64,000 nucleotides of DNA, taken from Phycisphaerae bacterium (GTDB lineage Bacteria > Planctomycetota > Phycisphaerae > UBA1845 > Fen-1342). The notes below the pieces were generated by a model. That model saw nothing but the letters and a program-made list of their open reading frames with translations, searched no databases and had not been told where the DNA came from. Below are positions 1 to 64,000 of the stretch, in pieces. The position numbers were made by a program, and so were the translations under genes. Every line of letters starts with the position of its first letter. Position 1 is the stretch's first letter. The stretch lies in assembly GCA_028279405.1 (NCBI GenBank), contig JANQNU010000010.1, forward strand, positions 1 through 64,000. Reading direction: 5' to 3'.

Positions 1-1418
1 AGGAAACGTCGGAACCCCGAGTGGAAGTAGCTGTTCCCGAAGGCCAGGCCGATGTTTACGTTGGTATAGCCAAAACGGTGTAAGAACGACCGTCGCGGAT
101 AGAGTACGCCGTAGTCGAACACCGAGAAGCAGCCCGGCCCGAAGTAATCGTAGTAGCCGATACCAACGGGATACCACGGGGCCCAATTGACTGCCGGGCC
201 GGCGAAGATGCGATCATCGTTGTCGTAGTCGATCTCGAGCTCTTCGATGTAGATCGGTCGGTTGTCGACGAACTGCTGATCGACCACGCGCTGGGCAACC
301 CCCTGGTCACCGTAGACGCCGGTGCGAACAATCACGTCCTCGATCGGCTCGGGACGGACCACCAGGTCGTCCGCCGGCGGAATGACAACCGGCGGCGGCA
401 CATCGTTCGGCATTGGCGCCGGGTCGACAGCGACCAACGGCTCGTCTACACCCTCGACGACCGGAGCGGGGCCCGCAGCCGCGACCGACGCTTCACCATC
501 CGGCGGAAATGCGGGATCGGTCGAGAGCGACCAAAGCCGGTCCTGCTCGATCGCCGCCCGCGCAAACCGGGCATCCACGGGCTGATCTGTCGGCGGCTGC
601 ATCAGCACCGGCATCAATCGTGAACTTGCCGTAACACGGTCCGCTTTGCCGGGCTGCCACATCCCCTTCCGCCGATCAGTATCCCATCCCGCGATCAGTT
701 CCGCGTCCAACACGGGATAAAGCAACTGGCTGTTCGTGGTCGCCTGCTGGTCGCGGATCTCCGGCGCGTGTGCGCTCCACCACGATTCCAGCAGCTTCGT
801 CGCCGCTGCCGGCCGACCCTCTTTCGACGCAAACCAGCCGATCAGCATCTCATCCGGCGGCGCCGCCAGGTAGTACCGGGAATCCGTCACCTCGACGAAC
901 GGGAATTCCGGGAACGCCTTAACGTTCTCGCGAACGAATTCCGAAACCAGCGCCTCATACGCGGCGCGCGCCGCCGGGTCCTCGGCGAGCAGCGTCTGCC
1001 ACGCAATTGCACCCTTGAGTTGCAAGTTGCGATAGTTTCCACGCAACCGCAGAATCTGTCGCTCAGCCGCACCCGGGTCTGCACGATACAACCCTGCGAC
1101 CCGTTCGAGCAGATCGGGCCGCTCAATTGCAATAAACAGCGCATCCGGCACGTTTCGCAGGGTCAGAACGGCGGACCGCTGGTCCGCGGTGACGTTTTCG
1201 AGCTTTTCGGGCTGCTCGAGCCGCTCGGGTGACTTTGCGATCTGCGCCGGCACATCTGTGCCGGAGACGCGGATCAGCGCCTTGATCACCGCGTCCGGGT
1301 ACTCACGCAGTCCCGCCAACAGTCTGGCGTCATCGCTCAACGACGCGTCCGTCTGCGGGGGCGTCTGCGCCATCACGGGCAACGCCGAGAAAAGGACAAC
1401 CAGTGCGAATCTGGGCAT
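1..1418 (-). CDS. Hypothetical secreted protein, C-terminus beyond the window
   Basis: The frame stays open from the ATG at 1418 to the left edge, so about 472 N-terminal residues are visible and the C-terminus is missing. AGGAGG lies 7 nt upstream of the ATG. The first 18 residues (MPRFALVVLFSALPVMAQ) form a clear signal peptide with a likely cleavage after AMAQ-type residues, so the protein should be exported. Residues about 20-250 look helical and charged; about 290-350 are Pro/Val/Asp-rich and low complexity; the visible end is rich in Tyr, Asp, Trp and Gly (for example NWAPWYPVGIGYYDYFG), as in surface or matrix proteins. I recognise no family. It diverges from the macro-domain gene at 1665. 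Confidence 0.75.
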   Translation of the reverse strand, partial: MPRFALVVLFSALPVMAQTPPQTDASLSDDARLLAGLREYPDAVIKALIRVSGTDVPAQIAKSPERLEQPEKLENVTADQRSAVLTLRNVPDALFIAIERPDLLERVAGLYRADPGAAERQILRLRGNYRNLQLKGAIAWQTLLAEDPAARAAYEALVSEFVRENVKAFPEFPFVEVTDSRYYLAAPPDEMLIGWFASKEGRPAAATKLLESWWSAHAPEIRDQQATTNSQLLYPVLDAELIAGWDTDRRKGMWQPGKADRVTASSRLMPVLMQPPTDQPVDARFARAAIEQDRLWSLSTDPAFPPDGEASVAAAGPAPVVEGVDEPLVAVDPAPMPNDVPPPVVIPPADDLVVRPEPIEDVIVRTGVYGDQGVAQRVVDQQFVDNRPIYIEELEIDYDNDDRIFAGPAVNWAPWYPVGIGYYDYFGPGCFSVFDYGVLYPRRSFLHRFGYTNVNIGLAFGNSYFHSGFRRF

Positions 1419-1664
1419 TATCGGCCCTCCTGTCTTGCTCGGGGAGCGCTCTATGCGCACCCCGTATTCTACCTGCAGGCGACAAGCGTTCCGGGCTTTT
1501 CTCATCACTCTATCCCCTTTTCGATGAACCGTTTCCGGTACGGGATACGCCCAATTCGAGGTTGGCGCGTCGCCCGCGGCCACCCGGGAAAGCCGCTAGA
1601 ATGCCCTCAGCGGTGCCCGGAGGCCGTCTGACGACCGCGCGCGACCGCACAGGAGTACAGACCC

Positions 1665-2204
1665 ATGCCGAATACGGACGTTTGGGCCCGAATCGCTATT
1701 CAATCCGGGGACATCACAAAATTGGAGACCGACGCGATCGTCAACGCGGCCAACGAACAGCTGGCCGGCGGCGGCGGGGTCGATGGCGCCATCCACCGCG
1801 CCGCTGGCCCCGAGTTGCCCGTCGCGTGTGCGGCGCTCGGCGGCTGCCCCACCGGCGACGCCAAGATCACCCCCGGCTTCAACCTGCCTGCGCGCTGGAT
1901 CGTCCACACCGTCGGTCCCGTGTACCGCGACGGCAGCCGCGACGAAGCGGCTCTGCTCGCCTCCTGCTATCAACGATCGATGCAGGTCGCAGTCGAGCAC
2001 GGCGCCCGAACCGTCGCGTTCCCCGCCATCAGCACCGGCGTCTACGGCTACCCGTTCGAAGATGCAACCCGCATCGCGATCGACACGGTGGCCAGCTTTC
2101 TGGCATCCGAAGGAACAGACACCATCGACCAGGTCGTACTCATCTTCCACGGGGATCGCGACTTCGATGCCGCGAAGCGGATCTTCGAGGAGAACGCCAG
2201 ATAG
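1665..2204 (+). CDS. Macro-domain protein, O-acetyl-ADP-ribose deacetylase-like
   Basis: A 179-residue single-domain protein of the size of YmdB/MacroD-type macro domains, which hydrolyse ADP-ribose esters such as O-acetyl-ADP-ribose or mono-ADP-ribosyl groups. Visible family motifs are VNAANEQLAGGGGVDGAIHR (ribose and catalytic loop, about residues 26-45) and STGVYGYP (diphosphate loop, about residue 123-130). AGGAG sits 9 nt before the ATG. No signal peptide, so it acts in the cytoplasm. It stands alone between a divergent secreted protein and a repeat-filled intergenic region, so the context does not identify a partner. Family assignment is secure; the precise substrate is inferred. Confidence 0.93.
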   Translation: MPNTDVWARIAIQSGDITKLETDAIVNAANEQLAGGGGVDGAIHRAAGPELPVACAALGGCPTGDAKITPGFNLPARWIVHTVGPVYRDGSRDEAALLASCYQRSMQVAVEHGARTVAFPAISTGVYGYPFEDATRIAIDTVASFLASEGTDTIDQVVLIFHGDRDFDAAKRIFEENAR

Positions 2205-2212
2205 CGTTTCGA

Positions 2213-2289
2213 CCGCTCGCTCGCGCTCGCGGCTCGTAATGTAGAACCGAGGGAGCGTCGATGCGAGCCCGGAGCGCCAGCGACGGGTC
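2213..2289. repeat. Intergenic dispersed repeat (CGCTCGCGCTCG type), copy 1
   Basis: Two words separated by 26 nt: a 24-nt word beginning CCGCTCGCTCGCGCTCG (2213-2236) and a 27-nt word beginning GCGAGCCCGGAGCGCCAGCG (2263-2289). Both recur without mismatch at 24657-24680 and 24624-24650, in swapped order; looser copies of the first lie at 62982-63005 and near 19152. They occur only between genes. Confidence 0.7.
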
Positions 2290-2295
2290 AGTCCC

Positions 2296-2314
2296 CCACC
2301 CCAAGATGGGGTGG
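2296..2314. repeat. Small palindrome CCACCCC/GGGGTGG
   Basis: Arms CCACCCC (2296-2302) and GGGGTGG (2308-2314) around a 5-nt loop. The right arm runs into GAGCACC. A related GGGTGGGGCACC block precedes the palindrome at 31267, and its complement follows the palindrome at 63022, so this is probably one half of a composite repeat. Confidence 0.55.
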
Positions 2315-2343
2315 AGCACCGTGGTAATGTGCGTCTATCCAGT

Positions 2344-2362
2344 GGCGGGCGAGACGCCCGCC
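2344..2362. repeat. REP-like palindrome GGCGGGCG-AGA-CGCCCGCC, copy 1
   Basis: Perfect 8-bp arms with a 3-nt loop, followed by CCACC. Same core as the copies at 19051, 24750 (decayed), 31267 and 63022. It lies between the macro-domain gene and the convergent helicase gene. Confidence 0.8.
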
Positions 2363-2423
2363 CCACCCTGATTTTGAAGGATGTTCCCTACCGTGGCAGG
2401 CGGCGCAGACGCCTGCCTCATCC

Positions 2424-2452
2424 TGGCAGCTTGCTGTCCGGACAAGCTGCCA
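2424..2452. repeat. Inverted repeat TGGCAGCTTG/CAAGCTGCCA
   Basis: Ten-bp perfect arms around a 9-nt loop, just 3' of the helicase gene and followed by GTGCCGCCC. It belongs with the related ACTGGYRGC palindromes at 19248 and 19336. There is no T-run, so it is not a classical terminator on either strand. Confidence 0.6.
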
Positions 2453-2464
2453 GTGCCGCCCACC

Positions 2465-4921
2465 TCAGACCTGGACGCGTTCGATCGGCGAAAGCTCGAG
2501 CACGAAGGTCTTCTCGCCTTCGCCGGGGAACTTGATGCGGGCGCGGGTTTGCGGGCCGCGCTGAATCAACACCAGCGATCCGATGCCATAGGACGGATGA
2601 CGGACCAACATACCCGGCGACCAATCCTGATAGGCGTTCACAACGTCGCTGCGACGGTCCGCCGGACGGGATCGTCGCGCCATTTCCGTTTCGTCATCGA
2701 GTGAGAAGACAGGCTCGTCGTGGTCCTGCAAACTGGACCGCTTCCGACGACGGGCCGCGCCACTTGCACCCGGCTGGTCGTCGACCGCAGGTGAGCGCGC
2801 GGCATCCTCGTCCGCCGGGGCGCCGGCGCCAAAATCGAACGACGTCGCATCGGAATCGAGTCCCGCAAGCTCATCCGCGCCCCCGTCCTCCCACAAGTCC
2901 GCCGTATCATGGCCGAAGCGCCGGGAGGAGCCGCCGAAACGCGAGCCGCCTCCGAACCGACCCGTCATCCCAAGGCCGAAGTCGCTCCACTCGACGGAAT
3001 CCGGATCGTCCATCTCAACCAGGAATTGCGAGCGACTCAGCGCACGAGGCTTGCCGCGCAGCAGTCGTTCCTGAGTCGTGGTCAACACCGCCTGTTCCTG
3101 GGCACGGGTGATGCCGACGAAACACAGTCGACGCTCCTCTTCAAGGCTGTTCGACTCCGCCTCCAGGCCGAGCGCCCGGTCGTGCGGCAGCATGCCCTGC
3201 TCGAGCCCGACGATGAACACGACCGGAAACTCGAGTCCTTTGGCGGTATGGAGCGTCATCAGCATCACACAACCACTGTCCTCGTCGACGGCGTCCTGGT
3301 CGCTGACCAGGCTGACCATCTGGAGAAAGTCAGTTAGCGACGCCTCGCTGTCATCGATCATATCCTCTTCATAGCGAACGGCTGAGGTAACCAGCTCATC
3401 CAGGTTGGCCTGACGATCTTCGCCGCCGGACTCCGCACCGCTATAGTGCTTGGCCAGGCCACTTTCGTCGATCACCCGTCGAACGAGACTGGACACAGTC
3501 TCGCTGCCCGCTGCCTGCTGCCATTTGGCGATCTCGCGCTCGAACGCGCGGACCCGGCGTGCCGGAGCCCCCTTCACCTCGGCCTGGTCGCAGTGCCGCA
3601 TCACCGTCGTGAACGACTTGCCGGTCCGGTCGGCATATGCCAGGAGTCGTTGCAGTGTCGTGTTGCCGATCCCGCGCGGCGGTGTCGCGATGGCGCGCGC
3701 AAACGCGACCGTATCGTCGGGGTTCGCGATCGCGCTGAGATACGCGAGCGCGTCGCGGATTTCCTTGCGATTGTAGAATGCGACGCCGCGCGCGATGCGA
3801 TAGGGAATGCGCCGGGCGCGGAGGGCTGCTTCGAGACCGCGCGACAACGCGTTGATCCGATAGAGAATGGCAAAGTCGCTGAACGCGCGGCCTTCCGCGT
3901 GTTGCTGTCCGATGGCTTGAGCGATGTGCTCGCACTCGACGTTTCCGTGTCCGAACCGCCAAACGGCCACCGGCGGACCGTCGCCGCGCTCACTCCAGAG
4001 CGTCTTGGGCTTGCGGTCGCGGTTCACCGCAATCAGCCGATCGGCTGTGCGCAAAATGTGCTGGTAGGATCGGTAGTTCTGTTCCAGCCGAACGACGGTA
4101 GCGTCGGCATAGTCCTGTTCGAATCGCAGGATGTTGCGGATATCCGCGCCGCGCCAGGCATAGATGCTCTGATCAGGATCGCCGGTGGCGCAGATGTTCT
4201 GATGATGCTCCGAAAGCCGGCGCGCGATCTCATACTGCGCGTGATTGGTGTCCTGGTACTCGTCGATCAACAGGTACTGGAACCGTTGGTTCAGGCGCTG
4301 TGCAACCTCGGGCTGTTCGCGCAACAGCCGAGCCACACGCATCAGCAGATCGTCGAAATCAACCGCGTTGTTGCGCTCGAGCAAGACCTGATACGTCGCG
4401 TACAACTCAGCGATCAGTTCGTCCTTGTGATCCTCCGCGGCCTGTTCGAGCTGTTCTGGCGTTTCCAGGCGATTCTTGGCGTTAGAGATCGCCCATCGCG
4501 CCAGGTCGATCGGCACCACCTCGGTAGCGACGTCGCAAAGCTCGTACGCCTTTTTGACCAGCGTCTTCTGGTCCGCGTCGTCGTAGATCGTGAACCCCGG
4601 ATCGACGCCGCAGGACTCGGCGTATATTCGCATCAGTCGCAGACACAACGCATGGTACGTGCAGATCCACATGCCGTGGCTGACGCGCAGGTCGTGGAGC
4701 CGGTCGCGCATCTCACGGGCCGCTTTGTTGGTGAACGTGATCGCGAGGATGTTCTCCGGCTGGACGCCGCGCTCGACCAGATACGCCGCCCGGTGAGTGA
4801 TGACGCGCGTCTTGCCGCTGCCCGGGCCGGCCAGCACCAACAACGGCCCGGCGCCATGCACGACCGCCGCACGCTGGGCGGTATTGAGGCTCTCCAGAAG
4901 TTCGTCCGCGTACTCACGCAT
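2465..4921 (-). CDS. pcrA: UvrD/PcrA-type superfamily 1 DNA helicase
   Basis: An 818-residue ATP-dependent 3'-5' DNA helicase of the UvrD/PcrA/Rep group, which unwinds DNA in excision repair, mismatch repair and replication restart. Motifs in order: Q motif LNTAQRAAV (about 13-21), Walker A AGPGSGKT (31-38), motif Ia FTNKAAREM, Walker B LIDEYQDTN (218-226), motif III/IV QNYRS, and motif V TLHTAKGLEF in the second RecA lobe. Residues about 650-760 are a Gly/Arg/Asp-rich linker, and the C-terminus (PGMLVRHPSYGIGSLV...) is the Tudor-like domain PcrA uses to bind RNA polymerase. Length is slightly above the usual 720-780 because of the linker. It appears monocistronic. PcrA versus UvrD naming is a judgement from the C-terminal domain. 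Confidence 0.95.
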   Translation of the reverse strand: MREYADELLESLNTAQRAAVVHGAGPLLVLAGPGSGKTRVITHRAAYLVERGVQPENILAITFTNKAAREMRDRLHDLRVSHGMWICTYHALCLRLMRIYAESCGVDPGFTIYDDADQKTLVKKAYELCDVATEVVPIDLARWAISNAKNRLETPEQLEQAAEDHKDELIAELYATYQVLLERNNAVDFDDLLMRVARLLREQPEVAQRLNQRFQYLLIDEYQDTNHAQYEIARRLSEHHQNICATGDPDQSIYAWRGADIRNILRFEQDYADATVVRLEQNYRSYQHILRTADRLIAVNRDRKPKTLWSERGDGPPVAVWRFGHGNVECEHIAQAIGQQHAEGRAFSDFAILYRINALSRGLEAALRARRIPYRIARGVAFYNRKEIRDALAYLSAIANPDDTVAFARAIATPPRGIGNTTLQRLLAYADRTGKSFTTVMRHCDQAEVKGAPARRVRAFEREIAKWQQAAGSETVSSLVRRVIDESGLAKHYSGAESGGEDRQANLDELVTSAVRYEEDMIDDSEASLTDFLQMVSLVSDQDAVDEDSGCVMLMTLHTAKGLEFPVVFIVGLEQGMLPHDRALGLEAESNSLEEERRLCFVGITRAQEQAVLTTTQERLLRGKPRALSRSQFLVEMDDPDSVEWSDFGLGMTGRFGGGSRFGGSSRRFGHDTADLWEDGGADELAGLDSDATSFDFGAGAPADEDAARSPAVDDQPGASGAARRRKRSSLQDHDEPVFSLDDETEMARRSRPADRRSDVVNAYQDWSPGMLVRHPSYGIGSLVLIQRGPQTRARIKFPGEGEKTFVLELSPIERVQV

Positions 4922-5086
4922 TCCGTTGGATCCGTCAGTGCTGCCGGGCCATGGGTTCCGCGACTCATCTTATAGCCGCTCGCTCGATCTGTAGCATACT
5001 CGGGAGCGTTTCGACAGGCGTCGGGTGCGCGGCGACAGCCACGCGCGGTAGGTTCGTCGGGGTTCGCGAGCGAATCCTGCTCGGGA

Positions 5087-5746
5087 CTACGGCGGGAGCT
5101 GCACCGTGCAAGTCGACTGCGCGGTGAGCACGCGCTGCGTGAGATAGTCGACGAACACCGCGCGGACGGTCAGCTCGCTATGCTCCGGCGGTCCGCGGTT
5201 CCATGGGCAACGGACCGTGTAGTGTTGCGTCATCATCTTGCCGTACCAGATCTTCCCGACATCGTCGACGGGTACGGTGTAAACGCCGAGGCTCTTCGCC
5301 TCCGCCGCGAGGTCGAGCAGCTGGATCTTGATCTCACCGGCCGCCTTGATGATGTCGCCGTCACGGTCGAGCGGCTTGAGATAGACGGTGACGCCGTCAT
5401 CCCCGGGTCGGCCGTCCCAATCGGAGCCGCCGGTGAGCGGATCGATCACCAGCTGCGTCGGACTGAAGACCTTGGAGGGATCGAACTTGAAGTTCCGCGC
5501 GCCTTCGAGTCGCCTGCGGTACTCGTCGACTTGGGCCTTGAACTGCAGGAGCCGTTTATCGCGCTCACGGACCTCCCCCTCCAACTCGGCGATCTGACGC
5601 TCATACTCGGTGACCTGGCCCATGTTGGCGCAACCCGGGGCGAAATGAGTGCACAGCCAGACCGCCGCCAGCATACAGCCGCGCTGCAACCATGAGGCAC
5701 CGGGCCCCGTATGCGGAGCGCTACAGGAACCAGCCCCAGGCGTCAT
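5087..5746 (-). CDS. Putative lipoprotein with N-terminal coiled coil
   Basis: About 219 residues from the ATG chosen here; the frame is open upstream to 5797 and an alternative ATG lies at 5674. A hydrophobic stretch (MLAAVWLCTHFAPGC) ends in a lipobox-like Cys, so the mature protein is probably anchored in a membrane. A heptad-like segment follows (VTEYERQIAELEGEVRERDK), then a beta-rich domain containing DPLTGGSDWDGRPGDDGVTV and VRCPWNRGPPEHSELTVRAVF. I do not recognise a named family. It starts about 120 nt downstream of the second clpP gene on the same strand and could be the last gene of the tig-clpP-clpP unit. Confidence 0.72.
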   Translation of the reverse strand: MTPGAGSCSAPHTGPGASWLQRGCMLAAVWLCTHFAPGCANMGQVTEYERQIAELEGEVRERDKRLLQFKAQVDEYRRRLEGARNFKFDPSKVFSPTQLVIDPLTGGSDWDGRPGDDGVTVYLKPLDRDGDIIKAAGEIKIQLLDLAAEAKSLGVYTVPVDDVGKIWYGKMMTQHYTVRCPWNRGPPEHSELTVRAVFVDYLTQRVLTAQSTCTVQLPP

Positions 5747-5868
5747 CGACTCGTTTCGCGATCCGCGGGTCAAAACACGCCCGCCTTTCTGAACCACGGC
5801 CCCCGGCCAATCATTGCCGAACTCGGTGCCGCGGCGCTATCCGCCGCTCAGGCTGGGGGCGTCGGCCC

Positions 5869-6483
5869 TTACTCTGCCGGCCGAATCGTCGGCTCCGGCA
5901 TGGCCTCAAGCACCTTGTCGACCAATCCGTAACTCACGGACTGATCGGCATCCATCCAGTTGTTCCGGTCACAATCATGCTCGATCGTATCGTAGTCCTT
6001 GCCTGAATGCTTGGCGAGGATGCCGTACAGCTGCTTCTGCGTGCGATCGATTTCGTCAATCTCGATCTTCAGATCGGTCTCGGGCCCGCGGGCCCCCGCC
6101 AACGGCTGATGAATCATGACCCGGGAGTAAGGCAGCACGTAGCGCTTGCCCTTCGTTCCCGCAGTCGTCAGCACCGCAGCCATGCTTGCCGCCATTCCGA
6201 CCACATACGTCGCGACATCGCACGGCACGTACTGCATGGTGTCGTAGATTCCAAGGCCGGCATATACCGACCCACCCGGGGAGTTGATGTACAGGTGAAT
6301 ATCCGCTTTCGGGTCGTCCTGTGCCAAAAAGAGCATCTGTGCGACGATCACGTTCGACAGGTCAGACGAAACTTCATCCCCGAGAAAGATGATCCGGTCC
6401 TTCAGCAGACGCGAATAGATATCATACGAGCGCTCCGCACGCCCCTCTTTCTCGACCACGATCGGGATCAACTGATTTTTCAT
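5869..6483 (-). CDS. clpP: ATP-dependent Clp protease proteolytic subunit, Asn-triad paralogue
   Basis: A 204-residue ClpP, the chambered serine peptidase that works with ClpX/ClpA-type unfoldases. The ATG at 6483 is preferred because AAGGA lies 9 nt before it; an in-frame ATG at 6492 is too close to that site. Ser100 (GMAASMAA) and His125 (VMIHQP) of the triad are present, as is SPGGSV (68-73). The Asp of the usual RDRF/RDNF motif is replaced: the sequence reads CDRNNWM with Asn174. Asn at this position is known in Listeria ClpP1, which is active mainly in mixed complexes with a second ClpP. The gene follows a second clpP by 102 nt, so a hetero-oligomeric ClpP1P2 is likely. Confidence 0.93.
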   Translation of the reverse strand: MKNQLIPIVVEKEGRAERSYDIYSRLLKDRIIFLGDEVSSDLSNVIVAQMLFLAQDDPKADIHLYINSPGGSVYAGLGIYDTMQYVPCDVATYVVGMAASMAAVLTTAGTKGKRYVLPYSRVMIHQPLAGARGPETDLKIEIDEIDRTQKQLYGILAKHSGKDYDTIEHDCDRNNWMDADQSVSYGLVDKVLEAMPEPTIRPAE

Positions 6484-6585
6484 GCGCCTCATTCCTTTGT
6501 CGGCGAACGGCACGGCTCCAGTTCTCTCTCAACGGACGTCGTCCCGGCCCGCCGAACGGCCCAGGCCCCACCGTCCATCAACGGC

Positions 6586-7221
6586 CTACTTCTTCTTCTT
6601 GGACTTCGGATCTTCGAGAATCTCGTCGATCAGGCCGTACTCGAGCGCCTCCTCCGCTGCCATGAAGCGATCGCGCTCAATGTCCTTCTCGACCTGTTCG
6701 GCTGACTTGCCGGTCGTGTCCGCCAGGATTTCAATCATGGTCTGCTTGACCTTCTGGATCTCGCGTGCCTGGATGCGCATGTCCGACGCCTGGCCGCCGA
6801 TGTAGCCCCACGGCTGATGGATCATGACCTTGGCATGCGGGAGCGCGAAGCGTTTGCCCTTTGTCCCGGCCGCCAGAATCAGCGCGGCACCGCTGGTCGC
6901 CGCTCCGACGCAATACGTGCAGATATCGCACTTCAGAAAACGCATCGTGTCGTAGATCGCGAGTGTGTCGTCGATATGCCCGCCGGGGCAATTGATGTAC
7001 ATGTGAATATCCGCGTCGCGCTTGATCGACTGCAGATAGAGCATGCTCTTGATCACGTGCGAGCAGACCGTGCTACTGTTCACGAGAATGCCCGGGTCCA
7101 GCGGCAGATCGAGGAAGATGATCCGGTTGTCGAGCAGCAGCTCGTTCAGCCCCATCTGCCGGAACTGCTGCATGCCGCCGCTCTGGGCCCGGGGTCGATC
7201 GATCGTTGGCCGGTCGTACAT
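6586..7221 (-). CDS. clpP: ATP-dependent Clp protease proteolytic subunit, canonical triad
   Basis: A 211-residue ClpP with the full catalytic triad: Ser110 in VGAATSGAALILAAG, His135 in VMIHQPWG and Asp184 in ERDRFM. The oxyanion region has Ala-Thr-Ser-Gly-Ala rather than the common AASMGA. The C-terminus ends in a Lys cluster (DPKSKKKK). AAGGAGG lies 4 nt before the ATG. It lies 175 nt downstream of tig and 102 nt upstream of the Asn-triad paralogue, the order usual for bacterial tig-clpP clusters. Known role: degradation of unfolded or tagged cytoplasmic proteins with an AAA+ unfoldase. It probably forms the other ring of a mixed tetradecamer. Confidence 0.95.
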   Translation of the reverse strand: MYDRPTIDRPRAQSGGMQQFRQMGLNELLLDNRIIFLDLPLDPGILVNSSTVCSHVIKSMLYLQSIKRDADIHMYINCPGGHIDDTLAIYDTMRFLKCDICTYCVGAATSGAALILAAGTKGKRFALPHAKVMIHQPWGYIGGQASDMRIQAREIQKVKQTMIEILADTTGKSAEQVEKDIERDRFMAAEEALEYGLIDEILEDPKSKKKK

Positions 7222-7396
7222 GAAGCCTCCTTATTGCTTCGCGCAAATCGTGCGGGTCGTCAGCGATGCGATCCGCACGGCGAACTCCCTTTCAGCGACC
7301 CTCGGAACAGGACCGGGACTCGACGCCAGTCCTTCCAGAATCGCAAGTCGCCTCTGACTTCTCATCGGGCCCTCGCGACCCGGCATCGCTCCAAGA

Positions 7397-8983
7397 CTAC
7401 GTTTTCTTCTTGGTGCTCTTCTTCTTCGCAGCCGACCTGCCCGCACCGCCGGCAGATTTCTTCGAAGCGCCGGCCTTCTCGGACGTCGATTCGCCTTTGC
7501 CGCCCTTCGTCGACTTCGTACTCTTCTTTTTCGGCTTTTCGGCCGGCTCACTGACCTTTTCGATCGTAGCCGTCTCGAGCAGCCGGGCCACGCATTTGTC
7601 GTGCTTGATTTGCTCGGCCAGCTGATACAGCAATCCGTCGCGATGCAGATCGTCCCGAACCCGGTCGAAGCGCTGCCCATATTGCCGCGCAATTCGTGCG
7701 ATCTCGGAGTTCACCTCCTCGTCCCGCACATCCACGTCCAGCTTCTCGGCCACCTTCTCCATGATGAAACCGATCTTCAAATCGCGGGTGACCTGGTCCC
7801 GGGCAGACGTCCGCAACTCGTCGATTTTCGTCTCGATGTCCTGCAACGGGACACCACGCTGCTGCAGATCGACCACCTGACGCATCACCGCCCGGTCCGT
7901 CTGCCGGGCCGATAGATTCTCGGGAAGCTCGAGCTTGACGTTCTCGACCAGGTAGTCCAGCACCTGCTCGCGCTCGGCACGGCGCGTCAGCGTCTCACGC
8001 TCCGCCCCCAGATCGTCCCGAATGAAGCTGCGCAGCTCAGCCTCATCCTCTGCGCCCGCCTGCGAAATGACCGCCTCCATCGCCGCCGGCTCCAGCCGTT
8101 TGAGTTCACGGACGGTGAAGGTGAACGACGCGTTCTTGCCGCGCAGATCGGTTCGCTCGTAGTCGTCGGGGAAGACCGCCTCGGTCTTGACGGTCGCGCC
8201 GACTTTCGCGCCGCCAAACTTCTCCGCCAGATCGAGCAGCGGAATTCCATCCAGTCGCGTCGGGCGAACGCCGAGCTGGACATTGCTCTCGCGCTTGATC
8301 TCGTTGCCGTCACTCTCGATCAGCACGTCCGCCATCAGCATATCGTCGGCCGCTGCCGCCGCCCCGTCACCTGCAGGCTGATACCGACCACGGATCTTTC
8401 GCAGACGCTCGATCTGCTCCGCGACCATCTCATCGGTGATCTCCACCACCGGCGAACGTACCGGAATCCCGTCGAGCGCAGGCAACTCGAACTCAGGCTT
8501 CAGCTCCACTTCAACGGTGTAGCTGAAATCACTGTCAACCGGCAGACTCAACGCCGTCAAGGCCGTGTTGATGTCGACCAGCTTGCCGCCTTCTTCGCTC
8601 GTCACACTGAACAGCGGGTCGCCCAGCACATCGAGCTTCTCGTTCTCCACCGCCGCAAAATAGGATTGGCCGATGATGCTCGATTTGAGCGAATCGCGAA
8701 CCTCACCGCCAAACCGCTTCTCCACTAGCTGGCGCGGCGCACGCCCCCGACGAAAGCCCGGCACGACGGCGTCGGTCACCAACTCCTCGTAGTTGTGCTC
8801 CAGATGGTCGGCGATCACTTTCGCCGGGACGGTGATCGTCAACGCCTTGCGCAACGTACCGATATCGCGTGCCTCGGCTTGGACCGCCTTCTTCAGATCC
8901 TCCAGCAACTCCTCGGCGCGCTTGTCGGCCTTGTCACGAAGTGCGGAGTCACCCATCGCTCCCGCCACACCCGGAATATCCAT
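7397..8983 (-). CDS. tig: Trigger factor (ribosome-associated chaperone and peptidyl-prolyl isomerase)
   Basis: A 528-residue trigger factor, which binds the ribosome at uL23, shields nascent chains and isomerises Xaa-Pro bonds. The ribosome-binding signature GFRRGRAP is at residues 76-83, later than usual because of a roughly 40-residue N-terminal extension rich in charged residues; the FKBP-like domain and the helical C-domain follow. The last 50 residues are a Lys/Ser/Gly-rich tail (for example KPKKKSTKSTKGGKGESTS) not found in E. coli Tig (432 aa). GGAG lies 7 nt before the ATG at 8983; an in-frame ATG at 8956 would remove part of the extension. It heads the tig-clpP-clpP unit. Confidence 0.95.
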   Translation of the reverse strand: MDIPGVAGAMGDSALRDKADKRAEELLEDLKKAVQAEARDIGTLRKALTITVPAKVIADHLEHNYEELVTDAVVPGFRRGRAPRQLVEKRFGGEVRDSLKSSIIGQSYFAAVENEKLDVLGDPLFSVTSEEGGKLVDINTALTALSLPVDSDFSYTVEVELKPEFELPALDGIPVRSPVVEITDEMVAEQIERLRKIRGRYQPAGDGAAAAADDMLMADVLIESDGNEIKRESNVQLGVRPTRLDGIPLLDLAEKFGGAKVGATVKTEAVFPDDYERTDLRGKNASFTFTVRELKRLEPAAMEAVISQAGAEDEAELRSFIRDDLGAERETLTRRAEREQVLDYLVENVKLELPENLSARQTDRAVMRQVVDLQQRGVPLQDIETKIDELRTSARDQVTRDLKIGFIMEKVAEKLDVDVRDEEVNSEIARIARQYGQRFDRVRDDLHRDGLLYQLAEQIKHDKCVARLLETATIEKVSEPAEKPKKKSTKSTKGGKGESTSEKAGASKKSAGGAGRSAAKKKSTKKKT

Positions 8984-9147
8984 CGCCTAACTCCATTCTC
9001 TTGCCGCTAAACGCGGCGAACACTCGACCGTCGATCGAAGCGTCGCCCGATCGAGATGCAACCACTGCGCGGCCACGATCACAACCAATACGCCTTCACG
9101 CCCCCCCCACCAACCGCGACCGGCAAGCACACCGTCCCACCGCCCAG

Positions 9148-9309
9148 CTAGGCCGGCGTACCCAAGAACAGCGAGACCAGTGCCGAAAAAAGCACGGAAA
9201 GAAAGCTCGTCAGCACCTGCGAGAAGTTGATCAGGTCAAACGACTGGGCAAGCCCGAAGAGCGCACCGCCCGATGCCATCGTCGCGACCGATTTGTTCCA
9301 CCGCTTCAT
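9148..9309 (-). CDS. Possible small membrane-associated protein (53 aa)
   Basis: The ATG at 9309 has GGAG 8 nt upstream and opens 53 codons ending in TAG. The peptide starts MKRWNKSVATMASGGALFG and continues with a hydrophobic C-terminal half (SQVLTSFLSVLFSALVSLFLG), giving one or two membrane-like segments. I recognise no family. The frame stays open upstream to 9501 but that part reads as non-coding. It sits between tig and the large Cys-rich gene, with no visible partner. Real or chance is not decided by the sequence; the good ribosome site and hydrophobic pattern favour a real gene. Confidence 0.45.
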   Translation of the reverse strand: MKRWNKSVATMASGGALFGLAQSFDLINFSQVLTSFLSVLFSALVSLFLGTPA

Positions 9310-9740
9310 CTGATTGACTCCATGGAATCCAACACACCTGCACGAGCACAATACCCAGACGCAGACCGCGCACGTCGAGGTTACGCTGCACGAAACTTCG
9401 AGCAAGCCACCGAGCAACATGATCGCGAAGCAACGCGCCTCTACCTGCACCCATAGCGCAGAAGCCGCCACCGACCGATCACCTACGGATCGTGCCCGCA
9501 ATACAGCCCATCTACCGTAGCGGAGCGGCAGCCCCTGTCAAGCAGCCCCCAGGCGATCGCCCGCCGGCAAAACAGTGGCCCGATGGGGGGCGTGCCGAAG
9601 AGCACTATCGCTCGATCCCCCCAGAAAGAGCACCGCTCCCGACCCGAAGGCCGAGAGCGGTGCAGGTCATCAAACGGGTGAATCACCCGCGAAGACCAGG
9701 TCGACGAGAACCCGCCGACCCGACTCGCGTTGTGAATCAC
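9310..9740. other. Intergenic region with 3' terminator block
   Basis: No convincing gene. From 9621 onward it holds the 3' untranslated region of the Cys-rich gene that ends at 9741, with two hairpins, and this part is almost identical to the region at 12863-12983. The 9310-9620 part shows nothing I can name. Confidence 0.6.
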
Positions 9741-9770
9741 TTACGGCGTGCAAGGCGTGCCGCTCGTCAC
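9621..9770. repeat. 3' end/UTR repeat of the Cys-rich paralogues, copy A
   Basis: 150 bp matching 12863-13013 with one substitution (9648 versus 12890) and one single-base indel. It includes the terminator hairpin, a second small hairpin (CGGGTGA-A-TCACCCG) and the last codons of the gene. Confidence 0.85.
9630..9663 (-). terminator. Rho-independent-type terminator of the first Cys-rich gene
   Basis: On the minus strand the arms GCACCGCTCTCGG and CCGAAGG/GTCGGGAGCGGTGC pair (perfect outer 9 bp GCACCGCTC/GAGCGGTGC), followed by TCTTTCTGG. It lies about 80 nt after the stop codon. The T-run is short, so efficiency is uncertain. Confidence 0.65.
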
Positions 9771-12713
9771 CGCGGTCACGAAGTCATTGATGTCACCCAC
9801 AGTCACATTGCTGTCACCGTTGGTGTCATTGGCACATACGAAATCGCACGGCGCCACGCCACCCGGGAACAACGCGTTCCAGGCAGCCTCACCACCCGTG
9901 ACCGCAGCCACGAAGAAGTTGATGTCGCCAACCGTTACGTTGCCGTCGCAGTTCGAGTCCGCGCAGGCACCGCAGTTCGACCCGCCGCTGACCGACAACT
10001 GGTACTCGGCACCGGTCGCGCAGCAGATCTCCGGGTTCGTGGCGAAGTTCGGTGCCACGAGGATGACGAAGTCACCCTGAACCGGACCGGTCACGGTAAT
10101 CGTCGCCTCCGTGCACGCCGTCGTGACCTGCTGCTCAACCAACGGAATGGCGTCACAGTCAGCGATCGGCGTGCCGGTCGCCAGGACCGCGAACTGCGCC
10201 GAAAACTCGGCATTCAGCGTGATCACCAGATCTTCCGCCTGGTCGACACCCGCAAGAGCGTACCAGTCCGTGTCGCGGGTACCCTGCTCGAGCGCCGTGG
10301 TTCCGCAGATCTTCTGACCCGTCGAGATCGCACTGAAGTTCTGCGGCTCGGGATCCGAGGCGCAACCGTTGTTGAAGGTGTCATCGAAGTCGCAGGCCGA
10401 CAGGTCTTCACCCTCGGCGTCCGCGTCTCCATCACAATCGAGGTCGCACTGCGCCGGTTCGTCACAGACGCAAAGCGCATCGCAGTCGACACGCAGGCGA
10501 TACGTTCCCGGACACGGGACGCTGACCGGAACATTGATCCGGACCTGCGGCCCGACCACGACGTACACGGTACCGCCCGGTGCCGGGATATCGACCGTAC
10601 CACAGACACTGCCACCTTCGACTGGCGTCGCAAAGCCGACGATTTCCCCAGCACCGAAGTTGCAGTCGCCGTTGAAGTCGATCAAGACGATCACGACACC
10701 CGGGAAATCAACCTCTTCCAGCTGGACGCGGAGCGGACCAGGCGTAGCCGTCAAACGGTACCAGTCGAGGTTACGACTGAACGCCGCCCCGGGACCAGCA
10801 CCCGACTCACCACGGGTCGTACCGCAGACCACTGCCGGGCAAGAGATGTCGCTGTACGTCGCCGGCAACGGCGGATCCGAGGTCGGACCATTGCAACCGA
10901 TGTTGATGTCGTCCTCGGGAGCGTCACCACAGTTCGGCTCATTCTCCGGCGTGCAGCTCTCGCAGACGACGCTGCCACAGAGAACGCCCTGGTTGAACAG
11001 GCCGTTCATCTCACCGCAGTCGGTCTGCGTGAGTTGCTGGCAGCTGCCATCCGGCAAGCAGCAAGCACCGGCACAAGGCGTTCCCGCACAGGTCGTGTCC
11101 GGGCCGCTGAAGATGCCACCCAGGAATTCGAGGCACTCGCATTCACGGACGCCGTCCACACAACCGGTCGGCGTGCAGCAGGAACCGGTCGGCGAATCGC
11201 CGCAGTCCGCATCGCAAGACACGCTCAGACGATAGGACGTCGGGCACGGCGTATCATGCTCCACGGTGATCGACGTGCTGACGAAGATGTAGTGAACACC
11301 GGCCGAGAGGCACAGCGTGCCACAAACGTCGGTGGTGCCGTCGGACACGCCGACGAGCGTAGTCGCGAGATTGTCGCACGGAGCGCCAGGGTTCGGAGGC
11401 GTGATCTGGAGGACCACCGCCGGGAACGCGGCGTCCGTCAGTTCAACCCGAACGACCGTATCCGCCACCAGGTTGAGACGGTACCAGTCCGTGTCGCGGC
11501 TGAAGGTGCCCGTCGGCCCCATGCCGTCGGAATCACCGCGGATCGAGCCGCAAATCGTGTCGTCACACTGGATGTCGACGAAGACCGCCGGCGTGACGTT
11601 GCAACCGCCATTGATGGTGTCGAGCGGGTCACCACAGTCGCTCTCACCCTCGACCAGGCACGGCTCGCAGACCTGACCGGCGCAGCTGCTTCCACCGCCG
11701 AAGTACAGGCCGGATTGAGCTCCGCAATTCTGCTGCGAGACACCCTCCATGCACATTCCACTAGGCAGGCAGCAAGCACCGGCACACTCCACACCCGTGC
11801 AATCGGTACCGTTGCCGAGATAGATGCCACCCATGTTCTCACAATCCGGACGGTTCTCCACGGCGCACGTGCCATCCGCCATGCAGCAGCCACCCGTCGG
11901 ACAGACGTCACAGGAAGCGACGCCGATGTAATCCGAACAGGCAACACCTTCGAGAGGATTCGCGCCGACATTGTCCGGATCGCTGGCAGCAGCAAACAGG
12001 ACGTACGGCCGGTCGCCAGCCAGGCAATCCGAAACCGACACGGCATCACCCGGAGCACCACTGGCAGCCTGCAGAATCGTCGTGCTCGCGCAAGGATCGA
12101 AGCCGTCGTCCAGCTCGATGATCAGCGCCGTCACGAAGAACTCGGCCGTCACCGTCCAGGTGTAGAACGTCGTCTCAGACGGAATCACCAGATACCAGTC
12201 GGTGTCGCGAGTGCCGCCACTTGCCCCACTTTGACCACACACCGTCACGCCACAGTCGACATTCGTACTGAACGCCAGGGCAGCGGTGTTGCAACCCGAG
12301 TTGAAGCCGTCCGGCTGAGCGCACGGTCCCGGCTCGCCTTCCTGGACGGCGCCGGCAGGGCACTGACCGTCGAGAACGACACAGGCCGCCGCGAGGCAGT
12401 CCGTACCAGCACCAAAGTAAATGCCGTTCGCTGCTTCGCACGCTTCCGGCGACTGACCGTCGGTGCACTGACCGGTGGTCTGGTCGCAGCAAGCACCCGG
12501 AGCGCCTTCACCAAGCTCGACACTCGGCGCAACGCGATCGCTGTAGTCAGCGACGATGCCAGAAATGAACGTGCTGTCCGACACCGCGCTAACACGCGAA
12601 TCGGGTACACCACGCTGTAAACAACTCCCCAAATTCGGCTCGACAGGTGCAGCGGCCATCGCGCCGTTGCAGAGCCAGATACTAAGTCCCGTGAAACTGA
12701 AGATCGTTCGCAT
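9741..12713 (-). CDS. Secreted Cys-rich modular protein with C-terminal dockerin-type repeats (copy A)
   Basis: About 990 residues. The ATG at 12713 is chosen because AGAGGA lies 5 nt upstream and it opens a signal peptide (MRTIFSFTGLSIWLCNGAMA). The body alternates two modules: Cys-rich knots of pattern GxCCxxxGxC...C...GGxYxGxGTxCxxxxC (for example GACCLPDGSC), and beta-sandwich units marked by CG....G.RDTDWY, resembling bacterial pre-peptidase C-terminal domains. The end has two calcium-loop repeats, DSNCDGNVTVGDINFFV and DTNGDSNVTVGDINDFV, typical of type I dockerins. Likely exported and held at the cell surface or in a protein complex. A paralogue lies immediately upstream. Cohesin partner and function are unknown. 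Confidence 0.88.
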   Translation of the reverse strand: MRTIFSFTGLSIWLCNGAMAAAPVEPNLGSCLQRGVPDSRVSAVSDSTFISGIVADYSDRVAPSVELGEGAPGACCDQTTGQCTDGQSPEACEAANGIYFGAGTDCLAAACVVLDGQCPAGAVQEGEPGPCAQPDGFNSGCNTAALAFSTNVDCGVTVCGQSGASGGTRDTDWYLVIPSETTFYTWTVTAEFFVTALIIELDDGFDPCASTTILQAASGAPGDAVSVSDCLAGDRPYVLFAAASDPDNVGANPLEGVACSDYIGVASCDVCPTGGCCMADGTCAVENRPDCENMGGIYLGNGTDCTGVECAGACCLPSGMCMEGVSQQNCGAQSGLYFGGGSSCAGQVCEPCLVEGESDCGDPLDTINGGCNVTPAVFVDIQCDDTICGSIRGDSDGMGPTGTFSRDTDWYRLNLVADTVVRVELTDAAFPAVVLQITPPNPGAPCDNLATTLVGVSDGTTDVCGTLCLSAGVHYIFVSTSITVEHDTPCPTSYRLSVSCDADCGDSPTGSCCTPTGCVDGVRECECLEFLGGIFSGPDTTCAGTPCAGACCLPDGSCQQLTQTDCGEMNGLFNQGVLCGSVVCESCTPENEPNCGDAPEDDINIGCNGPTSDPPLPATYSDISCPAVVCGTTRGESGAGPGAAFSRNLDWYRLTATPGPLRVQLEEVDFPGVVIVLIDFNGDCNFGAGEIVGFATPVEGGSVCGTVDIPAPGGTVYVVVGPQVRINVPVSVPCPGTYRLRVDCDALCVCDEPAQCDLDCDGDADAEGEDLSACDFDDTFNNGCASDPEPQNFSAISTGQKICGTTALEQGTRDTDWYALAGVDQAEDLVITLNAEFSAQFAVLATGTPIADCDAIPLVEQQVTTACTEATITVTGPVQGDFVILVAPNFATNPEICCATGAEYQLSVSGGSNCGACADSNCDGNVTVGDINFFVAAVTGGEAAWNALFPGGVAPCDFVCANDTNGDSNVTVGDINDFVTAVTSGTPCTP

Positions 12714-12862
12714 AGGTTTCCTCTCCGAAAGGAAACAACGTGACTGGTCATACACAGTTGGTGCCCGCCAAGGACCAAACGGTATTCAGTCTCTCTATGC
12801 AGCGCTATCTAGCGCGTTCGTGGATCGTGCTTTCACCCTCCTCCCGACATAAATGATCCCGG

Positions 12863-13013
12863 CCAGAAAGAGCACCGCTCCCGACCCGAGGGCCGAGAGC
12901 GGTGCAGGTCATCAAACGGGTGAATCACCCGCGAAGACCAGGTCGACGAGAAACCCGCCGACCCGACTCGCGTTGTGAATCACTTACGGCGTGCAAGGCG
13001 TGCCGCTCGTCAC
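12863..13013. repeat. 3' end/UTR repeat of the Cys-rich paralogues, copy B
   Basis: The partner of 9621-9770, differing by one substitution and one inserted A. Similarity weakens immediately inside the coding sequence and then returns as an identical tract of about 85 bp over the first dockerin repeat. Confidence 0.85.
12872..12905 (-). terminator. Rho-independent-type terminator of the second Cys-rich gene
   Basis: Same hairpin as at 9630-9663: outer arms GCACCGCTC/GAGCGGTGC with TCTTTCTGG following on the minus strand, about 80 nt after the stop at 12984. It separates the two paralogues transcriptionally. Confidence 0.65.
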
Positions 13014-15908
13014 TGCGTTGACGAAGTCGTTGATGTCACCGACGGTAACGTTGCTGTCACCATTGGTGTCATTCGCACACACGAAGTCGCACGGCGCCAC
13101 GCCACCCGGGAACAGCGCGTTCCAGGCAGCCTCACCACCCGTGACCGCAGCCACGAAGAAGTTGATGTCGCCAACCGTTACGTTGCCGTCGCAGTTCGAG
13201 TCGCCGCAAGGACCGCAGTTCACACCGCCACCGATGGTGAGCTGGTACTCAGCACCCGGGCAGCAGATGTCTGCGTTCGCACCGAAGTTCGGCAACACGA
13301 TGATGATGAAGTCGCCCATGACCGGGCCGGTCACGGTGACATCCAGCGGCGTGCACGGCGTCGTCTGACCCGAAGCGGCAACAGGAATGTTGTCGCAGTC
13401 GGCGATCGGCGTGCCGCTGGCGAGGATGAACACGTCCGCGACGAACTCGGCGTTGACCGTGATGGTCAGATCTTCCGCCTGGTCGACACCCGCGAGGGCG
13501 TACCAGTCGGTGTCACGGGTGCCGGTCTCGAGAGCGGTCGTGCCGCAGATCTTCTGGCCGAGCGAGACGTTGCTGAACGCCTGCGGCTGGCCATCCGGAA
13601 CGTTGCAACCACCATTGAAGGTGTCGTTGCCGAGGTCGCAACCCGAGAGGTCTTCACCTTCGGCCATCGCATCGCCATCGCAGTCGAGGTTGCACTGCTG
13701 CGGCTCATCGCAGACGCAAGGCAGGTCGCAGTCGACGCTCAGACGATACGGGGTCGGGCACGGCGTGTCGTGCGCCACAGTCGTGGAGGTCGACACGAAC
13801 ACGATGTGCGTACCGGCGGCGAGATCGACGGTGCCGCAAGCACTGTCTGCACCAGCCGCATTGGTGATGACCGAAACGACGGTCGGACCCGGAGCGACGC
13901 AGTCATTGCCCGGATCGGTGATCACGAGCGCGACGGCCGGGAACGAGAGATCTTCAAGCACGACCCGCAGGCTCGTCGGGGCGGCCAGGTTGATCTGATA
14001 CCAGTCGGTGTCACGGCTGAAGCCGCCGCCACCGTCCGCGTTACCCTGGATGGTGCCGCAGATGGTCTCGCCGCAAGAAACGCTACCGTAGGCCGGCGGC
14101 GTCTGGTTGCAACCACTGTTCGTCTGCGGGTTACCGCAGTTCGGCTCACCTTCGGCCGAGCACGGCGTGCAGGTGACGTCCTGGCACTGCACCGCACCGC
14201 CCTGGAAGATACCGTTCATCTCGCCGCAATCGGCCTGGGTGGCCTGGATGCAGCTCGCGTCCGGCAGGCAGCAAGCACCGGTGCAAACGACGTTCGCACA
14301 CGCGGTACCGAGACCGTTGAAGACACCGCCGAGGAAGTCGGCGCACTCGCAAGCCGTGACGTCGTCGACGCAGCCGGCGCCCGTGCAGCACGAGCCGGTG
14401 TCGCCACAGGTGTCGTCACAGGTGACGCTCAGACGATAGGACGTCGGGCACGGCGTGTCATGCGCCATGGTCGTCGACGTGCTGACGAAGATGTAGTGGG
14501 CGCCGGCCGAGAGGCACAGCGTGGCGCACAGGTCGGTCGTGCCGTCGGTGGTACCGACGAGCGACGTCGCGAGGTTGTCGCACGGGGCGCCAGGGTTCGG
14601 CGGGGTGATCTGCAGGATCACGGCCGGGAACGAGGCGTTCGTGAGCTCAACGCGGACGACCGTATCGACCGCCAGGTTGATGCGGTACCAGTCCGTATCA
14701 CGGCTGAAGCCACCCGCACCGTCGGCGTTGCCTTCCATCGAACCGCAAACCGTGTCGTTGCACTGGATGTCGAAGAAGGCCGCCGGCGTGCTGTTGCAGC
14801 CACCGTTGATGGTGTCGACCGGCATACCGCAATCGGTTTCGCCTTCGACCAAGCAGGGCTCGCAGACCTGACCGGCGCAGGTGCTACCGGCACCGAAGTA
14901 CAGACCCGACTGGTTACCGCACTCCTGCTGCGAGAGACCTTCCTGGCAGGTGCCGCTCGGCAAGCAGCAAGCACCGGTGCAAGTCGCGCCCGTGCAATCC
15001 GTGCCATCACCGAGGTAGATACCGCCAGCGTTCACACAGTCCGGACGCTCGTCGACGATGCAGCTGCCATCGGCCAGGCAGCAACCGCCGGTGGCGCAGG
15101 CGTCGCACGAGGCAACACCGATGTAGTCGGCACAGGCAACGCCTTCGCCGACGATCGCACCCAGGTCATCCGGGTCGGTCGGAGCGGTGAACAGGACGTA
15201 CGGGGCATTGCCGGCGAGGCAATCCGTAACGGTCACGGCATCACCGGCGACACCGTTGGCCGCCTGCAAGGTCGTGGTATTCGCACAGGGGTCGAAACCG
15301 GTGTCGAGTTCGATGATGAACGCAACACAGGCATACTCGGCCGTAACGGTCCAGGTGTAGGCCGTCGTCTCGGACGGAATCACCAGGTACCAGTCCGTGT
15401 CGCGGGTGCCGCCAGTGGCTCCACCCTGACCGCAGACCGTCACACCACAATCGACGTTCGTGCTGAACGCCAGGGCGGCGGTGTTGCAACCCGAGTTGAA
15501 GCCGTCCGGCTGTGCGCACGGGCCGGGCTCGCCTTCCTGGACGGCGCCGGCGGGGCACTGACCGTCAAGCACGACACAGGCCGCCGCGAGGCAGTCCGTA
15601 CCGGCACCAAAATAGATACCGTTGGCTGCTTCGCAAGCTTCCGGCGACTGGCCATCGGTGCACTGACCGGTGGTCTGGTCGCAGCAGGCACCCGGAGCGC
15701 CTTCACCAAGCTCGAGGCTCGGCGCGACGCGATCGCCGTAATCAGCGATGATGCCAGCCGAGTACGTGCCGTCCGACACCGCGCCAATACGCGAATCGGC
15801 CGAGCCAGCCTGGAAAAAGCTTCCGAAGGCCAGATCGACCGGTGCAGCGGCGTAGGCGCCGGTACACAGACACATACAAAGTGCTGTGAAACTGAGAATC
15901 TTTCGCAT
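12984..15908 (-). CDS. Secreted Cys-rich modular protein with C-terminal dockerin-type repeats (copy B)
   Basis: About 974 residues, paralogue of copy A and upstream of it on the same strand. The ATG at 15908 lies in the same GAGAGGAAACCT ribosome-site context and opens a signal peptide (MRKILSFTALCMCLCTGAYAA). The first ~110 mature residues and the C-terminal dockerin pair (DSNCDGNVTVGDINFFV, DTNGDSNVTVGDINDFV) are nearly identical to copy A, whereas the central RDTDWY/beta-sandwich modules differ, including a third module with GGGFSRDTDWYQINLAAPT. Cys-rich knots such as GACCLPDASC and GGCCLADGSC recur. It is likely secreted and surface-attached. Recent duplication followed by central divergence or conversion of the ends would explain the pattern; function is unknown. 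Confidence 0.88.
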   Translation of the reverse strand: MRKILSFTALCMCLCTGAYAAAPVDLAFGSFFQAGSADSRIGAVSDGTYSAGIIADYGDRVAPSLELGEGAPGACCDQTTGQCTDGQSPEACEAANGIYFGAGTDCLAAACVVLDGQCPAGAVQEGEPGPCAQPDGFNSGCNTAALAFSTNVDCGVTVCGQGGATGGTRDTDWYLVIPSETTAYTWTVTAEYACVAFIIELDTGFDPCANTTTLQAANGVAGDAVTVTDCLAGNAPYVLFTAPTDPDDLGAIVGEGVACADYIGVASCDACATGGCCLADGSCIVDERPDCVNAGGIYLGDGTDCTGATCTGACCLPSGTCQEGLSQQECGNQSGLYFGAGSTCAGQVCEPCLVEGETDCGMPVDTINGGCNSTPAAFFDIQCNDTVCGSMEGNADGAGGFSRDTDWYRINLAVDTVVRVELTNASFPAVILQITPPNPGAPCDNLATSLVGTTDGTTDLCATLCLSAGAHYIFVSTSTTMAHDTPCPTSYRLSVTCDDTCGDTGSCCTGAGCVDDVTACECADFLGGVFNGLGTACANVVCTGACCLPDASCIQATQADCGEMNGIFQGGAVQCQDVTCTPCSAEGEPNCGNPQTNSGCNQTPPAYGSVSCGETICGTIQGNADGGGGFSRDTDWYQINLAAPTSLRVVLEDLSFPAVALVITDPGNDCVAPGPTVVSVITNAAGADSACGTVDLAAGTHIVFVSTSTTVAHDTPCPTPYRLSVDCDLPCVCDEPQQCNLDCDGDAMAEGEDLSGCDLGNDTFNGGCNVPDGQPQAFSNVSLGQKICGTTALETGTRDTDWYALAGVDQAEDLTITVNAEFVADVFILASGTPIADCDNIPVAASGQTTPCTPLDVTVTGPVMGDFIIIVLPNFGANADICCPGAEYQLTIGGGVNCGPCGDSNCDGNVTVGDINFFVAAVTGGEAAWNALFPGGVAPCDFVCANDTNGDSNVTVGDINDFVNAVTSGTPCTP

Positions 15909-16534
15909 AGGTTTCCTCTCCAACAAGAAACGACGTGACTGAATCAATTGCACAGTTGCAACCCGCCATAATGGGCTTAACGATCTACGAGTGCGCATAG
16001 AAAGCGCCAATAGTCGAGGCTGATTGGTCCTCCTTCGCCCTCCTCCCGATGTAAATAAGCCGATAAGGGCGAGTCAATACACCGCGCAAGCTACACGGTG
16101 TCACCAGGTGAGCGGCCCTGTCCTCGCCGAATCAATATCCGTGAAAAGCGATGTTTACGCGCATCTCCCAGCCGCAAACATTTAGGCGCAACCGGCCTGC
16201 TCGCTTCTCACCCTTACACTATCCATGAATATCGCGGCCACCCCCCCGTTGTCAAGGTTTTTGATGCCCGATTTTCACAAACATAACTCCAGGTTCCTCC
16301 AAGAGTTATAGAGTCCGATACACCGGGAGCGGTCACCGATCACCCTAGCCGACACATCGGGCGCGACCTAACGCCAGCCCACCTAAGCATTTCCGTCAGC
16401 TCCGCAGCACAGGCCGCCGCCGAACCCAGACCGATACGCAATCCACCCCCAATATCCACCGACCAACTCACAACAAGAGATCGACGTCTGATAACTATCA
16501 GGCCCGTTCGTCCACAACAATTGCCGTCGCAACA
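15909..16534. other. Intergenic region upstream of the Cys-rich gene pair
   Basis: No gene seen. It shares short words with the region upstream of copy A (CCTCTCC...CGTGACTG...CACAGTTG and CCTCCTCCCGA) and carries the promoter candidate at 16226-16255. The part 16280-16534 shows nothing I can name. Confidence 0.6.
16226..16255 (-). promoter_or_regulatory. Sigma70-type promoter candidate for the Cys-rich gene
   Basis: On the minus strand a consensus -35 TTGACA (16255-16250), an 18-nt spacer and TATTCA as -10 (16231-16226). It would give a leader of about 310 nt before the ATG at 15908. Confidence 0.45.
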
Positions 16535-17281
16535 CTACCTCTGGTCGTTGTCCCCTTTGGCGCGGTCCTTCTTGTTGCGGTTACTCCCCGCGGACTTGTT
16601 CCGTGTCAGGTCGGTTACGCGGACCCCTTCAGGCGGTTCGTAGCGAAATCGCTCCCGACGTAGCGGCGGGTCGACGCGAACGTCACTCCAGACCGTTTCC
16701 CGTGCAACTGCGCCATTTGCCCCAATCCCAACGACCTTATGCGGGACGCCGAGCTTCGCGAAGACGAACAGGCGGTGATGAGTGATTGCCGATCGCGTCC
16801 CGGTTGCTTTCAATTCGAAGACGTGCACCTTCTTGCCGTCCACCTTCTCGTCCGGCAACAGCCCGACTTCCGACTGTCGCAGACGTCCGAAAAGCGATTT
16901 GATGTCGAATGGGTTCTGGAACGCGCCGGGCACGTAGGGCTGCTTGACCACGGAAGTCTCGCCGCCTTGGGTGGTCGCCGTGTGGACGTTCTGCCCGTCG
17001 AACACGATCACCATGCTCCGGAGGGGCTTCTTCTCGTCGTTGGCGAAGGTCTGCTGCTCGCCACGAAAGTACCACTTCTTGCCCTGGCGCAGGGCCTCGA
17101 CCTTCAGCACCGAGCGCGCGCGTAGGTTGTTGGCACCGACCACCTGGTCCGTGGTCATTGTGTACGCCAGGGCCCGGTGTTTATCCAGCGCCGCCTGAAG
17201 ACGATCGATCACGGCCTTCGAATCGCGATCCGTGGAAGCCGGGAGCAAGGCCGCCGTACTCAATACCGCAATGAACAACAT
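16535..17281 (-). CDS. Exported LolA-like (outer-membrane lipoprotein carrier fold) protein
   Basis: A 248-residue protein with AGGAGG 9 nt upstream of its ATG and a short signal peptide (MLFIAVLSTAALLPA). The pattern of beta strands and phrases such as YTMTTDQVVGANNLRARSVL, GKKWYFRGEQQTF and VIVFDGQNVHTAT resembles the half-barrel of LolA/LolB and DUF2092-type periplasmic proteins. The C-terminal 30 residues are a basic, Asn/Lys-rich tail (RNKSAGSNRNKKDRAKG). It is expressed divergently from the phosphatase-cytochrome fusion. The fold assignment is by eye and tentative; binding of a lipid or lipoprotein is inferred only from the fold. Confidence 0.6.
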   Translation of the reverse strand: MLFIAVLSTAALLPASTDRDSKAVIDRLQAALDKHRALAYTMTTDQVVGANNLRARSVLKVEALRQGKKWYFRGEQQTFANDEKKPLRSMVIVFDGQNVHTATTQGGETSVVKQPYVPGAFQNPFDIKSLFGRLRQSEVGLLPDEKVDGKKVHVFELKATGTRSAITHHRLFVFAKLGVPHKVVGIGANGAVARETVWSDVRVDPPLRRERFRYEPPEGVRVTDLTRNKSAGSNRNKKDRAKGDNDQR

Positions 17282-17408
17282 ATCAATGGACCTCCTGGAA
17301 TCGGACAGATCTCCCCGTGAGGAGTGTAGAACAAACGCGGCGGTTTGGTAAGCTGCGCCGCTGGGACGGGATCACACTTTGACGGCCCGCGGGTCGAAGT
17401 TACGTAGT

Positions 17409-17425
17409 CCAGATAGACTATCTGG
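17409..17425. promoter_or_regulatory. Perfect palindrome, operator candidate
   Basis: CCAGATAG-A-CTATCTGG, 8-bp perfect arms with a single central base, ending 24 nt before the TTG start of the phosphatase-cytochrome gene. Position and symmetry fit a dimeric regulator site in the divergent promoter region. No regulator gene is adjacent. Confidence 0.5.
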
Positions 17426-17449
17426 CGTGGTCATCGGTTGGAGGTTTGC

Positions 17450-18442
17450 TTGTCGAAGATCGGAATGATTCGGACCTTGGGTCGCCTTCGGACCGCCTTC
17501 GTCGTGATCCTGACCACGGGCTGCGTCACGAGTTGTCGGACAGTCCCGGCCGAGCGCCCGTCAAACTTGGCCGCAAAGGCCTTGGGCGAGGGTCGACGAG
17601 TCGTTTCTCACGCCGGGATTCACAACGTGCTGCCCGTTGCGGACGGGCTCATCAGCGGATCGGTGCCCGAAGGGGAGGACGGCTTCCGGACCCTGTCTCA
17701 GCTGGGGATCCGAACAATCGTCTCGGTCGACGGCGTGACACCGGACGTGGCGGGTGCGCGACGGTATGGGATGCGGTATGTCCATTTTCCGGTCGGCTAT
17801 GACGGTATCGCGCGGCAGCGCCAGCTGGAGCTTGCCCGCGCGGTGCGCGATCTGCCCGGGCCGGCGTACGTCCATTGTCATCATGGCCGGCATCGCGGAC
17901 CGGCGGCCGCCGCTTCTGCGGCTGTCGCACTCGGTCGGCTGAGGTCGGCCGCTGCCCTGGCGTTCATGCGGCGTGCCGGCACGTCCGATCACTATCACGG
18001 ACTCTACGACAGCGTCGCTTCCCTGGCACCAGCCAGCGCGGACGCGCTCGCGGCAGTTCCGGACGACCTGCCCGAGATCGCACCGCTCCCGGGGTTTGTG
18101 AAGGCGATGGCGAGTGCCCAGCAGATCTACGATCGCTTGGCTGAGATTCGCGACGCCGACTGGCACACGCCGGCGGACCACCCAGACCTCGTCGCGGTCA
18201 ACGAAGCCGGTCGGCTGGAGAACGTTCTGCGTGCACTGCGCGACGACGCCCGTACGCGTACGGCCCCCGTCGGGTTTCAGGAGATGATGCGATCCGCGCA
18301 TGACGCGGCACGGTCGCTCGAGGCCGCGATCGCTACAGGGGCACCGCCACGCGCGTTGACGGCCCGACTCGGGCGCCTGCAAGACTCCTGTCGAGCGTGT
18401 CACGTGAGCTACCGTGATCGGTCTTCGGCGATCCCCCAATAG
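17450..18442 (+). CDS. Exported HCX5R phosphatase-like domain fused to a C-terminal cytochrome c motif
   Basis: About 330 residues. The TTG at 17450 is chosen because GGAGG lies 5 nt upstream; ATG 17465 and TTG 17438 are alternatives. The N-terminus is a signal peptide, with TTGCVTSC offering a possible lipobox. Residues about 45-190 form a dual-specificity/tyrosine phosphatase-like domain: GIRTIVSVDG, then the P-loop HCHHGRHRGP (142-151), an exact HCX5R signature. Residues about 255-330 look like a four-helix class II cytochrome c: FQEMMRSAHDAARSLEAAI and the haem-binding CRACH at 314-318, close to the C-terminus as in cytochrome c'. Both halves should be periplasmic. I know no standard family with this pairing. 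Confidence 0.82.
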   Translation: MSKIGMIRTLGRLRTAFVVILTTGCVTSCRTVPAERPSNLAAKALGEGRRVVSHAGIHNVLPVADGLISGSVPEGEDGFRTLSQLGIRTIVSVDGVTPDVAGARRYGMRYVHFPVGYDGIARQRQLELARAVRDLPGPAYVHCHHGRHRGPAAAASAAVALGRLRSAAALAFMRRAGTSDHYHGLYDSVASLAPASADALAAVPDDLPEIAPLPGFVKAMASAQQIYDRLAEIRDADWHTPADHPDLVAVNEAGRLENVLRALRDDARTRTAPVGFQEMMRSAHDAARSLEAAIATGAPPRALTARLGRLQDSCRACHVSYRDRSSAIPQ

Positions 18443-18443
18443 A

Positions 18444-18479
18444 AAGCCGCCGATGCACCCGAAGGCGGATCGGCGGCTT
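18444..18479. terminator. Hairpin between convergent genes, probably bidirectional terminator
   Basis: Arms AAGCCGCCGAT (18444-18454) and ATCGGCGGCTT (18469-18479), perfect over 11 bp. On the minus strand it is followed by TCTATT, on the plus strand by CGCAGGG, so it should serve the minus-strand gene better. Confidence 0.65.
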
Positions 18480-18500
18480 CGCAGGGAGCTCAGACATTCG

Positions 18501-18881
18501 TTACGCCGCGGGGACGTACTTCTCCGCGTACTTGCCGATGAACGGCAGCGGCTTGTAACGTCCATTCCACGCGTTGATCACGCCCATGACGATCATCCCG
18601 ATAGCGGCGGCACAGAACGCCAACGACGCGACCATCGCGATCAGCGGACCGACCGCCGGCACGAATGCGACGACGACACTGACGACCGTCAGCGCGATTC
18701 CCGCCGCGAAGCAGGCGACGAACAGCCCCAGCGCCTGGGCGGCGTGATACAGTGCGAAGCGATTGTCGCGCTTCAGCAGGGGAAAGAGTGCCACGATCAT
18801 GATGATGTAGCTCAAGGTTGCCAGGAGTTTTCCCTGATCCACGTCCGTTGCGCCGCCGTTCGTATTCATAGTGCTTTCCAT
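18501..18881 (-). CDS. DUF4870-type small membrane protein
   Basis: 126 residues from the ATG at 18881, which has AAGGAG 7 nt upstream. After a polar N-terminus the sequence KLLATLSYIIMIVALFPLL begins the first of about three membrane helices; the phrases RDNRFALYHAAQALGLFV and VGPLIAMVASLAFCAAAIGMIVMGVINAWNGRYKPLPFIGKY match the DUF4870/Tic20-like membrane family. Function of the family is unknown. It appears monocistronic, convergent with the phosphatase-cytochrome gene and separated from it by a hairpin. Confidence 0.8.
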   Translation of the reverse strand: MESTMNTNGGATDVDQGKLLATLSYIIMIVALFPLLKRDNRFALYHAAQALGLFVACFAAGIALTVVSVVVAFVPAVGPLIAMVASLAFCAAAIGMIVMGVINAWNGRYKPLPFIGKYAEKYVPAA

Positions 18882-19050
18882 ATCCGAGCTCCTTCGGGTT
18901 CTGGAAACCCCGTTTGTCGGCGGCTGACCTTCATCCGCCACTGACCCTCAAGCGGCAAACGGGTGCAATATGTCACACGTCCGGCGTCGATATTTGCGAT
19001 TTTTTTGAGCGAGGTCGGGGCACCCGGCGGATGTCTACCAAACAGAGTGG

Positions 19051-19069
19051 GGCGGGCGTCTCGCCCGCC
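19051..19069. repeat. REP-like palindrome GGCGGGCG-TCT-CGCCCGCC, copy 2
   Basis: The reverse complement of the copy at 2344, perfect in both arms. It is preceded by GTGG and lies between convergent or distant genes. Confidence 0.8.
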
Positions 19070-19247
19070 ATCGACCCCTCGGTTGCGCTCGGGGCTCATT
19101 GTGTGGCCGAGGGCGCCAGTGCAAGTCGCGAGCGGTCAGCGCGTGGCCCGGACCCGTCGCTCGCGCTCCGGGCTCGCATTCGCGCTCCGTAGCGAATATC
19201 GGGTGCCAGGCCGACGCCTAACGTTCCGCGTGCCCGGGGAGGGTGGC

Positions 19248-19267
19248 ACTGGTAGCTTGCTACCAGT
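19248..19267. repeat. Palindrome ACTGGTAGC-TT-GCTACCAGT
   Basis: Nine-bp perfect arms with a 2-nt loop, preceded by GGTGGC. Same architecture as the palindromes at 19336 and 2424. Confidence 0.65.
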
Positions 19268-19335
19268 GTTCAGAGGGTGCTTGTGCAGTATTCACTAAGT
19301 CCACTAAGCGACTTGATTAAACGCACGTTCCGAAC

Positions 19336-19356
19336 ACTGGCGGACAAGCCGCCAGT
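19336..19356. repeat. Palindrome ACTGGCGG-ACAAG-CCGCCAGT
   Basis: Eight-bp perfect arms, followed by GCCACCC. Related to 19248 and 2424 by the ACTGGY core and flanking GGTGGC/GCCACC. Confidence 0.65.
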
Positions 19357-19376
19357 GCCACCCGGATGCCAACCTG

Positions 19377-19400
19377 GCGCGTTCATTGAAGGGAACGCGC
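19377..19400. repeat. Palindrome GCGCGTTC/GAACGCGC
   Basis: Eight-bp arms around ATTGAAGG. The core resembles the GCGTTCCTTGAAAGGAACGC palindrome at 24463. Confidence 0.55.
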
Positions 19401-19489
19401 AGTACGCTGGCCTGTTGGAATAGGGGGCGCATCGCCCCTTTGCACCGCCAGTGCCAGTCAGTCTCAGTCGGCCGGGAGCCGTTCCGGTG

Positions 19490-20872
19490 TTACAGCTCCT
19501 CGAAGCGGGCGGTGAAGTGTCGCAGGACCGGCGGCTCCTCGACGATTCGCAACCCGCGGAGGGCGTCACGCATGGCGGCCACCTCGCCGACGGCTTCGGC
19601 CACGTAGTCCATGTGGCTTTGTGTATAGACGCGGCGCGGAATCGTCAGCCGAACGAGCTCGAGCCGTTGATCCAGGGGCAATGCGTGCGGACCGGGTTGG
19701 ACCCCGCCGAACATGACGGTCCCGATCTCGACGGCACGAACGCCTGCGACACGATACAAGCCGCAAACGACAGCTTGCCCGGGAAACTGCTCCGGGGGAA
19801 TGTGCGGGCACAGCGCGCCGGCGTCGATGTACACCGCATGGCCTCCCGGTGGCTCCATGATCGGAACGCCCGCGTTTCGGAGCTGCTCGCCGAGATACTC
19901 GACGCTTCGAACACGGTAGGCCAGGTAATCTTCCTGGACGACCTCGTCGAATCCCTGAGCCATTGCCTCGAGATCGCGGCCGGCCAACCCGCCGTAAGTC
20001 ACGTATCCTTCGGTCAGAATGAGCAGATTGCTCGCCTGCTGAAACAGGTCCTGATCGCGGAGCAACAGCAGCCCGCCGATATTCACGAGCCCGTCCTTCT
20101 TCGCACTGATCGTGGCGCCGTCAGCGAGGGCGAACATCTCCTGCACGATCTCTCGGACGCTGCGGTCGGCCATACCCGGCTCGCGCTGCTGAATGAAGAA
20201 CGCGTTCTCCGCAAACCGGCATGCGTCGAGGAACATCAGAATTCCGTGCTCATCACATACGGCCCGCACGGCCTTAAGATTTTCGAGGCTGACGGGCTGT
20301 CCGCCGCCGCTGTTGTTCGTGACGGTCACCATGACCACAGGAATGCGACTCGCGCCGACTTCCGCGATCAGTGCCCGCAGTGCATCCACGTTCAGGTTGC
20401 CCTTGAATGGATGAGCGACGCCGGGCACACGGGCGGCGGAGATCGGCAGGTCGACCGCCTCGGCGCCGGAGTGCTCGATATTGGCACGCGTCGTGTCGAA
20501 GTGGGCGTTGTTGGGGACTACTTGGTCGGGTCCGCCGAGGAGTTCGAACAGGATGCGCTCGCTGGCTCGGCCCTGGTGCGTCGGTAGCACGTGATCGAAT
20601 CCGAACAATTCCTGGACGCGTCGCTCGAAATGATAGAAGCTTGGCGAGCCGGCGTACGACTCGTCGCCGCGCATCAGCCCGGCCCATTGCTGGGCGGACA
20701 TGGCACCCGTGCCGCTATCGGTCAGCAGGTCGATCACCACGTCGTCGGCGTGGATCAGAAACGCGTTGTATCCCGCGTTGCGCAAGATGCGCTCGCGTTC
20801 CGCGCGGGTGGTCATCCGGATCGGCTCGACACTCTTGATTCGGAACGGCTCGATCATCGTCTTCATCGGCAT
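19490..20872 (-). CDS. tnaA: Tryptophanase (L-tryptophan indole-lyase)
   Basis: 460 residues, PLP-dependent beta-eliminating lyase that converts tryptophan to indole, pyruvate and ammonia (EC 4.1.99.1). The PLP lysine is Lys259 in ISAKKDGLVN, and LTDSGTGAMS, PTHQGR and the C-terminal LTIPRRVYTQSHMD are family landmarks. Two columns separate tryptophanase from tyrosine phenol-lyase: here Asp126 (HFDTTR, Asp137 in E. coli TnaA) and Ile383 (AVEIG, Ile396 in E. coli) are of the tryptophanase type. AGGAG precedes the start, with ATG 20872 (3-nt spacer) or ATG 20866 (9-nt spacer) possible. It begins 50 nt after the paralogous phenol-lyase gene and is probably cotranscribed with it. Confidence 0.93.
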   Translation of the reverse strand: MPMKTMIEPFRIKSVEPIRMTTRAERERILRNAGYNAFLIHADDVVIDLLTDSGTGAMSAQQWAGLMRGDESYAGSPSFYHFERRVQELFGFDHVLPTHQGRASERILFELLGGPDQVVPNNAHFDTTRANIEHSGAEAVDLPISAARVPGVAHPFKGNLNVDALRALIAEVGASRIPVVMVTVTNNSGGGQPVSLENLKAVRAVCDEHGILMFLDACRFAENAFFIQQREPGMADRSVREIVQEMFALADGATISAKKDGLVNIGGLLLLRDQDLFQQASNLLILTEGYVTYGGLAGRDLEAMAQGFDEVVQEDYLAYRVRSVEYLGEQLRNAGVPIMEPPGGHAVYIDAGALCPHIPPEQFPGQAVVCGLYRVAGVRAVEIGTVMFGGVQPGPHALPLDQRLELVRLTIPRRVYTQSHMDYVAEAVGEVAAMRDALRGLRIVEEPPVLRHFTARFEEL

Positions 20873-20922
20873 TTACTCCTTGGTTCACGGCGCCGGTCGC
20901 GCTGGCGGCGCGCTCCCTCCGT

Positions 20923-22323
20923 TCAATCTCGCAGCACACGGTCGCCGGTAACCGGTTCGAAGCGGGCCTGGAAGAATCGCAGGAACTCCGGCTCATAGGT
21001 CATTTGCAGGCCGACGACCCGCTCGCGGTGACGATGCAACTCAGCGACGGACTCGATGACGACATCCATGTGTGCCTGCGTGTACACGCGTCGCGGAATG
21101 GTCAGCCGTACGAGTTCGAGCTCGGGGTAAAGCGACTGGCTGGTTTCCTTGGAGCGGCCCGCGGAAACCGCTCCGCGTTCCATACCCCGCACGCCCGAGT
21201 CGACGTAAAGGGCAGCGGCGAGTGATTGGGCGGGAAACTGGTCGCGCGGCACGTGCGGAAGGAACGCGGCCGCGTTGAGAAACACGCCATGGCTGCCGAT
21301 GGGCCGCACGATCGGCACGCCGGCCTCGAGCAGCTTGCGACCCAGGTATTCGACCTGGCCGATTCGCGCGTGTTGGTGCGCCCACGAAACCGACTCTTCG
21401 ATTCCGATGGCGAGGGCTTCCATGTCGCGGCCGGCCATCCCGCCGTAGGTGTGCAGCCCCTCGTAGACGACAACGAGATTGCGCGCCCGGGTCGCGAGCG
21501 TGTCGTCATTGATCGCGAGGAAGCCGCCGATGTTGACGAGTGCGTCCTTCTTCGCAGAAAACGTGCAACCGTCCGTCTGATCGCAGATCTCACGCAGAAT
21601 CTGCGAGAGCGTCTTGTCGCGATAGCCTGGCTCGCGCTGCTGAATGAAGTAACAGTTCTCGAGCGCCCGCGTTGCATCGAGAAACACGGGAACACCGTGC
21701 GCACGGCAGAGCGCGCACGTGGCCCGGATGTTCTCGAGACTGCATGGCTGGCCCCCGGCCATGTTGACGTTGGTCTCCAGCGACAGGTACGCGATCCGCT
21801 CGGGCCCGACGTCGTCGATCAGCTTCTGCATCTTGGCCAGATCGACGTTGCCCTTGAACGGGTGCTCGTTCTCGGGGTCGTGTGCCTCGTCGACGATCAC
21901 GTCAACGAATTTGCCGCCGGCCAGCTCCTGGTGCAACTTCGTGGTGGTGAAGTACATGTTGCCGGGAACGACCTGCCCCTCGCGGATGCACAACTGGCTG
22001 AGCAGGTGCTCGGCGCCGCGGCCCTGATGGGTCGGAATGAGGTGTTTGTATCCGTAGTGTTCCCGGACGGCGCGTTCCAGCCGATAGTAGTTCTCCGAGC
22101 CGGCATACGCCTCGTCGCCGCGCATCAACCCGGCCCACTGCACGTCACTCATCGCGGACGTTCCCGAATCGGTCAGCAGATCGATGTACACCAGCCGGCT
22201 CGGCAGCAGGAACGGGTTATACCCCGCCTCCGCGATCGCCCGCCGCCGCTCTTCAGGCGTCGTCATCCGCAGATGCTCGACCATCTTGATCTTCCACGGT
22301 TCGGCCCACGCACGCCGGCTCAT
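20923..22323 (-). CDS. tpl: Tyrosine phenol-lyase
   Basis: 466 residues, the PLP- and potassium-dependent lyase that splits tyrosine into phenol, pyruvate and ammonia (EC 4.1.99.2). The PLP lysine is Lys259 in FSAKKDALVNIGG. The residues that set phenol-lyase specificity in the Citrobacter enzyme are present: Thr126 in MYFTTTKLHQE (Thr124) and Arg383 in GMERGAVSAGR (Arg381), where the neighbouring paralogue has Asp and Ile. YEPEFLRFFQARFEPV closes the protein as in known phenol-lyases. AGGAG lies 6 nt before the ATG. Upstream gene of the tpl-tnaA pair; together they would let the cell use aromatic amino acids as carbon and nitrogen source. Confidence 0.92.
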   Translation of the reverse strand: MSRRAWAEPWKIKMVEHLRMTTPEERRRAIAEAGYNPFLLPSRLVYIDLLTDSGTSAMSDVQWAGLMRGDEAYAGSENYYRLERAVREHYGYKHLIPTHQGRGAEHLLSQLCIREGQVVPGNMYFTTTKLHQELAGGKFVDVIVDEAHDPENEHPFKGNVDLAKMQKLIDDVGPERIAYLSLETNVNMAGGQPCSLENIRATCALCRAHGVPVFLDATRALENCYFIQQREPGYRDKTLSQILREICDQTDGCTFSAKKDALVNIGGFLAINDDTLATRARNLVVVYEGLHTYGGMAGRDMEALAIGIEESVSWAHQHARIGQVEYLGRKLLEAGVPIVRPIGSHGVFLNAAAFLPHVPRDQFPAQSLAAALYVDSGVRGMERGAVSAGRSKETSQSLYPELELVRLTIPRRVYTQAHMDVVIESVAELHRHRERVVGLQMTYEPEFLRFFQARFEPVTGDRVLRD

Positions 22324-22455
22324 CGTTCGCTCCTTTCAAGTTGTCCCGCTCCACCCGGGTCGGTGCGAGGTTGGCACCGACAGCGCATTGCGCCACATGC
22401 ATGATAGGGCAATGGCGCCGGCGCGAAAGGGGGGCCAAGTCGTGAACGGACGTGT

Positions 22456-23451
22456 CTAACGTGAACCCGGCGTTCTGGCGTGTCGGGCCGTGCGCCAGCG
22501 TGGGTACAACTCGCGTGCGGCGGCCGGCCATTCGGGATGGTCGAACGTGAAACCGTGCGCGAGCAAGCGGCCCGGGACCACGCGGCGGCTCTTGAGCACC
22601 AGTTCGGTCTCCGTTCGCATAAACCACGCGCCGATCTCGAGCATCCAGCGCGTTGCCGGCAGTCCAATCCGCACGCTCGCCGCGTCGCGCAACGCTCGCA
22701 TGAACGCCGCGTTCGGCGACGGCGCCGGCGACGCCAGATTGACCGGCCCTGCGATGTCGTCGCGATCGATCAAGAACCGTACGGCCCGCACGAAATCGGT
22801 CCCGTGGATCCACGACACGTATTGTCGCCCGTCGCCGGCGGGGCCTCCGAGCCCCTTTCGAACGAGACCGACCAGCACGTCGAAGATGCCGCCGGGATCC
22901 GGGCTCATCACCATCGCCGACCGTAGTGCGACCTTACGAGTGTTCGGCGTGTCGGCCTCTGCGAGCGTTTCCTCCCAGACCCGCGCGACGTCGATGCTAA
23001 ACCGCCAGCTCGAAGGGACGCCCGGCTCGGCGCCGCCGATGATGCCGGTGTGCTCGTCGTTGGGGGCATCGTAACGGTGAGCGTAGATCGTCGCCGTGCT
23101 GGCCTGCAGCCAAACGCGCGGGGGATTCGCAACCTGCTGAATCGCTTCGGCAAGGACACGCGTCGAATCCACCCGCGATTGGCGGATCTGGTCGCGGTTC
23201 GCCGCTGTGTAGCGGCAATTGACGCTACGACCCGCGAGATTGATGACGACATCGGCGCCATCCAGGGTATGGATCCAATCGCCAAGCGTCCGGCCGTCCC
23301 ACAACACATCCATCGACGATGCGGCGGGCAAACCGCCCGGCGGCTTACGCCGTAGCCGAACGATCTCCGACGCGAAGCCACCAGCCGTGCCGAGTTCGCT
23401 GCACAGAATATGGCCTAACTGACCCGACCCACCGGCGATGACGATCTTCAT
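22456..23451 (-). CDS. TIGR01777-family NAD-dependent epimerase/dehydratase-like protein
   Basis: 331 residues from the ATG at 23451. The N-terminal Rossmann motif is [16 protein letters not shown], followed by [22 protein letters not shown] and a substrate region with [16 protein letters not shown], characteristic of the TIGR01777 (YfcH-like) extended SDR group; the C-terminal 50 residues ([24 protein letters not shown]) match its DUF1731 tail. The usual YxxxK pair is not evident in the expected place, as in many YfcH homologues. The substrate is unknown for the whole group. It is upstream of tpl by 130 nt on the same strand and divergent from the SDR gene at 23692. Confidence 0.88.
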
Positions 23452-23691
23452 CGGGGTCCCCAACCGGTTCGAGACACGTACGCCACTGCTCAACTCTTAT
23501 CGAATCGGGCCACGCCGACCGCTACTGCGAACGATCCAGGTTATTGTGGTTTCACGATGCATGCGCGACCAAGCGCGAAAAACCGGGCAAAAATGAGCCA
23601 CCTGGGAAACGTGCGGAGGGTCGACGACATCCAACCCCTCAATCCGGCGAGAAGATCGCCCGCTGAACCTGACAAACGAAGGGAGCAATCC

Positions 23692-24447
23692 ATGGGACGC
23701 TTTGATGGAAAGGTGGCCCTCGTCACCGGGGGTGGAACCGGAATCGGCCGTGCTACCGCACTCGCGTTCGCGAGAGAGGGCGCGACGGTGGTAATCGGCA
23801 ACCGTAACGAAAAGAACGGGCTCGCGGTCGTCGAGGAGATCAAGAAGCTCGGACAAGAGGCGTTGTTCGTTCAGACCGACGTCAGCAACGAAGCCGATGT
23901 GGAGCGGCTGGTCTCCACGACCGTCAAGACCTACGGTCGTATCGACGTCGCGTTCAACAACGCCGGCACCGAAGGCAACGGCAAGTTTACGCACGAAGAA
24001 ACCGTAGAGAACTATCGTCATGTCTTCGACGCGAACGTGCTGGGGGTGCTCCTGAGCATGAAGCATGAGATCGCCCAGTTCGCAAAGCAGGACTCCGGCG
24101 GGGCGATCATCAACAACGCGTCGATCGCCGGTTCGATCGGACTCCCCGGCGGCGCCGTCTATATCGGTAGCAAACACGCTGTGATTGGTCTCACGCGCTC
24201 GGCGGCCCTCGAAACCGCCAAGCAAGGGGTCCGCATCAACAGCGTCAGCCCGGCTGGAATCGAAACCGAGATGCTGGACCGCTTCGCCCCGGACGCCGAA
24301 AGCAAGGAATATCTGCGCAGCCGGCACCCGGTCGGCCGCATGGGCACGCCGGACGAAATTGCTGCTGCTGTTCTTTTCCTCGCGAGCCCCGAAGCATCAT
24401 TCGTCACCGGCCACGACTTCAAGGTCGATGGCGGCTTCACGGTGTAA
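23692..24447 (+). CDS. Classical short-chain dehydrogenase/reductase
   Basis: 251 residues, the usual size for classical SDRs. Cofactor motif TGGGTGIG (12-19), NNAG (89-92), catalytic Ser144 (NNASIAG) and Tyr157-Lys161 (YIGSK) are all present; acidic/basic selectivity at the end of strand 2 reads GNRNEKN, which would suit NADP as well as NAD. GGGAG lies 7 nt before the ATG; the frame is open further upstream but that segment lacks coding character. Substrate cannot be deduced. Glucose/3-oxoacyl-type reductases are the closest by motif. It is divergent from the TIGR01777 gene, which may share a regulatory region. Confidence 0.92.
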
Positions 24448-24462
24448 CACTCAATGAACGGT

Positions 24463-24488
24463 GGTGCGTTCCTTGAAAGGAACGCACC
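24463..24488. repeat. 26-bp palindrome, GGTGCGTTCCTT arms
   Basis: Twelve-bp perfect arms GGTGCGTTCCTT and AAGGAACGCACC with GA between them, 16 nt after the SDR stop. It is followed by CTACATAG and not by a T-run, so it is more likely a dispersed repeat than a classical terminator. The shorter 19377 palindrome shares its core. Confidence 0.65.
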
Positions 24489-24623
24489 CTACATAGTTTG
24501 TGTGCTCGATGGACTGGTGCCCCAGGGTTCATAACCTGGGGTACATGTCAACTTGCCAAGCGAAATGCGTTCCTCAACGAAATGGGTGGGGGTTACATTA
24601 CATTCCTTGCATGTTGCACCAGC

Positions 24624-24680
24624 GCGAGCCCGGAGCGCCAGCGACGGGTCCTGGGACCGCTCGCTCGCGCTCGCGGCTCG
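24624..24680. repeat. Intergenic dispersed repeat (CGCTCGCGCTCG type), copy 2
   Basis: Carries the 27-nt word (24624-24650) and the 24-nt word (24657-24680) that also occur at 2263-2289 and 2213-2236, with no mismatch but in the opposite order. The rearranged order shows the two words move or are copied separately. Confidence 0.7.
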
Positions 24681-24749
24681 CTGTGTTCGGCGCTGGCGCC
24701 GGAGCCTGCCCAGCGCTATCGCCTTCACCAATCACCAATACTAAGATGG

Positions 24750-24768
24750 GGCGGGCGTCTGACCCGAT
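24750..24768. repeat. REP-like palindrome, copy 3 (decayed)
   Basis: The left arm GGCGGGCG and loop TCT are intact but the right arm reads GACCCGAT instead of CGCCCGCC. It still has the upstream ATGG context. Confidence 0.6.
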
Positions 24769-24781
24769 CTTGCCCTTGTCG

Positions 24782-26230
24782 CTACTCGGTCTTGATGCAG
24801 ACAGTCTTCGGCTCGGTGAAGAAGCGGAGGGCCTCGGCGCCGCCCTCACGTCCGAGCCCGCTTTGCTTCATACCGCCGAACGGCGTGCGCAGGTCGCGCA
24901 GCAGCCAGCAGTTGACCCAGACCGTGCCGCTCTCCAGGCGCTCGGCGACGCTATGCGCCTTGTTCACGTCGCGCGTCCAGACCGAAGCCGACAGACCGTA
25001 CGGGGTGCTGTTCGCACCAGCGACGACTTCGTCGACATCGTCGAACGGAATCAAGCAAGCGACCGGCCCGAAGATCTCTTCCTGGTTTACCCGACAGTGT
25101 GCGTCCAACCCGATGACCGCGGTCGGCGCGTAGTAGAAGCCGGCTTGGCAACGCTCCGGCAATGATGTCGGGCGGGCACCGCCGCAGAGGACTTTGCCGC
25201 CTTCGTCGCGCGCCAGTTGCACGTACTGCTCGGTCTTTTCCCGCTGCGCAGCGGAGACGAGCGCCCCCTGCTCCGTTTCGGCATCGAGCGGATCGCCCAG
25301 GCGCAGCCGCTTCGTCCGTTCGACGAACTGCTCCACGAACTCGTGGAAGATCGCCCGTTCGACGAAGATCCGCGAGCCGCACAGGCAGATCTGGCCCTGG
25401 TTGGAGAACGCCGCCGCGACGGTCGCGGCCAGCGCCCGCGGGTCGGCGTCGGCGAACACGATCGTCGGATTCTTGCCCCCCATCTCGAGCGATACCTTCT
25501 TGAACAACGGTGCCGTCGTTTGCGCGATCGAGCGCCCCGTCACTGTTCCGCCGGTGAACGAAATGATCGGAACGGCCGCATGTGCGGTCAGCGGCGCACC
25601 GGCTGCGAGCCCGGTCCCGTGCACGATGTTCAGCACCCCCGGCGGCAACCCTGCCTCGCGACATACCGAGGCCAGCAGGTGAGCCGTCATCGGCGTCAGC
25701 TCGGACGGCTTCGCAACCGCGGTGTTTCCAGTCGCGATTGCCGGCGCGATCTTCCAGGTGAGCAGATAGAGCGGAAGGTTCCACGGCGAGATCAGGCCGG
25801 CCACGCCGCAGGGTCGGCGGAGCGTGTAGTTCAGGGCCGCATAGTCGGTCGCGTAACACTCGGACGCGTCGTGCAGAATCGCAGTCGCGAAGAACCGGAA
25901 GTTCTGTACCGCGCGTGGGATCTCGATCTCGCGGGCGCGCGTGATCGGCTTGCCCGAATCGATCGTTTCGGCGTGCGCGAACTGTTGCAGGTTGTCCTCG
26001 ACCAAATCCGCGATCTTCATCAACACGCGGCTCCGCTCCTCGGCCGGCGTGCGCGACCACCCCGGAAACGCGCGCCGAGCAGCATCGACGGCCTGTTCGA
26101 CGTCCTGCTCGTTGCTGGCTGGAACCTGGGAGTAGACCGCCCCACTCGCCGGCTCGACGTTGTCGAGGAACGCACCGTTGCGCGCGCCGACGATCTCGCC
26201 GTCGATAAAGTTGCCGATCCGTTGCATCAT
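24782..26230 (-). CDS. Aldehyde dehydrogenase, ALDH8/muconic semialdehyde dehydrogenase-like
   Basis: 482 residues, NAD-dependent aldehyde dehydrogenase. Landmarks: SPWNLPLYLLTWKIAPAIA, catalytic Glu in LEMGGKNP and catalytic Cys in NQGQICLCGSR. The C-terminal run NCWLLRDLRTPFGGMKQSG followed by GREGG is characteristic of the ALDH8 clade, which includes 2-aminomuconate and 2-hydroxymuconate 6-semialdehyde dehydrogenases of tryptophan and aromatic catabolism; general ALDHs lack the NCWL.R.LR phrase. Its ATG overlaps the stop of nadE (ATGATGA), so the two are translationally coupled. The exact aldehyde is inferred. No ring-cleavage dioxygenase is in the window. Confidence 0.88.
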   Translation of the reverse strand: MMQRIGNFIDGEIVGARNGAFLDNVEPASGAVYSQVPASNEQDVEQAVDAARRAFPGWSRTPAEERSRVLMKIADLVEDNLQQFAHAETIDSGKPITRAREIEIPRAVQNFRFFATAILHDASECYATDYAALNYTLRRPCGVAGLISPWNLPLYLLTWKIAPAIATGNTAVAKPSELTPMTAHLLASVCREAGLPPGVLNIVHGTGLAAGAPLTAHAAVPIISFTGGTVTGRSIAQTTAPLFKKVSLEMGGKNPTIVFADADPRALAATVAAAFSNQGQICLCGSRIFVERAIFHEFVEQFVERTKRLRLGDPLDAETEQGALVSAAQREKTEQYVQLARDEGGKVLCGGARPTSLPERCQAGFYYAPTAVIGLDAHCRVNQEEIFGPVACLIPFDDVDEVVAGANSTPYGLSASVWTRDVNKAHSVAERLESGTVWVNCWLLRDLRTPFGGMKQSGLGREGGAEALRFFTEPKTVCIKTE

Positions 26231-27909
26231 TCGTTTCCTTTCGCGCCAATACCGCCGGTGCCGGCGGCGATCGCGGCACGGGCCGCAATCGGCATTCGGC
26301 GACCGAAACCGAAGGCGCGTGAGGTCACCTTCAACCCCGGAGCCGCCTGCTGCCGCTTGTATTCGCTCAAATGGATCATTCGTACGACCCGCTCCACCAG
26401 ATTCCGCTCGAATCCCGCCGCTACGATCTCCGGAACTGACTGTAGCTGCTCCTCGTAACGCAGCAGGATCTCGTCGAGCACGGCGTAGTCCGGCAGTGAA
26501 TCCTGGTCGCGCTGATCAGGACGCAGTTCCGCCGACGGCGGCTTGGCGATCGTGCTCTCCGGGACGACCTCACGCGCGCTGCTGCTGTTGATCCAGCGCG
26601 CCACGTCGTAGACAAGCGTCTTGGGCACATCGCTGATGACCGCGAGCCCTCCGCACATGTCGCCGTAGAGCGTGCAGTACCCGACCGCAAGTTCACTCTT
26701 GTTACCGGTCGTCAGCAGCAGGCTGCCCAGTTTGTTGGACAATGCCATCAGCACACCGCCCCGAACACGTGCCTGAATGTTCTCTTCCGTAACGTCCGGC
26801 GGTCGATCGCCGAAATGCGGCTGAAGCGTCTCCTCAAATGCTGCATGCATCGGCTCGATCGGAATCTCGTGCAGCCGGATGCCGAGGTTGTGCGCAAGCC
26901 GGCGGGCGTCAGCAACGCTGTGATCACTGCTGTAGCGACTGGGCATCGCTATGCCGAGCACGTTGTCCGGCCCCAGCGCGCGGGCGGCGAGCACGGCTAC
27001 GAGAGCGGAATCGATTCCCCCGGAGAGACCGAGAACGACCTGTTGGAACCCGCACTTGCGAACATAGTCGCGCAAGCCCATGACCAGCGCGTCGCAGACG
27101 ATTCCGGGCCGCTTCGGTAGCGTCTCGCTACGCGCGGCGGTGCCGCGCTGCGTATCGAACAGCAGCAAGTCCTCATCGAACGCCCGCGCCTGTGCGACAA
27201 CCTGACCGTCGGCGTCGACCACGCAGCTCGCGCCGTCGAACAGCAGTTCGTCGTTACCACCCACCTGATTGACGAAGATCAGCGGCCTGCGATGACGTCG
27301 TGCGTGGTCGGCCAGCAACGTGCGGCGCATATCCTGCTTGCCGAGAAAGTATGGTGATGCCGAGATATTGACCACCAGTTCGGCACCCTGGTCGACGAGG
27401 TCGCGGATCGGATCGATGTTATAGAGTGGCCGCGCGAGCAGTTCTTCGCGCGACCAGAGGTCTTCGCAGATCGACAGCCCGAGTGCCCGACCCGCAACCG
27501 TAACCACAGCCTGATGATCTCCGGGCTCGAAGTAGCGCGCCTCATCGAAGACATCATAGGTCGGTAACAGCCGCTTGCGGATCACTTGCTGGACCCGTCC
27601 TTCGGCCAGGACAGCGGCCGCGTTGAAGAGCGGCCGGCCGAACGGTTTGTCGTTGGGCTGCGCGAAGCCGACAATCGCCGCGATGTCCGTACACTCCGAA
27701 GCAAGCAGTTCGAGCGCCGCGAGATTGGCCTGGATCAGTTCCGTGCGAAGCAACAGGTCTTTGGCGGGATAGCCGATGATCGCTTGTTCCGGGAAAATGG
27801 CAAGCGTTGCGCCGGCAGCCCGCGCCTCGTCGAGGCGCGCGCGGATCTTCGTGACGTTGCGGTCGATGTCGCCGATGGTCGGGTTGGTCTGGATCAGCGC
27901 GAGCTTCAC
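26227..27909 (-). CDS. nadE: Glutamine-dependent NAD+ synthetase
   Basis: 560 residues with two domains. Residues 1-270 are a nitrilase-type amidase with the Glu41-Lys112-Cys148 triad (FPEQAI, RKRLLPTYDVFDE, LSICEDLW) that frees ammonia from glutamine; the rest is the synthetase domain with the ATP pyrophosphatase loop LGLSGGIDSA and the NAD-adenylate features SRYSSDHS and GNKSELAVGYCTLYGD. It makes NAD+ from nicotinic acid adenine dinucleotide in the last step of NAD synthesis. Length is normal for the two-domain bacterial type. The ALDH8-like gene overlaps its stop by 4 nt; the upstream neighbour is the OppA-like gene 97 nt away. Confidence 0.96.
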   Translation of the reverse strand: MKLALIQTNPTIGDIDRNVTKIRARLDEARAAGATLAIFPEQAIIGYPAKDLLLRTELIQANLAALELLASECTDIAAIVGFAQPNDKPFGRPLFNAAAVLAEGRVQQVIRKRLLPTYDVFDEARYFEPGDHQAVVTVAGRALGLSICEDLWSREELLARPLYNIDPIRDLVDQGAELVVNISASPYFLGKQDMRRTLLADHARRHRRPLIFVNQVGGNDELLFDGASCVVDADGQVVAQARAFDEDLLLFDTQRGTAARSETLPKRPGIVCDALVMGLRDYVRKCGFQQVVLGLSGGIDSALVAVLAARALGPDNVLGIAMPSRYSSDHSVADARRLAHNLGIRLHEIPIEPMHAAFEETLQPHFGDRPPDVTEENIQARVRGGVLMALSNKLGSLLLTTGNKSELAVGYCTLYGDMCGGLAVISDVPKTLVYDVARWINSSSAREVVPESTIAKPPSAELRPDQRDQDSLPDYAVLDEILLRYEEQLQSVPEIVAAGFERNLVERVVRMIHLSEYKRQQAAPGLKVTSRAFGFGRRMPIAARAAIAAGTGGIGAKGNE

Positions 27910-28006
27910 GTCGCCTCTCGGTGCGTTCGCCGGATGGTTCGTTCTCGTGCGTCCCTAAATCCTACCGCATCGGCGTACGGAGCTGTAGGCCTAACGCACC
28001 TCCGCG

Positions 28007-29674
28007 TCACTCGCGGCGCTGTACGTAGTGCTGGTAGATGACGTCGCGCGGATTATCGTGGAGATTCGTGAATTCCGATCGCAGCAGGAAGTTGCCGCGC
28101 CGAAAGAACAAGGGAATGATCGGGATCTCGCGTTCGCACAGAATCCGCTCCGCCTCGCGAAACTGTGCGAACCGCCGCGTGTTATCCGCTTCTCGTGCCG
28201 CTTGCGCGATCAATGCATCGTAGCGCGGATCGGACCAGCCGGTGCGGTTCTGGCCGTCGTCGGTCGTGAACATCCCGAGGAACGTCATCGGGTCCATGTA
28301 GTCGCCGTACCAGTTGCTGCGGACGAGGTCGTAGTCGAGCGCACGAATCCGGCCGGAAAGGACGGTCGCTTCCTGAACGCGTAACTCGACGCGCAAGTCG
28401 AGCGCCGACTCCCACATCCCCTGCACTGCTTCCGAGATCTTGGCCTGATCCGGGATCGGGGGGTAGGCCAGCTCGAGCGGTCGGCGGTTCGGATCGCGTC
28501 CATAGGCGGTCGTCGCCAGCAGCTGACGCGCTAGAACGACCCGCTCGTCGTAGGGCAGATCCGCGCCCAGTCCCGTTGGCGGTTCGTAGTAGATGACGTT
28601 GCCTGCGTTGTCTTTCCGCGGCATCTGTCGGCACGCGCTGCGCGGCACATACGTGAACGCCGGCGACTGCCCCAACCCCATGACATGCGCGCAAATCGCG
28701 TCTCGATCGATCGCCAGTGAAAGCGCCTGTCGCACCACCGGATCATCCAACGGCGGTCGACGGCAGTTGACCCGCAGAAAATAGGTTGCGAAACGATCGC
28801 CGATGTGGAAGTCCGATCGCTGCTGCTGCATCAGGGCCCGCGCGATGTCCGTCGAAACGTATCGCACGAGGTCCACACGCCCGGTCTCATACGCCAGCAA
28901 CGCGACGTTCGGATCGGGCGTAATGAACGCTTCCATGGTGTCGACCCCAACATTGGACGCGTCCCAGTAGTGCCTGTTGCGCTCCAGTACGATCCGCTCC
29001 TTGAAGGACCACTCGCGCAAAACGAATGGCCCGTTGCAGACGATGTTCGCAGGTCGCATCCAGCGCTGCCCGCGAGCGCCGGCCCGCTCGAGCGTCGCCC
29101 GGTGCACCGGGGCCCACGTGACGAACGCAACCAGTTCGAGAAAATACGCGCAAGGCATGGCAAGCCGCACGCGCAATGTGTGTGCGTCGGGCACGTCGAT
29201 CCCGACCCGTGCCGCGTCCACATCGTTCGAGGAATCGTCGTCGAGCCGCGAACGGTAGTACGCCTCGGCGCCCTCGAGAACGAAGAGCAACTGTGCGTAC
29301 TGCGCGGCAGTCGCCGGATCCAGGACACGCAGCCAGGACCAGCGGAAGTCCTCGGCGACCAGCGGAGCGCCGTTCGACCAGCGGGCATCCGGTCGCAAAT
29401 GAAAGGTCCACGTCAGACCCTCGCGCGACTGTGACCACGAGGCCGCCACCGCCGGTTCGGGCCGGAACGTCCGCGCGTTGGGTCGCGCGAGCCCTTCAAA
29501 CAGCGCCGTGCTGAGCTGGATCTCCTCGGTCCAACTCACGCGATGCGGGTCGATCGTTCGCGGTTCATCCATCGCGAAGACGAAATCGGCCCGCACGTCA
29601 TGCCCGCGGGCGGCCAACCACGCCAGCACGGCCAAGGACGGCAGCACGATGAGCGCGGCCAGAATGCGAACCAT
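28007..29674 (-). CDS. OppA/DppA-family extracellular solute-binding protein
   Basis: About 555 residues from the ATG at 29674, which has GGAG 8 nt upstream and begins an uncleaved-looking or cleavable export signal (MVRILAALIVLPSLAVLAWLAARG). The frame continues upstream but as Arg-rich non-coding sequence. Features of the SBP_bac_5 family: DEPRTIDPHRVSWTEEIQLS, LTWTFHLRPDARWSNGAPL, NGPFVLREW, RQALSLAIDRDAI and YPPIPDQAKISEAVQGMW. Such proteins deliver oligopeptides to an ABC transporter. No permease or ATPase gene is nearby, so this is an orphan binding protein that must use a transporter encoded elsewhere or act as a peptide sensor. Confidence 0.92.
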   Translation of the reverse strand: MVRILAALIVLPSLAVLAWLAARGHDVRADFVFAMDEPRTIDPHRVSWTEEIQLSTALFEGLARPNARTFRPEPAVAASWSQSREGLTWTFHLRPDARWSNGAPLVAEDFRWSWLRVLDPATAAQYAQLLFVLEGAEAYYRSRLDDDSSNDVDAARVGIDVPDAHTLRVRLAMPCAYFLELVAFVTWAPVHRATLERAGARGQRWMRPANIVCNGPFVLREWSFKERIVLERNRHYWDASNVGVDTMEAFITPDPNVALLAYETGRVDLVRYVSTDIARALMQQQRSDFHIGDRFATYFLRVNCRRPPLDDPVVRQALSLAIDRDAICAHVMGLGQSPAFTYVPRSACRQMPRKDNAGNVIYYEPPTGLGADLPYDERVVLARQLLATTAYGRDPNRRPLELAYPPIPDQAKISEAVQGMWESALDLRVELRVQEATVLSGRIRALDYDLVRSNWYGDYMDPMTFLGMFTTDDGQNRTGWSDPRYDALIAQAAREADNTRRFAQFREAERILCEREIPIIPLFFRRGNFLLRSEFTNLHDNPRDVIYQHYVQRRE

Positions 29675-29693
29675 GCCGATTGCTCCGCTCGGA

Positions 29694-29730
29694 AGAAAAA
29701 AAATCACCCGTCGACAATCGACGAGTGATC
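29694..29730 (-). terminator. Rho-independent terminator after the redoxin gene
   Basis: On the minus strand, ATCACTCGTCGA pairs with TCGACGGGTGAT (11 of 12 positions, one G-T) around a 3-nt loop, followed by eight T residues. It sits about 50 nt after the stop at 29781 and just upstream of the OppA-like start, so the two genes are separate units. Confidence 0.85.
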
Positions 29731-29780
29731 GTAATCTACCAAGATGCTCGGCCGATCGATCGGCCCAAACCGCCCTTGCC

Positions 29781-31004
29781 CTAGGTCTTGTCCTTCGATT
29801 TCGGCAGGCTCCGCAGCCGATCCTTGGCGCGATCCGCCGCAGTCGTTCCGGGAAGCTCCTGAACGATCCGCTTGTAATACTCGCGGGCCTGCGGGTACAT
29901 CTCGAGACTCGCAAAACGGTCCGCGATGTCCAGCCAGCGATCGGCCTGGAGTTCGTCACGATGGCCGCCGACCAGCTTGCGGATCGTCGAGTCCCCTTTG
30001 AGCTTGTCGATCTCAGCCTTCGCAGCCTTGGCCGCTTTGGTCTTCTCATACTTCTCGACGACCGATTCGTACTTCTCGAGCCCCTCGACGTATCGCTTGT
30101 GGGTAATGAGCTCGGCAGCCCCCTCGTTCAGTATCATCGCGCGGACGTTGTCGACCTCCTCGCGAATGAGCTTCTTGGTCTCACGCGATGCATACAGCTT
30201 CGAGATCTCCTTCTCGGCCTCCGACGCGACATCCTCCCCCTCGAAACGGACCTTCAGGCTGGCGAGGATCGGTGCCGCTTCCTTATACTCCTTGTCCTCG
30301 ACGTGCTTGCGGGCCTTCTCCAGCCAGTCGTCCGCAGCCTCTCGGATCTGCTTGCGCAAGTCCTTGGACGACTTCATCAGGTCGCCTTCGGAGCTCACAT
30401 CGAACACCTCCGACGCATACGTCCAGGCCTGACCGAGCTTCTGCTGCTTGATCAACTTCTTCGCCATGGCCAACTTGCGGTTCAAGGCCTCGCGATCAGC
30501 CCCGAACGGCGGCGTACGGCGCATCTGATCCTTGATGCGTTCCTTCAACTCACCCGGATGGCCGCGCCACGCGATCACACCGGTCGGGTCGATCAGGTAG
30601 ACGCGCGGGTAATGAGAGACATCGAACAAATCCTCGGCAACGAAGATGATCGACTCGCCCCATGCGTACGAATATTCCTTCTTGCGGCCATCCATGACCC
30701 GCTTGACGTCTTCTTCCTTGCTCGCAGCCATCGCGATGACGAACGTCCCGGGCAACCGCTGGATCTCGTTGAGCATGTCGAGATACTCGATCGAACCGTG
30801 ATCGTTCGCGCGCCAGAAGTAGATGACCACGATCCGGCCATGGGCCTCCGACAGCTTGAACGTCTTGTCACTCTTGTCCCCTTCGACGTTCCTCCACTCC
30901 TTGATGTCGAACGCAGGCGGCCTCTCGCCGGGGGTCTGCGCAAACAAACCAGCCGAAACCAGCAGCAGCGGGAGTGCGGCCAACATTCGAGGGGCAATAG
31001 TCAT
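29781..31004 (-). CDS. Exported thioredoxin-fold protein lacking CXXC, with C-terminal helical repeats
   Basis: About 407 residues. ATG 31004 has GGGAG 7 nt upstream and starts a signal peptide (MTIAPRMLAALPLLLVSAGLFAQ). Residues about 30-170 match the redoxin/AhpC-TSA pattern (PAFDIKEW, IVVIYFWRANDHGSIEYLDML, HYPRVYLIDPTGVIAWRG) but where catalytic CXXC should follow FW the sequence reads RANDHG, so no redox centre remains. The remaining 230 residues are charged helices with TPR-like spacing (EEALNRKLAMAKKLI..., YKEAAPILASLK, YPQAREYYKRIVQEL). Likely a periplasmic scaffold or binding protein. A strong terminator follows it. Confidence 0.82.
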   Translation of the reverse strand: MTIAPRMLAALPLLLVSAGLFAQTPGERPPAFDIKEWRNVEGDKSDKTFKLSEAHGRIVVIYFWRANDHGSIEYLDMLNEIQRLPGTFVIAMAASKEEDVKRVMDGRKKEYSYAWGESIIFVAEDLFDVSHYPRVYLIDPTGVIAWRGHPGELKERIKDQMRRTPPFGADREALNRKLAMAKKLIKQQKLGQAWTYASEVFDVSSEGDLMKSSKDLRKQIREAADDWLEKARKHVEDKEYKEAAPILASLKVRFEGEDVASEAEKEISKLYASRETKKLIREEVDNVRAMILNEGAAELITHKRYVEGLEKYESVVEKYEKTKAAKAAKAEIDKLKGDSTIRKLVGGHRDELQADRWLDIADRFASLEMYPQAREYYKRIVQELPGTTAADRAKDRLRSLPKSKDKT

Positions 31005-31266
31005 CGATATTCTCCCTTGTGACGTAACAAACGGCCTCACGCGATTGTAGCACGCTCCCGGCGGGGCCCAGCCCGTCGAGTAGTCTAGCCGACCCGGGTC
31101 CGAATCGGCAATGGAAATCGATAGGCGCAGCTCCCGTACGCGAGACACGACCCACGTCCATTCGCGAGCTCAATCGACAAGCATCCTTCTATCCCACACT
31201 CCACGATAGGGTGGGGCACCGGCTAGCCGCATGCCAAACACGAGCGATACACTAGCGACGAGGCAT

Positions 31267-31285
31267 GGCGGGCGAGACGCCCGCC
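31267..31285. repeat. REP-like palindrome GGCGGGCG-AGA-CGCCCGCC, copy 4
   Basis: Perfect arms, followed by CCACCC. A GGGTGGGGCACC block lies about 50 nt upstream, the same composite arrangement as around 2296-2362. Confidence 0.8.
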
Positions 31286-31325
31286 CCACCCTTCTTTCGC
31301 TAGCCCACCGTGCTCTTCGTTGGCC

Positions 31326-31369
31326 CACCGCTGCTTCTCACCGGCCACACCGCTGCTTCTCACCGGCCA
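31326..31369 (+). repeat. 22-bp tandem direct repeat, two units
   Basis: Two identical adjacent 22-nt units beginning CACCGCTGCTTCTCACCGG, then a truncated third start (CACGCTG). It lies about 180 nt upstream of the rpmB promoter candidate. Confidence 0.7.
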
Positions 31370-31545
31370 CACGCTGTTCTCCTTCCGCCACACCCTGCCA
31401 GAATGTTATCGGACATAAAGCACTGCGTCCCGTGCACCTGCTAGCGCATCTGGCCCGCAGTGCGTCCCGCGTGGCCCCCTCCGGCTGCCTTCTGGCCCCC
31501 GCCCCCTTTGGTCCTTCCCTTCTGGTGCCCCCGGCGCCGCTTGGT

Positions 31546-31574
31546 TTGACGTCGACTGGCTCGCGGGCTACACT
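31546..31574 (+). promoter_or_regulatory. Sigma70-type promoter of rpmB
   Basis: TTGACG (31546-31551), 17-nt spacer, TACACT (31569-31574). The predicted transcript starts about 67 nt before the rpmB ATG at 31648 and would include gatC. Confidence 0.6.
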
Positions 31575-31647
31575 GCTCGGCTCGAAGAATTGGGCGTCGA
31601 CCGAATCGAACGTGTCGGCGTCGAGTACCCTGGTCGCGAGGTGGCGC

Positions 31648-31914
31648 ATGGCCCGCAAATGTCCATTCACCGGTAAGAGAACCGTCGCTGGCCGCTCGAT
31701 TGCACGCCGCGGCAAGGCCAAGTACCTGGGCGGCGTCGGTCGCAAGGTAACCGGTATCACGAAGCGCAAGTTCAAGCCCAATATCCAGAAAGTGCGCGCC
31801 GTTGTCGACGGGCGTGTCGTGCGGATCCGCGTCAGCGCCAAAGCGATTCGGATGGGGCTGATTACCAAGCCGCCGCGTCGCCAGCGCCCGCAGGAGCAGA
31901 CGGACGCCGCATAG
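31648..31914 (+). CDS. rpmB: Ribosomal protein bL28
   Basis: 88 residues, large-subunit ribosomal protein. The start MARKCPFTGKRTVAGRSIAR and the body GRKVTGITKRKFKPNIQKV and RVSAKAIRMGLI are diagnostic. The zinc-type form has paired CXXC motifs; here only Cys5 remains (CPFT), so it is the zinc-independent type. GAGG lies 6 nt before the ATG. The frame is open for about 140 codons upstream, but that leader does not resemble L28 and lies in repeats. The Ala/Gln-rich C-terminal tail (RRQRPQEQTDAA) extends the core slightly. gatC follows after 44 nt. Confidence 0.95.
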   Translation: MARKCPFTGKRTVAGRSIARRGKAKYLGGVGRKVTGITKRKFKPNIQKVRAVVDGRVVRIRVSAKAIRMGLITKPPRRQRPQEQTDAA

Positions 31915-31958
31915 GCGAATGGGCCGCGACGTCCGGTGTCGGATGGAGGTGCACCGCA

Positions 31959-32255
31959 ATGGCGGCGCTCACCGAAGACCAGGTGCGTCACATCGCTAAG
32001 CTGGCGCGGCTCAAACTCGGCGATGACGAAGTACGGCTATTCGCGACTCAGCTCGGTGATGTGCTGAGCTACGTCCGCCAACTGGACGCGCTAGACGTCC
32101 AGTCGATCGAACCGCTGGCGCACCCGCTCCCGATCACGAATCGCACCCGCTCCGACGAGCCGCGTGACAGCCTGAGCCGTGAACAAGCGCTCAGCAATAC
32201 CCCCGACACACATGATGGGTTGTTCAAGGTACCGGCCGTCCTCGAGTCGTCCTGA
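31959..32255 (+). CDS. gatC: Asp-tRNA(Asn)/Glu-tRNA(Gln) amidotransferase subunit C
   Basis: 98 residues, the small subunit that joins GatA and GatB in the amidotransferase correcting Asp-tRNA(Asn) and Glu-tRNA(Gln). The sequence EDQVRHIAKLARLKLGDDE, LGDVLSYVRQLDALDV and the C-terminal FKVPAVLES are typical. Its presence implies the indirect route of Asn/Gln-tRNA formation. GGAGG lies upstream (ATGGAGGTGCACCGCA then ATG). gatA and gatB are not adjacent. It is 44 nt behind rpmB and probably cotranscribed. Confidence 0.95.
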   Translation: MAALTEDQVRHIAKLARLKLGDDEVRLFATQLGDVLSYVRQLDALDVQSIEPLAHPLPITNRTRSDEPRDSLSREQALSNTPDTHDGLFKVPAVLESS

Positions 32256-32374
32256 CGCGAGCCGGAATCCCGAACGAATGAACAATGACACAGTTGGGCG
32301 GTTTTGGGCGACTGCGGCGCTCGTATGTCGTCGGCGCTGATGCTCGTTGACGATCGGCTGAGCGATGACGGACG

Positions 32375-32926
32375 TCAGCGCGCCGCCAGCGCCGGCGGCA
32401 CCTCCTGCCCCTCGTAATTGAACTCGAATTGTCCGGTGTCGAAGATTCGCTCGCCATTGGGCAGCACGAGCCATGCGTTGATGATGTAGCGACCGGCTTT
32501 GAGTCGGGCGCCGTCGATCCGGAGAGAAAAACGGTAAAACCGCGCAAATCGATCCCAGAAACTCTCGAGCTGGTCGCGGGTGTGGACCGGGACGCTCCAG
32601 ACCGCGAGTCGCTCGCCGAGGCGATCGCCACTGGCCATGCGCATGGTATACAACTCGAAATTGAACGTTCCGACCGATTTGACCGGGTCGCCGCCGTAGT
32701 CGAGCGTCTTGACGACAGCCTCCAGGCCGTCGGCGCTGCCGTCCCCGATGAAGCTGACCGGCTTGGTGAAGCCTTCCACGCGGAGTTCGCGTGGCATTAC
32801 GAGCTGGATCGCGTCCGCCAGGTCGGGATTGTCCGGGTCGAAACGGCCGGTGCTGCCGTTGCACCCCGTTCCCAGCGTGAGGGCCAGCAGTCCGACAAAG
32901 ATGGGGATCCAACAGGCTCTTGGCAT
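32375..32926 (-). CDS. Hypothetical lipoprotein
   Basis: 183 residues with a lipoprotein signal (MPRACWIPIFVGLLALTLGTGC), lipobox LGTGC, so it is likely anchored in a membrane facing the periplasm. GGAG lies 7 nt before the ATG. The mature part is predicted beta-rich: PRELRVEGFTKPVSFIGDG, FNFELYTMRMASGDRLGERL and GRYIINAWLVLPNGERIFDTG, resembling a single compact beta-sandwich. I do not recognise a family. It is convergent with gatC and sits 104 nt upstream of the end of the glycan operon on the same strand, but is probably separate from it. Confidence 0.75.
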   Translation of the reverse strand: MPRACWIPIFVGLLALTLGTGCNGSTGRFDPDNPDLADAIQLVMPRELRVEGFTKPVSFIGDGSADGLEAVVKTLDYGGDPVKSVGTFNFELYTMRMASGDRLGERLAVWSVPVHTRDQLESFWDRFARFYRFSLRIDGARLKAGRYIINAWLVLPNGERIFDTGQFEFNYEGQEVPPALAAR

Positions 32927-33029
32927 CGGCGAACTCCAAAGCAGACAGGTCGGCGCGCAGCGAACGCAGCTAGCGCTGCGGATTCTAAAGGATGGCTTGC
33001 GCGGGCTCTAGCCCCAATTCGGGATGGTG

Positions 33030-34406
33030 CTAGGTTGCGACGTGTGAAACGACGTAGCGTCGTTTGCCCGAAGGGTCCGGCGGGATCTCATCGACGACGC
33101 GGCACTCGACGCGGATGTTCCGACCGAAGCGCTCCCGGTAGCGGTGTGGGATGCGATCGAGCGCGGCCGACTGGAAACTGGCGTTAACGACCAGGAGGAC
33201 CTCGAATCGGTCGACCTCGTGCTGGTAGGTCTTGAACGCGTCGATGCCCGGCTCTTCGCGAAGGACGTGAGACGTTACCGCGCCATGGCAAAGGCGGCCG
33301 TCCGGCAGCTTGATGAAGCCGGTAATCTTGCCGCCGAGCAGTTCGATTGTCGGCGTGGGCAGCCCGCAGCGACAGTTCCCCGCGGTCCAGCGTCCGACAT
33401 CGCCGACGCGATAGCGAATGAATGGTTGGGCGCGGGTGTTGAGCGTCGTGCAGAGGATCTCGCCGATCTCACCGCGGCCATGTTCATCGTCAGTGGCCCA
33501 GCCCACGGATTCGGTCGCGACGTCACGTGACAGAAACTCGACATGGCTATGCGGGCTCAGCACGTGCATGGCCCCTTCCGGGCAGTCGTGAGCGATCAAA
33601 CCGACCTCGCGGCTGCCGTATTCGCGCGCGACCGGACAGCCGAAGGCTTCGCGCGCCCGCGTGATTTGCTCCCGCGTCACCTCTTCGCCGGTCATGACGA
33701 TCAGCGCCAGGCTGCGGACCGGCGGCATGCCCGAATCGAGCTGGGCCTGCGCAAGGAGCGTGATTGCGGATGGGTAGCCGTAGATGCAACGCGGGCGGAA
33801 TTCGCGGATTGTCGCGAGGTGTCGACGACAATCTTCCGGGCCCATTTGAAACGCGTCGATGAGCAGCTCGTTGAGGAAGCGGTCTCGGAGGCGCTTGATA
33901 CGGCCGCCTTTGTGTTCGATGGGGGAACCCCAGAGGTAGACGCGGGCGTCGCCGGGTTGAACGCCGAAGCGGGATTGCATGAACATCCTTGCGGCCAGCG
34001 GCTCGGCTTGCCGCACGCGATCGATCATGAACTTGAGGGTGTCCCCGGTAGTTCCGCCGCTGGAGTAGGGAATGGGGCCGCCGGGCACAGCGGTCCATAT
34101 CATGCGATCGCGACTATCACGGACAGTCGCCTTCTCAAGCGGCGTGAGCTGGCGCAGCGCTCGATATGGGTCATCCTGGACGGCGTTGACGCCGACCTGC
34201 TCGAACCACGCGCGGTAGAACGGAATCTCGCGTTCCGCGAACTGCAGCAAGGCAACCAGGCGTTCCCGGCAGATGTCGTCAACAGTCGAGCGATCTCGGG
34301 CGAATACTCGCGAAAGGCTAAGGTACTCGGACCAGGTGGGACGTCCGCACAATCGCTCGTGCAGCGGGTAGGTGACGTTGCGCACGAGCCAGGCGGGAAG
34401 GATCAT
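33030..34406 (-). CDS. CapK/PaaK-like adenylate-forming enzyme
   Basis: 458 residues of the phenylacetate-CoA ligase-like CapK group often found in capsule and polysaccharide clusters. The phosphate loop is PYSSGGTTGD, and REYGSREVGLIAHDC and FIRYRVGDVG are the later adenylation motifs. Such proteins are thought to activate a carboxylate or act as acyl/amide-forming enzymes on sugars; the real substrate is not known for CapK itself. It is the last gene of the glycan operon: its ATG overlaps the stop of the double glycosyltransferase by 4 nt (ATGA). Confidence 0.88.
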   Translation of the reverse strand: MILPAWLVRNVTYPLHERLCGRPTWSEYLSLSRVFARDRSTVDDICRERLVALLQFAEREIPFYRAWFEQVGVNAVQDDPYRALRQLTPLEKATVRDSRDRMIWTAVPGGPIPYSSGGTTGDTLKFMIDRVRQAEPLAARMFMQSRFGVQPGDARVYLWGSPIEHKGGRIKRLRDRFLNELLIDAFQMGPEDCRRHLATIREFRPRCIYGYPSAITLLAQAQLDSGMPPVRSLALIVMTGEEVTREQITRAREAFGCPVAREYGSREVGLIAHDCPEGAMHVLSPHSHVEFLSRDVATESVGWATDDEHGRGEIGEILCTTLNTRAQPFIRYRVGDVGRWTAGNCRCGLPTPTIELLGGKITGFIKLPDGRLCHGAVTSHVLREEPGIDAFKTYQHEVDRFEVLLVVNASFQSAALDRIPHRYRERFGRNIRVECRVVDEIPPDPSGKRRYVVSHVAT

Positions 34407-36832
34407 GATCCCACCTCGGCCGGCGCGGGAGGTCCTGGCGCGGCGGGTCGATTCGCGGGCGAGGTCGCGACCGGCGCTGGAGCACCTGGCGGATGCGCGA
34501 TGAATCTCGTTCGGGGCGAAGGTACGGATCGGTCGGCGGGGTGCCGATCGAGCAGTTCTGCGTACAGTCGGGCGACGAGCGCCGCTTGTCGATTGTGCGA
34601 GTAATGGTCACGGACGACCTCGTGCATGCGATGGCCCCATCGAGACCGTAGCACCGGGTCGGCCGCGAAGCGTTCCATGGCGGCGGCGAGTCGCTCCACG
34701 TCGCGGGCGGGCACAATTGGCGGCTCGGGGAGTGCCGCATGCTCGAACAGGTCCGCCACACTGCCGACGTCCGTTGCGACGAACGGTCGGCCAGCGGCCC
34801 CCGCCTCGAGCAGCACCATCGGCAAGCCCTCGTGATGGCTCGGCAACACCACACAGTCAGCCGCTTCCAGCAGCGCCTGTTTCGCGGCGCCCTGGACCGA
34901 ACCCACGAACTGCACACAGTCGGCGAGCCCGCGGTCGGCCACTGTAGCCCGCCATCGGTGTTCGACCTCCGGCGATGGTGGCGGCCCCGCGAGCGTCAGC
35001 GTGAACTCAACACCCCGCTCCGCCAACCCCTGAGCGGCCGCCAGCAACTCCGCGATTCCCTTCCGCTCGGAGAGCAAACCGAGAAAGACGAAGTGGCAAC
35101 CAGCGCCGGTTTGCGCCGCGGAAACTCGGTCTGGGCCGACGCGGACGCCGTTCGGCACCGCGACGAGATGTGCGCCTGGGAGAAACGGTCGTAGCGTCCG
35201 CTCCCAGTGCCGCGATAATACGATCACGGCGGCAGAACGCCGCGCGATCCAACCGATGGCCGCCCGGCCGATCAACCCGGCGTCGCGACAGAAAACGTCG
35301 AACTTGGCGCCGTGGATGTGCAAAATCACCTTGGCACCGAACACCGTAGCGAGTTGTGCATCGAGCGCGTTACGAAAATATGACCAGTAGCTGCAAGTGT
35401 GAATGTGAACGATTGCCGGCCGGGCTTTGCGAAGCGTCCTGAACCACGACCACAAGTCGCGGCCATGGCGCAACAACGCGCCCGCAACGCGCGCGGCACG
35501 CCGCACAATAGATGGTCGCTTCCCACGTCCCTGAGGCGCGGTGGATGACGTCGGCGACCAACGATCGAGCGCATATTCTCGACCCAGATCGCTATCGAGC
35601 AAGGCGTCGACGACGCTGACCATGCCCCCGATCTGAGAGCGCGGCGGACCGAGCAGAGCGACGCGCGGCAGGGCGCGACGATCGGCGGCAACGGCCTGTG
35701 TGTGGCGTTGTGTGCGCCGATGGACCAGCCCGGCGTAGATCCGTTCGTAGGCAGCCGTCATCGCCTCGGCGGTGAAGCGCGTTCGGTACGATTCCGCTGC
35801 AACAAGGGCTCGACGCGTCGCGGCCGTGCGATTCGTCAGCGTCTGAATCACATCGTCTGCGAGCGCCGCCGAATCGTTCGGCGGCACGAGCAGCGCGTCG
35901 CGTTCGTGCCGAAGCAGATCATCGGGGCGCGGAGCCGATCGGGAACCGACGTCTCCGACCGCGGTCGCCACGATGGGGACCTGCTGGCTCATCGCCTCGA
36001 TCAGAACAAGCGGCGCCGCTTCCGTCGTGCTGGGGAGGCAGAAAGCATCGGCCCCGCTTATCAATCGCCAGGCATCGACCTGGGGCGCGCAGACGTGTAT
36101 CGCCGAGGCGTGACCGCTGCGCTCAATCTCCCGGTCGACACGCTGCACATAGCGCAGATCGCGCGCCGCACCGATCCAGATCAAGGTAGCGTCGGTCAGG
36201 ACAGCGCGGACGCGTCGGAACGCGCGGATCATGCCCACCGTATTCTTCTCCGGGCAGATCGTTCCGACACAGAGAATCGTCGGCCCGGTCAATGGCGTAC
36301 CCGTCAGCGCCGCGAGTCGCGTGCGGGCCTCGGTTGCCGACTGCGGCTCGAGCGTCAATCCGTTCGGTACGTGGATCGCCGAGCGCGCGATAGCGGGAAC
36401 TAGCGCAGCCCGTAATGACTCGGCGACGATTGTATGTGCCGCCATGCCACCGGCCAGGCGATCGGCAAGTCGGCGCTCACGCGAGGGTTGTCCCAGCAGC
36501 AGTCCGTGCCGCGTCTGCACGAGCGGCCGACCACACAGCCGTGCAGCACCCCAACCCCAGACGGCGGCTGCGCTGTTGTGAGCGTGAACGAGGTCGACCC
36601 GATCGGTTCGCATCCAGTGCACGAGTCGCGGCAATAAACCCCAATCGCCGCGGCACGTTCGGGCTTCTCGAACGGTGATCCCGATGTCACGCAACGGAGC
36701 GATCGGCACACCTGCAGCGCGCAATGCGTAGACAAACACGTTGTGCCGACGAGCGAGCCCACGCGCGAGTTCCACGACGAGCCGCTCGGCGCCACCGCCG
36801 GTAAGATGCTCGATCATCAGGGCAATCCGCAT
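34403..36832 (-). CDS. Fusion of two GT4-type glycosyltransferases
   Basis: About 809 residues from ATG 36832. It contains two complete GT-B glycosyltransferases: residues about 1-375 start MRIALMIEHLTGGGAERLV with the donor-site motif LCVGTICPEKN and ADAFCLPSTTEAAPLVLIEA; residues about 395-770 start RVALLGPPRSQIGGMVSVV with GLLSERKGI and ADCVVLPSHHEGLPMVLLEA. Each half has its own EX7E-like region (TEAAPLVLIEA, HEGLPMVLLEA). The C-terminal 40 residues are Pro/Ala-rich. Two successive sugars could thus be added by one polypeptide. It starts 13 nt after the GT87 gene and overlaps CapK by 4 nt. GT4 fusions are uncommon. Confidence 0.9.
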   Translation of the reverse strand: MRIALMIEHLTGGGAERLVVELARGLARRHNVFVYALRAAGVPIAPLRDIGITVREARTCRGDWGLLPRLVHWMRTDRVDLVHAHNSAAAVWGWGAARLCGRPLVQTRHGLLLGQPSRERRLADRLAGGMAAHTIVAESLRAALVPAIARSAIHVPNGLTLEPQSATEARTRLAALTGTPLTGPTILCVGTICPEKNTVGMIRAFRRVRAVLTDATLIWIGAARDLRYVQRVDREIERSGHASAIHVCAPQVDAWRLISGADAFCLPSTTEAAPLVLIEAMSQQVPIVATAVGDVGSRSAPRPDDLLRHERDALLVPPNDSAALADDVIQTLTNRTAATRRALVAAESYRTRFTAEAMTAAYERIYAGLVHRRTQRHTQAVAADRRALPRVALLGPPRSQIGGMVSVVDALLDSDLGREYALDRWSPTSSTAPQGRGKRPSIVRRAARVAGALLRHGRDLWSWFRTLRKARPAIVHIHTCSYWSYFRNALDAQLATVFGAKVILHIHGAKFDVFCRDAGLIGRAAIGWIARRSAAVIVLSRHWERTLRPFLPGAHLVAVPNGVRVGPDRVSAAQTGAGCHFVFLGLLSERKGIAELLAAAQGLAERGVEFTLTLAGPPPSPEVEHRWRATVADRGLADCVQFVGSVQGAAKQALLEAADCVVLPSHHEGLPMVLLEAGAAGRPFVATDVGSVADLFEHAALPEPPIVPARDVERLAAAMERFAADPVLRSRWGHRMHEVVRDHYSHNRQAALVARLYAELLDRHPADRSVPSPRTRFIAHPPGAPAPVATSPANRPAAPGPPAPAEVGS

Positions 36833-36845
36833 GACCGGCTCGACC

Positions 36846-38192
36846 TCAAGAAGCGGACAGTCCGACAGCGCTCGCAACATTCGATAGCGGCGCGACGGCG
36901 TCGTAGGCCACGGGTCGCTCCGCCGGTGACGAAGCGGCAAGCTGCGGCACACGCCAGAGCATGAACCCCCACAGCAACAAGGCGGAGTAGGTCATGCTCG
37001 GCGCAACGAGGTGCGCGTAGGATGATGGAAGCTGGACCGAGAACTGTTGCAGCGGCCAGTTGACATACGCGGCCAGTGCAGCCCCGAGCCACAGCAGGTC
37101 GATGGATGACGGACGCTCGCGGCGCGCCACGTGCACGAGCGCAACTGCAAACGGAATGAGCAGCACGACGCCATGGTGCAACCAGGTGACCTTCATGATC
37201 AACGGGACGACGGGAACGAATGCTGCCAGAAGCATGGCGTCATCCACTCGCCGGCGCATGCGGTGCGCCCACGTCGTAGCAATCGCAACGACGACAACGA
37301 CCAGCGTCCAGGCAACGAAGCGCGCGACAGTCGGCCCCAACTCAACCCACGCGGTCGTCTGGACTTTGGTGTCGGCAAAGCTGACGAATGCGCGGTAGAC
37401 CAGCGCGTGCAGGCTCATGTTCTCGGCGGTCGTCAGGGTCTGCATTCCGCTCGACTGCGTCGCGAGGTGGGCGAGCCAACCCTTGCTGTTCTCGAATCCG
37501 ATCCACAACCAGCCGGCGGCGATCACGATCGCGCCGGTCGCTATCGTGATGAACGTCGTGCGCCAGCGACGAGCGACGATCAGCGGCAGTAACAGGCCGA
37601 AGGGCACGACTTTCGTTACGCCGGCCAGCGCCAGCCATACTCCGGCTTTCGTCTGCTTGCGATGCACAAGGCCGCGCCAGGCGAGGGTGATGAGCAATAC
37701 GACGAGCCAATCAATCTGGCCCCATTTGAAGTGCTGTGTGAACGAGCCGCTTTGCACCACGACCCACGCCAGCACGACGGACACGAGCGATCCCAGTGGG
37801 CAATGAAGCGTGCGCAGCAAAATCACGAACGCCGCGACGGCGCATCCGAACTGCAACAGGCACCAGGGTAGCTGGACGATCGGGTACGGAAGTTCGGCGA
37901 AAGCGCGGAACATCGCCAGTGTCGGTGGCGCATAGAGATAGGGCATGATCGGCTGGTTGCCGGGCAACGGGACGGCGTCGTAGATCGCCTGCTGGTCATA
38001 GGGATTGACCCCCAGCGCAACCGCGCGGCCCGCGGCATAGTAGACGCGGAAGTCGAGGAGGTAGTTCCGGACGGGATTGATCAACGCCACGTTGAGCCCG
38101 GCGGTCAGGGCAATCAGAATTAATGCGCATTGACCGAGGCGGGTCGGGCGCAATGCCGTCGGCAACGCGTCGGACATGGTGGTGGCGTTCAT
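36846..38192 (-). CDS. GT87-like polytopic mannosyltransferase (DUF2029)
   Basis: 448 residues. ATG 38192 is in front of GGAGG with a 7-nt spacer and overlaps the stop of the upstream polymerase gene (ATGA). About 10-11 membrane helices are visible, and a periplasmic loop FRVYYAAGRAVALGVNPYD bears the Asp/Asn-Pro-Tyr-Asp motif of the GT87/DUF2029 (PimE-like) family, which uses polyprenyl-phosphate-linked sugars. WKWGQ-like and KVVPFGLLLPL motifs follow in the middle. It is predicted to add a sugar from a lipid-linked donor on the outer face of the membrane, within the same operon as the polymerase. Confidence 0.88.
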   Translation of the reverse strand: MNATTMSDALPTALRPTRLGQCALILIALTAGLNVALINPVRNYLLDFRVYYAAGRAVALGVNPYDQQAIYDAVPLPGNQPIMPYLYAPPTLAMFRAFAELPYPIVQLPWCLLQFGCAVAAFVILLRTLHCPLGSLVSVVLAWVVVQSGSFTQHFKWGQIDWLVVLLITLAWRGLVHRKQTKAGVWLALAGVTKVVPFGLLLPLIVARRWRTTFITIATGAIVIAAGWLWIGFENSKGWLAHLATQSSGMQTLTTAENMSLHALVYRAFVSFADTKVQTTAWVELGPTVARFVAWTLVVVVVAIATTWAHRMRRRVDDAMLLAAFVPVVPLIMKVTWLHHGVVLLIPFAVALVHVARRERPSSIDLLWLGAALAAYVNWPLQQFSVQLPSSYAHLVAPSMTYSALLLWGFMLWRVPQLAASSPAERPVAYDAVAPLSNVASAVGLSAS

Positions 38193-39565
38193 GCGGTCGC
38201 CTCCGATGAGAGCAAGGGCAGCAGCCGTTTGCGGGCCACCGGGTGCTTCTCCGGGAGCTTCGCTCGCCAGCGATGCTGGAGCCCGTGCGCAACGTTTTCG
38301 AGGCACGCGGCCAATCCCAGCAGTAGCCACAAATCCTCGGCCCACGTTCGCGTCGCGAAGACGCCGCATGCCATGTAGCCGACGAGTGATGTTTGCACGG
38401 CCATCGCCTGCCAGCCGAGATAGGTTGCGATCCGGCGATCCGGCTCGTCGACGAGATCGCGTCGGGCGTGGTCGGCAAACCGCCGTAACGTGCTGAGCCG
38501 AAACAAGGTCAACGCCAACACGAATAGGAACAGGAACAAGCCGATGATCCCCAACTCCGCGAGCAGTTCGAAGTACGTGCTGTGGGCGCTGCGATGAACG
38601 TCGAGTCCGCTCACGTAGTCCTGTACCCGCTCGTGGAATCGGCCGAGCCCGATGCCAAGCGGGTGATCCATGCTCATCTGAATCGCCGCACCCCAGTATT
38701 GCAGCCGGTAGACCGCGGAATAGTCGGTCTGGTAGGCCTGGACGCTGTTCATCCGTTTCCACCAGTTGGGGTCCGTCAGATGGAATGCGCACAGCATGGC
38801 AACTACGAGACCCACCAGGCCCTTGACGCGATAGCCGCGCGGTAGCGCGAAGATCGAAACGAGCGCGATCGCGCTGATGCCGAAGATCGCGTTGCGCGTG
38901 CGGGTAAGGACGATTGCATTGACCGTCAACGCACCACTGACCAGCATCGCGATTCGCACCCAGGTGTATCGGGTGACGAAGAACTGCGCACTGATCAGCG
39001 GTAGCGTCGCCACGAGATGCACGGAAAGATCGCTCGACTCGGCGAAGTCACCGCCTCCCAGACCTCCGGAAAGCCGCCCCGCGATATACGTGCCGACATT
39101 GCCCCACGCCTGGAAGCCGATGTAGGTTGCCCCCAGAATCCAGGCCCCCACGACCCACCGAAACTGTTCTGGCGTCTGTACGGCCCGGATCATCAACAGC
39201 AGGAAGATGAAGACCTTCGTCGTCTTTTCCGCCAGGTAATAGCCGCGGCTGTTGTCAGCGCCCGACCAGGACAGCGACAGCAACGCCAGCGCTAGAAACG
39301 CCGACATCACCACCATTGGAAAGGAGAACTGGTAACCGCCGCCGACGAACCGCGGCCGGCGCAGGACGATCCCGACGAACGTCGCACCGGCAACCACCAG
39401 CGAAGTGCGGAGCCCCGTGGAGGCGACCGTGGATCCCCACCACTGACTCTCCGGGTTCAAGTGGTAAACGAACAGGTACAGGCAAACCCCGATGACGGGG
39501 TTGATCACCGCACCGATGACGCCGGAAATGTAGACGATCCAGAACGCCAGTGCCGTCAACGGCAT
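38189..39565 (-). CDS. O-antigen ligase/polymerase-type membrane protein
   Basis: 458 residues and about ten transmembrane segments. The central periplasmic loop and the DHPLGIGLGRFHERV and AHSTYFELLAELGIIGLFLFL motifs are those of the Wzy_C/O-antigen ligase family (PF04932); the start MPLTALAFWIVYISGVIGAV resembles the O-glycosylation-ligase/exosortase-associated subset. It would polymerise or transfer the finished glycan. Its stop overlaps the GT87 start, and its start overlaps the stop of the upstream GT4 gene by 10 nt, so the operon is tightly packed. Ligase versus polymerase cannot be decided from the sequence. Confidence 0.88.
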   Translation of the reverse strand: MPLTALAFWIVYISGVIGAVINPVIGVCLYLFVYHLNPESQWWGSTVASTGLRTSLVVAGATFVGIVLRRPRFVGGGYQFSFPMVVMSAFLALALLSLSWSGADNSRGYYLAEKTTKVFIFLLLMIRAVQTPEQFRWVVGAWILGATYIGFQAWGNVGTYIAGRLSGGLGGGDFAESSDLSVHLVATLPLISAQFFVTRYTWVRIAMLVSGALTVNAIVLTRTRNAIFGISAIALVSIFALPRGYRVKGLVGLVVAMLCAFHLTDPNWWKRMNSVQAYQTDYSAVYRLQYWGAAIQMSMDHPLGIGLGRFHERVQDYVSGLDVHRSAHSTYFELLAELGIIGLFLFLFVLALTLFRLSTLRRFADHARRDLVDEPDRRIATYLGWQAMAVQTSLVGYMACGVFATRTWAEDLWLLLGLAACLENVAHGLQHRWRAKLPEKHPVARKRLLPLLSSEATA

Positions 39566-40878
39566 CCGGTCACCTCACCCTCGACGAATTGTCCAACGTC
39601 GGCCCTTTCGGCGGGCGGCCGAACGTGTGCCTGGTGCCCGGCGTCGGGTGACGACGCTCGGAAGCGCGATCCGACGACTGAACCAACCGGCATAGCGTCA
39701 AACGAAGTGCCGCTCACTTCCGCGAGCAGATCCGTCATCCGACGGCCGGCATCCGCCCACGCGTGCGCGGTGCGCACCCAACGCCGACCAGCCTTCCCCA
39801 ACAGGTCCCGACGGTTCGGATCGCGGACGAGGGCGCTGACAGTCGCCGTCCAGCGCGCGGGCGTGTCGGCCTGCCAGACGTCAACGCCGCGGCGCACCGT
39901 CAGCCCCGCCAGCGCCCGACTGGACGCAACCACGGGCCGTTCGAGCGCACACGCTTCCAGGATCTTGTTCTTCACCCCCGCACCAAGCCGCGTCGGGACG
40001 ACCACGACACGCGATCCTGCAATGTACGGCCTGACGTCCGGCACCGCGCCGACGACTTCCACACCGGCCACGCGGCCCAGCGCCTTCACGGCGGACACGG
40101 GATCACGCCCCACGATTTGGAACCGGAGGCCTGGATGCGCGCGTTTCAGCTGCGGCCAGACCTCAGCCGTAAAGAACCGCACGGCGTCCACGTTCGGCAG
40201 AAAATCGAGTGCCCCAAAAAACAGCACCGTCTCGCTTTCCGCGGAGTCAGGCTGTGGTGCAAAGTAGTCGAAGTCCACGCCATTCGAGATGGCGACTGCC
40301 TGTGCGCCCGCTCCCAGCCACCGCCGGGCGTATGATGCATCTGTCGTAGCACTGAAGACGGCCGCCGCGACGTGCGCGGCGCACCGCCACTCAAACGCTG
40401 CATAGAGCGCTCCGCGCTTCCAGATCGACGGGCGGCGATGCCAAGGCTCCACTTCAGCCGTTCGCAATGTCGTCAGCACCAGTTCGTCGACGACGTCCCA
40501 AACCACCGGCACGCTTACGTGCCGGGCAGCAAGTCCCATCGTCGCTCCGGACAGCAGCGCGACATCGAACCGCGCGCGCGTGGCGTTCATTCGCAGCCAA
40601 TGGTCGCGTCGTCGATGGGCGCCGAAATGTCGTTCAAAGCAGCGCGTCAGGAAATCGCAATCCGCCGTCGTACAAGCAACGTCGGCCCATGTGACGCACT
40701 GCACGCCAGGAGGGTAGTGGTCGGTGTGCGCCGCCGGGGCCGGCAGTGCCAGCGTCACCGATGCGCCACGGGCGGTCAGCTCACGCATGAAATGATAGAG
40801 CCGCAAGCGCCCGCCGTGATGCAGAGGCCACGGCTCATGATGGCTTACGATCAGCACGCGCGGTCCGGTCTCGCTCAT
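39556..40878 (-). CDS. GT4-family glycosyltransferase
   Basis: About 440 residues from the ATG at 40878 (overlapping the upstream GT stop by 4 nt). A GT-B fold: N-terminal MSETGPRVLIVSHHEPWPLHHG and PVVWDVVDELV, then the C-domain with AISNGVDFDYFAP, VLFFGALDFLPNVDA and the acidic EX7E region GAGVKNKILEACALERPVV. This resembles the sugar-transferase group with 'glycosyltransferase involved in LPS synthesis' annotations. The acceptor is unknown. It is the second gene of the glycan operon, between another GT4 and the polymerase. Confidence 0.9.
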   Translation of the reverse strand: MSETGPRVLIVSHHEPWPLHHGGRLRLYHFMRELTARGASVTLALPAPAAHTDHYPPGVQCVTWADVACTTADCDFLTRCFERHFGAHRRRDHWLRMNATRARFDVALLSGATMGLAARHVSVPVVWDVVDELVLTTLRTAEVEPWHRRPSIWKRGALYAAFEWRCAAHVAAAVFSATTDASYARRWLGAGAQAVAISNGVDFDYFAPQPDSAESETVLFFGALDFLPNVDAVRFFTAEVWPQLKRAHPGLRFQIVGRDPVSAVKALGRVAGVEVVGAVPDVRPYIAGSRVVVVPTRLGAGVKNKILEACALERPVVASSRALAGLTVRRGVDVWQADTPARWTATVSALVRDPNRRDLLGKAGRRWVRTAHAWADAGRRMTDLLAEVSGTSFDAMPVGSVVGSRFRASSPDAGHQAHVRPPAERADVGQFVEGEVTGCR

Positions 40879-42182
40879 ACGCCGACCTCGACCGCTGCGG
40901 GTTGCACGGTGCGCAGTCCTCGGAGGCAACGCCGATAGACCGCGACCAATGCCTCTGCCGTCCGGTCCCAACTGTACCGCTCGACGTTGCGGTAGCCGCG
41001 CTCCACGAGATCGTTTGCCACGTCGTCGTTCAGCAGATCGACGATCCCGTTCGCGATCGAATCGGGGTCGACGGGATCGCAAAAGAGCGCCGCATCGCCG
41101 GCGACCTCGCGCATCACCGGACGGTCGGCGGCCAACACGGGCGTCCCAGCGCTTTGGGCGTCGACGATCGGCAGACCGAAGCCCTCGTTGAGGCTCGGAA
41201 TCAGCAGTCCCCGCGCCCCGCGCAGCAGGGCCGGGAGGTCCTCGTGCGGCAGGAACTCCAAAATGCGTACACAGTCCTCGAGCCCGAGCCGCTCGACTTC
41301 GGCCTGGATCGTCTCTCGGAACGCGCGCGGCTCGCAGCCGACCAGCAGCAGTTCGAATCGCGCCCGTCGCCCGCGGTCCAGCGCGGCCAGCGCCGTCAGC
41401 AGCCCCTTCGTGTTCTTCCGTTTGACGCTACCGGCAAAGTTAACCAGCCACGGACGATCCAGCTCGTAGCAGGCTCGGATCTTGGCGATATCGTCAGACT
41501 CGTCCCCGCCGCGCTCTCGGGGATCGATCGCTGTATCGGGAGCCCAGGGCACGACCGAAACGCGCTCCGGGTCGACGCTGAACATTTCGCAGAGCGTGGT
41601 ACGCGTGGCGGCGGAGGGAACGATGAAGTGTGCCGCGTGCCGCACGGCCCGCTCGAGACCGCGCTGGAACCGTCGCCGATCGATCGGCATGACTTCGTTC
41701 TCGATCTCGAGTGGCAGCAGATCGTGGACAGTGACAACGTACGGCACCGGACACCACGCCGGGGCGGCGTTCGCCGGGAAGTGCATCAGATCGACCTGAT
41801 CGCCCAGCAGCGCGAGCGGCAACCGTACCTGAAACCATGTGTCGAAACGGTCGCCGACGATGTCGATTTTCCGCAGCCGAACGTTCGAATGGTCAGCGAG
41901 CGCTTTGCGGCCGATTGCGGTCGCGTCGTGATTATCGGGCAGGTCGGTCGGGTTCCGCTGATGATAGAGATGGAAGCGCCATTTCGGCGCGAGTTCGGGC
42001 ACGCGTCGATATGCGTCGAGCAGCGTCCGACCGATGCCGCGCGGCCTGGGCATGAAGATGCTGCGGGCGTCGAGGCCGATAATGACCTGCTCATCAGCGT
42101 CCAATCCGTAACGCGCCTCGATCTCGCCGAGCGGCGCCCATTCGACCGATTCGATCGTCGTTTCGTTCTGCTCCGACGGCAT
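40875..42182 (-). CDS. GT4-family glycosyltransferase, first gene of the glycan operon
   Basis: 435 residues. After a 35-residue acidic leader it has IIGLDARSIFMPRPRGIGRTL, the VTVHDLLPLEIENEVMP acceptor-side strand, VPSAATRTTLCEMF and the donor motifs SVKRKNTKGLLTALAAL and SLNEGFGLPIVDAQSAGTPVLA, typical of mannosyl/rhamnosyl-type GT4 enzymes. GGGAG lies about 10 nt before the ATG. It diverges from the methyltransferase gene at 42372 with 189 nt between the two starts, which should carry both promoters. All five downstream genes overlap or abut, so one promoter probably serves the whole set. Confidence 0.9.
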   Translation of the reverse strand: MPSEQNETTIESVEWAPLGEIEARYGLDADEQVIIGLDARSIFMPRPRGIGRTLLDAYRRVPELAPKWRFHLYHQRNPTDLPDNHDATAIGRKALADHSNVRLRKIDIVGDRFDTWFQVRLPLALLGDQVDLMHFPANAAPAWCPVPYVVTVHDLLPLEIENEVMPIDRRRFQRGLERAVRHAAHFIVPSAATRTTLCEMFSVDPERVSVVPWAPDTAIDPRERGGDESDDIAKIRACYELDRPWLVNFAGSVKRKNTKGLLTALAALDRGRRARFELLLVGCEPRAFRETIQAEVERLGLEDCVRILEFLPHEDLPALLRGARGLLIPSLNEGFGLPIVDAQSAGTPVLAADRPVMREVAGDAALFCDPVDPDSIANGIVDLLNDDVANDLVERGYRNVERYSWDRTAEALVAVYRRCLRGLRTVQPAAVEVGV

Positions 42183-42371
42183 TTCCGTTGCGCTCCCGCA
42201 CGATACCGAGATGCAGAGGTACCTCTCCCCCTCCTTCGGTCTGCGCAGCGCGATGGATTAATGGACCGGACGATAAGCAGCGTTTTATGGCCGTCCGATA
42301 GTGCGTGCTAAAGCCGTCCGTGCTTCGCGCCGATGCGTCCCTGCCGAAACACCGACACAGGGACGAAAGCT

Positions 42372-43385
42372 ATGGCGCTCGATACCCGCAATGACGAAGC
42401 CGCAATCGAAGAGCTCGCAACCGTCGACGCCCCTGCGGCGCTCGAACGGCCGCCCATCGCGCCGCCCGCGCCGGCAGCGCCCCAGACGTTGCCGCAGCGG
42501 ACGATCGACTACGACAACGAAGAGCGCTTCCACGACGAATGGGGCAAAGCGATCGATCCGTCGACCGTACCTGTCATCGCGTCGTTTGAGGCGTGCACCG
42601 CCCCCGAGAACGCCCACATCATGCGATGGCTCGGCGACGTACGCGGCCTGCGCGTGCTGGACCTGGGCTGCGGAGCCGGTGAAGCCGCCACCTATTTCGC
42701 GCTGCGCGGCGCGGAGGTGACCGCAACCGACCTGTCGAGCGGCATGCTCGAAGTGACGCGGCGGGTCGCGTACCGGCACGGCGTACAAGTCCGTTGCGTC
42801 CAGGCGCGCGGCGAGCAGCTCGCGTTTCCCGACGGCGCGTTCGACATCGTCTACACCGCCAACCTCCTGCACCATGTCGACCTCAGCCGCACACTGCCGG
42901 AAATCTGTCGCGTGCTTCGCCCCGACGGGCGCTTCGTATCATGGGATCCGCTGCGACACAATCCGCTGATCAACATCTACCGACGAATCGCTTCCGCCGT
43001 TCGTACAGAGGACGAGACGCCACTCTCGATCCACGACGTGGATGCGTTCCGCGACTACTTCGGCGACGTCGAGCATCGCTGCTTCTGGCTTGCAAGCTTG
43101 TGGATCTTCGTGCGGTTCTTCGTCATCGAACGTGTTCATCCCAGCAAGGAACGGTACTGGAAGAAGATCATCCTCGAGGCCGATCGCCTGGCACGCTCGT
43201 ACACCCGCCTGTCCCGGATCGACAACTGGCTGCTCAGACGCATCCCCTGGTTGCAGCGGATGTGCTGGAACGTCGTCATCTGTGCCCGCAACCCGCACAG
43301 TACGCTGCCAAACCCGGCCGCGTCCCACCCGTCGACGACCACGAACAAACGATCCGACAATCCGGCTCCCGCGTGCGAGCGATGA
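42372..43385 (+). CDS. SAM-dependent methyltransferase (class I)
   Basis: 337 residues from ATG 42372 (GGGA 8 nt upstream); an in-frame ATG at 42333 would add 13 residues. The first 55 residues are Ala/Pro-rich, then the class I core: VLDLGCGAGEAATYFA (motif I), TATDLSSGMLEVTRRV (motif II acidic), FDIVYTANLLHHVDLS and CRVLRPDGRFVSWDPL, the UbiE/Methyltransf_11 type. A C-terminal segment FWLASLWIFVRFFVIERVHP may associate with the membrane. It overlaps the GT39 gene by 4 nt (ATGA), and sits divergent to the glycan operon, so the likely target is a lipid-linked sugar or lipid; this is inference. Confidence 0.9.
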   Translation: MALDTRNDEAAIEELATVDAPAALERPPIAPPAPAAPQTLPQRTIDYDNEERFHDEWGKAIDPSTVPVIASFEACTAPENAHIMRWLGDVRGLRVLDLGCGAGEAATYFALRGAEVTATDLSSGMLEVTRRVAYRHGVQVRCVQARGEQLAFPDGAFDIVYTANLLHHVDLSRTLPEICRVLRPDGRFVSWDPLRHNPLINIYRRIASAVRTEDETPLSIHDVDAFRDYFGDVEHRCFWLASLWIFVRFFVIERVHPSKERYWKKIILEADRLARSYTRLSRIDNWLLRRIPWLQRMCWNVVICARNPHSTLPNPAASHPSTTTNKRSDNPAPACER

Positions 43386-44845
43386 ATGCGCCGACCCTGA
43401 CGCATGTCCCCAGCGCGACCCCGGTTCCGAGCGGGGTCCGTTCCGGCATTGCGACAACGCTGCTGTTGACGCAACGACTCTTCTCCGGACTGCTGGCCCT
43501 GACATTGATCTGGGGCGTGCTGTCGTTTCCGGCCTACAAGCAGATGCTGGCGGGCTACGCACCCGTGCTCGGCGGTGCGGCAGCGGCATGGTTTGCTACG
43601 CGCCCACGGATCGCCTCACGGCTGCTCGTCGTGCTGAACCTCCTGCGACCCGCGTACTTCGTCGGACTGCTGGCGGTCGTCGCGTTCGGTGTGCGGCTGG
43701 CATGTATCGTCGCTTTCGGGCAGGAGCCGGTAAACGACCACCGATACGCGCACGAAGCCGCATTGCGGATTCTGAACAATGAGGGCTACGGTCCGTCGGC
43801 GTACTATCCGCCGGGTATGGCGTTCTGGCTCGCGGGGGTTTACGCCCTTTTCGGGCCATCCGTTCGCGCGGCGCAACTGGTCAATTGCCTGATCGGTGCG
43901 GGCCTGGCCGCGCTCACCTACGGCGTGGGGCGCCGGGTCGGCTCGGAGGCCGTCGGGCGGGCGGCGGGCGCTACGATCGCGTTTTTTCCGAGCCTCGCAC
44001 TGTACGCCACCACCATCGGCTACGATCCGCTGTTGGCGCTGATATTCCTGACATGCGTATGGCTCCTGTTGCGCCGACATCCCGAGCACCATCACTGGAC
44101 CAATACCGTCGCGATCGGACTGCTGAGCGGCCTCGGCCTCTATCTCAAGCCGATCGGTCTATTCCTCCCGGGCCTCTACCTCGCCACGTACCTCGCATAC
44201 GGGCTGCGGCTGCAACAGGCCCTGCTCCGCGCGGCACTGATCGGCGCCCTCATGCTGGCCGTCATCAGCCCCTGGACAGTTCGCAACTACCGGCTGTTCC
44301 ACGAGATCATTCCCGTGACCACCTCGGGCGGCGTCGGCCTTTGGATCGCAAACAACCCCGACGCAACCGGCCTGTCGCTGCCGATTCCCCCGTTCCCCGC
44401 CGACGTGAACGAGTACCAGCGCGACCGAATCCTATGGCAGAAGGGATGGGACTACATCCGCAACGACCCGCTCCGCTTCGTTGCGATCCAGCTGCCGAAG
44501 GCGGCCTATCTATGGGGGACATCGTCTACGGTGATGGCGACCGTCTCCGCCGACCGCTTACCGCCGCGCGTCGAGCAGGCACTCAAGCTGATCATCAATA
44601 CGGCGTGGAGTACCCTCGTGGCCCTGTTGGCCTGGGGTGTGCTCCGCTACCGCACCACCGAGAACGTGCACCTGTTCTGGCCCGTACTCGCGTTCGTGGT
44701 GTACCTGTGGGGCGTGCACCTGTTCTACGAAGCCCAGAGCCGATACCACCTGCCCGTGCTGCCGATGCTGGCGGTGGCGGCCGCTTATGGCTGGGTCCGG
44801 GCGGTGCGGCGCGGTGTCGGCGGATTGGATGCGCGCAATGCTTGA
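43382..44845 (+). CDS. GT39/ArnT-like polytopic glycosyltransferase
   Basis: 487 residues from the ATG at 43382, which overlaps the methyltransferase stop. About eleven transmembrane helices; the first periplasmic loop has VNDHRYAHEAALRILNNEG and the YYPPGMAFWLAGVYALFG phrase of the PMT_2/ArnT (GT39, GT83) superfamily, which transfers sugars from polyprenyl-phosphate donors. Later GYDPLLALIFLTCVWLLLRR and LKPIGLFLPGLYLATYLAYG are typical. The acceptor may be the polysaccharide lipid or a protein. The pair methyltransferase-GT39 is transcribed away from the glycan operon. Confidence 0.9.
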   Translation: MNAPTLTHVPSATPVPSGVRSGIATTLLLTQRLFSGLLALTLIWGVLSFPAYKQMLAGYAPVLGGAAAAWFATRPRIASRLLVVLNLLRPAYFVGLLAVVAFGVRLACIVAFGQEPVNDHRYAHEAALRILNNEGYGPSAYYPPGMAFWLAGVYALFGPSVRAAQLVNCLIGAGLAALTYGVGRRVGSEAVGRAAGATIAFFPSLALYATTIGYDPLLALIFLTCVWLLLRRHPEHHHWTNTVAIGLLSGLGLYLKPIGLFLPGLYLATYLAYGLRLQQALLRAALIGALMLAVISPWTVRNYRLFHEIIPVTTSGGVGLWIANNPDATGLSLPIPPFPADVNEYQRDRILWQKGWDYIRNDPLRFVAIQLPKAAYLWGTSSTVMATVSADRLPPRVEQALKLIINTAWSTLVALLAWGVLRYRTTENVHLFWPVLAFVVYLWGVHLFYEAQSRYHLPVLPMLAVAAAYGWVRAVRRGVGGLDARNA

Positions 44846-45361
44846 TGCGAGCTGAGTGGTTCGTAGGCATTGTGAGGGGTTAAGAAGAGGAGAAGAAGGG
44901 CGGATCGGTCGGCCGGTTTCTCCAGGAGGAGGGGGTTGGGTTTCGAGCGAGGGGCCATCAAAGTATAGGAATCATCTAATTAATAAATCCGTCCTTGATG
45001 GCTGGAGAAAGATCCCGCCGGTATTGATCCGCCCTTATTCACATGTCAAAGGCACCGACAGACGTCCCTGTGTGTCGATGCCGGTGATGCCCGACTGGCC
45101 TCCTTGCGGCAGCCTGAACACCACAAGCGAGCGTCACCATAAACCCGAACTGTCTAGAATACCAGCGCTATTTTCCCAGGATTGCCAAGTCGTCCCGTAA
45201 TTTGGGGTAAAGAAGTTGCGGATTCCCGAAAGCATGTACATATATAGGGGTCGCCGGCGATCAGGGATTCAGCATGTTGTAGTCTGATGAAAACTACACC
45301 AGGGAGACAAATGGCGACCGCTTTTACCGTTTTTTTCCCGAAACCCCCTTGATGACCCAGC
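44846..45361. other. Intergenic island, relatively AT-rich, no gene
   Basis: 516 bp without a convincing gene. It is more AT-rich than its surroundings (ATCTAATTAATAAATCC near 44974 and GTACATATATAGG near 45236), has a GGAGGAGGGGG purine run near 44923 and the inverted repeat TGTAGT/ACTACA (45278-45298). A 13-codon frame with a fair ribosome site (45311-45352, peptide MATAFTVFFPKPP) ends the stretch. I cannot say what it is. Confidence 0.5.
45278..45298. repeat. Small inverted repeat TGTAGT/ACTACA
   Basis: Six-bp arms with a 9-nt loop in the otherwise unexplained island, followed by CCAGGGAGACAA and a tiny frame. It could be a transcript hairpin but has no terminator features. Confidence 0.35.
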
Positions 45362-45895
45362 TTACGGCCGGAGGTTGCCGTTACCGACGCGCTGCAGCAC
45401 TTTTCGCAGCAGCAGGTAGTTCGCGCCGCGATAACGCGTCACTTCGGCGGAAATCACGAACTCGTTGGACGTGGAGGTCGCCGCGGCGCGCTCCAGCGCC
45501 TCCAGCAACTCGCACGGCAACAGCTGCATCTTGCGCGGCTCCTTCTCTCCTTCGAGTGTCAGCACGAAGAACGACGTGCCGTCCTCGAGCACGAGTCGAC
45601 CGCTTCGCTCGACCAGGGTCCGTCCTTCGAGGATCAGCGGCCGACCACCTTCCGCAGTCCGCGCGCCGGGAATCGGAACCAGGCCCTTGTCGCTGGTGTG
45701 GTGGGAAACGATTGGCGCAGGCCGCTCGCGATCGCGCAAAAGGTTTTGCAGGATCTCGACCTGCTTCGGCGTCCGACGGGCCGGTGGAGCCGAACGCACC
45801 GGTTGGGACGCGGGCGGGTTTTCCTTCGGAGGAGATTCCTGGGGGCCTGGCCAGAACACGAACACGAGAGCCAGCACTGCAAATTTTGCCGTCAT
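45362..45895 (-). CDS. Hypothetical exported protein
   Basis: 177 residues with a short signal peptide (MTAKFAVLALVFVFWPGPQ) and AGGAGG 7 nt before the ATG. A Pro/Ser/Ala-rich segment (ESPPKENPPASQPVRSAPP) precedes a compact domain with LILEGRTLVERSGRLVLEDG and the LEALERAAATSTSNEFVISA and VTRYRGANYLLLRKVL strands, likely beta-rich. The pattern of paired glycines resembles a small extracellular beta domain but I recognise no family. It is divergent from the NeuD-like gene at 45987 with only 91 nt between, and may share control with it. Confidence 0.75.
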   Translation of the reverse strand: MTAKFAVLALVFVFWPGPQESPPKENPPASQPVRSAPPARRTPKQVEILQNLLRDRERPAPIVSHHTSDKGLVPIPGARTAEGGRPLILEGRTLVERSGRLVLEDGTSFFVLTLEGEKEPRKMQLLPCELLEALERAAATSTSNEFVISAEVTRYRGANYLLLRKVLQRVGNGNLRP

Positions 45896-45986
45896 GGCGT
45901 TGCCTCCTGAAACTTTGTTCCCCGGATCGTAGACATCGTATCGGCTTTTGCGGACCTGGGCAGCGGATCGGGTCGATATTTGGTAT

Positions 45987-46667
45987 ATGCGGAAACTTGC
46001 GATTTATGGTGCAGGCGGGCTCGGGCGACTCGTGCTCGACATCGTTCGACGGGGCCAGCAGTTTGAGCCCGTCGGCTTTCTCGATTCCGATCCGGCGCGA
46101 ATCGGTGACGTGGTCGAAGGCGTCCCCGTCCTCGGCGGCTTCGAGGTCAGCGCACGGCTCCACGAGCAAGGGGTGACCGATGCCGTCGTCGCGATCGGCG
46201 ACAACCATACCCGGACCGTGATCGCGACCTTCATGCGGGACACCGGGTTCCGCTGGGCGTCGATCATCGACCCGACCGCGGTGATCGCCGCCAATGCGCT
46301 GATCTCTCCACATTGCATCGTTGGCCCGAAGGCGATCGTGTGTGTGCACGCACGCGTGGGCCCATTGTCCGTAATCTCGTCCGGCGCGATCGTCGAGCAC
46401 GACTGTGTGCTGGACGAGGGTGTCTTCCTGCACCCAGCGGTTCGACTGGCCGGCGGCGTTCAGGTCGGCGACCGGGCCATCCTCGACGTCGGGGCCAGCG
46501 TCATCCCCGGCCGCTGCATTTCCGCCGACAGCTATGTCGGTGCCGGTGCCGTTGTCATTCGCGATGTCGCCGAGGGCGCGCGCGTCGCCGGCGTCCCGGC
46601 GCGAGCAGTCCCCACGACGCCGCAAGGCCTGCCGCGAGCCGAGCGACTCAACCAATTCCTGCCCTAG
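45987..46667 (+). CDS. NeuD/PglD-family sugar O- or N-acyltransferase
   Basis: 226 residues from ATG 45987. The first 75 residues are a Rossmann-like domain (MRKLAIYGAGGLGRLVLDIV, VGFLDSDP), and the rest is a left-handed beta-helix of hexapeptide repeats (IIDPTAVIAANALISPHCIV, VFLHPAVRLAGGVQVGDRA) with His residues in IVEHDC as in PglD/NeuD. These enzymes acetylate sialic acid or UDP-4-amino-sugars. No strong ribosome site is seen. Nearness to the glycan operon suggests it modifies a sugar destined for it, but it is not in the same transcript. Confidence 0.9.
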   Translation: MRKLAIYGAGGLGRLVLDIVRRGQQFEPVGFLDSDPARIGDVVEGVPVLGGFEVSARLHEQGVTDAVVAIGDNHTRTVIATFMRDTGFRWASIIDPTAVIAANALISPHCIVGPKAIVCVHARVGPLSVISSGAIVEHDCVLDEGVFLHPAVRLAGGVQVGDRAILDVGASVIPGRCISADSYVGAGAVVIRDVAEGARVAGVPARAVPTTPQGLPRAERLNQFLP

Positions 46668-46881
46668 ACCCGCCCCCACATCAGCGTCACGACGTCGGCA
46701 CCAGCGAAGACCCGCCGACGGCAACGCGCGCGTTGCATCCAGCTGCCGCCGGGATCGAGTACACTGAGTCGAGCGGATTCGGCCCACCGGGTGCGCGTCC
46801 CGCGCGACGCGGTCAGCAAGTGCCGGGTCCGGATTCGGTCTGAGTCTCCGAGTATCTCTGGGTAACGGGCGAGCGGTAGGC

Positions 46882-48069
46882 ATGAAATATCTGGTCATCA
46901 TTCCCTCCGGCATTAGCGATTACCCCTGCGCCGACCTCGATGGTCGTACACCGTTGCAGGCCGCGGAAACCCCGCTGCTCGACCGTCTCTCGCTGACCGG
47001 TCGGATGGGTACGGCCACGATGTTCGTTGACCCGGACGCGGTCGAGGCAGAAATCACGCTCCTGGCGGCACTCGGGTACGACCCGCGTGAATACGTGGCG
47101 GGATGCGGTGCCCTCGAGGCGTTGGGCCGGGGATTGGAGGCGCGCGATGGCCTGTACCTGCGATGCGACCTGGTCACGATCGCGGAGGGAATGCTCTCCG
47201 ACCTTGCCGTGGGGCACCTGACGGAAACCGAGGGCCGCGGCCTGCTCGAGGCGCTACAACCCCTGGCCCGTGAGAAAAATATCGAGCTGATCGCGGGAGA
47301 TCGGCACCGACACACCGCTTTCATGGAAGGGCTCCGGCCCGACGCGCGGCTTCGGCTGTACTCGCCGCAGCTCGCGCTGAACGGAAAGGTCAAGCGTTTT
47401 CTGCCCGGTGGCCGCGACGCGTCAGCGTTGCGCTCGTTCGTTTGGGAAGCAGTACCCGTGCTGGATGCCCATGACATCAATACGGTCCGCAAGGATCTGG
47501 GCGAGAACCCGGCCAACGGCGTCTGGGTTTATGGCGCGGGCGGCCTGCCCGTAGCCCCGTCGTTTTCGGAACGGTACGGGCTCCGGGGCTGTATCGTCGC
47601 CGGGACGGCGGTTGCGCGCGGTTGCGGCAAACTGATCGGGCTCGCGACCCCGGACATTGCCGGGGCGAGCGGCCTGGCCGATACGAACCTCGCGGCCAAA
47701 CGAGACTGCGCCACTGAGGCGCTGTCGGCGTACGATATCGTTTTCGTCCAGGTGGAGGGTGCGGACGAGACCGGTCATGCGGGCGACGTCGCGGGAAAGG
47801 TAGCGTTCCTGGAGCACCTGGAACGCGATCTCGTGGCACCGTTGCTGGATCGGCTGGCCATGCACGACGCGTGGCGTTTCATGCTGCTGCCCGACCGCAT
47901 GACGAGTGTTCAGACACGCCGACACGAAGCGGAACCAATCCCTTTCGTGATGAGCGGTGCGGGGATCGAGTCGAATCGCGGCGGCACATTCGACGAGGCC
48001 ACCGCAGCGGTCGGTGAGCTGCATGTGGACCGTGGCTGGGACCTGCTGGAGTACTTCCTCAAGCGCTAG
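46882..48069 (+). CDS. ApgM-family phosphoglycerate-mutase-like protein, catalytic residues lost
   Basis: 395 residues with the overall pattern of archaeal-type cofactor-independent phosphoglycerate mutase (COG3635): DGRTPLQAAETPLLDRLSLTG, ALGYDPREYVAGCGALEALG, AGDRHRH and VEGADETGHAGDVAGKVAFL. Key positions differ. The metal-binding DG(M/A) start reads IPSGISD, so the first Asp is Ser9; the nucleophilic Ser-Asp (normally GSDVAN before LGYD) aligns to EAEITL, so Ser is Ala56 and Asp is Glu57; the late DH ligand pair reads PDRMTS, with Arg for His. Only part of the metal site (DE..H) remains. The protein is full length with good codons, so a pseudoenzyme or changed function is more likely than a dying gene. 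Confidence 0.8.
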   Translation: MKYLVIIPSGISDYPCADLDGRTPLQAAETPLLDRLSLTGRMGTATMFVDPDAVEAEITLLAALGYDPREYVAGCGALEALGRGLEARDGLYLRCDLVTIAEGMLSDLAVGHLTETEGRGLLEALQPLAREKNIELIAGDRHRHTAFMEGLRPDARLRLYSPQLALNGKVKRFLPGGRDASALRSFVWEAVPVLDAHDINTVRKDLGENPANGVWVYGAGGLPVAPSFSERYGLRGCIVAGTAVARGCGKLIGLATPDIAGASGLADTNLAAKRDCATEALSAYDIVFVQVEGADETGHAGDVAGKVAFLEHLERDLVAPLLDRLAMHDAWRFMLLPDRMTSVQTRRHEAEPIPFVMSGAGIESNRGGTFDEATAAVGELHVDRGWDLLEYFLKR

Positions 48070-48136
48070 CCCGCACATGAGTGACCTGAGATGCCAGGGG
48101 GAGATGATGGAGAGGCAAGAATGTTTGCTGTCCAGT

Positions 48137-48165
48137 TTGACCTTCGGCTTGCGGGTGCTTATAAA
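48137..48165 (+). promoter_or_regulatory. Sigma70-type promoter of the VgrG module
   Basis: TTGACC (48137-48142), 17-nt spacer, TATAAA (48160-48165). The start would be near 48172, about 70 nt before the vgrG ATG. No other promoter-like signal is evident between the five genes that follow, whose spacing is -4 to about 60 nt. Confidence 0.65.
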
Positions 48166-48241
48166 CGATTGGGCTCCCGCCCTTTGCACCCCCGGTCTAC
48201 AATGATCTTCATCATGGATTCCCTGCGTACAGGAGCAGCCG

Positions 48242-50524
48242 ATGCCCACGAATGAAGTTGCGCGCTCTGCCAAGATGGCCGACTTCCTCTTCAAGGTCGG
48301 TAGCCACGAGAACGAGGCATTGCGGGTTGTCGCGTTCGAAGGGACTGAAGCGATCAGTGAGCTGTTTGAGCTGCGGCTAGAACTGGCCGTCGCCGGTCCG
48401 GAGATCGCGTTCGACAGCGTGATCGGGAAAGGCTGCTCACTGACGATCACCGGCCAGCACGGCATCCGCGAAATCAACGGCATGGTCCGCTCGTTCGAGC
48501 GAACTGGTGAATCAGGTCAATACACGTATTACGTGGCCATCATCGTCCCGTTGCAATGGCAGCTGACCCAGCGTAAGCGCAGCCGGATCTTCCAGGAACA
48601 CAACTGCCCGGACATGACCGTGCCGGGAATCATCAAGAAGGTACTGACCGACGCCGGCATTCCGTCCGACGCGTTCCGTTTTGCGCTCCAGGGCAAGTAT
48701 GTGGCGCGCGAATACGTCGTCCAGTACTGCGAGTCAGAGCACGACTTCGTCAAGCGACTGATGGAAGACGAAGGAATCTTCTTCTTCTACGAACACAAGG
48801 ACGGCAAACACGTCATGGTGTTCGGCGATACCGTGACCGCGCACGTCGCGAACCCGGTCGGCGCCGAGTTCCCCTACCGAGACCCGAGCGGCCTGATCTC
48901 CGAAGATCCGTTCACCGAGCAGATTCACAAGGTCCGCATGCGTGAGGAGCTGCAGATCGGCAACGTGGCACTGCGCGACTTCAACTTTCAGAAGCCGCAG
49001 CAGGATATGCAGGCCGCTTCCGCGGCGGCGGATCAAACCAGCTTCATCGACTACGACTATGTCGGGCTCTACGACGAGAAGGGCGCTGGAGGCCACTTTT
49101 CGCAAGTCCGGCTCGAGCAATATCAGGCCGGACGGCTCGTGCACGAGATGGAAGGCAATGTCCGTGGTTGCACGCCGGGTTTTCGATTCACGCTCAAGGA
49201 GCACCCCAACGAGACGCTGAACGACAAGGAATACACGATCGTCCGCGTCTTCCATCGCGGGCAGGAAACCCAAGCAACCGAAGAGGCCGCAAGCCCGGAG
49301 GGCGCCGCCTACACGGCCGAATTGCTCACGATGCCCGGCGACATCGTGTTTCGCCCGCAACGAACGACGCCGCGACCGGTGATCCACGGCACGCAGACGG
49401 CGTTCGTTGTCGGACCGACCGGTGAGGAAATCTACACCGACAAGTACGGGCGCGTGAAAGTCCAGTTCCACTGGGATATCGAAGGCGTGCTCGACGAGAA
49501 CAGCTCTTGCTGGATTCGCGTCAGCCAGGGTTGGGCCGGCGGGCAGTACGGCATGATGTTCCTGCCACGGGTCGGCCAGGAAGTCGTCGTCGACTTCCTC
49601 AATGGCAACCCCGACCATCCGTTGATTGTCGGCCGAGTCTTCAACAATGACCTGATGCCGCCCTATGCGCTGCCGAAGGAAAAGACCAAGAGCACGATCA
49701 AGACCAACACGTCCAAAGGCAAGGGAAGCAACGAAATCCGCTTCGAGGACGCTTCGGGCAAGGAACAGCTCCTGCTGCACGCGCAGCGGCAGCTCGACAT
49801 CCACGTGCGCGCCAACCGCCTCGACACGACCGGCGGCGACTACCACGTGCATACAACGGGCAAGAAGTACGAGTACTGCAAGGACGAGAGCCACATCGAG
49901 GTCAAGCTCGATCAACTGCAGAAGGTCGGCGGCAGCGTCTTCACCGAAATCACCAGCGACTACGGTTTGAAGGTCGGCTCCAACATGAGCCAGGATGTCG
50001 GCGGCAAGCTCTACATCAAGTCCACCGGTGATATGGTGCTCGAGTCGACCGCCGGCATCACGCTCAAGTGCGGCGGCAACCTCGTCAAGATCGACCCGAG
50101 CGGCGTCACGATTCTGGGCACAATGGTCAAGATCAACAGCGGCGGCGCTGGCGCTAGCGGCCAGGCAGTCGCGCTGACCGCTCCCGAAGAGGCAGGGACC
50201 GCCGAGAAGGTCGAGCCCGGAAAGGACGTCACCTACACCAAGGCCGGTCAGACGATCAAGGCGCTCAGTGGCATCGACCCGGTCACGCCGACCCGTGAGG
50301 TCGAAGAGGAGGAACTGCTCACGTCCTGGGTCGAGATCGAGATGGTCGACGAAGATGGTCAGCCATGGGCCAACGAATACTACGAAGTCACACGTAAGGA
50401 CGGCAAGGTCATCAAGGGATACCTCAACTCGAAGGGACAAGCCCGGATCCGTCTGCTGAAACCGGAAGCGGTCGACGTCAGCTTCCCCAATCTGGATCAG
50501 GAGGCGTGGGAGCAGGTCTCCTAG
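48242..50524 (+). CDS. vgrG: VgrG (TssI) spike protein with C-terminal extension
   Basis: 760 residues; AGGAG is 6 nt before the ATG. The first 370 residues are the gp27-like part (FELRLELAVAGPEIAFDSVIGK, VQYCESEHDFVKRLMEDEGI) and about 390-470 the gp5 OB-fold (DKYGRVKVQFHWDIEGVLDE, CWIRVSQGWAGGQYGMMFLP, GQEVVVDFLNGNPDHPLIVG), both standard for type VI VgrG. A beta-helix-type needle follows (GGKLYIKSTGDMVLESTAGI, residues about 560-640). Residues about 695-760 (VEIEMVDEDGQPWANEYYEV, YLNSKGQARIRLLKPEA) are an extra transthyretin-like domain that probably carries cargo. First gene of a five-gene module; no sheath, tube or baseplate genes are in the window. Confidence 0.93.
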   Translation: MPTNEVARSAKMADFLFKVGSHENEALRVVAFEGTEAISELFELRLELAVAGPEIAFDSVIGKGCSLTITGQHGIREINGMVRSFERTGESGQYTYYVAIIVPLQWQLTQRKRSRIFQEHNCPDMTVPGIIKKVLTDAGIPSDAFRFALQGKYVAREYVVQYCESEHDFVKRLMEDEGIFFFYEHKDGKHVMVFGDTVTAHVANPVGAEFPYRDPSGLISEDPFTEQIHKVRMREELQIGNVALRDFNFQKPQQDMQAASAAADQTSFIDYDYVGLYDEKGAGGHFSQVRLEQYQAGRLVHEMEGNVRGCTPGFRFTLKEHPNETLNDKEYTIVRVFHRGQETQATEEAASPEGAAYTAELLTMPGDIVFRPQRTTPRPVIHGTQTAFVVGPTGEEIYTDKYGRVKVQFHWDIEGVLDENSSCWIRVSQGWAGGQYGMMFLPRVGQEVVVDFLNGNPDHPLIVGRVFNNDLMPPYALPKEKTKSTIKTNTSKGKGSNEIRFEDASGKEQLLLHAQRQLDIHVRANRLDTTGGDYHVHTTGKKYEYCKDESHIEVKLDQLQKVGGSVFTEITSDYGLKVGSNMSQDVGGKLYIKSTGDMVLESTAGITLKCGGNLVKIDPSGVTILGTMVKINSGGAGASGQAVALTAPEEAGTAEKVEPGKDVTYTKAGQTIKALSGIDPVTPTREVEEEELLTSWVEIEMVDEDGQPWANEYYEVTRKDGKVIKGYLNSKGQARIRLLKPEAVDVSFPNLDQEAWEQVS

Positions 50525-50551
50525 ACGCTGCATCCCGCATCGGAGAAGACC

Positions 50552-51400
50552 ATGGGAATCGGTTCGGATGACATCAGTCGACGGTTGGCGGCCGAAATGG
50601 AAAAGGCCAAGGCCGCCAAGGAACAAGCGTCGGCGGTCCAACAAACGGCCGGCAACGACCCGCAGGACGCGTTCAGTGAGCGGCTCAAGAAGGCCGGTCA
50701 GCCGTCGGCTACGCAGGATAACGAGAACGGCGAACAGCCCGAGGAACCCGGCGGTCCGGTCGGCCAAGGCGACTACATCGTCCGTAGCGGCGATTGCGTT
50801 TCCAGCGTCGCAAACGAGAAAGGCTACTTCTGGAAGACGATCTGGAACGAGCCGGCGAATCAGGAAGTCAAGGAGACCCGGGTGGATCCCAATGTGCTCC
50901 TGCCCGGCGACCGATTGACGATTCCCGACAAACGTCGAAAAGACGTATCGGTACCGGCTGAAGCACGTCACCGCTTCAAACGCCTCGGCGAACCGGCGAA
51001 GTTCCACGTGCGACTCATGGCCGACGGCGAAGCACTGTGCAATCAGCCGTACAAGGTGAAGATCGACCACAAGCCCGGCCCTGACGGCACCACGGACGCC
51101 GACGGGAATGTCAGCTTCCCGATTCCGGGCAAGACCGACAAGATCGAGTTGCTCGTCGGCGAAGGCGACAACCAGCGCGAGTACGTGTTCGAACTGGGTG
51201 AGATGGCGCCGCTCAGCGAGATCCGCGGAGTTCAGCAACGGCTGCGGGCACTGGGCTACCCGATCGAACAGATTACGGATGAACTCGATGAACCGACAAA
51301 GCAGGCACTGATCAAGTTCCAGCAGGACGAGGCGCTCGACGTGACCGGCGAGCCGGACGAGAAGACACGTGCCCGGATCCGAGAGGTGTTCGGCGGCTGA
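50552..51400 (+). CDS. LysM and peptidoglycan-binding-domain protein of the VgrG module
   Basis: 282 residues; GGAG is 6 nt before the ATG. Residues 1-65 are a charged, Gln/Ala-rich coil without signal peptide. A LysM domain (YIVRSGDCVSSVANEKGYFW ... NVLLPGDRLTIPD, about 72-128) is followed by a transthyretin-like beta domain (KFHVRLMADGEALCNQPYKV, about 148-220) related to the VgrG C-terminal extension, and a C-terminal PG_binding_1 domain (VQQRLRALGYPIEQITDELD, about 227-282). The lack of a signal peptide, and its place right behind vgrG, suggest loading onto the spike: a cell-wall-binding tip or chaperone. It starts 28 nt after vgrG. Confidence 0.88.
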   Translation: MGIGSDDISRRLAAEMEKAKAAKEQASAVQQTAGNDPQDAFSERLKKAGQPSATQDNENGEQPEEPGGPVGQGDYIVRSGDCVSSVANEKGYFWKTIWNEPANQEVKETRVDPNVLLPGDRLTIPDKRRKDVSVPAEARHRFKRLGEPAKFHVRLMADGEALCNQPYKVKIDHKPGPDGTTDADGNVSFPIPGKTDKIELLVGEGDNQREYVFELGEMAPLSEIRGVQQRLRALGYPIEQITDELDEPTKQALIKFQQDEALDVTGEPDEKTRARIREVFGG

Positions 51401-51458
51401 TTGCCGATCGACTCACGCGGCGCGGACGACGACGACCAAGAGAGGTAGAGCGAGATCA

Positions 51459-53675
51459 ATGGAAAAGCCTCAAGACGAATACATCAGCGGCCCTCCGACG
51501 GATGAAGAGGAAAGTGACGATTACCGTCGCGGCATGTACCACGGCGACGGTCCCTCCGATTGGTCGAGTAGCGAGGTCGCGATCGTCCCGGAAGATGAGA
51601 CGAGCACTTCAGAAGAAGTCGAGGGCAAGGGCAAAGAGCCGCTCCGGACGGTGACGGCACTCCGACGTACAACGTCGGAGGGGTCCGAGCACAATACGGT
51701 CGATACGACCGAGGAAATCGAGATCATCGACTCGCACGCGCACCTGGGCGGCAAGAGCGTCTCGGGACAGACGGAGTTGCGGCTCCTGACCCGTGGAATC
51801 GGTCGCGGGACCGGGGCCAGCTTCCTGTACTACAACGCGTCGCCGGACAAACGGCTCGCAAAGAAGCTCATCGATAGCCTCGAACACTATTGCGGCGAGC
51901 GCAAGCGCCCACGGATCGCCGCCGCGGTCTCGCTGGTGCTCGACATGGGTTATGTCCCGCTGCAATCGGACATGAAGTCGAACATCTCACGTATCGGTGC
52001 GCCCTTGAAGGCGACCGAAAGCTCGTTCGGCGAGGAGGAGTATTACTCCTACGGGGGCAGCGCCAAGAGCATGAAGAAGGAGTACGTCTGGTATCCGCGC
52101 CGGGGTTCCGATTGGGCAACCGTGATTCGCAAGGTCGCCGAGGCGTGCAAGAAACGCCCGGGCAAGCTCTGGCCGTTCGTTGGCTTCGATCCGCGCCGGC
52201 CGGACGGCATCGGCTATGTCCGCAAAGCGATCGGCGCGGACGGTGCCTACGTCGGCGTCAAGCTGTATAGCCGATTGGGCTGGATGCCCATTCACAATCG
52301 GCGTCTGTACGGTGACGATCTCGGCGACCCGCTCGATCAGCGCTGCGACCAGCTCTATCAGTACCTGGTCGCGAACGACATTCCGGTACTGGTGCACACC
52401 AGCCCGACAGGATTCCCGCCGGACGGGTGGATGGTGATGCCGTGGACCTGCACGAAGCTGCGCCGGCAAGCGATAGCCGCCGTCGATTTCGAGCAGACGA
52501 CCAACGTGCCCTGCCCCAACGGCTTCGGCACGATCGCGCCCGCGATCTGGCCGCCGACCTACACTGAAAAACGACCATACAAACGGCTCTCCAAGACCGA
52601 CGAGGATGCGGCGATCCGTCACGCGGCGAGTTACCTGGGTCACTACTGTGTTTATAACCAGCTGACCACCTCGCCGTACTCGTGGGAGCCGGTGATGCTG
52701 AAGTATCCCGGATTGCGCCTGTGTTTGGCGCATTTTGGCGCTGAAGTCGGGGTGTATTCGACGCCGATGCGCGACGTACCCTACTTCGAACCCTGGCAGG
52801 AAGTGTTGGAGTTGCACCCATACGTGGCGGGTGCTGAGTATCCGAAACATGCCGGGACCGAATCGCCGCGGGACTTCGTGGGTCTTTTCAAGCGCGGCGT
52901 GTTGCGGCTCATCGAAAGCGAATGCAAGAAGACGGCAGCCCGCGCCAAGGCCCTGATCTACGGTAGCCACTGGTTCGAGAACGACTCCGACTGGAGCAAG
53001 TGGCTGACGAACTGGTGCCAGGCGTACCCGATCTCGTGGCACGAAAAAGTGCTGGAGATGATCACCAATCCGGGACACCCGAATCTGTACACGGACATCG
53101 CGTACCTGACGACCAAGCGCGATCAGTTCCCGGGAGTCTTCAAGCCGCTGGTCAAACAGGCGCTCGAGGGTGCGGACGACAAGGGTAAAGAGCTGCGCAA
53201 GAAGCTGATGATCGGTACGGACTGGTTCATGATCGAGCTGCAGAGCTTTTCGCCGCGCGATTTCTGGAAGATGGTCGACAAGTCGTTCTTCCCCAAGTAC
53301 GCAGAGCCGGCGCACGCAGCTGTCAACCGCCTGATCCTGTGGCAGCTCTGGAGTCGAGACAACTGCCTGCGCTGGATCAACCATCAGCCGCGCTTCGCGG
53401 GCGTCGGCATGGACAAGATGGAGTCGTTCTACTTCGAAGGCGTCGCGAAGGACAAACTGCCGGGTTGGTGGAAGAGCATGCGCAAGTTTTACGAAGACGG
53501 CAAGCACATGATGGAACCGCAATTCTGCAATCCACCGGCACCGCCGTCCGACGATGGCGGATACGACGGCGACTCCGAGGGACCGATGGGGAGCTACAGC
53601 AGCGCGACCGCCAGCGTCGGATCGTCGAGCGCGTCCAGCAGTGGCGGATACGAGCCTGAAGAGCAGGAGATCTAG
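51459..53675 (+). CDS. Large amidohydrolase-like protein within the VgrG module
   Basis: 738 residues from ATG 51459, about 59 nt after the LysM gene. The first 88 residues are acidic and disordered (EKPQDEYISGPPTDEEESDD). From residue about 89 an amidohydrolase (PF04909-type) TIM barrel can be traced: EIIDSHAHLGG (HxH at 93-95), the strand with GVKLYSRLGW, PVLVHTSPTG, RLCLAHFGAE and NLYTDIAYLT, supplying the two first His, a Lys, two later His and an Asp for a metal site. The C-terminus (GYDGDSEGPMGSYSSATASV) is Gly/Ser-rich and low complexity. It has no signal peptide. By position it is a candidate cargo of the spike, but it could be a cytoplasmic enzyme. Confidence 0.8.
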   Translation: MEKPQDEYISGPPTDEEESDDYRRGMYHGDGPSDWSSSEVAIVPEDETSTSEEVEGKGKEPLRTVTALRRTTSEGSEHNTVDTTEEIEIIDSHAHLGGKSVSGQTELRLLTRGIGRGTGASFLYYNASPDKRLAKKLIDSLEHYCGERKRPRIAAAVSLVLDMGYVPLQSDMKSNISRIGAPLKATESSFGEEEYYSYGGSAKSMKKEYVWYPRRGSDWATVIRKVAEACKKRPGKLWPFVGFDPRRPDGIGYVRKAIGADGAYVGVKLYSRLGWMPIHNRRLYGDDLGDPLDQRCDQLYQYLVANDIPVLVHTSPTGFPPDGWMVMPWTCTKLRRQAIAAVDFEQTTNVPCPNGFGTIAPAIWPPTYTEKRPYKRLSKTDEDAAIRHAASYLGHYCVYNQLTTSPYSWEPVMLKYPGLRLCLAHFGAEVGVYSTPMRDVPYFEPWQEVLELHPYVAGAEYPKHAGTESPRDFVGLFKRGVLRLIESECKKTAARAKALIYGSHWFENDSDWSKWLTNWCQAYPISWHEKVLEMITNPGHPNLYTDIAYLTTKRDQFPGVFKPLVKQALEGADDKGKELRKKLMIGTDWFMIELQSFSPRDFWKMVDKSFFPKYAEPAHAAVNRLILWQLWSRDNCLRWINHQPRFAGVGMDKMESFYFEGVAKDKLPGWWKSMRKFYEDGKHMMEPQFCNPPAPPSDDGGYDGDSEGPMGSYSSATASVGSSSASSSGGYEPEEQEI

Positions 53676-53680
53676 GCACC

Positions 53681-54922
53681 ATGCCGCCAGCAGCACGCGT
53701 AACCGACATGACGTCCCACGGCCCCCCGCTTACCCCGGGGCCGGGTAGCCCGACTGTGCTCATCGGGTTCTTGCCGGCATGGCGCGCACTCCCGAGTTCG
53801 GTCGGCGGCGCCGTCGAGTCGGTCTCGAACCAGGCGAAGAGCTTCATGTCGACGCCGGTGCTCACGCCGGCCAACGCCGCAGCCAACCTGGCCCAGATTT
53901 CCGTGGGCCTGATTCAGGCAGCATCCCAGGCAACGGCGGCAGGCAACCCCTCAGCCGCCGGCGTCGCCAGCAGTCAGGTTGGCGTACTGAACGGCACGAA
54001 CACCGCGCTGACAGGGACGTGGACGGCCGCCTCGGCAGTGCCCGGCGGTCAGCCCGCAGCGAACACGGCGTACACCGAAGGCATCAAGGCCGCGACGGCC
54101 GCCGCAGCCAGCGCCGTCTTCTCGGCGATCGGCGGTATGGCGGACATGCACATCTGCCCGATTCCAACGCCGATCCCACCGCACGGGCCGGGAATGGTCT
54201 CTCAAGGCAGCAAGTCGGTGCTCATCAATAACCTCCCCGCATCACGGCAAGGCGACAAGGTCATGGAAGCCGTCGGCGGCCCGGATGCGATCGCCATGGG
54301 CCACCCGACCGTGCTCATCGGCGACTCCGGCGGAGGCGGCGGTGGAGGAGCCGCAGGTGCCGGAGGAGCCGCTGGGGCTGCGGCCGGCGCGAAAGCCACG
54401 AAGGACAAGAAAACGAAAGAAGAGCGGACCAAAGACAAGCAAGACAAACAATCGCCGCCACCCAAGGAAGAGCGCAAGCCGATCGATGATCCGGCCGTGC
54501 AGGAGGGGATGCGCGAGGCATGGGCCGACTCACAAGCCGACGACCCGGATAACCGCCATGAAGAAGGTGGTTACATCGTCCGCAACGAAGACGGCAGTTA
54601 CGACGTCGAACGCTGGCCGCGCGGCGAAGGTGCTTCAATCGCGCCGCCACCGCGCGACGAAGACGGCCGCTACAATGGTCGCGAAGTCGTTGGCGAGTTC
54701 CATACGCATCCGAACCCGCCAGTCGATGAAAACGGTGAGCACTGGACACAAGGCGGCCATGAAGGCGACTGGAACGGAATCGCCGCCGAGGATTACCCAG
54801 GCGACAGCTACATCATCAGCAGAGACCATGTATGGGGAGTCGATTCGGACGGGCAACCACAACGCGACGCCGACGGCAACGAAGTCCCACTCGGGACTCG
54901 CGAAGAGATGATCGGCGAGTGA
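53681..54922 (+). CDS. PAAR-like spike-tip protein with C-terminal JAB/MPN-like (HTHP) domain
   Basis: 413 residues, 5 nt after the amidohydrolase stop. Residues 1-35 (AARVTDMTSHGPPLTPGPGSPTVLIG) and 150-215 (HICPIPTPIPPHGPGMVSQG, KSVLINNLPASRQGDKVM, GHPTVLIGDSG) are the two halves of a PAAR-like domain, split by an Ala-rich helical insert of about 110 residues. A Gly-rich and Lys/Glu-rich linker (216-268) leads to the C-terminal domain with EEGGYIVRNEDGSYDVERWP, VVGEFHTHPNPP (His341, His343) and GGHEGDWNG (Asp363), the ExnHXH...D arrangement of JAB/MPN metalloproteases seen in polymorphic toxins. So it is likely a specialised effector. The next gene's GTG overlaps its stop. Confidence 0.82.
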   Translation: MPPAARVTDMTSHGPPLTPGPGSPTVLIGFLPAWRALPSSVGGAVESVSNQAKSFMSTPVLTPANAAANLAQISVGLIQAASQATAAGNPSAAGVASSQVGVLNGTNTALTGTWTAASAVPGGQPAANTAYTEGIKAATAAAASAVFSAIGGMADMHICPIPTPIPPHGPGMVSQGSKSVLINNLPASRQGDKVMEAVGGPDAIAMGHPTVLIGDSGGGGGGGAAGAGGAAGAAAGAKATKDKKTKEERTKDKQDKQSPPPKEERKPIDDPAVQEGMREAWADSQADDPDNRHEEGGYIVRNEDGSYDVERWPRGEGASIAPPPRDEDGRYNGREVVGEFHTHPNPPVDENGEHWTQGGHEGDWNGIAAEDYPGDSYIISRDHVWGVDSDGQPQRDADGNEVPLGTREEMIGE

Positions 54923-55269
54923 CGCGCAGATCCCGCCGTCGCCGCTGGACACGATTGCTGATGTGCCTGTCGGCCTGCCTCATCGGCGGACCATCCCTCG
55001 GATGCAGTACGACTTGCCGGAATACGGCGCCCACGGAGAACGCAATGCCGGAAGAGACGAGCGAGACAATCGAGCGATTGCAAGCCGAAAAAGCCGCACG
55101 CAAGGCCGCAGGTGACCGCGCCCCGGATGATCCGAAGGTCATATGGGAAGATCAGGGCGAAGCCTGGAAATTCGTCTTCCTGCCCCAAGGCCGCGTCCGC
55201 GGCGGCGGCGTGCGCGTCATCGTCAAGAAGGAAACCCACGAGATCAACGAGATCGTGCGGCTGCAGTAA
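54919..55269 (+). CDS. Small lipoprotein coupled to the PAAR effector, candidate immunity protein
   Basis: 116 residues from a GTG whose last bases are the TGA stop of the PAAR gene (GTGA, 4-nt overlap), indicating translational coupling. The N-terminus has four or more Arg, then LLMCLSACLIGGPSLGCSTT, a lipoprotein signal with lipobox SLGC, so the protein should sit in the periplasm or cell envelope. The C-terminal 60 residues (DDPKVIWEDQGEAWKFVFLP, GGGVRVIVKKETHEINEIV) resemble the NTF2-fold immunity pattern W.V....GGG..V.I.K..g.V. Location right behind a toxin-like C-terminus supports an immunity role; direct evidence is lacking. Confidence 0.72.
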   Translation: MTRRSRRRRWTRLLMCLSACLIGGPSLGCSTTCRNTAPTENAMPEETSETIERLQAEKAARKAAGDRAPDDPKVIWEDQGEAWKFVFLPQGRVRGGGVRVIVKKETHEINEIVRLQ

Positions 55270-55359
55270 GCGCCGCGGAGTTTCGGCTCGACAAGTCGCA
55301 CCGCAACTCGCTTCGAACATGCTTCACCCAACACCCGCAAAGTCCGCAACGCAAACAAG

Positions 55360-55917
55360 ATGCGACGTGTGCTGATATGGGGAACGACGTTGCTGGCGGT
55401 CGCGACCCTCGCGACCTGGATCGCAACGATGTTCGTAACGATCGCTCTGGTTCCGGAACACTCGCATTTTGCCATTGAGCTCGAGCGCGGTCTGCTCTCC
55501 GTATACTGGCAAGAATGGGACGAGCCCGCCACGCACGCGAAGGCCTGGGGCGACTCAGGGCTGATTGTCTACTGGGCACACAACCAATGGGATGATCTCC
55601 GCTTCTGGCCGCGCCGCTTCTTCGCGCGAAGTCCTTGGGGTTCGCTTATCTCAGCTCCATGGTGGATCCCCGTCCTCCTGTTGAGCGCCACATCGCTGTT
55701 GCTTTGGCGGGCAGATCGGCGACATCGGACCGGCCGGTGCTACTGCGGCTACGACCTGCGCGGCAACGTTAGCGACATCTGCCCCGAATGCGGCTGTTCC
55801 ACTCCCGCAGCTTCTGCGCCCAGGAACGTACACGCGAAAGACGATAACAGCGGACGGACCGAGAAAAAGGGCCCGACGACACACTCGCCCACGGAATCGA
55901 GCCGTCTCCGCCCATAG
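55360..55917 (+). CDS. Two-helix membrane protein with C-terminal zinc ribbon
   Basis: 185 residues. A first transmembrane segment (LIWGTTLLAVATLATWIATM) starts the protein, a periplasmic loop with LLSVYWQEWDEP follows, a second segment (WWIPVLLLSATSLLLWRAD) leads to the cytoplasmic end with CYCGYDLRGNVSDICPECG, a four-Cys zinc-ribbon. This arrangement (two helices plus GYDLRGN...CPECG) is common and largely confined to planctomycetes, function unknown. The last 40 residues are hydrophilic. It starts 90 nt after the VgrG module and may be outside it. Confidence 0.85.
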   Translation: MRRVLIWGTTLLAVATLATWIATMFVTIALVPEHSHFAIELERGLLSVYWQEWDEPATHAKAWGDSGLIVYWAHNQWDDLRFWPRRFFARSPWGSLISAPWWIPVLLLSATSLLLWRADRRHRTGRCYCGYDLRGNVSDICPECGCSTPAASAPRNVHAKDDNSGRTEKKGPTTHSPTESSRLRP

Positions 55918-56149
55918 CCGCACGCCCCCTCCGCAAGAACGCTCCAGACCGCGATACGGCCGCCCCGATACACCCCTTTGAGCGAGTTTCGCCGGCACCG
56001 CCCCAGGCAACGTCGTAGCGCCGGCAAAACGATCATCTCCGGCGACTGGATGCGCCGCATATTTGTGACAGCGACGTCGAGGCCGTTTCGACCGGCCGCT
56101 CGCGTGGGAGACGCGGCGACGTGCCCTGTATGAACGAGGTGCGTCCGCC

Positions 56150-56860
56150 ATGGCCGAACCCCTGCTCATTCGTTACATGCAACCATTGATCGCCGGCCGA
56201 CGAGCCGAATGCTTCGAGCTGATCCAGTCCGCGTTGGAAACGCAACGGGCGGAAACGCTCCTTTGTGACATCGTTTGGCCGGCAATGGCCCAGGTCGAAC
56301 GACTGTTCACCGACGACCGCATCAATACCGCCGTCGCGCAAATGGCCAACCGGATCAACCGGACCGTCGCCGACCAGCTCCAGGCACACCTTCCCAGCAT
56401 GGCGCGCGTCGGCAAGCGCGCGATCATCGTCTCCGCCGCACTCGACGCTGAAGAACTCGGTGCACAGATGACGGCCGACCTGCTCCAAGCCCGCGGTTGG
56501 GAGGTCTACTTCCCCGGAGGCGGCGTCCCCCATGACGAGTTGCTCGGCCTGGTTGGTCAGCTACGACCCCATGTGCTCATCATCCTCGGGACCGAAGCCG
56601 AACTCGTCCCGGAGGCTCGTCAACTGGTCGAGATGATCCGCGACATCGGCGTCTGCCCGACCATGAACATCATCGCAAGCGGTGGCATCTACAACCGCGC
56701 CGACGGCCTCTGGCAAGAGGTCGGCGCCGATGTTCACGCCAACGACGCTCGCGAACTGCTCGAGATGATCGACGACCTGGCCCCGCGCGAACCCGGAACC
56801 CAACGCGTCGCAGTCGTCAAGCGCCGCCGACGAAAGCGCAAGGCAGCGCCAGTGGCCTAG
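56150..56860 (+). CDS. Cobalamin-binding-domain-like protein with altered B12 motifs
   Basis: 236 residues without signal peptide. Residues 1-85 form a helical cap (LLCDIVWPAMAQVERLFTDD) and about 88-215 a Rossmann-like B12-binding fold (AIIVSAALDAEELGAQMTAD, GWEVYFPGGGVPHDELLGLV, VLIILGTEAELVPEARQLVE). The cobalt-coordinating DxHxxG motif reads DAEELG, so the histidine is Glu101, and the usual W...EH of the photoreceptor-type cap reads F...QM. It ends in a basic tail (KRRRRKRKAAP). It probably does not bind B12 in the usual way; it may bind another ligand or nucleic acid. It stands alone, convergent with lexA. Confidence 0.82.
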   Translation: MAEPLLIRYMQPLIAGRRAECFELIQSALETQRAETLLCDIVWPAMAQVERLFTDDRINTAVAQMANRINRTVADQLQAHLPSMARVGKRAIIVSAALDAEELGAQMTADLLQARGWEVYFPGGGVPHDELLGLVGQLRPHVLIILGTEAELVPEARQLVEMIRDIGVCPTMNIIASGGIYNRADGLWQEVGADVHANDARELLEMIDDLAPREPGTQRVAVVKRRRRKRKAAPVA

Positions 56861-57132
56861 CCATCGCGGCCCCATCACAGACGCACGCCATGAACGCTGA
56901 AGATCGCCTCCGGACCGGGCACGGGATCCCCCGCTCGTGCCCTGCTACGATCCGTCGCAATGCACCCGTAAAAAAACACTCACCAGCATCCCGGGTATCC
57001 AACGGCCCAGGAATCGACCGCATGCACGCGATGTCGCAAACCGGCCGCCATTGAGCTCGCTCGGCCACTGCCCCCAAGACGGCTCGTCAACCAGCAGCCC
57101 ACCGCCGTAGCCGCTCACGACTAGCAATCACG

Positions 57133-57759
57133 CTAGAGTCGCCGCAAGACGCCGACGACGACGCCCTGAATATCCACGTTCTTCGCGATGATCGGTTCAT
57201 AGGCGGAGTTCGCCGGTTGCAAACGTACGCCGTTCTTTTCGCGATAGAAGCGCTTGAGCGTAGCCTCACCATCATCGAGCAACGCGACCACCGTTTCGCC
57301 ATTCCGGGCGGTCCCCCGCTGCTCGACCACAATGTAGTCGCCGTCGCAAATCCGGTCTTCGATCATCGAGTCGCCGCGAACGCGCAAGACGAAGTTCTTG
57401 CCCGAGGTCATGAAGATCTCCTCGAGATCAAGCACCTCGTTGTCCTCGATCGCCTCGATCGGCCGCCCGGCGGCAATCGTCCCCGCCAACGGCAATCGCG
57501 TCGGACGCTCGTCCGGAAAGTCGATATTCTCGTTAAGTTGCAAAGAGCGTGCCTTGTACGGCAAACGCTGCAGATAGCCTTTCTTCTCCAAGGCTTCGAT
57601 ATGTTCGAATACGGTGACCTTGCTGACGCCGAACTCGTCGGCGAGCTCCTGCATCGTGGGCGCGTACCCGTGTGTCCGCGAATAGTCCCGAATGAACGTC
57701 AGGACGCGGAGCTGCTTGGGCGTCAGTGACTGATTCGGAATGTTGCGTCGCCTGGCCAT
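57133..57759 (-). CDS. lexA: LexA repressor
   Basis: 208 residues. An N-terminal winged-helix domain (LTPKQLRVLTFIRDYSRTHG, APTMQELADEFGVSKVTVFE) precedes the self-cleaving domain with cleavage site Ala97-Gly98 (TIAAGRPIEA), nucleophile Ser131 (VRGDSMIED) and Lys169 (EATLKRFYR). It controls the SOS response and is cleaved when RecA is activated. Sequence and length are standard. The helix-turn-helix recognition helix (VSKVTVFEHIEAL) has VFEH as in several non-proteobacterial LexA proteins, so it may bind a non-E. coli site. A good promoter with a palindrome lies 370 nt upstream and a possible small gene overlaps it. Confidence 0.95.
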   Translation of the reverse strand: MARRRNIPNQSLTPKQLRVLTFIRDYSRTHGYAPTMQELADEFGVSKVTVFEHIEALEKKGYLQRLPYKARSLQLNENIDFPDERPTRLPLAGTIAAGRPIEAIEDNEVLDLEEIFMTSGKNFVLRVRGDSMIEDRICDGDYIVVEQRGTARNGETVVALLDDGEATLKRFYREKNGVRLQPANSAYEPIIAKNVDIQGVVVGVLRRL

Positions 57760-58066
57760 TGTTCCATTCCTCCGCGAGGTAGGCGCTGAGAGATCCCACG
57801 ATTACCGGCGGCAAGGAACGTTGAGCGACGCCACGAGCGGCTTCATCCGCATCGCGCGCATGACACTCGAGACGGTGGGCTTCGGAAAGTCGGAAGTGCG
57901 ATAACTGTGAAGCCAAGTGCCGATGAAGATTGTCGCGCTGCGATTCGGTCAACGGCGCACTGGAAACCTCCAGCATGCCCGGACCGACCTCCCGCACCTC
58001 GTCGACATAGTCCCCACCAGGCCCCAACATACACAAACCACGTCCCGATTGCTGATTCCCGGACAC
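57533..58066 (-). CDS. Possible small gene overlapping lexA (uncertain)
   Basis: A GTG at 58066 has a perfect AAGGAG 6 nt upstream and lies 60-70 nt after a promoter candidate. The frame stays open for 177 codons (MSGNQQSGRGLCMLGPGGDY, LTESQRDNLHRHLASQLSHF, SLSAYLAEEWNNGQ). Up to about 57770 it has reasonable coding character; beyond that it runs in another frame through the first third of lexA, which is unlikely to be coding. Either the real protein is shorter because of a frameshift or sequencing error, or this is a structured leader. I give it low confidence. Confidence 0.28.
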   Translation of the reverse strand: MSGNQQSGRGLCMLGPGGDYVDEVREVGPGMLEVSSAPLTESQRDNLHRHLASQLSHFRLSEAHRLECHARDADEAARGVAQRSLPPVIVGSLSAYLAEEWNNGQATQHSESVTDAQAAPRPDVHSGLFADTRVRAHDAGARRRVRRQQGHRIRTYRSLGEERLSAAFAVQGTLFAT

Positions 58067-58123
58067 CACGCACTCCTTCGCGATGCTGCCCTCGGTTCCT
58101 CGACGCAACGACTGTTAGCGTCC

Positions 58124-58138
58124 TATTCGGTACGAATA
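58124..58138. promoter_or_regulatory. Palindrome over the start of the lexA-direction promoter
   Basis: TATTCG-GTA-CGAATA, six-bp perfect arms. It begins within the -10 hexamer and covers the expected start site, a classic operator position. It is a candidate autoregulatory LexA site or the site of another repressor. Confidence 0.5.
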
Positions 58139-58164
58139 ATAACCTAACAAACGCCGCTGGTCAA
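58136..58164 (-). promoter_or_regulatory. Sigma70-type promoter directed toward lexA
   Basis: On the minus strand TTGACC (58164-58159), 17-nt spacer, TATTAT (58141-58136). A start near 58129 would give a 370-nt leader to lexA or a transcript including the small frame at 58066. Confidence 0.6.
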
Positions 58165-58329
58165 GCTCTTTTTCCGGGCAGCCCTGCCCTCGAATCCACG
58201 ACATCCTGTCGACTGACAGTATAGCCACAACCAGATGTTGTATCGGGTAAATCCGCGCGAATTGTCGTGCTTTTTTCCGCGAAGATCGCGCGAAACACCC
58301 TAACTTATTCCGACAAAGAGAGTTACAGC

Positions 58330-59511
58330 TCAGGCGCCGCCGCTGTAATGGGTGCCCCGCCAGTTTGTCGTGCGGCCGGTGAGGCGCGTCATGGAGTTGA
58401 CCACGACCCCCGAACAAATGAGCGCGCCGAGCGGGTAGGTCAGCGCCATCGGTGCAGGGAGGCCGGATATCGCGTAGTAGCGCCAGAGAACGGATTGCTG
58501 GGCCAGAATCGTCAAGCCTGCGGCCAGCGCCAGGGCCGGCGCATCGGCACCCGCGAGGAACGACAGTAGCAGCGTCACATACGGCGACAAACTGGCGATC
58601 AACAGCGTCAACAGGCTTGCGAGTAGTTTCGGGAATGTACCGAAGCAACCAAAGAAAATCCGACTCCAGCCGCGCCAGATCTGCTGCAAGCCCACGTACA
58701 TGCGGACGCGGTACATGCTGCCACCGCGAATGACCCGCAACCGCAAGCCGAGCCCCTTGGTCCGCCGGGCGAAATGCATATCCTCGTTCAGCGTCGCTTT
58801 GATGGGTTCGTGGCCGCCGAGCTGGTCGTACACGCTACGGCTCAGCAGCATGAACGCCCCGTTGGCGTATGCGATCGTCGATCGCGGATCGTTGACCTTG
58901 TGTGGCGGAAACCAGTAGATCATGACGCCGCTGGCCACGGGCTGCACGACACGCTCCCAGAAGGACTGGGCGTCGAGCCTGGGTAGCGCCGACAGAAAAT
59001 CCGCACTGTCCCGCTCGTAGACGCGCACGGCCGCCTTTAGCAGCAAGGTCGAGTCGTATGAGCAATCGGCGTCGGACATCGCCAGCAGGGTGCCGCGGGC
59101 CTGCTCCATGCCAACATGCATCGCGTGATTCTTGCCGAACCAACCCTCCGGCAATTCCGAAACGTGAATCGGCTCGAGTCGCGGGTCGCGTTGCGCCAAC
59201 TCGTCGATGATCGCGCCGGTTCGATCATCGCTGCGGTCGTTGATGACGATCACTTGCAGGTCCGGGTAGTCCTGACGCAGCAACCCTTCGACACACTGAG
59301 CGATGTTGGCTTCCTCGTCCTTCGCAGCGACCAGGACGGTCAGTGCCGGCCAGGGCTGGTCGTTGCTGCGCGCGTCCGCTTCGCACAGTTCGGGGTCACG
59401 CTTCGCCGCGGCGATGTCGATGTGGCGTTTGAGCCAGACCAGCGAGAGCAGCGCGGTGAACCAGAACCAGATCGCGGCGAAAGTGGATTCGAACGTGAAA
59501 AACTCGGTCAT
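58330..59511 (-). CDS. GT2-family membrane glycosyltransferase
   Basis: About 393 residues from ATG 59511. An N-terminal anchor helix (FAAIWFWFTALLSLVWL) precedes a GT-A domain: LTVLVAAKDEEANIAQCVEG, VIVINDRSDDRTGAIIDELA, the DXD-like motif AMSDADCSYDSTLL, and LNEDMHFARRTKGLGLRLRV with the acceptor-side ED and RXXRW-like features. Three C-terminal membrane helices follow. The pattern resembles CrtQ/HpnB-type transferases that glycosylate terpenoid lipids, though substrate cannot be told. It appears monocistronic, with no carotenoid or hopanoid gene nearby. Confidence 0.9.
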   Translation of the reverse strand: MTEFFTFESTFAAIWFWFTALLSLVWLKRHIDIAAAKRDPELCEADARSNDQPWPALTVLVAAKDEEANIAQCVEGLLRQDYPDLQVIVINDRSDDRTGAIIDELAQRDPRLEPIHVSELPEGWFGKNHAMHVGMEQARGTLLAMSDADCSYDSTLLLKAAVRVYERDSADFLSALPRLDAQSFWERVVQPVASGVMIYWFPPHKVNDPRSTIAYANGAFMLLSRSVYDQLGGHEPIKATLNEDMHFARRTKGLGLRLRVIRGGSMYRVRMYVGLQQIWRGWSRIFFGCFGTFPKLLASLLTLLIASLSPYVTLLLSFLAGADAPALALAAGLTILAQQSVLWRYYAISGLPAPMALTYPLGALICSGVVVNSMTRLTGRTTNWRGTHYSGGA

Positions 59512-59711
59512 GGGCGGGTCATCTCTTCGACGCCGTACGGGGGCACGGGCCGTCAACGTCAACACCCGGCCATCCTGCGGGCCGAAGACTAGCGGATCCG
59601 GCGCACCTCGGCAAACGCGCCGACGCGCGTCCCGGTGCTTTGCAAATAGCGCCGATGCGCAGGAGAATGGGCAGACGATACGCGCTGGTAGTGTTTTTTC
59701 GGCGGATCACC

Positions 59712-61208
59712 ATGGGAACTGCTCCGAGACTTGGATGGATCGTGCTCATGAGCAGCCTGCTCGGCGGGTGGTCACCAGCCTGGGCACAGTCGGATCCCGG
59801 GGGTGAAACCCCGATTCAGACAGTTCCGCATGCCGACAACACATTCGGGTATGCACTCGACCTGTTGGCTGGCTGGCAGTACGACCGCTCGCGCACGCCG
59901 GGAATCGACCTCTCGCTGACAACGCTACGAGATGACAACCGCGGGGCCCGACGGCGCCAGGACTGGATCCCCGGCGAAGCGGGCTCGGTCCGGCTCCTCC
60001 ACGGGACGTCGGCCGATGGACGCCAGTCGCTCCAGATCGTGCTCTACCGGACGATTAAGGCAATCCCGTTCCCCGTGTGGGTCGAGTTTTTCGAGAAGCG
60101 ACTGGCGCGGCTTTCGGAAGCGACGCAAATCAAATCGGACCCGCGACCGGTCGGCGATCGAGTGGGGGCCGTGATCCGGCTCGACTCACAGACCGCGGGT
60201 GTTCGCAGCATTACACACTACTACTGTATCCCGTTCGACCCGTTCACCATCTGGGTGATGGTCTTCATTTCGGAGGCCCCCGACGGGAGCGAGTCGTTGA
60301 TCACGCGCGCCTTTGAGAAGATGGCCGGCTCGTTACGGATTCTCTATGACACGGTCGACCCGGCCGAAGCGGTGGCGGAGTTCCAGCGCGGTCGACAACT
60401 CAATGAGATCCTCGCGAAGCAGGCCAAGCAGGTTCAATTCGATGTGGAGCCGCGGTATTACGAACTGCTTGTTGACGACAAACCGGTTGGTGCGCTCGAA
60501 CGGATCATCCGGCACGAAGAGCGCGACGGCGACCAGGGCGTGACCGTGCGCGAGGAGTCGTGGATGTTCCTCGCAGACGGTACGGTGCGTTGGAACAACG
60601 TTGATCTGTTCTGCAGTTTCGACGGGCAAAGCGAGCTGATTGGCCATCGAAAGGTGATCATCCCGCCGAAGGATTTTCCGGTGCAGCGCGCGATCGAGCG
60701 GCTGGACCGGACCATCCGCGTCGGCGACACGTTGTTTTCAAGTCTCACGTCGAACCTGGACACCACACTTCCCGAGCCGCGCCGCCCGATCCTGCTAAAT
60801 GACGACTACATGCCATTGATCTGGACGCGTCTGATCCCGGGATTTCTCTCCGCCGGCGAGGGGGCGCCGCACGCGTTCACGATCTACGACGCCCCGACCC
60901 GGGCGCTGGTCATCCACCGCGTGCGACGTGTCGGGCGCGTCCCCTACCCTGAAGATCCATCGTCCGAGGTCTGGCTGTTCGAGTTTCGCGAAGGATATGC
61001 CGAGACGCCGACCAAGGTCTTTGCCGATACGCGCGGCCGGGTGTTACGCGAAGAAGCCGGCGGCTTGGTCGTACAACTGACGACCCGGACGCGTGCGTTA
61101 GAGCAATTCGCCGACCGCATTGCCGGCGCACGTAAGCGGCTAGCGGCACTCACAGCAAGCGATCGGCAGTCGACGCCGCCAACGTTGACCGCGCCGGACA
61201 GACCGTGA
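59712..61208 (+). CDS. Hypothetical large exported protein
   Basis: About 498 residues from ATG 59712, which opens a signal peptide (MGTAPRLGWIVLMSSLLGGWSPAWAQ). An in-frame ATG at 59655 would add a basic stretch. The body looks beta-rich: YALDLLAGWQYDRSRTPGID, SVRLLHGTSADGRQSLQIVL, VWVEFFEKRLARLSEATQIK, then NNVDLFCSFDGQSELIGHRK, and a second half with RALVIHRVRRVGRVPYPEDP and VWLFEFREGYAETPTKVFAD. It may have two related domains. I recognise no family. It is divergent from the GT2 gene and is followed by the transporter gene after 94 nt. Confidence 0.78.
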   Translation: MGTAPRLGWIVLMSSLLGGWSPAWAQSDPGGETPIQTVPHADNTFGYALDLLAGWQYDRSRTPGIDLSLTTLRDDNRGARRRQDWIPGEAGSVRLLHGTSADGRQSLQIVLYRTIKAIPFPVWVEFFEKRLARLSEATQIKSDPRPVGDRVGAVIRLDSQTAGVRSITHYYCIPFDPFTIWVMVFISEAPDGSESLITRAFEKMAGSLRILYDTVDPAEAVAEFQRGRQLNEILAKQAKQVQFDVEPRYYELLVDDKPVGALERIIRHEERDGDQGVTVREESWMFLADGTVRWNNVDLFCSFDGQSELIGHRKVIIPPKDFPVQRAIERLDRTIRVGDTLFSSLTSNLDTTLPEPRRPILLNDDYMPLIWTRLIPGFLSAGEGAPHAFTIYDAPTRALVIHRVRRVGRVPYPEDPSSEVWLFEFREGYAETPTKVFADTRGRVLREEAGGLVVQLTTRTRALEQFADRIAGARKRLAALTASDRQSTPPTLTAPDRP

Positions 61209-61302
61209 CGGTCGTCGGCGCGCATCGAGCGCCATCGCAGGCCCTGGAGAGCCGGCGCGCACCGTCAGGCCGGCGTCATGCCACCGCGAGGCGTCACGCG
61301 TC

Positions 61303-62952
61303 ATGACCGCTCGCGATCCCAATCTGCAATCCGTCGAACTACCGCCGATGGGGATTCTGGCGGCGCTGGGCAGTTTCTCGTACGTGTTCTGGATCGCCGG
61401 CGGAATGGAACTGGTCGAACGCGCCGCCTACACCGGCGTACGCGTGGTCTCGACGCTCTATGCCAAGGCGCCGGTAGCCGACGGCGGACTGGGTGTCGAC
61501 CTCGCGACATTCGGCAATCTCTTCGCGGTATGGGCGCTGATCCAGAGCTTGCTGCCGATCTTCACGGGTGTCTGGACGGACCGCTGGGGATGCCGTCGAA
61601 CGATCTTCGCTTCGACCGTTCTCAAGCTTCTCGGCTACGTGGTCATGGCGCTCTGGCATAGCTACGCCGGCTTCTGCGTCGGCGCGATCATCCTCGCGGT
61701 CGGGACGGCAATCTTCAAGCCTGCCTTGCAAGGAACGTTGGCACGTACGACGACGACCCGCAATAGTGCCGTTGGCTGGGGGATCTTCTACCAGACCGTC
61801 AACATCGGCGGCTTCATCGGCCCGATCGTCGGCGGCGCCCTGCGCGAAACGAGCTGGTCCTATGTCTTCTGGGGCTGCGCGCTGATGATCTCGGTGAACT
61901 TTGCCCTGCTGTTCACCTACCATGACCCGCGCTACGTAACCGGTACCGAATCCACGCCGACCGCTCCGGCTGGGGGCGCGCGGTACGCCCGACGGCCGGT
62001 CGGCTCATTGTGGCGGATCTCGTTGCGTGAGTTGCTGCGGCCGGTCGTGATCAGCTACCTGCTCATTTTTTCCGGCTTCTGGTTCATGCTGATGGCGTTA
62101 TTCGATGTCTTGCCGGCGTACGTCGAGGACTGGGTCGACACACGCGACATCGTCGGCATTTTCAGCACCACCGGCGTGATCGAGTCCGGGTTTTGGCGAC
62201 GGTTACTGATCACCGACGAATCCGGATCGCAGATCAAGCCGGAAGGGATCATGAACGTCAACACGTTCGCGATCATGCTGACCTGCTTTCTCGTCACCGG
62301 GCTCGCCAGGCGGCTGCCCGCGACAACGACCATGATTGCCGGAACGCTGCTCGCCTCGCTCGCGATGATGATCTGCGGTCACGCATTGGCCGGGCTCGCG
62401 GTAATCGTCGGCGTGCTGTTCTTCAGCCTCGGCGAGATGCTTGCGAGCCCGAAGTTCATCGAGTTCATCGCCAACATCGCGCCCGCCGACAAGAAAGCCA
62501 TGTACCTCGGTTTCACGCAGATCCCGGTCGCGATCGGCTGGACGCTCGAAGGCAAGCTCGGCCCGACCCTCTACTCGCTTTACTCCGCGAAGGACACGTT
62601 GGCACGGCACTGGCTCCTGGACGGACTCCGAACCAACGACCTGCCCACGCCGGAAGTGAACACGCTGCAGGCGCTCGCGACGTCGGTCGCGCCTACCGCC
62701 GACCAGCTCGACACGTGGTTCCGGAGCGACCCCGAACGACTCGTCAGCGCCCTGCCGCAGGGGACGGCCTTCGACTGGGCCGTTCGGCTGGGATCGATTC
62801 CCGCCGAAACGCTCGAAACGACGCTGTTGGAACAATACTACGCGCCGACCGTCTGGTGGGTGTGCGCCAGCGTCGGAGCAGCTTCCGCCATCGGCATCTG
62901 GCTCTACGGTCGGTTCATCCTCAAACCAGCCGCCGAGCAACGCTCCCTGTAA
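61303..62952 (+). CDS. POT/PTR2-like proton-dependent transporter of the major facilitator superfamily
   Basis: 549 residues and about 12-14 transmembrane helices. The first helix carries MELVERAAYTGVRVV, a version of the POT-family ExxER..YxG motif that couples protons to peptide uptake; GVWTDRWGCRRT is the MFS loop 2-3 motif. A cytoplasmic helical insert (YARRPVGSLWRISLRELLRP) and a C-terminal extracellular domain between the last two helices (about residues 430-510) enlarge it. Peptides or nitrate are known POT substrates; the substrate here is not defined. It may form a unit with the secreted protein at 59712. Confidence 0.85.
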   Translation: MTARDPNLQSVELPPMGILAALGSFSYVFWIAGGMELVERAAYTGVRVVSTLYAKAPVADGGLGVDLATFGNLFAVWALIQSLLPIFTGVWTDRWGCRRTIFASTVLKLLGYVVMALWHSYAGFCVGAIILAVGTAIFKPALQGTLARTTTTRNSAVGWGIFYQTVNIGGFIGPIVGGALRETSWSYVFWGCALMISVNFALLFTYHDPRYVTGTESTPTAPAGGARYARRPVGSLWRISLRELLRPVVISYLLIFSGFWFMLMALFDVLPAYVEDWVDTRDIVGIFSTTGVIESGFWRRLLITDESGSQIKPEGIMNVNTFAIMLTCFLVTGLARRLPATTTMIAGTLLASLAMMICGHALAGLAVIVGVLFFSLGEMLASPKFIEFIANIAPADKKAMYLGFTQIPVAIGWTLEGKLGPTLYSLYSAKDTLARHWLLDGLRTNDLPTPEVNTLQALATSVAPTADQLDTWFRSDPERLVSALPQGTAFDWAVRLGSIPAETLETTLLEQYYAPTVWWVCASVGAASAIGIWLYGRFILKPAAEQRSL

Positions 62953-62981
62953 CGTCGGGATTTCGGCGGCGCGTTCGGAAA

Positions 62982-63005
62982 CCGCTCGCTCGCGCTCGCC
63001 GCTCG
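62982..63005. repeat. Intergenic dispersed repeat (CGCTCGCGCTCG type), copy 3
   Basis: CCGCTCGCTCGCGCTCG followed by CCGCTCG; differs from 2213-2236 at one position. It lies 17 nt upstream of a REP-like palindrome. Confidence 0.65.
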
Positions 63006-63021
63006 TAGTGTTCTGAACACA

Positions 63022-63040
63022 GGCGGGCGAGACGCCCGCC
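63022..63040. repeat. REP-like palindrome GGCGGGCG-AGA-CGCCCGCC, copy 5
   Basis: Perfect arms, followed by CCAC. The complement of the GGGGCACC block occurs 25 nt downstream (GGTGCCCCATC at about 63065), as in copies 1 and 4 when read on the other strand. Confidence 0.8.
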
Positions 63041-63107
63041 CCACTTGAGTGTTATTGGATGCGCGGTGCCCCATCTCTTCCGGGGATCGGGACTTCGAAG
63101 GGCCAGC

Positions 63108-64000
63108 CTAGCCGCTGACGTCGAGCAGTCGGCTGATCGAGCTGTCTTGGACGCTCCGATCCTGAGCGGCATAAGCCGCAAGCCGCGCATCCCGCGTATC
63201 GCTGAGTGATTGGGCGGGTGTCGACTCGTCCGACGTCGCCGGGCGAGATGACGAGGTGAACGCCGCACTGCCGTCTGTCGACGCTGGCGCGAACGGTCTC
63301 GGCCGCTCGGCAGCGCCATCGTCTTCGAACGCGCTCTCCGATACGCGTTGCTGCGCGTCGGGAGTGTTCGGCGAATCGAACGCGGGCGTTGTCGGGGCGG
63401 ACTCGAAGGCGGCCGCAGCGCGTTCCTCAGCGGTCGTCTCAGCGCCGTCATCGGTACTGACTTGCTGCGCGGAGAGCCGGTCGGAAGCGCTCTCCTGTTC
63501 GGACTCATCCGGGCTGTTCAATTGCGATTGGGCTTCGCTGATTGCCTGGCGTGCCTGGGCCGCAACCGCACGATCCTGGGCAGACGGCGAAGCCGGTGCC
63601 AGCGCCGCGGAGATCAGCTGCTGCATCTTCTGGATCGTGGCCTGCGGATCATCCGGCACGGCAGACGTGTCGATCTGCACCTCGCCGCCGACCGCGTAGC
63701 GCCGACCGTCCGGTCCCGTCTGATAGTCGTACGAAGCCCCACCGCGTGCATGCCCGCCTGCCGCCGACAGATGAGCCTGTTCGTGGGCACGTACCTCGGC
63801 GTCCCGCTGCTGCAGCTCGCGCACCTGGGCCTCTTCCTCGGCCGTCAGCTCACCATCGCCGGCCGCGGATCGCGTCTCCGCTGGCGCCTGCTCCGGTTCC
63901 TCGGGCTCCGGCTGGCTCGGCGGGCGTCCCGGAACCGGTTCCAGAATCGACCGGTCGATCACGCTCGGCCGACGCGGCGGTTCCTCCGGACGCTCTTCGG
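63108..64000 (-). CDS. SprA-related putative metalloprotease-domain protein (N-terminus beyond the window)
   Basis: The frame is open to the right edge, so about 297 C-terminal residues are visible; a GTG at 63962 could also be a start. After an acidic, Pro-rich leader the core is EVRAHEQAHLSAAGGHARGG with YDYQTGPDGRRYAVGGEVQI, DPQATIQKMQQLISAALAPA and SAQDRAVAAQARQAISEAQS, which are the defining phrases of the SprA-related family (PF12118), with an HEQAH zinc-site-like motif. The rest is a low-complexity Ser/Ala/Glu-rich tail. Family function is poorly defined (a secreted or surface protease domain is predicted). Confidence 0.85.
   Translation of the reverse strand, partial: EERPEEPPRRPSVIDRSILEPVPGRPPSQPEPEEPEQAPAETRSAAGDGELTAEEEAQVRELQQRDAEVRAHEQAHLSAAGGHARGGASYDYQTGPDGRRYAVGGEVQIDTSAVPDDPQATIQKMQQLISAALAPASPSAQDRAVAAQARQAISEAQSQLNSPDESEQESASDRLSAQQVSTDDGAETTAEERAAAAFESAPTTPAFDSPNTPDAQQRVSESAFEDDGAAERPRPFAPASTDGSAAFTSSSRPATSDESTPAQSLSDTRDARLAAYAAQDRSVQDSSISRLLDVSG

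Follow-up and report, generated by a model that had tools for sequence, protein, structure and literature searches.

A single gene of a Phycisphaerae bacterium encodes a dual-specificity phosphatase (DSP)-type domain joined to a class II cytochrome c domain with a predicted covalent haem site, and comparison of its relatives identifies this fusion as a real family, conserved across the phylum Planctomycetota. Our favoured reading is that the product is a phosphohydrolase anchored in the envelope and that the haem it carries sets its activity; we give this reading a probability of roughly 0.4. If it is true, the fusion would tie phosphate chemistry at the cell envelope directly and physically to the condition of the respiratory chain, through a single-copy conserved protein found in about a third of the sampled planctomycete genomes and carried by cultivated species. 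To our knowledge, periplasmic phosphorylation in bacteria is little understood, and few such phosphatases have been described from that compartment; we know of none that carries haem.

The Gene and Its Predicted Export Signal

The gene lies in the window, i.e., the whole stretch of 64,000 nt analysed here, in which a single open frame at positions 17438–18442 of the forward strand carries both motifs, HCHHGRHRGP (17873–17902) and CRACH (18389–18403). It is present in one copy in the source genome. Alternative TTG starts are possible at 17450 or 17438, but the ATG at 17465 is likelier than the TTG at 17450, since the basic stretch, the hydrophobic segment and the lipobox-like VTSC then sit right at the N-terminus. 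The features are:

17465..18442, forward strand: whole gene for the DSP-cytochrome c fusion, 325 residues from the ATG start; 15 and 78 full-length relatives aligned
17465..17536, forward strand: predicted lipoprotein-type signal peptide with lipobox-like VTS-C24, read from the sequence (Cys codon 17534–17536)
17603..18061, forward strand: predicted DSP/PTP-fold phosphatase-type domain, residues 47–199 (AlphaFold; Foldseek/VIA)
17729..17731, forward strand: D89 of the SVDG motif, in 76 of 78 members
17801..17803, forward strand: D113, which pairs in the alignment with Asp105, TpbA's proposed general acid; 45 of 78 members have Asp here
17873..17896, forward strand: P-loop HCHHGRHR, H137–R144; C138, G141 and R144 in 78/78 members, H137 and H143 in 77/78
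17891..17893, forward strand: H143, in the loop place of the water-activating His155 of AtPFA-DSP1, from loop alignment by position (PMC9038691)
18083..18427, forward strand: predicted class II cytochrome c four-helix bundle, residues 207–321 (PF01322; AlphaFold; Z 13.2 with cytochrome c')
18107..18109, forward strand: M215 of helix A, probable sixth (distal) haem ligand, in 78/78 members
18389..18403, forward strand: CRACH, predicted covalent haem-binding motif (C309, C312, H313); CxxCH and R317 in 78/78 members

Read from the ATG, the protein opens with MIRTLGRLRTAFVVILTTGCVTSC, i.e., a short run of basic character, then a hydrophobic segment, then the lipobox-like VTSC, and for this reason it is probably a lipoprotein. 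A loose lipobox-like pattern was matched in 42 of the 78 members. The earlier note on this DNA had taken the protein to be exported, and the predicted N-terminal signal bears this out.

Distribution and Joint Conservation of the Two Domains

The full-length fusion occurs in 13 of 60 near genomes. A single-protein scan of genome contigs gave one further match outside those, on a 7 kb contig titled Abditibacteriales that is possibly a stray planctomycete contig. A profile built from 15 full-length members retrieved the fusion from 137 of 392 Planctomycetota genomes (~35%), in 95 out of 267 genera, and all of the fusion genomes but one hold a single copy. The search for the same fusion in other planctomycetes, which the earlier note had called for, thus shows that it recurs. 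Two copies are located on plasmids of cultivated planctomycetes, where they are annotated as “dual specificity protein phosphatase” and “hypothetical protein”; the cultivated carriers are Aquisphaera giovannonii (WP_148599161.1) and Planctomyces sp. SH-PL62 (WP_068422821.1). Among viral contigs, no relative was found.

This recurrence bears on the possibility of an artefact, i.e., that CxxCH and HCX5R are chance motifs in a misread frame or were brought together in a chimeric contig. High G+C does keep spurious frames open, and nothing else speaks for such an origin, whereas independent genomes, including the finished plasmids of cultivated species, show the identical full-length architecture. 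With that recurrence, and with CX5R and CxxCH kept in all 78 aligned relatives, we reject the artefact as wholly improbable.

The arrangement had also been proposed as new. An incomplete search of the open-access full-text literature yielded no paper describing the fusion; within that literature, both domains are of known kinds and only their combination stands as new. The arrangement is not peculiar to this genome.

Residue counts were taken from 78 aligned full-length members. Thirteen residues are invariant (P68, G81, H107, P109, Y112, C138, G141, R144, M215, C309, C312, H313 and R317), while H137, H143, Y177, G179 and L180 are kept in 77 members and D89 and H140 in 76. Since C138, R144, M215, C309, C312 and H313 are invariant in these 78 members, drawn from many families of the phylum, the pattern argues that both putative centres are kept together under selection, and against one half having decayed.

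In all complete loci of the family examined, the C-terminal cytochrome domain is present. Phosphatase-only appearances are due to contig ends (genomes G201, G272 and probably G252), and the cytochrome end proved to be present after all behind the apparent phosphatase-only hits in G440, G436 and G256. Locus L140 (genome G061) carries a frameshift: its phosphatase half stops early and a CAQCH end lies in another frame, as in a pseudogene or an assembly error. L141 (G192), with the loop HCKNGKHRS, is a possible phosphatase-only relative without the cytochrome bundle. The most divergent member, L134 (G330, about 7983–9977, reverse strand), has the loop TCETGRDRA; it has lost H137 and H143 and retains the Cys, the Arg and CxxCH. 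Short, exported, lipoprotein DSP-like paralogues with CX4R loops (L025, L027 and L030; loops HCSGGNRAG and HCAGGSRAG) share genomes with full-length members, and these paralogues reach the PF04273 and PTP-NADK cut-offs.

The C-Terminal Domain as a Class II Cytochrome c

The window protein scores 28.1 bits with PF01322 (class II cytochrome c), for which the cut-off is 26.5; of 75 relatives, 69 match this family at E ≤ 0.01. Folded alone by AlphaFold with 75 relatives, the cytochrome half is modelled as a four-helix bundle with a pLDDT of 95. Foldseek E-values for the bundle were weak, as expected of helical bundles (best 0.04 for cytochrome c' 1cgn, with NaxLS second). Cytochromes c' came first in the VIA ranking (Z 13.2, 108 residues; NaxLS 12.9), and the sequence profile of the domain matched them at E 2e-7. 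Pentatricopeptide-design and BRIL-chimera hits among the PDB profile and fold matches were dropped as helical look-alikes. The predicted identity of this half as a class II cytochrome c is decisive only when the fold match, the sequence profile and CxxCH are taken jointly. The class II cytochrome-like helical end with CRACH read earlier from the sequence is thus upheld by a Pfam match above cut-off, a modelled bundle and an invariant CxxCH. The fold search named at that time as a means of refutation gave a phosphatase fold for the N-terminal half and placed the haem motif inside the folded four-helix bundle.

With class II cytochromes c (cytochrome c', c-556) and cytochrome b562 the domain shares the four-helix bundle and a C-terminal CxxCH with an Arg after it; in the fusion, however, the bundle is the C-terminal domain of a phosphatase-type protein. 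Cytochrome c' has an open haem face, whereas the fusion family has an invariant Met on helix A, M215, the sole invariant residue of that helix. Judged from the ends of the VIA ranges, not from residue-level superposition, M215 (model residue 12) falls on residue 7 in the cytochrome cb562 rows (model 6–114 on 1–106) and on residue 32 in the NaxLS rows (model 6–118 on 26–132). Residue 7 of cytochrome b562 is what we take to be its methionine haem ligand, Met7; residue 32 of NaxLS is mutated in entries 6r6n and 6r6o, and the distal position there is presumably Cys, not Met, as the entry titles also indicate. NaxLS (Kusta0087/0088), from anammox planctomycetes, resembles the fusion domain in its bundle fold, its occurrence in Planctomycetota and a ligand-type residue 32 on helix A, but it is an NO-binding heterodimer (PMC11897245) with no phosphatase domain. 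On these sequence and model comparisons, the haem of the fusion is probably six-coordinate (Met/His) as in cytochrome c-556, not of the gas-binding cytochrome c' kind, and would therefore be electron-transferring rather than gas-binding.

A c-type haem requires the cytochrome c assembly machinery. PF01578 (cytochrome c assembly) is present in all 137 fusion genomes versus 344 of 392 overall (P 2e-10, ignoring phylogeny); this co-occurrence is consistent with the predicted c-type haem but is confounded by phylogeny.

The N-Terminal Domain: A DSP Fold with an Unorthodox Centre

AlphaFold models the whole protein, at a mean pLDDT of 89, as a DSP fold followed by the four-helix bundle. By VIA, the N-terminal half compares best with VHZ (Z 16.5, rmsd 2.6 over 141 residues), TpbA (Z 15.7 over 155 residues) and Siw14 (Z 15.6). 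TpbA is also the best sequence match in the PDB, at E 1.4e-4 over residues 65–195 with the single protein (phmmer) and at E 8e-10 with the family profile. In Pfam, this half matches weakly. The commonest matches are PTP-SAK and Tc-R-P (PF22784 and PF22785; 13/15 and 10/15 members), families that are defined on other domain partners, and for the window protein both stay below cut-off. It has no match at E ≤ 1 to PF03162 (Y_phosphatase2), matched by 2 of 15 members at E ≤ 0.01, or to PF04273 (BLH/DUF442-type), matched weakly by 6 of 15 (best E 0.0017); its NCBIfam matches are all far below cut-off (e.g., NF040641, E 0.006). With the modelled DSP fold (VHZ, TpbA) and the HCX5R loop, the earlier assignment of this half to the tyrosine/dual-specificity type stands; a classical tyrosine phosphatase is not to be assumed, given the unorthodox centre.

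The loop has the length CX5R in 78/78 members and most commonly reads HCHHGKHR. The residue following the loop Arg is Gly in 46 members, Ser in 30 and Ala in two, but never Thr; the window protein has Gly and so lacks the Ser/Thr usual at this place in the PTP/DSP superfamily. It does have D113, which aligns with TpbA Asp105, proposed to act as general acid in that enzyme (PMC4409338). Position 113 is N, S, R, K, H, A or G in 33 members; in 30 of these an acidic residue lies no more than six positions away. The phosphatase centre predicted from the alignment is thus unorthodox, with a general acid that is not family-conserved and Gly or Ser in place of Thr after the Arg.

TpbA (PA3885) of Pseudomonas aeruginosa is likewise a periplasmic or exported DSP, and its loop HCKHGNNR resembles HCHHGRHR; it differs as a single-domain protein without haem, with Thr after the Arg, with a general acid that the fusion family does not conserve, and without the SVDG and GTxxxYxGLY motifs that the fusion family has. 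The inositol pyrophosphate phosphatases AtPFA-DSP1 and Siw14 (Z 14.7–15.6) are cytosolic, eukaryotic and without a haem domain. The loop of AtPFA-DSP1, HCKRGKHRT, shares the GKHR core with HCHHGKHR; this enzyme uses no amino-acid general acid, its WPD-loop acid not being obligatory, and its loop His155 activates water (PMC9038691). Its Thr157 after the Arg, which is catalytically important, is Gly or Ser in the fusion family, and Asp191, the partner of its loop His, is not conserved there. From the shared GKHR core and H143, a pyrophosphate-like or small, highly charged substrate appears, by analogy, at least as likely as phosphotyrosine.

As D113 is lost in 33 of 78 members and Gly follows the Arg in 46, phosphatase activity may be weak or absent, although AtPFA-DSP1 and VHZ show that the DSP fold works without the usual Asp (PMC9038691). 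The same two departures would suit a pseudo-phosphatase that binds a phosphorylated ligand without hydrolysis and signals to the cytochrome. Pseudo-phosphatases usually lose the Cys or the Arg, however, and here C138, the nucleophile, does not vary in 78/78 members, nor does R144; both persist even in the divergent L134, so we regard this as quite improbable.

Alternatively, the protein could be a redox enzyme in which an oxyanion, or a thiol or sulfane sulfur species, binds at the CX5R loop, C138 forms the covalent intermediate and the haem exchanges electrons. PTP-type loops have been recruited for arsenate reduction, a predicted covalent haem is tied here to a reactive-Cys loop, and the family departs from phosphatase residues at positions 113 and 145; the weak PF04273 and NF040641 likenesses given above, the first to the BLH domain, which we take to be linked to sulfur transfer, could also be read this way. 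Rhodanese-type sulfur-transfer loops are CX4R. The sulfur-transfer version loses ground because the fusion loop is always CX5R, the phosphatase length, whereas the exported CX4R paralogues pass the PF04273 cut-off. One haem, moreover, carries one electron at a time, and no sulfur or arsenic genes recur in the neighbourhoods of the family. We find a redox enzyme rather unlikely.

Possible Coupling of the Domains and Proposed Mechanism

The pTM of the whole-protein model, 0.80, is near the maximum reachable with ~45 disordered residues, and therefore suggests a fixed mutual placement of the DSP and cytochrome domains. This matters for the case that both halves are active but uncoupled, the cytochrome serving for docking or electron relay and bringing the phosphatase close to a respiratory complex, or vice versa. 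Small electron carriers of the class II cytochrome type are common, and the cytochrome half is the less conserved one (31% mean pairwise identity vs 45% in the phosphatase half), both of which fit such an arrangement; no split fusion was found among the complete family loci examined, with G192 as one possible exception, and the likely rigid packing of the model suggests more than co-location. We consider uncoupled halves unlikely.

We return to the envelope-anchored phosphohydrolase set by its own haem, for which the following steps can be proposed. The fusion protein would, with good reason from its N-terminus, be exported, held by a lipid anchor and turned towards the periplasm. One haem would then be attached at CRACH by the cytochrome c assembly machinery; H313 would lie below the iron and M215 above it, so that the iron would very probably be six-coordinate and suited to electron transfer, not to binding NO, CO or O2. 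The DSP domain would attack a phosphoryl group via C138, the group being held by R144. In members without Asp113, either the substrate itself or an acid in a nearby loop could supply the proton, and H143 would activate water, as proposed for AtPFA-DSP1. With such chemistry, the substrate would more likely be small and highly charged, or pyrophosphate-like, than a phosphotyrosine protein. More speculatively, the haem, carried on a domain packed rigidly on the DSP domain, might sense the redox state of the electron-transfer chain in the periplasm and protect or switch the reactive Cys or its loops. The most specific form of the proposal, a periplasmic phosphatase in which a six-coordinate haem, tethered covalently, gates the catalytic Cys, as a one-protein redox-to-phosphate switch across Planctomycetota, is tentative and somewhat doubtful.

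Gene Neighbourhoods

Over 75 loci of the family, no recurring neighbour family was found beyond generic groups (ABC ATPase, AMP-binding enzyme); the 54 operon-like neighbours belong to unrelated Pfam families. No conserved neighbour hints at a substrate or partner, which counts against our favoured reading. PADLOC found nothing. In the window, the gene is flanked by an exported protein (16535–17281, reverse strand), a DUF4870-like membrane protein and two beta-eliminating lyases. On the SH-PL62 plasmid pPL62-1 (L136, 8006–10966), the fusion lies ~2 kb from a cytochrome c oxidase cluster and a DUF3365 gene, a single case.

The two lyases of the window, at 19490–20872 and 20923–22323 on the reverse strand, are adjacent paralogues (PF01212, tryptophanase-like), and after this pair comes an NAD-epimerase/DUF1731 gene at 22456–23493. 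A 1008-residue exported, Cys-rich repeat protein with a PPC domain and a dockerin-like C-terminal end (GDSNCDGNVTVGDIN...) is encoded at 12984–16010 on the reverse strand.
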